The notes under the pieces: model-generated
The model's database searches: none
What the model was told of the DNA's origin: nothing
Seen by the model: only the letters and a program-made list of their open reading frames with translations
Part shown: piece after piece, positions 1-34,673 of the stretch
Layout: every line of letters begins with the position of its first letter
Position numbering within the stretch: position 1 is the stretch's first letter
From: Oscillospiraceae bacterium
GTDB taxonomy: Bacteria > Bacillota > Clostridia > Oscillospirales > Oscillospiraceae
Direction of reading: 5' to 3'
NCBI GenBank assembly: GCA_017448455.1
Contig: JAFSLL010000274.1
Location: forward strand, 1-34,673
DNA: 34,673 bases
Program-made: the position numbers and the translations under genes

Positions 1-756
1 ATAATCGGGAAAAGCATCCTGAAGGGCGGGGTCGGAGACCGTTATGTCTGCTTCCGCTTTTTCCAGTGCAGCAAGGTATGCCTCAATTCTGTCTGAAACG
101 ATACTGCGCATGACGGATGAGGTACCGCCGCAGTGCCGGTAAATCACAAGATCCGAGATAATCAGTTTCCTGCAGCAGTGAAAGACCCGGATCAAAAACT
201 CCGAGTCTTCGGAATATCGAAGAGCATTGTCAAAAAACAAGTCATGATTCTTCAGGAAGGCAGTCCGGTATATTTTTGCCCAGGCGATCATTCTCCGGGT
301 AGGACGTGCCAGCATCCAGGTTTCCACGGCAGGGAGAGCATCACCGCTGATCGGCGTGTTCATTTTGGAATAGCGATGAAGAAGGATACCGTTATCTTTC
401 CGGAAAGAAGCGACGAAAAGATCCGGTATATAGGCCGATAAAATCGGGAGTGCGTCCAGAATACCGGGCTCACAGCGATCATCGGCGTCGATAAACACTA
501 CCCAGTTGCCCTGAGCCTCCTTGATTCCCGTGTTGCGCGCCCGGGAAACCCCCTTTTCACTGTGGAAAATGCGGATTTCGTCATGCTGCGAGGCAAGACG
601 GGAGATAACGGAAACCGTGTCGTCGGTGGAGCCGTTTTCGACAATGAGAATCTCGAATGAAAGAAGAGCTTCGGCCTGAAGTGCCAATATGGAATTGACA
701 GCAGTTTCGATTGTATCTGCCGCATTATAGGCAGGGATGATAAATGAAAAGTCCAT
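1..756 (-). CDS. Family 2 glycosyltransferase, partial (3' end off window)
   Basis: This is a GT-A fold glycosyltransferase that should move a sugar from a nucleotide-sugar donor to a growing surface glycan on the cytoplasmic face of the membrane. The minus-strand frame opens with MDFSFIIPAYNAADTIE, the classic GT2 N-terminus. It continues with an ENGSTDDT segment (nucleotide binding) and FIDADDR (the DxD metal/nucleotide site) near residue 90. The ATG at 756 is the natural start because the beta-strand motif begins right after it. The frame is open to base 1, so the C-terminus is missing. It is divergent from the DUF4422 gene, and both belong to a polysaccharide locus that probably continues leftwards. 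The family is certain; the donor and acceptor cannot be read from the sequence. Confidence 0.93.
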   Translation of the reverse strand, partial: MDFSFIIPAYNAADTIETAVNSILALQAEALLSFEILIVENGSTDDTVSVISRLASQHDEIRIFHSEKGVSRARNTGIKEAQGNWVVFIDADDRCEPGILDALPILSAYIPDLFVASFRKDNGILLHRYSKMNTPISGDALPAVETWMLARPTRRMIAWAKIYRTAFLKNHDLFFDNALRYSEDSEFLIRVFHCCRKLIISDLVIYRHCGGTSSVMRSIVSDRIEAYLAALEKAEADITVSDPALQDAFPDY

Positions 757-814
757 GATGCGTTCCTGATGATCGTAAGGCTATCGGTTTAAAATCCGTC
801 AAAATCTGCTTATT

Positions 815-843
815 ATCATAGCAAAAGGCAATGGAAAATGCAA
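815..843 (-). promoter_or_regulatory. Sigma-A promoter for the GT2 gene
   Basis: Read on the minus strand: TTGCAT (838-843), a 17-bp spacer and TATGAT (815-820) preceded by TGC, an extended -10. It lies 59 bases upstream of the GT2 start and about 40 bp from the divergent promoter of the DUF4422 gene. Confidence 0.6.
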
Positions 844-884
844 GGCGGGAGTTCATGTGTTCTATGCAGGTATACGGGTTGCGC

Positions 885-912
885 TTGCATTTGTTCAGTG
901 CTCTGGTATAAT
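885..912 (+). promoter_or_regulatory. Sigma-A promoter for the DUF4422 gene
   Basis: TTGCAT (885-890), a 16-bp spacer and a consensus TATAAT (907-912) with a TGG extended -10. The transcript would start about 25 bases before the GTG start codon. Confidence 0.7.
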
Positions 913-943
913 GATGGCATTGAAGACAGAGGAGGGAAGAGCA

Positions 944-1699
944 GTGAAGGTAAGAATGATCGTTGCGACACATAAGGAATACCGCATGCCGGCAGACGCG
1001 CTCTATCTGCCGGTTCAGGCGGGACGCGCGCTGCATGAAGCACTGCCCTATCAGGGGGATGACAGCGGCGAGAACATCAGTCTCAAAAATGCGAACTACT
1101 GCGAGCTGACCTGCCTCTATTGGGCATGGAAGAACCTGGACGCGGACGTGGTCGGGCTCTGCCATTACCGGCGCTATTTTGCGGGAAAACGGAAAAGCAG
1201 GGATCCATGGGAAAGAATCCTGACGGAAGCGGAGGCTTCGGCGCTGCTGGAAAAGGCGCCGCTGGTTCTGCCGAAGAAGCGGAACTACTGGATCGAGACC
1301 GGATACAGTCAGTATATTCATGCCCATCATGAAGAAGATCTGACTGTTACACGCGCGATTCTGGAAGAGGCGTATCCGGACTATGTGGCTGCTTTCGACT
1401 TTACGCTGAAGCGAACACTTGGACATCGCTTTAACATGTTCCTAATGAAGCGGGAGCTCCTGGACAGCTACTGTTCCTGGCTGTTTGACGTACTGGGCAG
1501 GCTGGAGGAGAGACTGGACATCACTGGCTACAGCGACTATGATAAGCGCGTATTCGGCTTCGTCGCCGAACGACTCCTGGACGTTTGGGTGGAAACAAAC
1601 CGGATCCCTTACACCGAGTGCACCGTACTGCATATGGAGTCACAGCACTGGCTGAAGAAGGGAACGGCCTTTTTGAAACGAAAATTTATTGGGAAATAA
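944..1699 (+). CDS. DUF4422-family capsule/exopolysaccharide protein
   Basis: This 251-residue protein belongs to the DUF4422 family, which is found in capsular and exopolysaccharide clusters and is generally regarded as glycosyltransferase-like. Visible hallmarks are the N-terminal IVATHKEYRMP, the pair ISLKNANYCELTCLYWAWKN and GLCHYRRYF, the central YWIETGYSQYIHAHHEEDL, and the C-terminal SDYDKRVFGFVAERLLDVW. I chose GTG 944 rather than the upstream ATG 857 for three reasons: GGAGGGA sits 6 bases before it at 931-937, the -10 at 907-912 would fall inside the longer version, and the family begins at this point. The gene is followed by a stem-loop and then an independent promoter for the next gene. 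Its exact sugar specificity is unknown. Confidence 0.85.
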   Translation: MKVRMIVATHKEYRMPADALYLPVQAGRALHEALPYQGDDSGENISLKNANYCELTCLYWAWKNLDADVVGLCHYRRYFAGKRKSRDPWERILTEAEASALLEKAPLVLPKKRNYWIETGYSQYIHAHHEEDLTVTRAILEEAYPDYVAAFDFTLKRTLGHRFNMFLMKRELLDSYCSWLFDVLGRLEERLDITGYSDYDKRVFGFVAERLLDVWVETNRIPYTECTVLHMESQHWLKKGTAFLKRKFIGK

Positions 1700-1710
1700 A
1701 AACGTATGCA

Positions 1711-1739
1711 GCCCGCGGGAACCGGATCATCCCGCGGGC
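1711..1739 (+). terminator. Stem-loop after the DUF4422 gene
   Basis: GCCCGCGGGA (1711-1720) pairs perfectly with TCCCGCGGGC (1730-1739) across a 9-base loop. The downstream tract is only weakly T-rich (ATAATCTTCTT), so termination may be partial. Confidence 0.6.
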
Positions 1740-1750
1740 GCATAATCTTC

Positions 1751-1779
1751 TTGCGATTTCACTGGTAAGATGGTACAAT
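1751..1779 (+). promoter_or_regulatory. Sigma-A promoter for the sugar-phosphate transferase operon
   Basis: TTGCGA (1751-1756), a 17-bp spacer and TACAAT (1774-1779) preceded by TGG, an extended -10. It probably drives the transferase and the overlapping dehydratase gene. Confidence 0.65.
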
Positions 1780-1818
1780 AAAATATAATGTGTCTGTGAA
1801 TTGCGGAGAAACAGCGAT

Positions 1819-3231
1819 ATGATCAAGGAAAACCAGCAGCTGCTGAATCGCCTGAATGTGCTGAGCGACGGGCTGATCATCTATCTGATGATCCCGGTCG
1901 CTTTCTGGCTTCGCTTTTCCGTGCTCCCCGACGGCAAGGTAACCGTCTCCCTGAGCTATTACCTGCTGACCGGGGTTTTCTTCATGCTGATCCAGCTGTA
2001 TATCTTCCTGGCGGCAGGGCTCTACAAGCCTTTTCGGCATATCCCGCTGACGAGAGAGCTGGAGCGCCTGCTCGCCGCCTGTCTGCTGGGCTTTATCCTG
2101 CTGCTGAGCTGGTTCTCCCTGCAGCATCAGGATGACTATTCCCGACAGATGATCCTGATCTATTTCCTGCTCTGCCTTGTTCTGCTCGGCGGAAAGCGCG
2201 TCGTGCTCCGGCTGGTGCTGCGGCACTACCGCAGCCGGGGCTTCAACCTCAAGCACGTGGTGCTCATCGGCTGCGGCCCGCTCGCGGAGGAATACCTGAA
2301 CAAGATTACAGAAGATAAACGGATGGGCTTTCATCCGCTGGGCTATATTGCCTCAGAGAAGCGTGAGGACTGGGAACTTCGGTATCTCGGCGGCTTTGAG
2401 GATCTGGAGGCCGTACTGGAAAAGCGCAAGCCGGACGAGGTGGTCTCCGCAATACAGGCGGAGGACTATGAACGGACAGGGAAGATTGTTCAGGCCTGTG
2501 AGAAGACAGGCTGCAAGCTCTCCATTATTCCGCTCTATACCGAGTATATGTCCGCGCACCCGCAGTTTGATGATCTGGACGGGATCCCGCTGCTGAACGT
2601 GCGCCGCATCCCGCTGGACAATTTCGCCAACGCTTTTGTCAAGCGCGCGATGGATGTGGTTCTTTCCGCGCTGATTCTGGTGATCTTCTCCCCGTTGCTG
2701 CTCTTCTGCGCCATCGGGGTCAGGATCTCCTCCCCCGGCCCGATCATCTTCAAACAGGAGCGCATCGGGCGCAACAAAAAACCCTTCATGATGTACAAGT
2801 TCCGTTCCATGCGCGTCAACGACCGGCAGGACACCGCCTGGAGCAGCCGGACCGACAGCCGCAAGACGGCCTTCGGCTCTTTCATCCGCAAGTACTCGCT
2901 GGATGAGTTCCCGCAGTTCTGGAATGTGCTGAAGGGGGATATGAGCATGGTCGGCCCACGCCCGGAGATCCCCTTCTACGTCGACCAGTTCAAGGAAGAG
3001 GTTCCGCGCTACATGCTCAAGCATCTGGTCCGCCCCGGCATCACCGGCTGGGCGCAGGTGAACGACCTGCGCGGCGACACCTCCATCCCGGAGCGCATCC
3101 GTTATGACATCTGGTATATTGAGAACTGGAGCATTGCCCTGGATGTGAAGATTCTTTTCCTCACGGTCTTCGGGGGCAAATTCAAAAACGACGAGAAGCT
3201 CAATAAAACGACAGGGAAGGACAGCAAATGA
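1819..3231 (+). CDS. Undecaprenyl-phosphate sugar-1-phosphate transferase (polyprenyl glycosylphosphotransferase)
   Basis: This membrane enzyme moves a sugar-1-phosphate from a nucleotide sugar onto undecaprenyl phosphate, the committing step of exopolysaccharide or O-unit assembly. The 470-residue protein has the WcaJ/CpsE layout: about four N-terminal membrane segments, a Rossmann-like central domain (VVLIGCGPLAEEYL), a membrane-associated segment starting KRAMDVVLSAL, and the catalytic bacterial-transferase domain. The last contains FKQERIGRNKKPFMMYKFRSM, SLDEFPQFWNVLKGDMSMVGPRPE and RPGITGWAQVNDLRGD. ATG 1819 is preferred over the in-frame TTG 1801 because GGAGA lies 10 bases before the ATG and nothing resembling a ribosome site precedes the TTG. 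Its stop overlaps the next start (ATGA). The sugar, probably glucose, galactose or a deoxy sugar, cannot be decided here. Confidence 0.93.
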   Translation: MIKENQQLLNRLNVLSDGLIIYLMIPVAFWLRFSVLPDGKVTVSLSYYLLTGVFFMLIQLYIFLAAGLYKPFRHIPLTRELERLLAACLLGFILLLSWFSLQHQDDYSRQMILIYFLLCLVLLGGKRVVLRLVLRHYRSRGFNLKHVVLIGCGPLAEEYLNKITEDKRMGFHPLGYIASEKREDWELRYLGGFEDLEAVLEKRKPDEVVSAIQAEDYERTGKIVQACEKTGCKLSIIPLYTEYMSAHPQFDDLDGIPLLNVRRIPLDNFANAFVKRAMDVVLSALILVIFSPLLLFCAIGVRISSPGPIIFKQERIGRNKKPFMMYKFRSMRVNDRQDTAWSSRTDSRKTAFGSFIRKYSLDEFPQFWNVLKGDMSMVGPRPEIPFYVDQFKEEVPRYMLKHLVRPGITGWAQVNDLRGDTSIPERIRYDIWYIENWSIALDVKILFLTVFGGKFKNDEKLNKTTGKDSK

Positions 3232-4247
3232 CCGTTATTGTGACCGGCGGAGCCGGGTTTATCGGCTCCAACTTTATCTTTTACATGCTGCGCGAGCATC
3301 CGGAAGACCGGATCGTCTGCCTTGACAAGCTGACCTACGCGGGCAATCTCTCCACGCTCAAGGACGTGATGGATCTGCCCAACTTCCGTTTCGTGAAGCT
3401 GGACATCTGCGATCGGGAGGGCGTGTACGCGCTCTTCGAGGAGGAGAAGCCGGACGCCGTCATCAACTTCGCGGCGGAGAGCCACGTGGACCGCTCCATT
3501 GAGGATCCGTCCATCTTCCTGCAGACGAATATCATCGGCACTTCCGTCCTGATGGACGCCTGCCGCACTTTCGGCAATATCCGCTACCATCAGGTTTCTA
3601 CGGACGAGGTCTACGGTGATCTGCCCTTGGACCGGCCGGATCTGTTCTTCACGGAGGAGACGCCGATCCATACCAGCAGCCCTTACAGCTCTTCCAAGGC
3701 GGGCGCGGACCTGCTGGTGCTGGCCTACCTGCGCACCTACGGGCTGCCGGTGACGGTCAGCCGCTGCAGCAACAACTACGGCCCCTACCACTTCCCGGAA
3801 AAGCTCATCCCGCTCATGATCGCCAACTGCCTCAACGATAAGCCGCTGCCGGTCTACGGAGAGGGACTGAACGTGCGCGACTGGCTCTATGTGGAGGACC
3901 ACTGCCGCGCCATCGACCTGATCCTGCAGAAAGGGCGCATCGGCGAGGTCTACAACGTCGGCGGCCACAACGAGATGCGCAACATCGACATCGTGAAGCT
4001 GATCTGCCACGAGCTGGGAAAGCCCGAGAGCCTGATCACCCATGTGACCGACCGCAAAGGCCACGACATGCGCTATGCCATCGATCCGACCAAGATCCAC
4101 AACGAACTGGGCTGGCTCCCGGAAACAAAGTTTGAGGTCGGCATCAAAAAGACCATTCAGTGGTATCTGGAGAACCCCCCCTGGTGGGAGGAGATCATCT
4201 CCGGCGAGTACCGGAACTACTACGAGAGGATGTACGCAAACCGGTAA
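3228..4247 (+). CDS. rfbB: dTDP-glucose 4,6-dehydratase
   Basis: This cytoplasmic short-chain dehydrogenase-type enzyme converts dTDP-glucose to dTDP-4-keto-6-deoxyglucose, the second step towards dTDP-rhamnose and other deoxy sugars. At 339 residues it has normal length. It shows the NAD site TGGAGFIGSNF at the start, NFAAESHVDRSI, the catalytic STDEVYGDL (Thr, Asp, Glu), the YSSSKAGAD Tyr/Lys pair, SNNYGPYHFPEKLIPL and GEGLNVRDWLYVEDH. The start codon overlaps the transferase stop by four bases, so the two are translationally coupled. The companion rmlA, rmlC and rmlD genes are not in the window and may lie elsewhere in the locus. The family assignment is very secure. Confidence 0.97.
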   Translation: MTVIVTGGAGFIGSNFIFYMLREHPEDRIVCLDKLTYAGNLSTLKDVMDLPNFRFVKLDICDREGVYALFEEEKPDAVINFAAESHVDRSIEDPSIFLQTNIIGTSVLMDACRTFGNIRYHQVSTDEVYGDLPLDRPDLFFTEETPIHTSSPYSSSKAGADLLVLAYLRTYGLPVTVSRCSNNYGPYHFPEKLIPLMIANCLNDKPLPVYGEGLNVRDWLYVEDHCRAIDLILQKGRIGEVYNVGGHNEMRNIDIVKLICHELGKPESLITHVTDRKGHDMRYAIDPTKIHNELGWLPETKFEVGIKKTIQWYLENPPWWEEIISGEYRNYYERMYANR

Positions 4248-4261
4248 GCCCGACATCCCGC

Positions 4262-4324
4262 GCATGCATTATTTATCATAGTATATATATTTATATAGTA
4301 TATCAGTGCTGAGGCGGAAACGCC
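4262..4324 (+). promoter_or_regulatory. AT-rich intergenic segment with repeated ATAGTATAT and a GAAA-capped hairpin
   Basis: Between the dehydratase and the CofE-like gene, ATAGTATAT occurs twice (4278-4286 and 4295-4303) in a strikingly AT-rich stretch. A small GGCG-GAAA-CGCC hairpin (4313-4324) follows. A TATAGT -10 at 4294-4299 is possible, but no good -35 is in register. I regard this as the likely promoter region of the downstream gene, with low certainty. Confidence 0.3.
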
Positions 4325-4349
4325 CCGGTCGGAGAAAGAAGGAATCAGC

Positions 4350-5552
4350 TTGGATAAGAAAGAAAGAAGAACAGGAACCGTCTCCCGCGGCATCCGCTGC
4401 CCGATCATCCGGGAAGGGGATGACCTCGCCGCGATCGTGACCGACAGCGTGCTCGCTGCCGCCGAGAGCGAAGGCTTCGCGCTGCATGACCGCGATGTCA
4501 TCGCCGTGACGGAGTCTGTGGTCGCCCGCGCGCAGGGCAACTACGCGACTGTGGAGGACATCGCGCAGGATGTGCGCCGGAAGTTCGGCGATGACGCCAC
4601 CGTCGGTGTGATTTTCCCGATCCTCTCGCGCAACCGCTTCGCCATCTGCCTGCGCGGCATCGCGATGGGCGTGAAGAAGGTCGTCCTCTTGCTCAGCTAT
4701 CCCTCGGATGAGGTCGGCAACGAGCTGGTCAGCCTTGACCAGCTGGACGAGGCCGGTATTGACCCCTATACCGATGTGCTCTCGCTGGAGCAGTACCGCG
4801 AACTCTTTGGCGTCAATGCCCACCCCTTTACCGGAGTGGACTATGTGGCCTATTACGGTGATCTGATCCGCTCCTGCGGCGCCGAGGCGGAGATCGTCTT
4901 TGCCAACCGCCCGCAGGCGATCCTGCATTTCACCGACAAGGTTCTGACCTGTGATATCCACACCCGCTTCCGCACGGCGCGTCTGCTCCGGGCGGCCGGC
5001 GCTTCCGTGGTCTACCGGATGGATGAGATCCTCAACGAGCCGGTCAACGGCAGCGGCTGGAACGCCCAGTACGGTCTGCTCGGCTCCAACAAATCCACCG
5101 AGGACAGAATCAAGCTCTTCCCGCGCGACTCCCAGCCGCTGGTGGAGGAGATCGCCGTGCGCGTCTTCGAGAGGACCGGAAAACGGGTGGAAGTGATGGT
5201 CTACGGTGACGGCGCCTTCAAGGACCCGCAGGGAAAGATCTGGGAACTCGCGGATCCGGTGGTCTCGCCCTTCCATACGGAGGGCCTGCGCGGGACTCCG
5301 AACGAGCTCAAGCTCAAATACCTTGCAGACAACGACTTTGCCGCCCTTTCCGGCGAGGAGCTGAAGGCAGCAATCTCCGAAAGCATCCGGAAGAAGGACG
5401 CGAACCTCGTCGGAAAGATGGCATCCGAGGGCACAACCCCGCGGCAGCTGACCGACCTGATCGGCTCGCTCTGCGACCTGACCAGCGGATCCGGCGACAA
5501 GGGCACCCCGGTCGTCCTGGTCCAGGGCTATTTTGACAACTACACGAGCTGA
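4350..5552 (+). CDS. Coenzyme F420-0:L-glutamate ligase (CofE)-like protein
   Basis: This 400-residue cytoplasmic protein matches the CofE/F420-0:gamma-glutamyl ligase fold. Family traits are RGIRCPIIREGDDLAAIV at the N-terminus, DRDVIAVTESVVARAQGNY, FPILSRNRFAICLRGIAMG and VEVMVYGDGAFKDP near residue 290. Archaeal CofE adds glutamate to F420-0 with GTP. No other F420 gene is visible here, and the protein is much longer than the roughly 250-residue archaeal enzyme, so the ligase may act on another acceptor. The start is TTG 4350, with AAGGAA at 4339-4344 before it; no better initiation codon precedes the conserved region. kup follows 50 bases downstream on the same strand. The family is confident; the substrate is unknown. 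Confidence 0.8.
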   Translation: MDKKERRTGTVSRGIRCPIIREGDDLAAIVTDSVLAAAESEGFALHDRDVIAVTESVVARAQGNYATVEDIAQDVRRKFGDDATVGVIFPILSRNRFAICLRGIAMGVKKVVLLLSYPSDEVGNELVSLDQLDEAGIDPYTDVLSLEQYRELFGVNAHPFTGVDYVAYYGDLIRSCGAEAEIVFANRPQAILHFTDKVLTCDIHTRFRTARLLRAAGASVVYRMDEILNEPVNGSGWNAQYGLLGSNKSTEDRIKLFPRDSQPLVEEIAVRVFERTGKRVEVMVYGDGAFKDPQGKIWELADPVVSPFHTEGLRGTPNELKLKYLADNDFAALSGEELKAAISESIRKKDANLVGKMASEGTTPRQLTDLIGSLCDLTSGSGDKGTPVVLVQGYFDNYTS

Positions 5553-5602
5553 AAGGCAAGACCTCCGGCAGCTCCGTGCCGGGAGAGGATGAACGGATAG
5601 AC

Positions 5603-7600
5603 ATGGAAAAGACAAACAAACGCAGTTTCGCGATGTTCCTGGTGACCATCGGCATTGTTTACGGCGACATCGGCACCTCGCCGATGTACGTCATGAAGTC
5701 GATCCTGGAGGGCAACGGCGGCATACAGCACGTCGACGAGGCCTTCATCATCGGCTCTCTGTCACTGGTGATCTGGACCATCACGCTGCTGACCACGATT
5801 AAATATGTCCTGATCGCCATGAAAGCGGACAACCACGGTGAGGGCGGCATCTTCTCCCTCTATGCGCTGGTGAAGAACTACGGAAAGTGGCTGATCTTCC
5901 CGGCCATGCTGGGCGGCGCCGCGCTGCTCGCGGACGGTGTGCTGACGCCTGCCGTGACGGTCACCACCGCCGTGGAGGGCCTGCGCAGCATTGCGGTCAT
6001 GGACCGGCTGCTCGGCCCGAACCAGGTGAAGGTCGTGATCATCACGCTGGTGATCATCTCCGCCCTGTTCTTCGTCCAGCATGCCGGCACCAGCAGCATC
6101 GGCAAGGCCTTCGGCCCGGTGATGCTGCTCTGGTTCAGCTTCCTGGGCGTCTGCGGCCTGCTCGGCATCTTCCGGACGCCGGCGGTGCTCAGGGCTTTCA
6201 ATCCCTATTATGCCGTTCAGGTTCTGCTGAGCCCCGCGAACAAATCCGGCTTCATGATCCTCGGCAGCGTCTTCCTCGCCACGACCGGCGCGGAGGCTCT
6301 CTATTCCGATATGGGACATGTCGGAAAGGGCAACATCTATGCCAGCTGGCCGCTGGTCAAGGCCTGCCTGATCCTGAACTATCTCGGTCAGGGCGGCTGG
6401 ATCATCCGCAATCAGGCGAATGCCGCGCTGTACAGTGTTTTAGACCTGAACCCCTTCTTCCTGATGCTTCCGGAAGGTTTGCGGCCCTTTGCCGTTCTCC
6501 TCGGCGCGGCAGCGGCGGTCATCGCCTCGCAGGCGCTGATCACCGGCTCCTACACCCTCGTCTCCGAAGCGATTCTGCTGGATCTCCTGCCTCATATGGA
6601 GATCCGTTACCCCTCCGAAACCAAGGGCCAGCTCTACATCTCCACCGTCAACTCCATTCTCTGGATCGGCTGCAGCCTGGTGGTGCTGTACTTCCGGTCC
6701 GGCGCACGGATCGAATCCGCCTACGGCCTTGCCATCACGGTGACGATGCTGATGACAACGCTGCTGATCTCGGTTTACCTGAACCGTGTTCGCAAGCTGA
6801 AGCTGCTCTCGGGCGTGGTGCTGGTGGTCTTCGGCATGATCGAGGCGGTGTTCTTCATCTCCAGCCTCGGCAAGTTCATGCACGGCGGCTATGTCACGGT
6901 CATCCTGACCCTGCTGATTCTTGCCGTGATGGTGATCTGGTACCGCGGCACTCAGCTCGAGCGCAAATACAGCACGCAGCTGCCCTTCAAGGACTATGTC
7001 TCCAACCTCCGCAGCCTGCATGACGACGAGGAAGAACCCCTGCTCGCGAACAACCTGGTCTATCTGGAGGGCGGCGATCCGGGCGATGGCGGCGTCGACC
7101 GCGATATCCTCTATTCCATTCTGGACAGGGATGTCAAGCGCGCCCAGGCCTACTGGTTTGTCAGCGTCCACGTGCTGGATGAGCCCGAAGCGCTCAACTA
7201 CGAGCTCGAGACCTACGGTACGGACTTCATCTACCGCATCCGCCTGAACCTCGGCTTCAAGTGCAGTCCCCGCGTGAATGTCTACCTGCGTCAGATCGTC
7301 CAGGATCTCCAGGCGCAGGGCAAGCTTCCGCCGCAGGAGAAGAAGTACTCCATCTACGGTCCCGGCACGGTCGGTACCTTCAAGTTCTGCATGATCTACA
7401 AGGCGGTTCCGACCAAAACGGAGCTCTCGAACTTTGACGAGGCGATTCTCCACCTCAAGTACGCGATCCGGCATGTGGTCGGCTCCAAGGTCCGCTGGTA
7501 CGGCCTGGACACCTCCTCACTCATCACCGAGTATGTGCCGATTGTGATGGCCTACAGCGGTAATGACAGACGCATCCGCCTCAAGGAAAGCGCGGAATAA
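5603..7600 (+). CDS. kup: Kup-family potassium uptake transporter
   Basis: This is an integral membrane K+ importer, a K+/H+ symporter in characterised members. The 665-residue protein shows the diagnostic VTIGIVYGDIGTSPMYV at the start, then DNHGEGGIFSLYALV and ADGVLTPAVTVTTAVEGL. About twelve hydrophobic segments follow, and then a cytoplasmic C-terminal domain from about residue 450, with charged DDEEEP and the conserved RVNVYLRQIVQDL region. ATG 5603 is preferred to the in-frame GTG 5576 because Kup proteins begin just before the GDIGTSP motif and a GGAG/AGGA tract precedes the ATG. The gene directly follows the CofE-like gene without a terminator, so co-transcription is likely. A rho-independent terminator ends the unit. 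Confidence 0.95.
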   Translation: MEKTNKRSFAMFLVTIGIVYGDIGTSPMYVMKSILEGNGGIQHVDEAFIIGSLSLVIWTITLLTTIKYVLIAMKADNHGEGGIFSLYALVKNYGKWLIFPAMLGGAALLADGVLTPAVTVTTAVEGLRSIAVMDRLLGPNQVKVVIITLVIISALFFVQHAGTSSIGKAFGPVMLLWFSFLGVCGLLGIFRTPAVLRAFNPYYAVQVLLSPANKSGFMILGSVFLATTGAEALYSDMGHVGKGNIYASWPLVKACLILNYLGQGGWIIRNQANAALYSVLDLNPFFLMLPEGLRPFAVLLGAAAAVIASQALITGSYTLVSEAILLDLLPHMEIRYPSETKGQLYISTVNSILWIGCSLVVLYFRSGARIESAYGLAITVTMLMTTLLISVYLNRVRKLKLLSGVVLVVFGMIEAVFFISSLGKFMHGGYVTVILTLLILAVMVIWYRGTQLERKYSTQLPFKDYVSNLRSLHDDEEEPLLANNLVYLEGGDPGDGGVDRDILYSILDRDVKRAQAYWFVSVHVLDEPEALNYELETYGTDFIYRIRLNLGFKCSPRVNVYLRQIVQDLQAQGKLPPQEKKYSIYGPGTVGTFKFCMIYKAVPTKTELSNFDEAILHLKYAIRHVVGSKVRWYGLDTSSLITEYVPIVMAYSGNDRRIRLKESAE

Positions 7601-7621
7601 ACCGCGAGAAGAAGCAATCTC

Positions 7622-7660
7622 CCTCCGGAGTCCGAAAAAACAAGATTCCGGAGGATTTTT
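7622..7660 (+). terminator. Rho-independent terminator after kup
   Basis: CCTCCGGA (7622-7629) pairs with TCCGGAGG (7647-7654), followed by ATTTTT. A second short T6 tract lies just beyond. Confidence 0.8.
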
Positions 7661-7683
7661 GCGGTTTTTTCGCAAAAGAATGC

Positions 7684-7712
7684 TTGACCTTTTCCTGGAA
7701 ATGTGGTATAGT
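7684..7712 (+). promoter_or_regulatory. Strong promoter of the rpmG-secE-nusG-rplK-rplA-rpmE operon
   Basis: TTGACC (7684-7689), a 17-bp spacer and TATAGT (7707-7712) with a TGG extended -10. About 100 nt of leader follow before rpmG. Strength is expected for a ribosomal-protein operon. Confidence 0.8.
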
Positions 7713-7818
7713 CCGATTTACCTGTCGGACGAGAGGCTTTCTTTTTGTGCGCTCTTCGTTCCATACAGGGAGGCAATGCCTGCCGAATGCAGGTAAATAA
7801 AATAGGAGGTGCCGAACT

Positions 7819-7980
7819 ATGGCTGCAGGCGCAAGAGTAAAAATTACACTCAGATGCGAAGAATGCAAGCAGAGGAACTACAACACGGTCAAGAACAAGA
7901 AGAACACTTCTGACCGTTTGGAGCGGAGCAAGTACTGCCCATTCTGCAGAAAACACACCAAGCATGTTGAAACCAAGTAA
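7819..7980 (+). CDS. rpmG: 50S ribosomal protein L33
   Basis: This 53-residue protein of the large ribosomal subunit is too short for most ORF finders. It reads [20 protein letters not shown] at the start, and the C-terminal half has [14 protein letters not shown]. The two CxxC pairs (CEEC and CPFC) mark the zinc-binding form of L33, usual under zinc-replete conditions. The ribosome site TAGGAGG lies at 7803-7809, nine bases before the ATG. L33 next to secE and nusG is a widespread Gram-positive arrangement, and the 20-bp gap to secE supports one transcript. Confidence 0.96.
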
Positions 7981-8000
7981 CGTCGGGAGGATGTGCACAA

Positions 8001-8273
8001 ATGGCTGAAGAAAAGAAAGTCAACGCAGCTCCTGCCAAGGCTGTTACGGCCGTCAAGAAGGACGATGCCAAACCCGGCTTTTTCAAGCGGATCGGCAAAT
8101 GGTTTCGCGAGATGAGAAGCGAGCTTAAGAAGGTTATCTGGCCTACACCCGCGGTGCTTGCAAAGAACACCGGGATTTCCGTTGGCGTGATGCTCGTTTC
8201 TGCTGTCGTTCTGTGGGCCTGTGATGAGCTGGCGCAGATGCTTATTCGCGCTCTCTTTACGCTGGTGGGCTGA
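8001..8273 (+). CDS. secE: Preprotein translocase subunit SecE
   Basis: SecE is the essential small subunit that clamps SecY in the protein-conducting channel of the cytoplasmic membrane. The 90-residue protein is the short single-span type. An Ala/Lys-rich N-terminus is followed by the amphipathic segment FFKRIGKWFREMRSELKKVIWPT, whose SELKKVxWPT core is the family signature. A single hydrophobic span (VGVMLVSAVVLWACDEL) comes next. GGGAGG precedes the ATG. nusG begins three bases after the stop, so the genes are probably coupled. Confidence 0.96.
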   Translation: MAEEKKVNAAPAKAVTAVKKDDAKPGFFKRIGKWFREMRSELKKVIWPTPAVLAKNTGISVGVMLVSAVVLWACDELAQMLIRALFTLVG

Positions 8274-8276
8274 TCC

Positions 8277-8801
8277 ATGGCTGAAGAGGCAAAGTGGTAC
8301 GTAGTCCATACGTATTCCGGTTATGAAAATGCCGTTGCGGCAGCGGTGATGAAGGCGGCGGAAAACCGCCGGATGACGGATCTGATCAAAGAGGTCAACA
8401 TCCCGCTGGAAACCGTGACGGAGATTACCGAATCCGGTGAGAAAACCGTCGAGAGGAAGGTCTTCCCGGGCTATGTCCTGGTGAAGATGATCCTGACCGA
8501 TGACAGCTGGCATCTGGTGCACAATGTGCGCGGTGCGACCGGCTTTGTCGGGGCGGACGGAAAGGCAATCCCTCTCACCGAAGAAGAGATTCTGGCGCTC
8601 GGCGTGGAGCGCCGCGACATCAAAGTCGCATACGGTCTCGGAGACACCGTTCGGGTCAATGACGGTCCTCTCGCCGGCTTCAACGGCGTGGTGGACGAGC
8701 TTGATGCCGAGAAGAACCGCGTTCGCGTGGTGGTCTCCATGTTCGGCCGTGAGACTCCGGTAGATCTGGAGCTCGACCAGGTCGACGCAATTAATGATTA
8801 A
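8277..8801 (+). CDS. nusG: Transcription termination/antitermination factor NusG
   Basis: NusG binds the RNA polymerase clamp and modulates pausing, Rho action and transcription-translation coupling. The 174-residue protein has the N-terminal NGN domain ([16 protein letters not shown], then [20 protein letters not shown] and VRGATGFVG). After a linker comes the KOW domain ([22 protein letters not shown]) with a normal C-terminal end. The length is standard, and position between secE and rplK is the near-universal bacterial order. Confidence 0.97.
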
Positions 8802-8818
8802 AGAAAGAGGTGCTTTCT

Positions 8819-9244
8819 ATGGCACAGAAAGTTGTAGGATACGTAAGATTCCAGGTTCCTGCCGGAAAAGCGACTCCGGCTCCCCCCGTCGGCCCGGCTC
8901 TCGGCCAGTACGGTGTCAACATCGGTCAGTTCACCAAGGACTTTAACGAGCGCACCAAGGGCGATATGGGTCTCATGATCCCGGTCGTCATCACCGTGTA
9001 CTCTGACCGCAGCTTTACCTTTATCACCAAGACTCCCCCTGCCGCCCTGCTTATCAAGAAGGCCTGCGGCATCGAGTCCGGCTCCGGTGTTCCCCAGCGG
9101 GACAAGGTTGCCACCATCAGCAAGGAAGATGTCCGCAAGATCGCCGAGCAGAAGATGCCCGACCTCAACTGCACCGACATCGAGTCCGCCATCAGCATGA
9201 TCGCCGGAACCTGCCGTTCCATGGGCGTTGTCGTCGGCGACTGA
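8819..9244 (+). CDS. rplK: 50S ribosomal protein L11
   Basis: L11 forms the GTPase-associated centre with 23S rRNA. At 141 residues the length is exact for the family. It begins [20 protein letters not shown], followed by [35 protein letters not shown] and the C-terminal rRNA-binding domain ending [12 protein letters not shown]. The ATG at 8819 is chosen over an in-frame GTG at 8810, since GAAAGAGG (8803-8810) then sits 8 bases upstream and the family starts MAxKV. Confidence 0.97.
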
Positions 9245-9270
9245 CTGACGGACGTTATCGCTTCTCCGTG

Positions 9271-9285
9271 AACGGCGCGGCCGTT
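9271..9285 (+). other. Small hairpin in the rplK-rplA gap
   Basis: The 98-nt gap between rplK and rplA holds a perfect six-pair hairpin, AACGGC (9271-9276) with GCCGTT (9280-9285). The rplA ribosome site AGGAGG (9329-9334) follows. It may be part of a local regulatory leader; no promoter was recognised. Confidence 0.35.
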
Positions 9286-9342
9286 TCGTTGTGGGAGGAT
9301 CGTTTCATCCGCATGTAACCACTTATTAGGAGGAAAACAAAA

Positions 9343-10035
9343 GTGTTCAGAGGTAAAAATTATAAAGAGAGCGCAAAGCTCATTGATAAACAGGCTCTGT
9401 ATGAGCCGAAGGAAGCATTCGACCTGGTTATCTCCGCCAGCAAGGCGAAGTTTGACGAGACTGTCGAGCTCCATGTGAAGCTCGGTGTTGACGGCCGTCA
9501 CGCTGACCAGCAGGTCCGCGGCGCCATCGTTCTTCCGAACGGCACGGGCAAGACTGTTCGGGTTCTCGTGTTCTGCAAGCCCGAGCGCGTAGAAGAGGCT
9601 CTGGCAGCCGGTGCCGACTATGCCGGCGGCATGGACCTCGTCGAGAAGATTCAGAAAGAAAACTGGTTTGAGTTTGATACCGTTGTTGCCAGCCCCGATA
9701 TGATGGGTACTGTTGGCCGTCTCGGTAAGCTCCTCGGACCGAAAGGCCTCATGCCTTCCCCGAAGGCCGGCACCGTGACCCCGAACATTGTTCAGGCTGT
9801 CAAGGAAGCCAAGGCCGGTAAGGTGGAGTACCGTCTGGACAAGACGAACATCATCCACTGCCCCATCGGCAAGGTAAGCTTCGGTTCCGACAAGCTGTTC
9901 GAGAACTATGCTGCCCTGATCGGCGCCATCAACAAGGCCCGTCCCGCTGCAGCGAAAGGCCAGTACATCCGTTCCTGCGTAACGGCCTCCACCATGGGCC
10001 CCGGCGTCAAAATCAACGCCCAGAAGCAGCTGTAA
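9343..10035 (+). CDS. rplA: 50S ribosomal protein L1
   Basis: L1 forms the mobile stalk near the ribosomal E site and, in many bacteria, represses its own operon by binding the mRNA. The 230-residue product has the family segments [45 protein letters not shown] and the signature [26 protein letters not shown]. The GTG start at 9343 has a perfect AGGAGG eight bases upstream. It follows rplK as usual. The genes that usually come next, rplJ and rplL, are absent here and rpmE follows instead. Confidence 0.97.
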
Positions 10036-10062
10036 GCGGTCTGATCGTACACCACATTTTGC

Positions 10063-10101
10063 GCCCTGTAACTATGCAGGCCAGGCCTGCACAATCAGGG
10101 C
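10063..10101 (+). ncRNA. Structured leader upstream of rpmE (candidate L31 autoregulatory element)
   Basis: A two-tier structure precedes rpmE. The outer pair is GCCCTG (10063-10068) with CAGGGC (10096-10101), and the inner perfect stem is GCAGGCC/GGCCTGC (10076-10082, 10084-10090). No T-run follows, so it is not an intrinsic terminator. The rpmE start is 24 bases downstream. Structured L31 leaders occur in several phyla, but the assignment here is inference from position and shape only. Confidence 0.45.
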
Positions 10102-10125
10102 AGCCTGTAATGAGGAGAAACTGAA

Positions 10126-10326
10126 ATGAAAAAAGGCATTCATCCCAACTATCAGCCGACCACGATTCGCTGCGCCTGCGGCAACGTGATTGAGACCGGT
10201 TCCACCAAGAAGAACATCACGGTTGAAATCTGCTCCAAGTGCCACCCGTTCTACACCGGCAAGCAGAAGCTCGTCGACACCAGCGGCCGCGTGGACAAGT
10301 TCAACAAGAAGTACGGCCTCAAGTAA
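10126..10326 (+). CDS. rpmE: 50S ribosomal protein L31
   Basis: This 66-residue ribosomal protein sits at the intersubunit bridge near 5S rRNA. It starts [20 protein letters not shown] and carries [29 protein letters not shown]. The CxC-like first pair and the CxxC second pair mark the zinc-binding L31 type, matching the zinc-type L33 in the same operon. GAGGAGA (10112-10118) lies seven bases before the ATG. It closes the operon, just ahead of a bidirectional terminator. Confidence 0.97.
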
Positions 10327-10345
10327 TTCTGATACTGTATATGAA

Positions 10346-10387
10346 AATCCCCTGCTCACCCATTCGGGTAAGCAGGGGAATATTTTT
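10346..10387 (+). terminator. Bidirectional terminator between rpmE and the symporter gene
   Basis: TCCCCTGCT (10348-10356) pairs with AGCAGGGGA (10371-10379), extended by inner ACCC/GGGT. The plus-strand tail is ATATTTTT and the minus-strand tail is TTTTC, so it can serve both converging genes. Confidence 0.85.
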
Positions 10388-10407
10388 GGTCTGTTTTCCG
10401 CCAGGAC

Positions 10408-11607
10408 TCAGTCGTGGGGGAGTTTGCGCACCTTGGGCGCCGCTGCGATGTGGTGCTTCTCGGCATAGCCTGTAAGGATCAGCGTCAGTGCGCCGTCGCC
10501 GGTGACGTTGCACGCAGTGCCGAAGCTGTCCTGCAGTGCGAAGATGGCGAGCATCAGTGCGGTTCCGGCATCGTCAAACATCAAAACACCGGTGATCAGG
10601 CCCAGGGAAGCCATCACCGTGCCGCCCGGAACACCCGGTGCGCCGATGGCGAAGATGCCGAGCAGCAGGCAGAAGAGAATCATGGTGCCGACACTGGGGA
10701 TTTTCCCATAGAGCATTTTGGAGATGGTCATGCAGAAGAAGACTTCCGTCAGAACCGAGCCGCAGAGGTGGATATTGGCAAACAGGGGAATGCCGAAGTC
10801 AACCATATCCCGGCGCAGTACCTTGCTCTTGCGTGCGCCGTCCAGGGCAACAGAGAGTGTCGCGGCGCTGGACATGGTACCCACGGCAGTCAGGTAGGCG
10901 GGGCCGTAGTGCTTCAGCACTTCCCAGGGATTTTTGCGGGAGTAGGCGCCGGCAATCAGGTACAGAACAGCCAGCCAGATGTAATGCCCGGCCATGACAA
11001 TCAGAATGACCTGCACGAAGGCCGGCAGCTGGTGGGTAATCATCCCCTCATAGCTGAGGTTGCAGAAGGTGGCGCAGATGTAGAAGGGGAGCAGGGGGAT
11101 CATCACGCGCTCCACGATTTTCAGGACGATGTTCTGGAACTCCTCCAGAAGATTGCATGTGAGCTCGCTCTTTGTCCATACGGCAGCAAGGCCGATTAGC
11201 AGGGAGAAGGCCAGGGCGCTCATAACGGACATGATCTGCGGAATATTCAGCTGGAAGACCACCGGCGGCAGCTCCCGCAGGCCTTCAATATCCGTTGCGA
11301 TGGACAGGTGCGGGATCAGGGCATATCCGGCGGCGGTGCTCATGAAGGCTGCGCAGATGGAGCTGCAGTAGGCGAGGATGACAGCCAGGCCGAGCATTCT
11401 GGAGGCGTTGTTGCCCATGCGGGTAATGGAGGGGGCAATAAAGCCGATGACGATCAGCGGAACGCAGAATGTGATGAGCTGTCCCATGATGTACTGCAGG
11501 GACACAACGACCTTCATGACCCCTTCTCCGAAAAGACGGCCCAGGATAACACCGAGGGCCAGACCGAGAATCAACCGAAAGGGGAGACTGTTGAATAGTT
11601 TTTTCAT
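10408..11607 (-). CDS. Dicarboxylate/amino acid:cation symporter (DAACS family)
   Basis: This inner-membrane Na+- or H+-coupled importer is of the GltP/DctA/SstT superfamily and probably moves an amino acid or C4-dicarboxylate. The 399-residue protein begins MKKLFNSLPFRLILGLALGV. It shows QLITFCVPLIVIGFIAPS, the serine-rich re-entrant loop GTMSSAATLSVALDG, IGAPGVPGGTVMASLG and the C-terminal cation/substrate motif TACNVTGDGALTLIL. The ATG at 11607 fits the family N-terminus; AAGGAGA lies a rather long 14 bases upstream, and no closer alternative start exists. It is divergent from the aminotransferase, with a near-consensus promoter. The SSAAT variant differs from SSSAATLP of glutamate carriers, so the substrate stays open. 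Confidence 0.9.
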   Translation of the reverse strand: MKKLFNSLPFRLILGLALGVILGRLFGEGVMKVVVSLQYIMGQLITFCVPLIVIGFIAPSITRMGNNASRMLGLAVILAYCSSICAAFMSTAAGYALIPHLSIATDIEGLRELPPVVFQLNIPQIMSVMSALAFSLLIGLAAVWTKSELTCNLLEEFQNIVLKIVERVMIPLLPFYICATFCNLSYEGMITHQLPAFVQVILIVMAGHYIWLAVLYLIAGAYSRKNPWEVLKHYGPAYLTAVGTMSSAATLSVALDGARKSKVLRRDMVDFGIPLFANIHLCGSVLTEVFFCMTISKMLYGKIPSVGTMILFCLLLGIFAIGAPGVPGGTVMASLGLITGVLMFDDAGTALMLAIFALQDSFGTACNVTGDGALTLILTGYAEKHHIAAAPKVRKLPHD

Positions 11608-11679
11608 GACGGATGCTTGTTCTCCTTTAAACAGGGCAGAGCCCTTTATAGTAGATGGATGCCGGTAAACAGCCTGATC

Positions 11680-11708
11680 AGTATACGCAGAAAACGGAGA
11701 ACTGTCAA
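11680..11708 (-). promoter_or_regulatory. Consensus promoter of the symporter gene
   Basis: On the minus strand a perfect TTGACA (11703-11708) is followed by a 17-bp spacer and TATACT (11680-11685). Confidence 0.85.
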
Positions 11709-11731
11709 GGCTGAAGGCCGGATATTTGCTG

Positions 11732-11760
11732 TTGAAATGCAGGTTCTGATCTGCTAGAAT
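11732..11760 (+). promoter_or_regulatory. Promoter of the aminotransferase gene
   Basis: TTGAAA (11732-11737), a 17-bp spacer and TAGAAT (11755-11760) with TGC before it (extended -10). The divergent symporter promoter begins only 24 bp to the left, so a shared regulator could act on both. Confidence 0.7.
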
Positions 11761-11799
11761 AAGCTCGGTAAACAAAGCATGAATACGGAGGGAACAGCC

Positions 11800-12990
11800 A
11801 TGGTAAATCAGACAGCACACCGCCTGGGGACCGCTCCGAACGAGATCCGCCAGGTTTTTGAATATGGCCGGCAGCAGGCAAAACTGCTCGGCGAGGACAA
11901 GGTTTATGACTTCAGCCTTGGAAACCCGTCCATCCCCGCTCCGCATGAACTCAACCAGGCAATCCACAGCATCATCGACACCGAGAGCAGCATTCGCGTT
12001 CACGGTTATACCAGCGGTGCCGGCGGCGATCTGCTGCGGGAAGCGGTTGCCGCGAATCTGACCCGCCGCTTCGGCAAACCCATCCGCCCCCAGAACGTCT
12101 TCATCACCTGCGGCGCCGCACCCGCCCTGCTGGCGGCGATGATTGCCCTGCACACCGATGAGAGCGAGATTATTACCATTGCTCCCTACTTCACCGAATA
12201 CAAACCCTTTACCGAGGTGTCGGGAAACAAGTTTGTCCTGGTTCCGGCGGATATGGAACACTTCCAGGTGAACATCCCCGCGCTGGAGGCCGCCATCAAC
12301 GAGCACACCCAGGCGGTTATCCTCAACTCCCCGAACAACCCCTCCGGCGCCGTCCTGACGGAGGAGACCCTGCGGAAGGTGGCGGAGCTCCTGACGGAGA
12401 AGTCTGCCCTTTACGGCCACCCGATCTACATCCTTGCGGATGAGCCCTACCGCGAGCTGGTCTATGACGGTCGGAAAGTTCCCTTTATCCCCAATATTTA
12501 TAAGGATACCATTGTCTGCTACTCCTGGTCCAAGTCCCTCAGCCTTCCCGGCGAGCGCATCGGCTATGTGATGGTGGCCGACGACGTGACGGATTCGCAG
12601 AACGTTTTCTTCGCCGTGGCCGGCGCCGCCCGGATGTGCGGGCACGTCTGCGCCCCCTCCCTCATGCAGCGGGCAGTGGCCGCCTGCATCGACCGCATGC
12701 CCGACCTGGAGGCCTATGACGTCAACCGCAAACTCCTCTACAACGGGCTCACGGAGATCGGCTACAAATGCGTCAGGCCCGACGGTGCCTTCTATCTCTT
12801 CGTACAGGCTCCGAACGGGGATACCCGGGCCTTTATCGAAAAAGCAACCGCACGAAACCTCCTGGTGGTGGATTCCAAACCCTTCGGCGTAGAGGGGTAT
12901 TTCCGCCTTGGCTACTGCGTCTCGAAAGAGATGATCGAGCGCGCGCTTCCGGTCTTCCGGGAGGTCTACGAGGAGCTCTGCGCCGGCTGA
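11800..12990 (+). CDS. PLP-dependent aminotransferase, class I/II
   Basis: This cytoplasmic fold-type I aminotransferase probably moves the amino group of an amino acid to a 2-oxo acid. The 396-residue protein has the expected order: DFSLGNPSIPAP at the N-terminus, GYTSGAGGDLLREAVA, TCGAAPALLAA (phosphate-side cofactor contacts), LNSPNNPSGAVLTEE, LADEPYRELVYDG (Asp contacting the pyridine nitrogen), SWSKSLSLPGERIGY with the PLP lysine at residue 245, and the late carboxylate-binding arginine in GYFRLGYCV. ATG 11800 is chosen over the in-frame ATG 11779 because GGAGGGA lies seven bases before it. Substrate (aspartate-, alanine- or aromatic-type) is not determinable. It is placed between two amino-acid transport systems. 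Confidence 0.92.
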   Translation: MVNQTAHRLGTAPNEIRQVFEYGRQQAKLLGEDKVYDFSLGNPSIPAPHELNQAIHSIIDTESSIRVHGYTSGAGGDLLREAVAANLTRRFGKPIRPQNVFITCGAAPALLAAMIALHTDESEIITIAPYFTEYKPFTEVSGNKFVLVPADMEHFQVNIPALEAAINEHTQAVILNSPNNPSGAVLTEETLRKVAELLTEKSALYGHPIYILADEPYRELVYDGRKVPFIPNIYKDTIVCYSWSKSLSLPGERIGYVMVADDVTDSQNVFFAVAGAARMCGHVCAPSLMQRAVAACIDRMPDLEAYDVNRKLLYNGLTEIGYKCVRPDGAFYLFVQAPNGDTRAFIEKATARNLLVVDSKPFGVEGYFRLGYCVSKEMIERALPVFREVYEELCAG

Positions 12991-13020
12991 ACCCGGCGAA
13001 TTACACAGTTATTCTGATCC

Positions 13021-13050
13021 TTGCCGCACAGATTTTGTGCGGCAATTTTT
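13021..13050 (+). terminator. Rho-independent terminator after the aminotransferase
   Basis: TTGCCGCACA (13021-13030) pairs with TGTGCGGCAA (13036-13045), followed by TTTTT. Confidence 0.9.
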
Positions 13051-13060
13051 GATATTTTGC

Positions 13061-13088
13061 TTGCTTTATTTCGCTAATGTGTTATTAT
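13061..13088 (+). promoter_or_regulatory. Promoter of the amino-acid ABC transporter operon
   Basis: TTGCTT (13061-13066), a 16-bp spacer and TATTAT (13083-13088) with TGT before it (extended -10). The leader is about 45 nt, too short for a leader-peptide attenuator. Confidence 0.6.
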
Positions 13089-13140
13089 GTTAGAGCATTA
13101 CCGGGATAGACTGTTCCCGTAAGAATTCGGAGGAATCAAT

Positions 13141-14022
13141 ATGAAAAAGATACTTGCACTTGCTATGGCGCTCTGTATGCTTTTTGCGCTCTGTGCCTGC
13201 GGCCAGTCCGCAGCGCCTGCCGCTACTGAAGCGACTGCAGCCCCCGCAGAGGAAGCGGCCCCTGCCGAAGAGGCAGCACCGGCGGAAGAAGCGGCTTCAT
13301 CCGGCAGAACCTTTATTATGGGCATTGACCCGGAGTATCCCCCTTTCAGCTATCTGGGGGATGACGGCAACTACACCGGCTTTGACGTGGAAATCTGCCA
13401 GGCGGTCTGCGATTATCTCGGCTGGGAGCTTGAGATCTTCGGCGTGAACTGGGATGAGAAGCTGGTTCAGCTTGACTCCATGGAATGTGACTGCGTCTGG
13501 TCCGGCATGACCATCCTCGACAGCATGAAGGAATCCGGCTACAACATTTCCGAGCCCTACTATGACAACACCCAGGTGCTGGTTGTGAAGGCGGACAGCG
13601 GTTTTGCCTCTTCCGCGGACCTGACGGGCAAGGTTGTGGCGGTGCAGCTCGGCACCTCCGGTGAGGCCCTGCTCGGGGAAGATGGCGACCTTGCCGATCT
13701 CGCGGCGACCTTCGAGAGTGTCCTCACCTGCGACAGCTTCCTGAAGTGCTTCACTGAGCTCGAAGGCAACGCGGTGGACGCGGTCTTTGTCGATCTGCCT
13801 GTCGCGGCGAGCTATGTTGCCAGCCACGAAGGCCTTGCTGTGATTGATGAGAACCTCGGTGCCGAGCAGTACGGCATCGCCTTCCGCGCGGGTGACGCAG
13901 AGCTCTGTGCGCAGGTTGACGCGGCGGTGCAGGAGCTGGTTGCCAACGGCACGTATGCCGAGATCGCTTCCAAGCCGGAGTACGCGGAGATCGTCAACAA
14001 CCTGCTCTTCCTGAACGGCTGA
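13141..14022 (+). CDS. Amino-acid ABC transporter substrate-binding lipoprotein
   Basis: This extracytoplasmic receptor delivers an amino acid to the permease downstream. The 293-residue precursor has a lipoprotein signal with lipobox LCAC (lipidated Cys20). A low-complexity linker with three PAEEAA units follows (about residues 30-52). The SBP family 3 fold starts FIMGIDPEYPPFSYLGDDGNYTGFDVEIC and contains VQLDSMECDCVWSGMTI, SEPYYDN, GKVVAVQLGTSGEALL and a closing GIAFRAGD. GGAGGAATCA precedes the ATG. The PPF and GFDVEI motifs are typical of polar amino-acid receptors such as those for cystine, glutamine or histidine; the ligand is not readable. A stem-loop separates it from the permease gene. 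Confidence 0.93.
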   Translation: MKKILALAMALCMLFALCACGQSAAPAATEATAAPAEEAAPAEEAAPAEEAASSGRTFIMGIDPEYPPFSYLGDDGNYTGFDVEICQAVCDYLGWELEIFGVNWDEKLVQLDSMECDCVWSGMTILDSMKESGYNISEPYYDNTQVLVVKADSGFASSADLTGKVVAVQLGTSGEALLGEDGDLADLAATFESVLTCDSFLKCFTELEGNAVDAVFVDLPVAASYVASHEGLAVIDENLGAEQYGIAFRAGDAELCAQVDAAVQELVANGTYAEIASKPEYAEIVNNLLFLNG

Positions 14023-14047
14023 TCCTTTCCTGACAACACCATAACTC

Positions 14048-14092
14048 ACAGAAGCCCGAAAACGCCTCCGCTCTGCGTTTTCGGACTTCTGT
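14048..14092 (+). other. Long intercistronic stem-loop after the binding-protein gene
   Basis: ACAGAAG (14048-14054) plus CCGAAAACGC (14056-14065) pair with GCGTTTTCGG (14075-14084) plus CTTCTGT (14086-14092), 17 pairs with one mismatch. No U-run follows (CTGATTCATG), so it probably caps and stabilises the binding-protein mRNA or gives partial termination. Confidence 0.7.
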
Positions 14093-14127
14093 CTGATTCA
14101 TGATCCTGAAAAACCGGGGGTTCCGCC

Positions 14128-14775
14128 ATGTCCTTAATGACCATGATTATCAAGATGAGCGAAGGCCTGGGTAAGACCTGTGCCATCTTTTTCCTGACCC
14201 TGCTCTTCTCTCTGCCGCTGGGCATGATTGTCGCCCTGCTGCGCATGAGCAAGTTCAAGCCCGTTGCGGCAGTCACGCGCTTCTGCATTACCGTGCTGCG
14301 CGGCACGCCGCTGATGCTGCAGCTGCTCGCGGTCACATACGGCCCTTACTACCTCTTCGGCACCAATGTTGCCCGCAATAAGCTGATCCCGGTCGTGATT
14401 GCCTTTTCCATCAATTACGCGGCGTACTTTGCCGAGATCTACCGGGGCGGCATCGAGTCGATCCCCATCGGGCAGTATGAGGCGGCCGAGGTACTGGGCT
14501 ATACCAGGGCGCAGACCTTCCTGCGCATCATCCTGCCGCAGGTCATCAAGCGCATCATGCCGAGCATCACGAACGAAGTGGTCACCCTGGTCAAGGATAC
14601 GTCCATGGCCTTTACGGTCTCCTATCAGGAGATGTTCACCATCGGCAAGCAGATCGCCAACTCTCAGACCAGCTTCACACCCTTTGTCGTTGCCGGTGTC
14701 TTCTATTATGTCTTTAACGCGGTTGTCGACTATGTGATGGGCAGGGTCGAAAAGCGCCTGGATTACTATCGCTGA
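14128..14775 (+). CDS. Amino-acid ABC transporter permease (HisMQ/GlnP type)
   Basis: This is the membrane subunit of the polar amino-acid importer encoded here. The 215-residue protein has about five hydrophobic segments. Family motifs are [50 protein letters not shown] and the EAA coupling loop [24 protein letters not shown], which contacts the ATPase. ATG 14128 is 105 bases after the receptor gene. Only one permease gene is present, so the transporter presumably uses a homodimer. Confidence 0.94.
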
Positions 14776-14789
14776 GGGAGGGAGAAAGA

Positions 14790-15569
14790 ATGGACAGCAA
14801 GGAGAATATCAGTACGGGCGGCGCGCCCAGCATTCTGGAGATCCGCGCCCTGCAGAAGTCCTTCGGATCCCTTTCCGTTCTGAAGGATATCTCGCTCTCG
14901 GTCGAGCGCGGGAATGTCATCTCCATCATCGGACCTTCCGGCTCGGGAAAATCAACCCTGCTGCGCTGCGCTTCCTTCCTGGAGACAGCGGACGGCGGCG
15001 ATATCCTGTACGACGGGCAGGTTGCCATGCACGACGGCGTCTATGCCTCCAAAGCGGAACTGAAACGCTTTAAAACACTCTTTGGGCTGGTGTTTCAGAA
15101 CTTCAACCTGTTTCCGCACTATTCCGTTCTGAAAAACGTGACCGAGGCGCCGATTCTGCACGGGGAAAACAAAGACGAAGTGCATGAGCGCGCGCTCGGC
15201 ATTCTGAAGAAGATGGGCCTCGAAGGAAAGGAGAGTTCCTATCCCTTCCAGCTTTCCGGCGGACAGCAGCAGCGCGTGGCGATCGCACGGGCGCTTGCGA
15301 TGCGGCCGGAGGTTCTGTACTTCGATGAGCCCACCAGCGCACTGGATCCGGAGCTCACCGGAGAAGTGCTGAAGGTCATCCGTCAGCTGGCGGAGGAGAA
15401 GATGACCATGGTGGTCGTCACGCATGAGATGCCCTTCGCGAAGGCTGTCAGCAACCGGGTCATCTTTATGGACGGCGGCGTCATTGTGGAACAGGGCGAC
15501 CCGCTGGAGGTCTTCGACAACCCGAAGGAGGAGCGTACAAAGCAGTTCCTGCAGGTATTTGAGCGATAA
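14790..15569 (+). CDS. Amino-acid ABC transporter ATP-binding protein
   Basis: This cytoplasmic ATPase powers the importer. The 259-residue protein contains Walker A (GPSGSGKST), the Q-loop ([18 protein letters not shown]), the signature [16 protein letters not shown], Walker B with [11 protein letters not shown], and the switch histidine in [10 protein letters not shown]. Typical of the GlnQ/HisP group is the segment [12 protein letters not shown] near the C-terminus. GGAGGGAGA precedes the ATG, and the gap from the permease is 14 bases. It has a slightly longer N-terminus (about 18 residues) than usual. Confidence 0.95.
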
Positions 15570-15617
15570 AATCATAACCGCGTAAACCATCGCACAGAGA
15601 GAAAGGAAATCTTCCGG

Positions 15618-16475
15618 ATGGAGCAGGGGAGAAGCGGAACAATTCGATACAGCATCTTTGATCCGACCGGGAACATCACCGCGCTGGTCGGGGATCCGGT
15701 ACCTGTCCCACAGCAGCCCTCCGTTGCGGCGGAGATTATGCGGCTTCATCCGGCGGTGGAACAGGTCGGTTTTGTGCGCTTTCCGCGGCCGTCGGAAACC
15801 GGGGCACTCCCGGAGCTGCGTATGGCGGGGGGAGAGTTCTGCGGCAACGCCTCCATGTGCGCTGCGGCGCTTTACGCCGCCACCCTGTGGCAGGCAGGAG
15901 AGCGTGAGCCGGAGCTGGTCTCTCTTCGCGTTTCCGGCACTGACAAACCGGTGGAAGTGAACCTGAGCAGGGAAGACGCGGCACGATGGAGTGCCGGTGT
16001 AATGTTCCCGCCGGCATTGTCCGTCGGGAGTATGGAACTGGAGTGGAACGGTCTTCGCGCGTCTCTTCCGCTTATCCGCATGGAGGGCATCACACATCTG
16101 GCCATCGAAACGGGGTCTCCCTTCTTCCCGCTGAAGGATGACCGGGAAGCTGCCGGCCAGGCGGTGAAGACCTGGTGCGGGGCATGCAGGGCGCCGGGTC
16201 TGGGCCTGATGTTTCTGGCGGCGGCTGACGGCGCGTTTCATCTGACGCCGCTGGTCTATATCCCCGGCAGCGACACCCTGTTCTGGGAAAACTCCTGCGC
16301 GAGCGGCAGTGCCGCGGTCGGCATGCTGCTGGCGGAGAGAAGCGGCAGAGCGGTGGACCTGACACTGACGGAACCCGGCGGCACGCTCCGTGTTGCGTGC
16401 GATCCCCTCAGCGGCGAAACCCGGCTTTTCGGGAGAACCGTTTTCCTTGAACAGCACATCCTGCAGAGCAGGTGA
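15618..16475 (+). CDS. DapF-fold cofactor-independent amino-acid racemase/epimerase homologue
   Basis: This 285-residue protein has the two-cysteine architecture of the diaminopimelate epimerase superfamily. The first catalytic cysteine is Cys75 in AGGEFCGNASM and the second is Cys227 in WENSCASGSAA. These are the thiolate and thiol that swap a C-alpha proton in DapF and in the histidine racemase CntK. Other anchors are FDPTGN near residue 14 and the C-terminal TLTEPGGTLRV. The sequence departs from true DapF (GNGxRC becomes GNASMC), so meso-DAP is unlikely to be the substrate. The gene lies 48 bases after the amino-acid ABC ATPase, so it may racemise an imported or exported amino acid. GGAAA precedes the ATG. 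The fold is secure; the substrate is inferred only as an amino acid. Confidence 0.8.
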   Translation: MEQGRSGTIRYSIFDPTGNITALVGDPVPVPQQPSVAAEIMRLHPAVEQVGFVRFPRPSETGALPELRMAGGEFCGNASMCAAALYAATLWQAGEREPELVSLRVSGTDKPVEVNLSREDAARWSAGVMFPPALSVGSMELEWNGLRASLPLIRMEGITHLAIETGSPFFPLKDDREAAGQAVKTWCGACRAPGLGLMFLAAADGAFHLTPLVYIPGSDTLFWENSCASGSAAVGMLLAERSGRAVDLTLTEPGGTLRVACDPLSGETRLFGRTVFLEQHILQSR

Positions 16476-16510
16476 TCCCATGATCGGATCTCAGCTCTGC
16501 AGATTTTTTT
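16461..16510 (+). terminator. Terminator overlapping the end of the racemase gene
   Basis: CTGCAGAGC (16461-16469) pairs with GCTCTGCAG (16494-16502); an inner GATCC/GGATC pair (16474-16478, 16486-16490) closes a small loop, and T7 follows. The 5' arm lies inside the last codons of the gene. Confidence 0.9.
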
Positions 16511-16543
16511 GTTCGGAAACCAAAGCCCGGGAAACAATTATGA

Positions 16544-16622
16544 TCGAATTTCACAAAATTTTCTCAAACTGTCGAATTTCTACATATTACTACTTGCATA
16601 GATGTTAAATCTTTGTTAAAAT
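16544..16622 (+). promoter_or_regulatory. Promoter of the GH3 gene with an upstream 9-bp direct repeat
   Basis: TTGCAT (16594-16599), a 17-bp spacer and TAAAAT (16617-16622) with TGT before it. Upstream, TCGAATTTC occurs twice (16544-16552, 16572-16580), 28 bases apart, a possible activator site. Confidence 0.55.
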
Positions 16623-16666
16623 GGCTCACACTCTTCCGCGAATTCAAAATACAGGGAGGAAAATCT

Positions 16667-19666
16667 ATGGTAAATTTGCTCGGAAGCCTGCTCGGTCCTA
16701 TTTTTGAACCGATGGGCGTCAGCCAGGCGGACCTGATCAACTACATCACGATGGTTCAGAGCTATGTCTGGGTGATTCTGATCGCGCTTGTCGCCATGAT
16801 CGTGGTGTTGATCGTGGCAGGCAAGGCAAAGAAGGGCGTCAAGGGCCTCATTCGCTGGAATGCCGTTCTGGCATGGCTGGCAATCACCGCGATTGTGGTG
16901 AACCTGATGTGTTACGGCCCGCTGAAGACAAATGTCTCCGGATTCCTGAACGCATCCAAAGTAGAACTGAGCGACGAGACTGTCGCGCAGAGCAAGGCCG
17001 TCATCCAGAAGGTCGGCGAGGAAGGCGTTGTTTTGCTTGAGAACGACGGCATTCTTCCGCTCGCCGGCGTGACAAAGCTGAACGTCTTCGGCTGGAGCTC
17101 CACCAATCCCATTCTGGGCGGCACGGGTTCCGGTTCCTCGGACGGTTCCACAGCGGTCGGCATTCTGCAGTCGCTGCAGATGGCCGGCTTTGAGACCAAT
17201 GAAGACCTGACGGCGATGTACAAGAGCTATCGCGCCGACAGACCCACCATTGCCATGCAGAACCAGGACTGGACGCTTCCCGAACCCACCGTGGACGCGT
17301 ATACGGATGACGTCATGAGCCAGGCCAAGGGCTTCTCCGATGTGGCGGTTATCGTGATCAGTCGCTCCGGCGGTGAAGGCGCTGACTTGCCCACCGACAT
17401 GAACGCGGTCATCAAGGGCACCTGGAACATTGCGGACAAGGTCTCCGTTACCGGTGCCTATGGCTACACCAACGGCGTCTACACCAACAACGGCTCCTAT
17501 GACGACTTTGAGCCGGGCGAGCACTACCTCGAGCCTTCCGTGACCGAGGAAAACATGATCGCCAAGGTCTGCTCCGAGTTTGACAAGGTCGTCCTGATCA
17601 TCAACGCCAACAACGCGATGGAACTCGGCTGGATTGCCGACTATCCCCAGATCGGCGCAGTCCTTTACGCTCCCGGCGCCGGCAACACCGGCCTGACCGC
17701 CATCGGCGAGATTCTCTCCGGTACGGTGAACCCCTCCGGCAAGACCGCGGATACTTTCGTCCGTGACCTGACCGCGACACCGACCTGGAACAACTTCGGC
17801 AACTTCGCCTACGACAACGTCACCGACTTCAAGAAAGCGGTTGCGGAAGCCGATACCGCCTATGAAGGCAACATGGCCTTTGTCAACTATGTCGAAGGCA
17901 TCTACGTCGGTTACAAGTTCTATGAGACCGCTTTTGCCGACGCGATGGAAGGCTTCGACTATGACGACGCGGTCGTCTATCCCTTCGGCTACGGTCTGAG
18001 CTTCACATCCTTCGAAAAGAGCATTGCCAACTTCGCTGACAACGGCGACAGTGTCTCCTTTGAAGTCATCGTGAAGAACACCGGTACCGTACCCGGCAAG
18101 GACGTGGCGGAGATTTACTTCACCCCGCCCTATAACAACGGCGGTATTGAGAAGGCAGCGGTCAATCTGATCGACTTTGCCAAGACCGGCGTGCTGGAGC
18201 CCGGTGCCAGCGAGACCCTTTCCTTTACCATCGCGAAGGAAGACTTTGCCGCTTATGACTCCGGCGTGAAGGTCTCCGGCGGCGGATACATCCTGGAAGC
18301 CGGCGACTACACCGTTTCCCTGCGCTCCGACGCCCATACGGTGATTGCGGAAGAGAGCTTCAATGTTGCTTCCGACATCAAGTACACGGACGGCCGCAGC
18401 ACCGATCTGGCTGTTCCTGTGAACCAGTTCCAGGATTACTCCCGCGGTGACTATGTCCGCCTGAGCCGCGCCGACGGCTTTGCCAACTATGCCGAAGCCA
18501 CGGCTGCTCCGACCGACTTCGCCATGAGCGCGGAGATCCGTGCCGTGCTCGAGAAGTACGCCTCCGGATTCTATGATCCCACCGAATGGGACAACGCCTC
18601 CGATGTGATGCCCACCCTTGGTGCTCAGAATGGCCTGAAGCTGGCGGACCTCGCCGGCAAGAGCTATGACGATCCCGACTGGGAAAAGCTGCTCGATCAG
18701 CTCAGCTTTGAGGATATGGTCACGATGATCAACATCGGCGGCTGGCAGACAGCCAAGATCGATTCCGTCGGCAAGGTTGCGACCTCCGACTGCGACGGCC
18801 CCGCCGGCCTCTCCAACTTCATCACCGGTGCCTACGGCACTGCCTATCCCGCGGAAGTCCTGATGGCCCAGACCTGGAACACCGAACTCATCGAAGAGAT
18901 GGGTGAAGCGATGGGTCAGGAGTACGAAGATGCCAACAACTTCGGCTGGTATGGTCCCGCCATGAATACCCACCGCAACGCCTTTGCCGGACGTAACTTT
19001 GAGTACTACTCCGAAGACGGCGTCCTGGGCGGCAAGCTGGCTTCCGCCGAGATTAACGGCGCCTGCCGCAAGGGCGTATATCCCTACATCAAGCACTTCG
19101 CTCTGAACGATCAGGAGACCAACCGCTGCAGCTTCCTGCTGACCTTCGCGGACGAGCAGGAGATCCGCGAGATCTACCTCAAGCCCTTCGAGATGTGCGT
19201 GAAGAACTATGAGGGAACCCCGATCGCGGTCATGTCTTCCTTCAACTTCATCGGAACGGAGCCTTCCACGGCGAACCCGTATCTGCTGAACAAGGTGCTC
19301 CGCGATGAATGGGGCTTCGTCGGCATGGTGGAGACCGACTATGACGGATCCTACGGCTATATGATCTCTGACCACAGCGTGCGTGCGGGCAACGACCTGA
19401 TGCTCGGCTTTGGGTATATGCCGACGGACGCATTCACAGACCAGAGCGCCACCGCGACCCTGGCCATGCGTCAGGCCTGCAAGAACATCCTCTACACGGT
19501 TGGCAATTCCGGCTACTATGCCGGCGATGCAGCGAAGGGCGGCATGGACAACATGACCAAGCTGTTCCTCGGTGTGGATGTTGGAATCGGCGTCCTGATC
19601 GTCGCGATTGAGGCGATCCTGCTGGCAAACTACAAAAAGAAGAAAAAGGCAGCGGCCGCTGCGTAA
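16667..19666 (+). CDS. Membrane-anchored, domain-permuted GH3 glycosidase (beta-glucosidase type)
   Basis: This 999-residue family 3 glycoside hydrolase probably removes beta-linked sugars from oligosaccharides at the cell surface. The order is unusual. Two N-terminal membrane spans (about 30-50 and 65-85) come first, then the GH3 C-domain (VGEEGVVLLENDGILPL at about 120; GAGNTGLTAIGEILSG). Next is the fibronectin-III-like domain (YGLSFTSFEKS, VKNTGTVPGKDVAEIYF) and only then the catalytic TIM barrel (LSFEDMVTMI, SDCDGPAGLSNF, AGRNFEYYSEDG, KHFALNDQETNR). The nucleophile is Asp891 in GMVETDYDG. A last span (VGIGVLIVAIEAILLA) and a KKKKK tail end the protein. C-before-N GH3 enzymes are known from ruminal Clostridia. 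ATG 16667 has GGGAGG seven bases upstream. Confidence 0.92.
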   Translation: MVNLLGSLLGPIFEPMGVSQADLINYITMVQSYVWVILIALVAMIVVLIVAGKAKKGVKGLIRWNAVLAWLAITAIVVNLMCYGPLKTNVSGFLNASKVELSDETVAQSKAVIQKVGEEGVVLLENDGILPLAGVTKLNVFGWSSTNPILGGTGSGSSDGSTAVGILQSLQMAGFETNEDLTAMYKSYRADRPTIAMQNQDWTLPEPTVDAYTDDVMSQAKGFSDVAVIVISRSGGEGADLPTDMNAVIKGTWNIADKVSVTGAYGYTNGVYTNNGSYDDFEPGEHYLEPSVTEENMIAKVCSEFDKVVLIINANNAMELGWIADYPQIGAVLYAPGAGNTGLTAIGEILSGTVNPSGKTADTFVRDLTATPTWNNFGNFAYDNVTDFKKAVAEADTAYEGNMAFVNYVEGIYVGYKFYETAFADAMEGFDYDDAVVYPFGYGLSFTSFEKSIANFADNGDSVSFEVIVKNTGTVPGKDVAEIYFTPPYNNGGIEKAAVNLIDFAKTGVLEPGASETLSFTIAKEDFAAYDSGVKVSGGGYILEAGDYTVSLRSDAHTVIAEESFNVASDIKYTDGRSTDLAVPVNQFQDYSRGDYVRLSRADGFANYAEATAAPTDFAMSAEIRAVLEKYASGFYDPTEWDNASDVMPTLGAQNGLKLADLAGKSYDDPDWEKLLDQLSFEDMVTMINIGGWQTAKIDSVGKVATSDCDGPAGLSNFITGAYGTAYPAEVLMAQTWNTELIEEMGEAMGQEYEDANNFGWYGPAMNTHRNAFAGRNFEYYSEDGVLGGKLASAEINGACRKGVYPYIKHFALNDQETNRCSFLLTFADEQEIREIYLKPFEMCVKNYEGTPIAVMSSFNFIGTEPSTANPYLLNKVLRDEWGFVGMVETDYDGSYGYMISDHSVRAGNDLMLGFGYMPTDAFTDQSATATLAMRQACKNILYTVGNSGYYAGDAAKGGMDNMTKLFLGVDVGIGVLIVAIEAILLANYKKKKKAAAAA

Positions 19667-19690
19667 TTCAGCACACATTCAGCATGAATC

Positions 19691-19740
19691 AGGGCTGTCA
19701 CCGTTCTCCGTTCCGGGGCAGTGACAGCCCTCTTCTTTTC
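19691..19740 (+). terminator. Rho-independent terminator between the two GH3 genes
   Basis: AGGGCTGTCAC (19691-19701) pairs perfectly with GTGACAGCCCT (19721-19731), followed by CTTCTTTTC. Confidence 0.85.
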
Positions 19741-19746
19741 GGAACA

Positions 19747-19820
19747 GATTCCGGGAACTTGTCCGGAATCGGCGATGACTTCTTCTTTACTTTGATGTGA
19801 ATCAAGGGTAAAATTAGAGT
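19747..19820 (+). promoter_or_regulatory. Promoter region of the second GH3 operon with an 8-bp inverted repeat
   Basis: GATTCCGG (19747-19754) and CCGGAATC (19763-19770) form a perfect dyad. Two overlapping promoter solutions follow: TTTACT (19786-19791)/TAAAAT (19809-19814) and TTGATG (19792-19797)/TAGAGT (19815-19820), each with 17-bp spacing. The dyad could be an operator or a second terminator hairpin. Confidence 0.45.
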
Positions 19821-19871
19821 ATCGGTGAATCATCGCAGAACTGAGAGAACAGAGAAGGAGGAAATAACCGC

Positions 19872-22298
19872 TTGAAACATCAGGACCTTATCAGCCGGAT
19901 GACGCTGGAGGAGAAGTGCCATCTTCTCTCCGGACGGGATTTCTGGCAGACCCAGAGCGTGAAGCGCCTCGGGGTCGAGAATATGACGCTGTCGGACGGC
20001 CCGCACGGCATCCGCAAACAGGAAGGCGCGGGGGACCAGCTGGGTCTCAACGGCTCCGTGCCCGCCACCTGTTATCCGACGGCCGCGACGATGGCCAACT
20101 CCTGGGATCCGGAACTGGGCGAAGAGCTCGGCCGTCATCTCGGGGCTGAAGCCGCCAGCCAGGACGTATGCGTACTGCTCGGACCGGGCCTCAACATCAA
20201 ACGCAATCCCTTCTGCGGAAGGAACTTTGAGTATTTCTCCGAAGATCCTTACCTTGCCGGCAAGATGGCTGCCGGCTATATCCGCGGCATTCAGGCAAAC
20301 GGCGTTTCCGCCTGCCCGAAGCATTTCGCTGCCAACAACACCGAGCTTCGCCGTATGGCCTCGAACTCGGTCATGGACGAGCGCACCCTGCGGGAAATTT
20401 ATCTCACCAACTTCGAAATTGCCGTCAAGGAAGGCCACCCGAAGTCCATCATGTCTTCCTACAACATGGTCAACGGTGTCTATGCCAACGAAAATGCCCA
20501 TCTCCTGCAGGAGATTCTGCGGGACACCTGGGGTTTTGACGGCTTTGTCGTATCCGACTGGGGCGCCAACAACGACTTCACCGAGGGCGTCCGTGCCGGT
20601 TCGCATCTCGAGATGCCCTCCACCGGCGGCGACGGTCCGCGTCAGCTGATGCAGGCGGTTGCGGACGGAAAGATCACGGAGGCGGAGGTCGACGTCCGTG
20701 TGGATGAGCTGCTGGACGTGATGCTCGCCACCCGCAGGGCGGTCGATCCGCTCAAAGGCAAACCCTTCGATGTGGACGCCCACCACGCCTTCGCTCAGAA
20801 GGCCAGCGAGCAGAGCATTGTCCTGCTGAAGAACGAGGAGAACATCCTGCCGCTGAAGAAGGGCAGCAAGGTCGCCGTCATCGGCGAATTCGCCCAGAAG
20901 GCCCGTTATCAGGGCGCGGGTAGCTCTGTCGTCAACTGCACCAAACTCGACCACACCATGGATGTGATCGGGAACTTTGACCTCGATGTCGTCGGCTTTG
21001 AAGCCGGCTATCCGCGCCACGGCGCGCCGGATGCCGCCATGATGGCGAAGGCGGCCGAACTCGCGAAGAAGGCGGACTACGTCCTGCTGTACCTCGGTCT
21101 CGACGAGATCAGCGAGTCCGAAGGTCTGGACCGCTCCACCATGGCGATCCCCCAGTGCCAGATCGAGACCCTGAAGGCCGTGAGCGAGGCGAACGCGAAT
21201 GTCATCATCGTCATGTCTGCCGGCTCCTCTGTGGAGATGCCCTGGCTCGGCCAGTGCAAGGCCATGGTCCACGGCTACCTCTGCGGCCAGGCGGGCGCTT
21301 CCGCGGTTCTGAAGGTCATCCTGGGCGAGGTGAACCCCTCCGGAAAGCTCTCCGAGAGTTATCCCATCAAGTATGAGGACTGCTCCTCGGCGCCGTACTT
21401 CCCGGCGAAGGAGCGCAGCGTCGAGTACCGTGAGGGCCTGTATGTGGGTTACCGCTACTATGACACGGCGAAGGTGCCCGTGCTGTTCCCCTTCGGCTTC
21501 GGCCTGAGCTATACCACTTTCGCGTACAGCGACATTACGGCGACGGACAAAGAGGTCCGCTTTACCCTGACTAACACCGGGTCCGTGGACGGCGCGGAGG
21601 TTGCGCAGGTCTATGTCCATGCCCAGAACCCGACGGTCTACCGTCCCGCGAAGGAGCTCAAAGGCTTCCAGAAAGTCTTCCTGAAGGCCGGCGAGAGCAA
21701 AACCGTCAGCATCCCGCTGGACGACAAAGCCTTCCGTTACTGGAATGACGTGACCGGCAGGTTTGAGATCGACGGCGGCGCGTATGACATTCTGGTCGGC
21801 GCCTCGGTCGCGGACATCCGCCTCAGTACGGAAGTCACAGTCAAGGGAACCGACGCTCCCGCCTGCGAGGATCTCGCGAAGCTTCCGAGCTATGTCTCCG
21901 GTGAGATCCGGGCCGTCTCCGACGCGGAGTTTAGGGAACTGCTCGGCCACGAGATTCCGGACGGCAAATGGGCCGGCACCATTCAGGCCAACGACGCGAT
22001 CGCCCAGCTCTATTATGCGAAGAGCCTGAAAGCCCGCCTGGTCTGGAAGGTCATGGACGGCATGCTGCAGAAGAGCATCGAGAAGGGCGAGCCGGACCTG
22101 AACATCACCTTTATCTACAACATGCCCATCCGCGCGATCGGGAAGATGGCGGGCGGCATGGTGAGCCAGGACATGTGCGACGGCATTCTGGACATCATCA
22201 ACGGCCACGGCATCAGCTTCTGCAAGGGCCTCGGCAAGGTCATCGGAGGCTTCTTCCGGCAGCAGGGCGTGGCAAAGCAGCAGAAAGCACTGGAATAA
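19872..22298 (+). CDS. GH3 family beta-glucosidase, conventional domain order, probably cytoplasmic
   Basis: This 808-residue glycoside hydrolase has no signal peptide or membrane span, so it probably acts inside the cell on imported beta-glucosides. The catalytic barrel comes first: MTLEEKCHLLSG, LSDGPHGIRKQ, GLNIKRNPFCGRNFEYFSEDP, KHFAANNTE and FVVSDWGANNDF with the nucleophile Asp229. Then come the C-domain (QSIVLLKNEENILPLKKG, GAGSSVVNC), the fibronectin-III-like domain (FPFGFGLSYTTFAY, TNTGSVDGAEVAQVYV) and a helical tail of about 140 residues without a recognised function. The start is TTG 19872, with AAGGAGG about ten bases upstream. A small membrane protein and a GPH symporter follow on the same strand. 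Confidence 0.93.
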   Translation: MKHQDLISRMTLEEKCHLLSGRDFWQTQSVKRLGVENMTLSDGPHGIRKQEGAGDQLGLNGSVPATCYPTAATMANSWDPELGEELGRHLGAEAASQDVCVLLGPGLNIKRNPFCGRNFEYFSEDPYLAGKMAAGYIRGIQANGVSACPKHFAANNTELRRMASNSVMDERTLREIYLTNFEIAVKEGHPKSIMSSYNMVNGVYANENAHLLQEILRDTWGFDGFVVSDWGANNDFTEGVRAGSHLEMPSTGGDGPRQLMQAVADGKITEAEVDVRVDELLDVMLATRRAVDPLKGKPFDVDAHHAFAQKASEQSIVLLKNEENILPLKKGSKVAVIGEFAQKARYQGAGSSVVNCTKLDHTMDVIGNFDLDVVGFEAGYPRHGAPDAAMMAKAAELAKKADYVLLYLGLDEISESEGLDRSTMAIPQCQIETLKAVSEANANVIIVMSAGSSVEMPWLGQCKAMVHGYLCGQAGASAVLKVILGEVNPSGKLSESYPIKYEDCSSAPYFPAKERSVEYREGLYVGYRYYDTAKVPVLFPFGFGLSYTTFAYSDITATDKEVRFTLTNTGSVDGAEVAQVYVHAQNPTVYRPAKELKGFQKVFLKAGESKTVSIPLDDKAFRYWNDVTGRFEIDGGAYDILVGASVADIRLSTEVTVKGTDAPACEDLAKLPSYVSGEIRAVSDAEFRELLGHEIPDGKWAGTIQANDAIAQLYYAKSLKARLVWKVMDGMLQKSIEKGEPDLNITFIYNMPIRAIGKMAGGMVSQDMCDGILDIINGHGISFCKGLGKVIGGFFRQQGVAKQQKALE

Positions 22299-22310
22299 GG
22301 GGGGGCTGAC

Positions 22311-22481
22311 ATGAAAAACGGAAACGGGATCTCTCCCATCGTTGCGATCATCCTGACGGTTCTCGTCGCGGTTCTGACAGTCGTCTTCTTTAGCGGCGGC
22401 CATGTGTTCTGGGGCATTGTCTTTGCCCTGATCACCGTTGACTTCTTTGCCGATCTGATCCTGTCGTTCAGACGATCATAG
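22311..22481 (+). CDS. Small two-span membrane protein between the GH3 and symporter genes
   Basis: This 56-residue protein starts MKNGNGISPIVAIILTVLVA and ends LITVDFFADLILSFRRS. Two hydrophobic stretches (about 8-28 and 31-50) are separated by a short GGH turn, with positive residues at the C-terminus. A purine-rich AAGGGGGGGCTGA tract precedes the ATG, 12 bases after the GH3 stop. No family is recognised. Its place between a glycosidase and a sugar symporter suggests co-expression, perhaps as an accessory membrane subunit, but that is inference. Confidence 0.7.
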   Translation: MKNGNGISPIVAIILTVLVAVLTVVFFSGGHVFWGIVFALITVDFFADLILSFRRS

Positions 22482-22530
22482 CCGTCACCTGAGCGGAACG
22501 ATTTACGAGAAAGAAAGGAAACTATTCAAC

Positions 22531-24354
22531 ATGGCAGAAAAGAAAAACGGCCTCGCCGGATTCTTTGACAGGCTTCCCCCGACGTTGATTAAGAAAAACA
22601 ATGTTACCCTGATCCCCGAGGGCGCGATCGGCTACCTGGTCGGCCCGACGCTGGCGCTGCTGGCAAACTCGGTCATGTCGAACTACTTCAACAAGTATAT
22701 GTCCGACGTGCTGCACATCAACTCCTGGGCCAGCGCCTTCTTTACCTGGCTGCCGGTGATCTCCGTAATCTTTGTCGTCATCGGCAATATCCTCGTCGGC
22801 AAGCTGATGGACAACAGCAAGTCCAAAAACGGCAAGGCGCGCCCGCTGCTGCTGCTGAGCCTGCCGATCAGCCTTCTGGCGCTGCTGTTCCTGTTTGTTT
22901 TTTCGCCTTTTAACGCCAATAACGACAGCTGGCATGTCGGCGCGCTGGTGTGCATTGCGATTGGCTACAACCTCTGGTTCGCCTTTGCCTACCCGATGTA
23001 CTATACGCCGCATGCGGGCCTTGTTTCTCTCTCGACCAGAGACTCCAAGGACCGCGGTCTTCTCGCCACCATCTCGAACGCCACGATGCTCGCGGCGATG
23101 GGCATCAGCTCCATGTTCCTGCCATTCTTCCTGAACCTGCTGTTTGTCTATGACATGAGCGGCAAGGGAACCGCCGTCACCAACGACGCGGGCAAGGTGC
23201 TCTATTACGTGGACGAGAGCGGTGCCGCCATCTATGACTCCGCTGCCTCCTATGCCCACTGGAAGGTTTTCGTCATCGCGCTGCTGATCATCACCGCCGT
23301 CGGCGTGCTGATCGAGTATTTCTTCACCCGTGAGCGCGTGACCGAGGAGTCCATGGGACAGGAGGATGCCGCTCCCAAGGCGACCCTGTCCACCTCTGCC
23401 CAGGCGAAGATCTGCCTCAAAGACAGGTTCTGGATCATCATGATGGTGTTCTTCTTCCTCTACCAGTTTGGCGGTATGATTAAAAACGTCTCCCAGAACT
23501 ACTTCTGCACCGCCATGTTCCCCGACGCGATGGGAAATTATACCGTTGCCTACGGCGGTCAGCTGCAGGGCACACTCGCCATCATCGGCGCGATCCCGAC
23601 CGCCATCGGCATGGTGATCGCCCTGCCTCTGGCCAATGCCCTCGGCAGCAAGAACAAAGCCATCCTCGTCGGCGCCGCGATGGCGGTTGTCGGCGGCGCG
23701 ATCGGTATGATTGCTCCGAACAACTTTATCGTGGTCATCATCTCCTTCGTCATCAAGGCCCTGGGCTCCACCCCGGCCATGTATCTGTCCCTCGCCCTGC
23801 TGGCGGATATCTTTGACCACCAGGAGGCTGTCAACGGCAAGCGCACCGACGGCTTTTCCATGACGGTCTACGGCGCGATCATTGCCGGTATGACCGGTCT
23901 GACCACCGGTGTGCTGAACATGGTCCTTTCCGCTGTGAACTACGACGTATCCACGCTGCAGACCAATGAGGCGTTGCGCGCGGCGATGCCCTGGGTCTTC
24001 ATCGGTGGGGAAACAATCTGTTACCTTGGCATCTTCCTGCTCTTCCTCTTCATGGGAGTAGAGAAGTTCTCGAAGATCGACCATCTTGCCATCGTAGCCG
24101 ACCAGAAGGCCGCTGCCGAGGCAGAGGGCCGCGAGTACATTTCTGCCGAAGAGAAGATTCGCCGCGAGGAAGGCGAAGAGGCTTACCAGGCCGAGCTGAA
24201 GAAGCAGGCAGATGCCGCCGCGAAGGAACAGGCCCGCATTGCGAAGCTCTCGCCGGAGAAGCGCGAGGCCGAAAAGGCTGCCGAGCAGAAGCTGCTGGAG
24301 GAGTTCAACACCCAGCGTACCTCCCTCGGCAGAGACGCCTTTAAGCCGGAATAA
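22531..24354 (+). CDS. GPH-family (MelB-like) sugar:cation symporter
   Basis: This twelve-span importer of the glycoside-pentoside-hexuronide:cation family probably brings beta-glucosides into the cell for the GH3 enzyme upstream. Visible family traits are the N-terminal EGAIGYLVGPTLALLANSVMSNYF, the cytoplasmic loop GNILVGKLMDNSKSKNGKARP (the conserved Asp and KxGKxRP of MelB-like proteins), and FAFAYPMYYTPHAGLVSLST with DSKDRG. At 607 residues it exceeds the usual 450-500: about 95 C-terminal residues form a charged, probably helical cytoplasmic tail rich in Glu, Lys and Ala. AAAGGA precedes the ATG, and the gap from the small membrane protein is 49 bases. Confidence 0.9.
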   Translation: MAEKKNGLAGFFDRLPPTLIKKNNVTLIPEGAIGYLVGPTLALLANSVMSNYFNKYMSDVLHINSWASAFFTWLPVISVIFVVIGNILVGKLMDNSKSKNGKARPLLLLSLPISLLALLFLFVFSPFNANNDSWHVGALVCIAIGYNLWFAFAYPMYYTPHAGLVSLSTRDSKDRGLLATISNATMLAAMGISSMFLPFFLNLLFVYDMSGKGTAVTNDAGKVLYYVDESGAAIYDSAASYAHWKVFVIALLIITAVGVLIEYFFTRERVTEESMGQEDAAPKATLSTSAQAKICLKDRFWIIMMVFFFLYQFGGMIKNVSQNYFCTAMFPDAMGNYTVAYGGQLQGTLAIIGAIPTAIGMVIALPLANALGSKNKAILVGAAMAVVGGAIGMIAPNNFIVVIISFVIKALGSTPAMYLSLALLADIFDHQEAVNGKRTDGFSMTVYGAIIAGMTGLTTGVLNMVLSAVNYDVSTLQTNEALRAAMPWVFIGGETICYLGIFLLFLFMGVEKFSKIDHLAIVADQKAAAEAEGREYISAEEKIRREEGEEAYQAELKKQADAAAKEQARIAKLSPEKREAEKAAEQKLLEEFNTQRTSLGRDAFKPE

Positions 24355-24384
24355 ACCGGAGAAGTGCCGTATTACAGACCATAT

Positions 24385-24427
24385 AAAAAGCATCGCCCCC
24401 GTCGAAAGACGGGGGCGATGTGCTTTA
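24385..24427 (-). terminator. Bidirectional terminator between converging sugar and ABC operons
   Basis: CATCGCCCCCGTC (24391-24403) and GACGGGGGCGATG (24408-24420) form 13 perfect pairs around a GAAA loop. The minus-strand tail is CTTTTTAT, a good U-run; the plus-strand tail TGCTTTA is weaker. Confidence 0.9.
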
Positions 24428-24445
24428 CCGGGTGATGCCGATTTG

Positions 24446-25240
24446 TCAGGAGAGCAGGACGGCGTCGGTTTCGAGCGGCGTGCCGGCGAGCTCATTGAAT
24501 TTCTGAATCAGTTCCGTGCGGGTCAGGTGCTTCTTTTCCTCCCCGCGGACGTCCAGAATAATCTGCCCGTTGTTCATCATGATCAGGCGGTTGCCGTGCG
24601 TGATGGCGTCTCCCATGTTATGGGTGATCATCAGTGTTGTGAGCCTGTTTTCCTGCACGATCCGGTCGGAGAGATCCAGAACCTTTGCTGCCGTGGCGGG
24701 GTCAAGAGCGGCGGTGTGCTCATCCAGCAGCAGCAGTTTCGGCTGACGCAGGGAGGCCATCAGCAGTGTAACTGCCTGGCGCTGTCCGCCGGAGAGCAGA
24801 CCTACCTTCGCGGTGAGGCGCTCCTCCAGACCGAGGCCCAGCGACTTCAGCAGCTCGCGGTATTCTTCCCGCTCCTCTTTGGTGACGCCCCAGCGGAAGC
24901 CGCGCTTCTGGCCCCGCCGTTTCGCGAGAGCCAGGTTCTCCTCCAGCTGCATGTTGGGTGCCGTTCCCATCATCGGATCCTGAAACACGCGGCCGATCAG
25001 TCCGGCACGCCGGTGCTCCGGCAGGGCAGTGACGTCCGTGCCGGCGAGGACAATACGCCCCTCATCCACTGGCCAGACGCCGGCGATGGCGTTGAGCATG
25101 GTGGATTTGCCGGCGCCGTTTCCACCGATCACCGTGACGAAGTCACCCGGGTCGAGATGAAGCGAAAGCTTGTCCAGCGCGCGCTTTTCATTGATGGTGC
25201 CGGGGTTAAAGGTCTTGCTGATCTCATGGATATCAAGCAT
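24446..25240 (-). CDS. ABC transporter ATP-binding protein (TrpXYZ-type)
   Basis: This is the ATPase of the importer encoded with the two genes upstream on the minus strand. The 264-residue protein has Walker A (GGNGAGKST), the Q-loop region GRVFQDPMMGTAPNMQLEENLALA, the signature LSGGQRQAVTLLMA, Walker B LLLLDEHTAALDP and the switch histidine in TLMITHNMGDAI. The DEHTAALDP box, with EH in place of EP, is typical of the TrpX/TrpZ-like group of Firmicute ABC systems. The start overlaps the permease end by eight bases, indicating translational coupling. A hairpin terminator follows. Confidence 0.93.
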   Translation of the reverse strand: MLDIHEISKTFNPGTINEKRALDKLSLHLDPGDFVTVIGGNGAGKSTMLNAIAGVWPVDEGRIVLAGTDVTALPEHRRAGLIGRVFQDPMMGTAPNMQLEENLALAKRRGQKRGFRWGVTKEEREEYRELLKSLGLGLEERLTAKVGLLSGGQRQAVTLLMASLRQPKLLLLDEHTAALDPATAAKVLDLSDRIVQENRLTTLMITHNMGDAITHGNRLIMMNNGQIILDVRGEEKKHLTRTELIQKFNELAGTPLETDAVLLS

Positions 25241-26183
25241 CGGTCTTCGCCCCCTTCTTTCTGAACTTCGAGAAGGAGCTCATCCGCTGTCCGCGCAGAT
25301 AGGGGACGGCCAGGAAGACCGCGACGATCACGGCGGTAAAGAGCTTCAGATCGTTGGAATTCAGCTTCAGCCAGAGCACGATGATGATGACCAGATAGTA
25401 AATAACACCGCCGAGGACCACAAAAGTCATGGTGCCGAAGAAGTTCAGGCGCCGCTTCAGAAGGGCGTTCCCGATGACTTCGCCGATGATGACGGCCGCA
25501 AGCCCGATGACGATGGCGCCGCGGCCCATGTTGATGTCCGCAAAGCCCTGATACTGGCTCATCAGTCCGCCGGAGAGTGCGACCACACCGTTGGACAGCG
25601 CCAGGCCGATCAGCTTCATGTTGTCAATGTTGATGCCGAGCGCGCGGCTCATGGCCGGGTTGTTGCCGGTTGCCCGGATGGCAGAGCCCTGCTCGGTGCC
25701 GAAGTACCAGTAAAAAAGTGCAATCAGTGCCAGCGCGATCAGGGCGGCGGTCAGAATGGCAGCCGGGATATGGCGGGAGCTGAGCACAAGCTGGTATTTG
25801 TCCACACTTACGGCTTTGTTGGCGGACATTCCCATAATCCGAAGATTGATGGAGTAGAGCGAGAGCTGCGTCAGAATTCCCGCCAGAATTGCGGGAATCC
25901 CCAGCCTGGTATGCAGAAGCCCGGTTGCGAGCCCGGCCAGCATGCCGATCAGAACCGCGATGATCAGGGCAGCCCAGGCGGGCCAGCCCGCAAGAATCAG
26001 CATGACCGTTACGGCGCCTCCGGTTGTGAAGGACCCGTCAACCGTCAGATCGGCGACATCCAGCAGACGAAAGGTAATATAGACGCCGAGCGCCATCAGA
26101 CCCCAGATCAGCCCCTGGGAGACGCCGCCCGGAAAGTTTTTGACCAGTTTCAGGAAGCTCAGAGAAGCGAAATATGCACTCAC
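25233..26183 (-). CDS. ABC transporter permease (TrpXYZ-type, branched-chain-permease fold)
   Basis: This membrane subunit belongs to the LivH-like permease family used by TrpXYZ-type transporters. The 316-residue protein has about eight or nine hydrophobic segments and conserved patches GLIWGLMALGVYITFRLLDVADLTVDGSF, HTRLGIPAILAGILTQ, GSAIRATGNNPAMSRALGINIDNMKLIGL and INMGRGAIVIGLAAVIIGE. The start is GTG 26183; AAGGAG lies about ten bases upstream. A strong stem-loop (26213-26234) separates it from the receptor gene, and the C-terminal end overlaps the ATPase start. Confidence 0.93.
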   Translation of the reverse strand: MSAYFASLSFLKLVKNFPGGVSQGLIWGLMALGVYITFRLLDVADLTVDGSFTTGGAVTVMLILAGWPAWAALIIAVLIGMLAGLATGLLHTRLGIPAILAGILTQLSLYSINLRIMGMSANKAVSVDKYQLVLSSRHIPAAILTAALIALALIALFYWYFGTEQGSAIRATGNNPAMSRALGINIDNMKLIGLALSNGVVALSGGLMSQYQGFADINMGRGAIVIGLAAVIIGEVIGNALLKRRLNFFGTMTFVVLGGVIYYLVIIIVLWLKLNSNDLKLFTAVIVAVFLAVPYLRGQRMSSFSKFRKKGAKTDA

Positions 26184-26212
26184 GGGAAAGAGACTCCTTC
26201 CGTTAAGAATGC

Positions 26213-26234
26213 CCGCTCCCCCGCGGGGGAGCGG
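26213..26234 (-). other. Intercistronic stem-loop after the TrpX-like receptor gene
   Basis: CCGCTCCCCC (26213-26222) pairs with GGGGGAGCGG (26225-26234), ten GC-rich pairs with a minimal loop. The minus-strand tail CATTCTTAAC lacks a U-run, so mRNA stabilisation or partial termination is more likely than a full stop. Confidence 0.7.
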
Positions 26235-26257
26235 ACGGGAACAGCGAGAAAATCAGA

Positions 26258-27289
26258 TCAGCCGGCGATCGCGACGTAGTCTTCGGGAACGGTGATGCCG
26301 AGCGCGCTGCAGTTGTCAGCGTTGTATTCCTTGGTGAACTGAGGCGCGTACGCGATGGGCATGGCGGAGACATCGGCGCCGTTGACAAGAATCTCATAGG
26401 CCATCTCGCCGGTGGCATAGCCAATGTCATAGTAGGAAATGGAGAGCGTCACAACACCGCAGCCGGAGCAGAGGTTTTCCTCGCCGCAGACAATGGGGAT
26501 GCCGGCGGGCAGGGCAACATTGTTGATGGCTTCGGCGCAGGAGGCGGCCATATTGTCGGTGGGGATGTAGAGAACTTCATTTTCGCCGCAGGCGGTGGTG
26601 GTGACAGCGGCGACGTCATTGGTGTCGGAGAAGGTGTACTCGGTAACGGTGTATCCGCGCTCCTCCAGCAGCGGAGCGATGGTCTCTACCTGGTACTTGG
26701 AGTTTGCCTCCGCGCTGCAGTAGAGAATGCCGACGGTCTTGGCGTCGGGGAAGATCTCAGCCAGCATGTCGGCCTGTCCGTCCAGCGGGGCGAGGTCCGA
26801 GGTGCCGGAGATGTTAATGCCGGTTGTGCCGTCAAAGCCGTCCAGACCGAGCGCCACGCCGTACTCCGTGATGGAGGTGCCGAGGACGGGGATGGTGTTG
26901 GTGGCGTTCTGCGCGGCCTGCAGGGCGGGCGTGGCGTTGGCCATGATCAGGTCGACCTCATCGGAGACAAAGGTGCCGATGATGGTGCTGCAGTTGGCGG
27001 AGTCGCCGGCAGCGTTCTGGTTGGAGATTGTGACCGCATCGCCGAGCTTCTCGGTCAGCGCGTCGATAAAGCCCTGGGTGGCGGCATCCAGAGCGGGATG
27101 CTGAACCAGCTGGCAGATTCCGACGCTGTAAGTCATGCCGGCCTCTTCGGCAGGGGCGGCCTCTTCGGCGGGAGCAGCTTCTTCAGCGGGAGCGGCCTGC
27201 TCGGAAGCGGCGGGAGCCGCAGTCTGCCCGCAGGCACAGAGCGCCAGCATCATGCACAGCGCGCAGAGAATCGCAAGAAACTTTTTCAT
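26258..27289 (-). CDS. ABC transporter substrate-binding lipoprotein, TrpX-like (probable aromatic amino acid receptor)
   Basis: This membrane-tethered receptor belongs to the ABC substrate-binding family that includes TrpX. The 343-residue precursor has a lipoprotein signal with lipobox LCAC (Cys20 from ATG 27289) and three PAEEAA linker units, nearly the same leader as the receptor at 13141. The mature fold starts YSVGICQLVQHPALDAATQGF and includes QNAAGDSANCSTI, DLIMANATPALQAAQNAT, IPVLGTSITEYG, GINISGTSDLAP and YIPTDNMAASCAEAI. TrpX-type receptors are linked to aromatic amino acids. Here the Phe/Tyr-rich leader peptide upstream supports phenylalanine or tyrosine. AAGGAGG lies a few bases before the ATG, which was chosen over longer frames because the signal peptide begins there. 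Confidence 0.92.
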   Translation of the reverse strand: MKKFLAILCALCMMLALCACGQTAAPAASEQAAPAEEAAPAEEAAPAEEAGMTYSVGICQLVQHPALDAATQGFIDALTEKLGDAVTISNQNAAGDSANCSTIIGTFVSDEVDLIMANATPALQAAQNATNTIPVLGTSITEYGVALGLDGFDGTTGINISGTSDLAPLDGQADMLAEIFPDAKTVGILYCSAEANSKYQVETIAPLLEERGYTVTEYTFSDTNDVAAVTTTACGENEVLYIPTDNMAASCAEAINNVALPAGIPIVCGEENLCSGCGVVTLSISYYDIGYATGEMAYEILVNGADVSAMPIAYAPQFTKEYNADNCSALGITVPEDYVAIAG

Positions 27290-27323
27290 TTTGTTATCCT
27301 CCTTTTTATTCGTCAGGGAAGGC

Positions 27324-27358
27324 AAAAAAGAAAGCCGCCCGGAGAAGTCCGTGCGGCT
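27324..27358 (-). terminator. Attenuator terminator in the leader of the TrpX-like operon
   Basis: In the minus-strand transcript AGCCGC (27358-27353) pairs with GCGGCT (27338-27333), followed by CGG/CCG and one further pair around a four-base loop. A U-run TTTCTTTTTT (27332-27323) comes next. It lies before the receptor gene, not after a gene, so it can only act as an attenuator. Its 5' arm is also part of an alternative helix (see the leader element). Confidence 0.85.
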
Positions 27359-27397
27359 GAATCGGTGAAAGAAAAAACTTTTGCAGCACAAACTTCT
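27343..27397 (-). promoter_or_regulatory. Antiterminator helix of the aromatic amino acid attenuator
   Basis: AGAAGTTTGTGC (27397-27386) can pair with GCACGGACTTCT (27354-27343): ten Watson-Crick and two adjacent G-U pairs, uninterrupted. The 3' strand includes GCACGG of the terminator 5' arm, so both structures cannot exist together. The 5' strand starts one base after the leader peptide's TAA, where a ribosome at the stop codon would cover it. Confidence 0.75.
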
Positions 27398-27398
27398 A

Positions 27399-27458
27399 TT
27401 ACTTTACAAAACGAAAGTAATAGCGGTAGGCGTAGACTGCAAAAGAGAAAGCCTTCAT
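27399..27458 (-). CDS. Phe/Tyr-rich leader peptide (attenuation)
   Basis: A 19-residue peptide, MKAFSFAVYAYRYYFRFVK, is encoded just upstream of the attenuator. Phe lies at 4, 6, 15 and 17 and Tyr at 9, 11, 13 and 14, so eight of nineteen residues are aromatic. It ends with tandem stops TAA TAG. The chosen ATG (27458) has GGAGGG ten bases upstream; in-frame ATGs at 27476 and 27467 would add six or three residues but have no spaced ribosome site. Stalling at Tyr/Phe codons would leave the antiterminator strand free, and finishing translation would block it. A hairpin TTACTTT/AAAGTAA (27420-27414, 27405-27399) spans the codons 13-15 region and the stop. It is analogous in logic to enterobacterial pheL. 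The function is inferred from sequence alone. Confidence 0.8.
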   Translation of the reverse strand: MKAFSFAVYAYRYYFRFVK

Positions 27459-27490
27459 GCTTTTCATGCCCTCCATCTGAAACTGCGGCC

Positions 27491-27519
27491 ACTTTAGCAC
27501 GTTTTGGTGCTAAAGTCAA
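27491..27519 (-). promoter_or_regulatory. Promoter of the TrpX-like operon with an embedded operator dyad
   Basis: On the minus strand TTGACT (27514-27519), a 17-bp spacer and TAAAGT (27491-27496) preceded by TGC. The whole interval 27491-27516 is a perfect dyad: ACTTTAGCAC, six bases, GTGCTAAAGT, covering both the -10 and the edge of the -35. A repressor bound there would exclude RNA polymerase. No regulator gene is adjacent. Confidence 0.75.
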
Positions 27520-27527
27520 GTGGCGAC

Positions 27528-27556
27528 TTGTCTTTTCCCGGAAAGAATGGTATGAT
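27528..27556 (+). promoter_or_regulatory. Divergent promoter for the small membrane protein and phosphatase genes
   Basis: TTGTCT (27528-27533), a 17-bp spacer and TATGAT (27551-27556) with TGG before it. It abuts the operator dyad of the divergent ABC operon. Confidence 0.65.
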
Positions 27557-27590
27557 GACACAAAATCTCCTTCAAAGGGCGTGATTCTTT

Positions 27591-27890
27591 ATGCAATATG
27601 TCGTCGGCGCGGTGCTTGGCCTCGTCTGGGGCGCCTTGCTGGCTTGGGTGAATTCCCGCATCAATAAACGGGCGGTCCAAAAAAACAGCAGCAATGCGGT
27701 GATGGCGGCGAGTCTCCTGCGCACGCTGATCGATCTCCTCGGCCTGGGTGCGGTTTTTCTGCTGCGCAAAGTTCTTCCGTTCAATTTTGAGGCGACCATT
27801 GTCGGGACGGCGGCCTCGCTGGGTCTGCTGACGGTCTACTTTGCCTTCCGCCTCTCCAAACCGGAGAAGAAAGAGCAGGGGAAATCCTGA
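27591..27890 (+). CDS. Small three-span membrane protein of unknown function
   Basis: This 99-residue protein has three hydrophobic stretches: about 3-20 (VVGAVLGLVWGALLAWV), 45-62 (TLIDLLGLGAVFLLRKV) and 68-88 (ATIVGTAASLGLLTVYFAF). A polar loop NSRINKRAVQKNSSN follows the first and a lysine-rich tail follows the last. The layout recalls ATP synthase subunit I-like proteins, but no ATPase gene is near, so this is only a resemblance. An AAGGG tract lies about ten bases before the ATG. It is followed within 60 bases by the phosphatase gene on the same transcript. Confidence 0.75.
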   Translation: MQYVVGAVLGLVWGALLAWVNSRINKRAVQKNSSNAVMAASLLRTLIDLLGLGAVFLLRKVLPFNFEATIVGTAASLGLLTVYFAFRLSKPEKKEQGKS

Positions 27891-27941
27891 CCCGCTGAAG
27901 ACATGCGGAAACCTGCCCGCTGGAAAAAGGAGGCGGTTACA

Positions 27942-28631
27942 CTGACTTACGTTTTGGGCGATGTTCATGGACGCGCGGACCGGTTTCGTGCCATGCTGGA
28001 CCGGATCCGTTTTACCGGTCAGGATACGCTGTACCTGCTTGGAGACATGATCGACCGAAATCCGGATGGGATTGAACTGCTGCAGCAGGTCCGAAAAACG
28101 GAGAATATGCAGATGATCCTCGGCAATCATGAGCATATGATGCTGCAGGCCCTTGCGGAACCGACACGCCCCCTTTTTGGACGTAATGAAAAGAGAGATC
28201 TCTGGTACTATAACGGCGGCGAAGTGACCCATCGCGCGTTCCGAAGTCTTGAAAAGACAGAACAGAGAGCGCTTCTGGACTGGCTGGCAGGCCTGCCGCT
28301 GAACTTGGAGCTGAACTGCGCGGGAAGAGACTGGCTGCTGGTGCACGGTTCTCCGGCGGCATCCTTTCCGACACGGGGGCATGCTTATCCGGATGAAACC
28401 AGCTACGCGGTCTGGGAGCGCCTGGATCCCTTTACGGAGAATGATTTCCCGGAGTTGACGATCCTCTGCGGACACACGCCGACCGTCTATTTCCGCGCGG
28501 CGAATCCCATGGAGATCGTTCGGAACGGGAACGTCATCTGTCTGGACTGTGGCTGCGCGTTTCCCCAGCGCGTGGGAGGCCGGCTTGCCTGCCTGTGTCT
28601 GGAGACCGACGAGGTGTTCTATACCGACTGA
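27942..28631 (+). CDS. Calcineurin-like metallophosphatase (Ser/Thr protein phosphatase type)
   Basis: This cytoplasmic two-metal phosphatase carries every family motif: GDVHGRADRF (first metal pair), LGDMIDRNPDG, LGNHEHM and LCGHTPT. The late DCGCAFPQRVGGRLACLCLE is typical of the bacterial PrpE/ApaH-like protein phosphatases. About 229 residues fit the group. The start is unusual. An excellent AAAAGGAGG (27925-27933) ends eight bases before an in-frame CTG at 27942, which would yield (M)TYVLGDVHG, the normal N-terminus. The only ATG is 27903, adding thirteen basic residues and having a poor ribosome site. I favour CTG but cannot exclude ATG. Confidence 0.85.
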   Translation: MTYVLGDVHGRADRFRAMLDRIRFTGQDTLYLLGDMIDRNPDGIELLQQVRKTENMQMILGNHEHMMLQALAEPTRPLFGRNEKRDLWYYNGGEVTHRAFRSLEKTEQRALLDWLAGLPLNLELNCAGRDWLLVHGSPAASFPTRGHAYPDETSYAVWERLDPFTENDFPELTILCGHTPTVYFRAANPMEIVRNGNVICLDCGCAFPQRVGGRLACLCLETDEVFYTD

Positions 28632-28681
28632 GAGAAAAACAGACTGAGAGAAAACCGGAATACCGTGAAAAAACCAGCAGA

Positions 28682-28715
28682 AAACCACCGACTCACGCGG
28701 ATGAATCGGTGGTTT
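28682..28715 (+). terminator. Bidirectional terminator between phosphatase and hydrolase genes
   Basis: AAACCACCGA (28682-28691) pairs with TCGGTGGTTT (28706-28715). Tails are T-rich both ways (CGCTTGTTTTCC on plus; TTTTCTGCTGG on minus), fitting converging genes. Confidence 0.8.
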
Positions 28716-28728
28716 CGCTTGTTTTCCC

Positions 28729-29673
28729 TTATGCCAGCACTCTGCTCAGGAAGCCGGTCAGGAGTTTCTCGTAGCGTTCCGGGTCGACCATATAGCTCAG
28801 CGCGTGGCCGGCGCCATGGAAAAGGTAACGCTCGATCTTTTCCGGGTTCTTTTTCGCGATGTTCGCGCTCATCCATTCCGGAACGAACTGATCATCGTCG
28901 CCGTGGAAGATCATAATCGGCACGGTTGCTTTTTTGACCGCCTTCATCGCGGAAGAGCCGAATACCGAGAAGCCGCCGAAGAGACGTGCGGCAAGTGTTG
29001 CCATCAGCAGTGAGGTGAAGAGGGGAAATCCCGTCTCCATCCCGACCTTGGTCTGAATCCGGTGCGGTGCGTCAAAGGGGCAGTCCGCAACGATCCCCTT
29101 TACGTTTTCCGGCAGGTCGAGATCCGCGCTCATCAGCACGGTTGCCGCACCCATGGAGACGCCGATCAGCACGATCTTCAGGTCTTTTCCAAAGCGTTCC
29201 ACGGCCCATTTGGCCCAGTCGCGCGCGTCGAAACGTTCCTTGACGCCGTAGGTCATGGTGTGGCCCTCGCTGCCGCCCATAGCGCGCTGCTCAATCAGCA
29301 GCAGGTTATAGCCGTGTTTCAGCAGCATGGGCGTTGCACCGCAGAAATCCCGTGCCGGCGTGCTCCGCCAGCCGTGGCAGCAGATGCAGAGCGGCGCGCC
29401 GGGTTTGGATTCGTAATACCGCGCGGTCAGACGCAGACCGTCATAGGACTGCATGTAGACGCGCTCAAAGGGGATGGCGTTGTAGTCATCCAGCAGATCC
29501 ATGATTTTGCTGTAAATCGGCCGTGTCTGGTCACTGATACCGAAGCTGCGGTCGAGATTCTGATTCGCGTTCGGACTGTAGAAACCGAAGCGGTAGGTTG
29601 CGTAGGCGCCGCCAACCAGCACCGCGCCGACTCCCCCGGCAACAGCGGCAATGGCGACTGCTTTCTTTTTCAT
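28729..29673 (-). CDS. Membrane-anchored alpha/beta hydrolase
   Basis: This serine hydrolase-fold protein of 314 residues has an N-terminal signal anchor (MKKKAVAIAAVAGGVGAVLVGG), so the catalytic domain probably faces outward. Motifs include CICCHGWRSTP (oxyanion side), LLIEQRAMGGSEGHTMTYG, the nucleophile elbow GVSMGAATV (Ser near residue 175), IFHGDDDQFVPEWMS (acid) and GAGHALSY (histidine). These match the bacterial FrsA/YqkD-like hydrolases, whose natural esters or amides are mostly unknown. ATG 29673 is preferred to the TTG six bases upstream because AGGGTG sits at a better distance. The two-gene divergent arrangement with the amidase has separate promoters. Confidence 0.9.
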   Translation of the reverse strand: MKKKAVAIAAVAGGVGAVLVGGAYATYRFGFYSPNANQNLDRSFGISDQTRPIYSKIMDLLDDYNAIPFERVYMQSYDGLRLTARYYESKPGAPLCICCHGWRSTPARDFCGATPMLLKHGYNLLLIEQRAMGGSEGHTMTYGVKERFDARDWAKWAVERFGKDLKIVLIGVSMGAATVLMSADLDLPENVKGIVADCPFDAPHRIQTKVGMETGFPLFTSLLMATLAARLFGGFSVFGSSAMKAVKKATVPIMIFHGDDDQFVPEWMSANIAKKNPEKIERYLFHGAGHALSYMVDPERYEKLLTGFLSRVLA

Positions 29674-29691
29674 TTTCAATCACCCTGCGCT

Positions 29692-29720
29692 ATCATACCA
29701 AAAAATGACCGGACCGTCAA
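29692..29720 (-). promoter_or_regulatory. Promoter of the alpha/beta hydrolase gene
   Basis: On the minus strand TTGACG (29715-29720), a 17-bp spacer and TATGAT (29692-29697) with TGG before it. Confidence 0.75.
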
Positions 29721-29771
29721 TTGTGCAGACGGGCGCGCCTGACCGAACGTAAGAAAAATGGAAGAGCGGGC

Positions 29772-29800
29772 TTCAGAACAGCGGGGAAATATGTTATACT
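29772..29800 (+). promoter_or_regulatory. Promoter of the nitrilase-family gene
   Basis: TATACT (29795-29800) with TGT before it gives an extended -10; the -35 (TTCAGA at 29772-29777, 17-bp spacing) is weak, as extended -10 promoters allow. Confidence 0.55.
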
Positions 29801-29828
29801 GTAAAAAAGAGATCAGGAGGAAGCTGCA

Positions 29829-30653
29829 ATGAGCAAAGACAGGTTCAGCATCGGCGTCTGCCAGCTCCGGACCGAAACGGACTATGAAGCTACCATGGAA
29901 AAGGCCGAAGCCATGATCCGGGAATCCGCCGCGTCCGGCGCGGATATTGTCGTTCTGCCGGAGATGTTCTCCTGCCCGTATAACAGGCAGTATTTTCGCG
30001 TATTTGCGGAACGCGGTCACGAGGATACCTGCCGCAGACTCGCAGCCTGGGCGCGGGAGAATCGGATCCTGCTCATCGGAGGGTCCGTTCCGGAACGGGA
30101 AGGAGACCTGCTTTACAACACCGGCTTTGTCTATGACGCGCAAGGGCAGCTGCTGGCACGCCACCGCAAGGTGCATCTTTTTGACGTGGATCTGCCTGGG
30201 ATGCGCTTTTTTGAGTCCCGCACCTTTACCCCCGGAAAGGAGATCACCGTCTTTGATACCGGGTTTGGCAGGATGGGACTCGCCGTCTGTTTTGACGTGC
30301 GCTTTCCGGAGCTGTTCCGCGCAATGGCGCGCCGCGGCGCGGAAGTGATTTTCCTGCCGGCGCAGTTTAACATGACAACGGGTCCGGCCCATTGGGAGGC
30401 AACCCTTCGTACGCGTGCGGTGGACAATGAAGTTTTCCTGGTTGCGGCATCCGCGGCCCGTTATGTCGGATTCTCCTACGAGTGCTGGGGACATTCCATG
30501 ATTCTCGACCCCTACGGCAAGGCGCTTGCTGCTGCGGATGAGACGGAGCAGCTCCTGCTCGCGGAGATTGACCGGAACCGCATTGCCGAAGTGCGCGCGC
30601 AGCTGCCGACATTCCTGCATCTGCGGGAAGAGCTCTACGCTGTGGCAGACTGA
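29829..30653 (+). CDS. Nitrilase-superfamily carbon-nitrogen hydrolase (omega-amidase-like)
   Basis: This cytoplasmic amidohydrolase has 274 residues. The Glu-Lys-Cys catalytic triad is visible: Glu45 in VVLPEMF, Lys114 in RHRKVHLFDVD and Cys154 in LAVCFDVRFPELFRAMARRGAEVI. The segments NTGFVYDAQGQLLARHRK and PAHWEATLRTRAVDNEVFLVAAS match the Nit2/omega-amidase branch, which hydrolyses alpha-ketoglutaramate or alpha-ketosuccinamate left by glutamine or asparagine transamination. GATCAGGAGGA precedes the ATG. It stands alone. The nearest aminotransferase is 17 kb away, so a functional link is possible but unsupported by an operon. Confidence 0.92.
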   Translation: MSKDRFSIGVCQLRTETDYEATMEKAEAMIRESAASGADIVVLPEMFSCPYNRQYFRVFAERGHEDTCRRLAAWARENRILLIGGSVPEREGDLLYNTGFVYDAQGQLLARHRKVHLFDVDLPGMRFFESRTFTPGKEITVFDTGFGRMGLAVCFDVRFPELFRAMARRGAEVIFLPAQFNMTTGPAHWEATLRTRAVDNEVFLVAASAARYVGFSYECWGHSMILDPYGKALAAADETEQLLLAEIDRNRIAEVRAQLPTFLHLREELYAVAD

Positions 30654-30701
30654 ACGGCGCCTGCCCACACATTTGCAATAATGTCATTAATCCGCACAAT
30701 A

Positions 30702-30741
30702 ATCCCCCAGAGGACGAGCGCTTGCTCATTCTCTGGGGGAT
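30702..30741 (+). other. Large stem-loop downstream of the amidase gene
   Basis: ATCCCCCAGAG (30702-30712) pairs with CTCTGGGGGAT (30731-30741), with an inner GAGC/GCTC hairpin (30716-30719, 30724-30727). No U-run follows on either strand. It lies between the genes that converged before the element inserted. Confidence 0.6.
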
Positions 30742-30805
30742 CTCATCATCTCATACTGAACGCTTTTGGTGTAAAGCTGGTGTAGTAAAGGGCAGCCCTA
30801 AGCCG

Positions 30806-30833
30806 AAAAGCGCTGATTTCTCAAGGCTTTTTT
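30806..30833 (+). terminator. Terminator just outside the left att site
   Basis: AAAAGC (30806-30811) pairs with GCTTTT (30826-30831) with inner TGA/TCA, ending in a T-run. It lies seven bases before the left copy of the direct repeat. A-rich stems of this kind often flank phage or ICE integration sites, so it may be a relic of one. Confidence 0.5.
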
Positions 30834-30839
30834 GCCTCG

Positions 30840-30858
30840 ATCAATACATGCCGCCCAT
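30840..30858. repeat. Left att repeat (19 bp)
   Basis: ATCAATACATGCCGCCCAT, identical to 33157-33175. It reproduces the last codons and stop of groEL (minus sense) but is detached from the gene. Confidence 0.88.
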
Positions 30859-31047
30859 TGGAACCTGAATTTCTGCAATGCTCTAAAAAGTACGAAAAAC
30901 TATCGAAAACAAGAAGTAACAGGAACTTTTACAAAGATATTATACCACTGCGGAATTGAACGTGATCATGCAAATCTATGTAAATCTACATGTTTCTATG
31001 GGGGATTGTCGTAAGTTTTGTCGTAAGCTACAGACAGTTTTCTAAGC
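30859..31047. other. Left end of the element, non-coding
   Basis: This AT-rich stretch has no supported gene. It holds a near-repeat AAATCTATG/AAATCTACATG (about 30972-30993) and the tandem arm sites listed separately. Confidence 0.5.
31006..31027 (+). repeat. Left tandem arm-type repeats
   Basis: TTGTCGTAAG occurs at 31006-31015 and 31018-31027, a 12-bp period, next to the integrase stop. Paired short repeats inside the ends are typical integrase N-domain (arm) binding sites. Confidence 0.65.
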
Positions 31048-31842
31048 TCAGATACCGAGAACTTTTCTGAATGTGCGTTCTACGAAATCATAATCAGAGT
31101 GTGTATAAAGGGACATGGTTATTTCCGGGTCGCTATGCCCCATCAAATACTGTAGAGACTTCGGGTCGATTCCCGCTTGCTGCATATTCGTACAGAATGT
31201 ATGCCGCAGAACGTGCGGGGTAATCGGGGGAAGGGAACCGCCGTAAAGCTTCTGATATTTCTTTCGCATCTGCCGCATATAGTTTTCAAGATGCATTGCG
31301 ACTTTAGGACGCCCGTATGAATCTAAAAACAGGAAGCCGCTGTATCCATCGACCATCATTTCCACTTTGGGCTTTGCTCTGTTTGCCAAAGCATGCCGGA
31401 ATGTTTGGCTTGCTTTGCTGGAAAGGGGAATGGTACGGATTCCATTTTCTGTTTTCGGGGGACAGATGAAATAGGGCGCGTCTGCCGTGCGGCAAAGCTG
31501 TCTGCGAACATAAACCCGTTGACTGAATAAATCTACATCATTAATCGTGAGACCATAGAGTTCACTGACACGCATCCCTGTTTCCAGAAGAATCACAATA
31601 TCGTCGTAGTAGACTCCTGTGCCGTGCGTGCTGATAAAGTCCAGATAGCTTTCCTGTTGTGCTTTTGTCAGCGCCAAACGGTCAACCTGATCATTCGGCA
31701 AAAGCTCTGACAAATTGAACCGGAACGGATTCTTTCGGATTGCATCATCGTCAACCGCCATTTCAAAAGCGGGCTGTAGAACGGTCTTGATCACAGAAAT
31801 TGTATTGCGTTTCAAGCCGCTATCATGGAGCTTATCATGTAC
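31048..31842 (-). pseudogene. Tyrosine integrase, N-terminally truncated
   Basis: The frame encodes the end of the core-binding domain (LKRNTISVIKTVLQPAFEMAVDDDAIRKNPF) and a full catalytic domain. Arg82 (numbered from TTG 31815) lies in LETGMRVSELYGL, HxxR in TPHVLRHTFCT, His in LMGHSDPEITM and the tyrosine in SLYTHSD. Family members of the Tn916/phage type have about 380-400 residues; only about 265 codons remain here. Coding similarity continues upstream of TTG 31815 (KLHDSG) until a stop at 31843-31845, but there is no ATG and no ribosome site, and the arm-binding domain and most of the core-binding domain are lost. I read it as a deletion remnant. A short expressed catalytic fragment is possible but unlikely to be active. 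Confidence 0.8.
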
Positions 31843-31900
31843 TCACATCCAATTGGCGAGCACAGCCTTAATGTGCTGGCCGCAATAGCGGCGGGAAGAG

Positions 31901-31933
31901 ATAAGCCGTCTGTTTCAATCACAGGCGGCTTAT
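31901..31933 (+). terminator. Stem-loop inside the element
   Basis: ATAAGCCG (31901-31908) plus CTGT (31910-31913) pair with ACAG (31921-31924) plus CGGCTTAT (31926-31933), followed by TTCC. It looks like the terminator of a plus-strand gene that is no longer present, consistent with a deletion here. Confidence 0.55.
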
Positions 31934-31961
31934 TTCCAAAACAGAAAGGAAATGGTATATT

Positions 31962-32138
31962 ATGGGACTTATTGATCTTGAAACCGGGGATTACCTGGAC
32001 ACTCTCTCGGACGGTACAGCTATTGATTCCAACGGGCATATTTGGCAACGCAATTCTGACGGTACAGCAATAGACCTCGATACAGGGGATTTCCATTTCA
32101 CATCATCGTGGGGCGAAGATACCGATTCTGATTTCTGA
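31962..32138 (+). CDS. Small acidic protein with internal repeats, element cargo
   Basis: This 58-residue protein begins MGLIDLETGDYLDTLSDGTA and ends SSWGEDTDSDF. It is strongly acidic. SDGTAID occurs twice, flanked by DLETGDY on one side and DLDTGDF on the other. The DNA repeat GACGGTACAGC occurs at 32010-32020 and 32058-32068, which suggests internal duplication. AGAAAGGA lies about 11 bases before the ATG. The clear ribosome site and repeat structure make it a probable gene. No family is recognised and no function is proposed. Confidence 0.6.
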   Translation: MGLIDLETGDYLDTLSDGTAIDSNGHIWQRNSDGTAIDLDTGDFHFTSSWGEDTDSDF

Positions 32139-32171
32139 ATGTATGGCAAGGCCGGGAGCGTCAAGCCCCGG

Positions 32172-32342
32172 TCATTCTTTTTCTTCCATGCTCTCAAGCG
32201 CATAAAGAATGCATTGATTAATAAACTCATTGCGAGATATATCAGCTACGGCAGATAACCTGTCAACGCGATCAAGAACATCCTTTGGAATGCGAATTGT
32301 TGTAACAACCTGTTCTGGTTTTCTTGGAGAAAATCTTTCCAT
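32172..32342 (-). CDS. Ribbon-helix-helix (Arc/CopG-like) regulator, element cargo
   Basis: This 56-residue protein fits the ribbon-helix-helix fold. A short beta-strand, VVTTIRIPKDVLDRV, is followed by two helices, LSAVADISRNEFINQCILYALESMEE. The alternating strand residues and the SRNEFI turn are typical of Arc/CopG DNA-binding dimers. The ATG is 32342. A perfect dyad GTCAAC-N6-GTTGAC directly abuts the start codon and overlaps the -35 of the divergent zinc-ribbon gene, so autoregulation and control of that gene are likely. The ribosome site is weak (GGTGG). The DNA target is inferred from position only. Confidence 0.85.
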   Translation of the reverse strand: MERFSPRKPEQVVTTIRIPKDVLDRVDRLSAVADISRNEFINQCILYALESMEEKE

Positions 32343-32360
32343 GTCAACACCACCGTTGAC
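32343..32360. promoter_or_regulatory. Operator-like dyad between the RHH and zinc-ribbon genes
   Basis: GTCAAC (32343-32348), six bases, GTTGAC (32355-32360). It lies immediately before the RHH start and covers the TTGACA of the divergent promoter, the expected place for an autorepressor site. Confidence 0.6.
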
Positions 32361-32385
32361 ATTGTATCCTGCTTTAGAGTATAAT
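32356..32385 (+). promoter_or_regulatory. Promoter of the zinc-ribbon/lipoprotein pair
   Basis: Perfect TTGACA (32356-32361), an 18-bp spacer and perfect TATAAT (32380-32385). Confidence 0.8.
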
Positions 32386-32439
32386 TATATATCCGCATTA
32401 CGAATATAAATCAGAATATAATTTTAGGAGGGAAAACAT

Positions 32440-32673
32440 ATGGCTTTGATCAAATGCCCAGATTGCGGAAGACAAGTAAGTGACAGCGCCCCAACTTGCC
32501 CAAATTGCGGGAGAAGAATAGACACATCTGTCCGTTGTCCCAAATGTGGAAGCACAGACACAAAGGTAATCAGCGGGGCAAGTAAAGCGGTTTCTGTTGC
32601 TGTATGGGGGGTATTTGCGGCAAATAAAGTTATGAGCAAATATCAATGCAACAAGTGCGGTCATAAATTCTGA
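32440..32673 (+). CDS. Zinc-ribbon protein, element cargo
   Basis: This 77-residue protein is composed of zinc ribbons. CPDCGRQVSDSAPTCPNCGRR forms a complete first ribbon with two CxxCG knuckles. CPKCGS at about residue 33 and CNKCGHKF at the end form a second, split by a hydrophobic stretch (AVSVAVWGVFAANKVM) that may be a membrane-contacting helix. AGGAGGG precedes the ATG. Such zinc_ribbon_2-type proteins are common accessory genes of unknown role. It is transcribed from a consensus promoter shared with the lipoprotein gene 19 bases downstream. Confidence 0.85.
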   Translation: MALIKCPDCGRQVSDSAPTCPNCGRRIDTSVRCPKCGSTDTKVISGASKAVSVAVWGVFAANKVMSKYQCNKCGHKF

Positions 32674-32692
32674 CTACGGCTAATACGGTATT

Positions 32693-32902
32693 ATGAAAAA
32701 GAGTCTTCGAATTATTATTGTTCTGCTTCTTTGTTTTGCTCTTTTATTTTCTTTGTGCGCTTGTGGCGGAAAAACAAAATGTAAAGTATGTCATGGGTCT
32801 GGCAGATATAAAGGCGGTAAATGTGTATTTTGCAACGGTACTGGTTATTCTGATAACTCAACATATAATGATTTGCATGATTTCGCAACAGGGAAAAAGT
32901 AA
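32693..32902 (+). CDS. Small lipoprotein with a DnaJ-like CxxCxGxG zinc motif, element cargo
   Basis: This 69-residue precursor has a hydrophobic signal, MKKSLRIIIVLLLCFALLF, and lipobox LCAC, so the mature protein should be tethered outside the membrane by its N-terminal cysteine. The mature part holds CKVCHGSGRYKGGKCVFCNGTG, two CxxCxGxG-type units as in the zinc-binding centre of DnaJ, then a polar tail. The ribosome site is weak, so it may be translated by coupling to the zinc-ribbon gene. No J-domain is present, so a chaperone role is not implied. Confidence 0.75.
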   Translation: MKKSLRIIIVLLLCFALLFSLCACGGKTKCKVCHGSGRYKGGKCVFCNGTGYSDNSTYNDLHDFATGKK

Positions 32903-32909
32903 GCATATA

Positions 32910-32933
32910 AGCCGGGGTATTCCCACCCCGGCT
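32910..32933 (+). terminator. Terminator after the lipoprotein gene
   Basis: AGCCGGGGT (32910-32918) pairs with ACCCCGGCT (32925-32933), followed by ATTATTATG. Confidence 0.75.
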
Positions 32934-33000
32934 ATTATTATGCCTTGTTCCCTTGAATGTGTATCGACAATAACTGTTCTCTAAGCTTAATAACAAGAGA

Positions 33001-33021
33001 CCGGTGCACGCATAGCACCGG
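33001..33021 (-). terminator. Stem-loop at the right end, possible substitute groEL terminator
   Basis: CCGGTGC (33001-33007) and GCACCGG (33015-33021) pair around a 7-base loop. Read in the groEL direction the tail is TCTCTTGTTATT. Since insertion separated groEL from its original downstream sequence, this may now end the groEL transcript. Confidence 0.5.
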
Positions 33022-33053
33022 CCTCGAGTTTATACCCACATTTTTGCTTTCAA

Positions 33054-33074
33054 TTGTCGTAAGTTTGTCGTAAG
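33054..33074 (+). repeat. Right tandem arm-type repeats
   Basis: TTGTCGTAAG at 33054-33063 and 33065-33074, the same sequence and orientation as the left pair but with an 11-bp period. Confidence 0.65.
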
Positions 33075-33156
33075 GTTCAATTTACCTACAGTGAAAAGTT
33101 CCGAAAATCAAAGCAATCAGCGGATTATGTTGTGTTTCCGTATCGAATAGTTATCT

Positions 33157-33175
33157 ATCAATACATGCCGCCCAT
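33157..33175. repeat. Right att repeat within the groEL 3' end (19 bp)
   Basis: ATCAATACATGCCGCCCAT, identical to 30840-30858. It encodes the last five groEL residues and the TGA stop, so the gene product is unchanged by integration. Confidence 0.88.
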
Positions 33176-34673
33176 GTCGGGGTTGGCTGGCATCGGAGGA
33201 TTCTTCTCCGGGATGTCGGCCACGAGGCTCTCGGTGGTGAGGACCATCGCGGCGACGGACGCGGCGTTCTCCATTGCGCTGCGGCAGACCTTGGTCGGGT
33301 CGACAATGCCGAGCTCGATCATGTCGCCGTAGGTGTCGTTGGCGGCGTCATAGCCGTAGTTGACGTTGTCGTGGGAAGCGACGTTGTTCAGGATCACGGC
33401 GCCTTCCACACCGGCGTTGGCAGCGATCTGCATGATCGGAGCCTTAAGGGCCTTCGCCACGATCGCAGCGCCGGTCTTCTCGTCGCCTTCAAGCTGGGCA
33501 ACCAGCTTCTCCGCAGCCTTCGCGGCCACGACATAAGCGGTGCCGCCGCCGGCTACGATGCCTTCGGCAACAGCGGCGCGGGTAGCGTTCAGGGCGTCCT
33601 CAATGCGGAGCTTCTTCTCCTTCATCTCGGTCTCGGTGGCAGCGCCGACCTTGATCACCGCGACACCGCCGGAGAGCTTCGCCAGGCGCTCCTGGAGCTT
33701 CTCGCGGTCATAGTCGGAAGTGGTGGTCGCAATCTGACGCTCGATCTGCATCGCGCGGGAACGGATCTCGGCCTTGTCGCCGGCACCGTCGACGATCACG
33801 GTGTTCTCCTTGGTGACCTTGACCTGGTGGGCCTGGCCGAGCATGGAGAGATCAGCGTCCTTCAGTTCCATGCCGAGCTCGCTGGAGATCACCTGACCGC
33901 CGGTCAGAATGGCGATATCCTGCAGCATTTCCTTGCGGCGGTCGCCGAAGCCGGGGGCCTTGACGCAGGTGCAGTTGAAGGTGCCGCGCAGCTTGTTCAG
34001 GATGATGGTGGCAAGCGCTTCGCCTTCGACATCCTCAGCGATGATGAGGAGCTTGCGGCCGCTCTTGACAATCTGCTCGAGCAGCGGCAGAATCTCCTGA
34101 ATATTGGAGATCTTCTTGTCGGTGATGAGGATCAGGGCGTCGTCAATGACGGCTTCCATCTTATCGGTATCGGTGACCATGTAGGGGGACAGGTAGCCGC
34201 GGTCAAACTGCATGCCTTCGACGACCTCGCTGTAGGTCTCGGCGGTCTTGGACTCCTCAATGGTGATCACGCCGTTCTGGCTGACCTTGTCCATGGCTTC
34301 GGCGATCAGGGTTCCGATCAGCTCGTCGCCGGAGGAGATGGTGCCGACACGGGCGATATCCTTGGAACCGGCAACCGGCTGGGAAACGGCCTTGACTGCC
34401 TCAACGGCGTCAACGGCAGCCTTCTGGATGCCCTTCTTCATGACCATGGGGTTGGCGCCTGCGGCGAGGTTCTTCAGACCTTCGCTGATCATGGCCTGCG
34501 CGAGGACGGTGGCGGTGGTGGTACCGTCGCCGGCAACATCGTTGGTCTTGGTGGAAACTTCCTTGATGAGCTGGGCGCCCATGTTCTCAAAAGCGTCCTC
34601 AAGCTCGATATCCTTGGCTATGGTCACGCCGTCGTTTGTGATCAGCGGAGAACCGTATTTCTTGTCAAGAACA
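33158..34673 (-). CDS. groEL: Chaperonin GroEL, partial (5' end off window)
   Basis: This is the 60-kDa subunit of the double-ring ATP-driven folding chamber. About 505 residues are present, starting at [26 protein letters not shown] and running to the stop; only the first 35 or so are beyond the window. Visible are the ATP-site motif [15 protein letters not shown] with its catalytic aspartate, ISSGDELIG, the apical domain ([63 protein letters not shown]) and the equatorial return [17 protein letters not shown]. The C-terminus NPDMGGMY has only a minimal GGM tail. The frame is open to the window edge, so groES is probably just outside. The last codons serve as the integration site of the adjacent element. 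Confidence 0.98.

Follow-up and report, generated by a model that had tools for sequence, protein, structure and literature searches.

The locus raised the question of how the uptake of aromatic amino acids is controlled in a gut bacterium of the class Clostridia, to which the genus of the source genome belongs. T-boxes, which sense tRNA directly and without translation, are the textbook regulators of such genes in this phylum, and leader-peptide attenuation is classical in enterobacteria. A first-pass annotation of the window (the whole stretch of 34,673 nucleotides that was analysed) had proposed leader-peptide attenuation ahead of an ABC transporter receptor gene. Based on all analyses, it was concluded with a probability of about 0.88 that the window leader is a ribosome-mediated transcription attenuator, which would report the level of charged tRNA-Tyr and, less strongly, of charged tRNA-Phe, and thereby control an aromatic, probably tyrosine, ABC importer.

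Upstream of the receptor gene, the minus strand was found to hold in order a promoter, a ribosome site, a leader ORF and two alternative hairpins (Table). The promoter, the ribosome site, the 19-codon ORF with its four Phe, four Tyr and the TAA TAG end, the 12-pair antiterminator and the overlapping terminator described in the first-pass annotation were all present base for base. A similar promoter was seen, as judged by eye, upstream of most of the relatives whose upstream regions were listed. A further in-frame ATG, missed earlier, lies at 27467-27465 and is probably too close to the ribosome site. The source assembly is a 308-contig bin that carries 7% contamination. Candidatus Limivicinus faecipullorum falls in the same genus; record L041 and genome G003 share identical 200 bases 5' of the receptor gene.

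Table. Features of the importer locus, given in window coordinates
Feature	Position	Strand	Remarks
Promoter	27491..27519	-	-35 TTGACT 27519-27514, 17-base spacer, TG-extended -10 TAAAGT 27496-27491
Palindrome, 26 bp, ACTTTAGCAC-N6-GTGCTAAAGT	27491..27516	.	overlies promoter; candidate operator
Ribosome site of leader ORF	27469..27474	-	GGAGGG
Leader ORF MKAFSFAVYAYRYYFRFVK	27399..27458	-	19 codons, 4 Phe + 4 Tyr; stop TAA, then TAG
Competing hairpin P1/P2	27378..27445	-	P1 27445-27437 x 27386-27378, 9 bp; P2 27423-27414 x 27405-27396, 10 bp; -22.5 kcal/mol
Antiterminator 5' strand AGAAGUUUGUGC	27386..27397	-	conserved core GUUUGUGCUGC or close variants
Antiterminator 3' strand GCACGGACUUCU	27343..27354	-	sits within terminator hairpin
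Intrinsic terminator	27324..27358	-	stem-loop 27358-27333, U tract 27332-27324
Receptor gene, lipoprotein of aromatic amino-acid ABC importer (PF04392), predicted tyrosine-binding	26258..27289	-	controlled gene
Importer permease (PF02653)	25233..26183	-	
Importer ATPase (PF00005)	24446..25240	-	

For comparison, 59 distinct leaders with the GUUUGUGCUGC core or a close variant and a terminator were collected from the genus and from named receptor loci, L127 and L155 being left out as they were without the conserved core. Counts on 58 leaders refer to this set minus L122, and the 59-leader means hold the L122 row read from a wrong start codon. At least eight Tyr and Phe in 18 codons, as in the window leader, occurred in 0.0175% of 200,000 base shuffles. 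Over the 58 leaders, Tyr and Phe made up 34% of the codons in the ORF frame, compared with 6% and 9% in the other frames and 11% in shuffled bases, an in-frame enrichment that was favoured by the aromatic filter used in choosing the leaders. Both Tyr codons and both Phe codons were in use. Such frame-specific aromatic codons are those of a leader that would be read as protein.

All 12 pairs of the antiterminator were standard, two of them U-G, and the duplex was calculated at -16.0 kcal/mol. The terminator hairpin, folding at -16.3 kcal/mol and directly followed by UUCUUUUUU, shares the 27354-27343 strand with the antiterminator. A simple terminator scan of the window did not list this 27358-27333 hairpin, probably because of its internal mismatches and the broken U-run. 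The strongest part of the window leader fold was the P1/P2 hairpin, absent from the first-pass annotation, in which P2 pairs the Tyr-codon arm with the stop-codon arm. Among the thirteen bases 27398-27386 that contain the antiterminator strand, P1 and P2 occupy 27397, 27396 and 27386 and enclose the rest. The fold of the whole leader had a z-score of -3.94, and one of 200 shuffles was equally stable.

It was proposed that, when no ribosome is present, P1/P2 would form, the antiterminator would not, and the terminator would end transcription; the competing hairpin would thus explain termination of the window leader in this state. With ample Tyr-tRNA, a ribosome at the stop codon would cover the antiterminator strand and termination would result. 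If Tyr-tRNA were short, the ribosome would stall at Tyr codons 11, 13 or 14, opening P1/P2 and leaving 27397-27386 free. This strand would pair with 27354-27343 ahead of the synthesis of the terminator 3' arm, and read-through into the importer genes would follow.

The choice of helix by ribosome position was modelled by RNA folding in which a segment of ribosome size was masked, and the nascent form of the window RNA was taken up to 27341. In this nascent RNA, the antiterminator was predicted with a probability of 0.01 when no ribosome was present, of 0.98-0.99 when one was placed on Tyr 11, 13 or 14, and of 0.00 when it had reached the stop codon. The respective mean values modelled for the 59 nascent leaders were 0.23, 0.885 and 0.05, and stalling at Phe codons gave 0.861. 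The predictions varied among the leaders, as the nascent antiterminator reached at least 0.5 without a ribosome in 13 of the 59 and 0.96 even with the ribosome at the stop codon in L119. When the equilibrium of the full-length window RNA was modelled with a ribosome on Tyr 11, 13 or 14, three footprints gave 0.57-0.92 for the terminator and 0.05-0.40 for the antiterminator. Since the terminator is favoured at equilibrium, the switch would have to be kinetic, with the antiterminator forming first in time. Modelled folding in the two states agreed with the initial proposal as far as the nascent RNA was concerned, and the equilibrium of the full-length RNA mostly gave the terminator.

In the 58 leaders, Tyr and Phe accounted for 44% of the codons at which modelled stalling permits the antiterminator and for 9% of those at which it does not. 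However, the antiterminator was also predicted in the nascent RNA for ribosomes halted on Phe codons or on most of the earlier codons, so that folding alone cannot single out Tyr. The receptor bears on the same point. Its nearest solved relative was CD0873 of C. difficile (E 1.2e-52), a tyrosine-binding receptor in which, according to excerpts of PMC6816091, Glu-263 bonds the tyrosine hydroxyl and Tyr-279 excludes Trp, while Phe- and Trp-binding relatives carry Ala, or Ala and Gln, at those positions. Glu270 and Tyr286 of the window receptor align with these two residues (numbering matched from the alignment), and among the relatives Glu was found at position 270 in 149 of 150 rows and Tyr at 286 in all 150, some genes being counted twice. 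As the receptor keeps both residues to which the tyrosine specificity of CD0873 is credited, the transporter probably responds mainly to Tyr and less to Phe. The receptor had been annotated as TrpX-like, an assignment that was rejected, since it scored 222 bits against the curated cut-off of 390 for TrpX (NF041285) and its pocket residues look tyrosine-type.

The same attenuator could also count Phe and Tyr equally, either as a general aromatic sensor or with Phe as the main signal, which was considered rather unlikely. The window leader does hold four Phe codons, Phe is present in 53 of the 58 transporter leaders, the nascent antiterminator probabilities at the two kinds of codon are similar, and at least three transporter leaders (L125, L126 and L130) are Phe-rich. 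On the other hand, each of the five leaders without Phe carries at least one Tyr, as do all 58, at least three Tyr being present in 53; modelled stalling at Phe15 or Phe17 gave an antiterminator of 0.00 in the full-length RNA; and the receptor pocket is of the tyrosine type. This pocket is kept even by the receptors behind the Phe-rich leaders, so that the expected match between pocket and leader type was absent. The proposal that charged tRNA-Tyr and tRNA-Phe serve as the signal was retained with Tyr as the probable main signal and Phe as a weaker one.

Further, the conservation of the attenuator was assessed. The receptor gene was found in 75 of 101 genomes of the genus, and the upstream regions of 70 of these loci were read. 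An aromatic-rich ORF with a ribosome site was detected by script in 60 of the 70, or in 61 with the corrected gene start of L122. Inspection by eye added L122, the variant L156 and L021, which a contig end truncates, and L150, a bare contig end, was excluded; in this way an aromatic leader was recorded in 63 of 69 assessable loci, window included, and six were without one. The same ORF definition was satisfied by one of 69 reverse strands and one of 69 shuffled upstream regions. Of 214 named receptor loci the best 80 were examined, a sample that shares members with the genus set; 30 passed and 50 had no such leader; L054, L091, L095 and L107 passed the script yet look unrelated. These 50 loci suggest that outside this lineage most receptor relatives are controlled otherwise, and the expectation of a leader conserved upstream of homologous genes thus held for most loci of the genus and failed for most of the best named loci. 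In another lineage, a relative of the receptor gene is preceded by a T-box instead (L043, E 3e-17, with 78.6 bits against a threshold of 93).

The helices were present wherever the ORF was, save for a few variants. Compensatory changes, looked for in an alignment of 55 of the 59 leaders from which near-identical ones had been dropped (A1), were found in both overlapping helices. The antiterminator was paired in 97.2% of cells with changes on both sides in 5 of 13 pairs, and slid versions of it dropped to 27-51%; the terminator was paired in 91.8% with both-side changes in 6 of 10 pairs. The covariation score of either helix was reached by none of 500 shuffles, in tests that can be inflated by related sequences; the 59 leaders had been picked partly for aromatic ORFs. 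P2 was formable with 7-8 of 8 pairs in all 59 leaders. When its arms were cross-swapped between leaders, 7.51 of 8 pairs formed, compared with 7.75 for native and 6.61 for shuffled arms. Because swapped arms pair nearly as well, only a few divergent leaders speak for covariation of P2, among them CTTTTACT with AGTAAAAG in L109 and CCGCTCCT with GGTAGCGG, forming 7 of 8 pairs, in L125.

It was also considered whether a repressor acting on the palindrome at the promoter exerts the main control, the attenuator being minor. Apart from the overlap of palindrome and promoter, this is suggested by the two TrpR-family genes of the genome and by four leaderless loci of the genus (L133, L140, L144 and L146) that retain a related palindrome; exact CACTTTA-N14-TAAAGTG occurred in 5 of 61 genomes, in four of the five beside this transporter gene, and recovered three of the four leaderless loci. 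However, the left half of the palindrome is lost in several leaders, the promoter palindrome is the sole exact copy of ACTTTA-N14-TAAAGT in the genome, and HisR-type sites, as outlined in the consulted sections of PMC9413887, use a 6-base spacer, while 14 bases are found here. A second layer of control would, moreover, be compatible with attenuation. Repression as the main control was thus judged quite improbable.

The attenuator was preferred also in view of its occurrence ahead of other genes. A covariance model trained on the transporter leaders alone detected a second copy in the same genome (C260:17723-17837, E 1.4e-9), whose leader MSAVRFAFRYYYFTVSER precedes aroF, the gene of DAHP synthase. 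Within the family, 137 of 400 genomes had a match, as had 47 of 106 genera, and the order scan gave matches in 21 of 295 genomes, 8 of the 21 belonging to the same family. A second model trained on these matches gave 37 of 391 genomes in the class scan. The downstream gene was examined for 110 matches, a part of those listed from the own-genome, family and order scans; it was aroF in 86, this receptor in 14, some of whose leaders had been in the training set, and another in 10. Judging by these matches, the element is not transporter-specific and its commonest target is aroF.

Among the ten other matches, three preceded pheA with Phe-type leaders (F5-6, Y1), where L289 and L290 share one peptide and L290 was assigned by its likeness to L289. 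A trpB-like gene followed a leader with WWFWF (L288), the only one with at least two Trp among those listed for the 110 examined matches. A Tyr-type leader preceded tyrS, which lies 443 bases on, past an 86-codon ORF. The remainder consisted of two phenylacetate-CoA-ligase-like genes, whose leaders were of the Phe type, two sodium:solute symporters, whose leaders were of the Tyr type, and a contig end. The 29 class loci comprised aroF in 23 cases by script and one by eye (L311), pheA (L298, 30% identity) with a mixed F6Y4 leader, tyrS with F2Y3, tyrA, or prephenate dehydrogenase (L309, the protein below the family cut-off), with a mixed F5Y4 leader, and two loci left unassigned.

The mean Tyr/(Tyr+Phe) ratio was 0.50 in 44 aroF leaders and 0.61 in the 58 transporter leaders. 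Four pheA leaders gave 0.14, 0.14, 0.17 and 0.40, and two tyrS leaders 0.60 and 0.67. Differences were also observed within single genomes: the aroF leader was F4Y5 and the pheA leader F5Y1 in G205, the corresponding leaders were F4Y5 and F3Y5 versus F6Y1 in G261 and G194, and F2Y3W1 of aroF stood against F5Y0W3 of the trpB-like gene in G275. The leader codons, by this comparison, tend to match the pathway of the downstream gene, the pheA, tyrS and trpB-like cases being few. The amino acid specified by the leader codons is thus one that the products of the genes behind it synthesise, attach to tRNA or take up, the substrate of the importer being a predicted one.

The antiterminator, which lay outside the model, covaried on 99 matches as well, with 82.5% of cells paired compared with 77.9 in shuffles and 85 both-side changed cells compared with 27.0, neither value being reached by any of 500 shuffles; some columns were unpaired in one third of the rows, and one row of this alignment (A2), L240 on the minus strand, is probably false. 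Leader-peptide attenuation, as first annotated, was thus supported by the conserved ORF, by overlapping helices with compensatory changes, by the aroF copy in the same genome and by the codon swaps, Phe with pheA, Trp with the trpB-like gene and Tyr with tyrS. We moderately favour the view that one old attenuator scaffold, composed of the leader ORF, the hairpin of Tyr and stop codons, the GUUUGUGCUGC core and the terminator, has spread across the class Clostridia from a home ahead of aroF. This scaffold would have been re-used for the tyrosine importer, pheA, tyrA, tyrS, the trpB-like and the phenylacetate-CoA-ligase-like genes, with the codons swapped among Tyr, Phe and Trp and the RNA scaffold kept by compensatory changes.

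A metabolite riboswitch or a protein-bound leader with an incidental ORF would fit the strong conservation of the RNA core GUUUGUGCUGC and the fact that T-boxes and other RNAs regulate genes of this kind. It was considered very improbable, since the aromatic codons are frame-specific and vary with the downstream gene, the conserved core is accounted for by its pairing in two alternative helices, and the comparison of the window with Rfam yielded no family at threshold. A drug-sensing leader of the erm/bmr kind, in which a ribosome-binding antibiotic causes the stalling, shares the short ORF ahead of an ABC gene and the terminator, and is scarcely credible given targets that are importer and amino-acid biosynthesis genes and codons that tend to agree with the amino acid which these genes produce or transport.

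The attenuator proposed here was further compared with known regulators. The T-box (RF00230), sensing tRNA directly without translation, differs from the window leader in principle and had no match in the window, nor in 27200-27600 at E up to 1. T-boxes were found before valS, pheS, thrS and asnB of the source genome, three of the four below the Rfam threshold but with E 4e-15 or better. The trpB motif (RF04312), as far as set out in the available part of PMC11109978, likewise places a hairpin and a terminator ahead of amino-acid ABC genes. The window scored 22.3 bits for it against a gathering threshold of 59 (E 0.76), and no aromatic ORF was seen in its consensus. This match and that to suhB were weak and judged to be chance, as trpB-motif matches of 27-35 bits occurred in 20 of 40 related genomes, none above threshold.

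The leader-peptide attenuators of pheA/pheST and trp in E. coli, as presented in extracts of PMC11802643, share a short ORF enriched for the amino acid under control and an alternative antiterminator and terminator. Compared by architecture only, the present case differs in its phylum, in Tyr as the main codon and in being located before aroF and an importer. In Corynebacterium glutamicum, aroF has the aroR leader (Phe-Tyr-Phe; Neshat 2014, after the same extracts of PMC11802643), which also combines a Phe/Tyr leader before DAHP synthase with ribosome stalling, which we infer here; by description, it differs in belonging to Actinobacteria, and those extracts name no transporter, pheA, tyrS or trpB-like targets for it. 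His leader-peptide attenuators were predicted in Firmicutes in 2010 and 2022 (portions of PMC2965389 and PMC9413887). They, too, represent Gram-positive leader-peptide attenuation that swaps with T-boxes, but with histidine codons, his genes and other taxa. The uORFC-13-1 motif upstream of aroF (24 examples, 2021; passages of PMC8632094) resembles the present element by description, having an upstream ORF with a Phe codon and a terminator, and is given there for Acholeplasma and environmental sequences only, unlike the Clostridia here.

Since the Firmicutes His leaders and the Acholeplasma aroF upstream ORF were already predicted, the contrast drawn in the first-pass annotation between Gram-positive T-box or TRAP control and enterobacterial leader peptides was too sharp. 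A literature search covering few subscription journals found no report of attenuation by a Tyr/Phe leader in Clostridia, be it for aroF or for this transporter. The class of mechanism is thus a known one, in Firmicutes too in the case of His, and what appears new from the sequence comparison is an aromatic leader family without an Rfam match.

If the proposed attenuation is true, many Clostridia would adjust the synthesis and uptake of aromatic amino acids to the translation of tiny peptides, besides T-boxes. Rfam would gain a missing family, and the leader codons may predict transporter substrates. As one scaffold occurs naturally with Tyr, Phe or Trp codons, the specificity of codon to amino acid would be directly testable. 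The same genome, where pheS follows a T-box while aroF and the importer follow this element, would also offer a good setting in which the choice between the two devices could be asked about.

A palindrome spans the leader promoter, and further features were recorded near the importer genes and elsewhere in the window (Table). Palindromes of 28 bp akin to it were kept in four relatives without the leader (L133, L140, L144 and L146), and two TrpR-family genes were found in the genome from which the window comes. The promoter palindrome is a possible repressor site. No Pfam match was obtained for the 99-aa ORF, and a second ORF was 78% identical to the receptor over its first 58 residues, which form the signal-peptide region.

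Table. Additional features of the window
Feature	Position	Strand	Remark
Palindrome ACTTTAGCAC-N6-GTGCTAAAGT	27491-27516		spans leader promoter
Divergent ORF, 99 aa	27591-27890	+	adjoins leader promoter
Perfect inverted repeat GCTCCCCCGCGGGGGAGC	26215-26232		between receptor and permease genes
Second ORF with receptor-like N-terminus	13141-13326

The conserved antiterminator core GUUUGUGCUGC was absent at L127, L155 and L156, yet an aromatic leader and a terminator-like end were read there by eye; by this reading, the three leaders are a divergent subtype. Reading by eye also showed, upstream of two other receptor homologs (L063 and L072), a similar and long reading frame that contains His and aromatic codons and lacks the core. 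The tyrosine-type pocket was retained in the receptors at L125, L126 and L130, although their leaders were Phe-rich.

One Spirochaetales record and Bullifex porci (L108 and L111) carry close receptor homologs, at 64-65%, which suggests transfer of the importer.

Leaders of the attenuator family also preceded other genes. Phe-rich ones stood before phenylacetate-CoA-ligase-like genes (L270 and L282), hinting at phenylalanine salvage from phenylacetate, and the sodium:solute symporters encoded behind Tyr-rich leaders (L253 and L281) are candidate tyrosine transporters.
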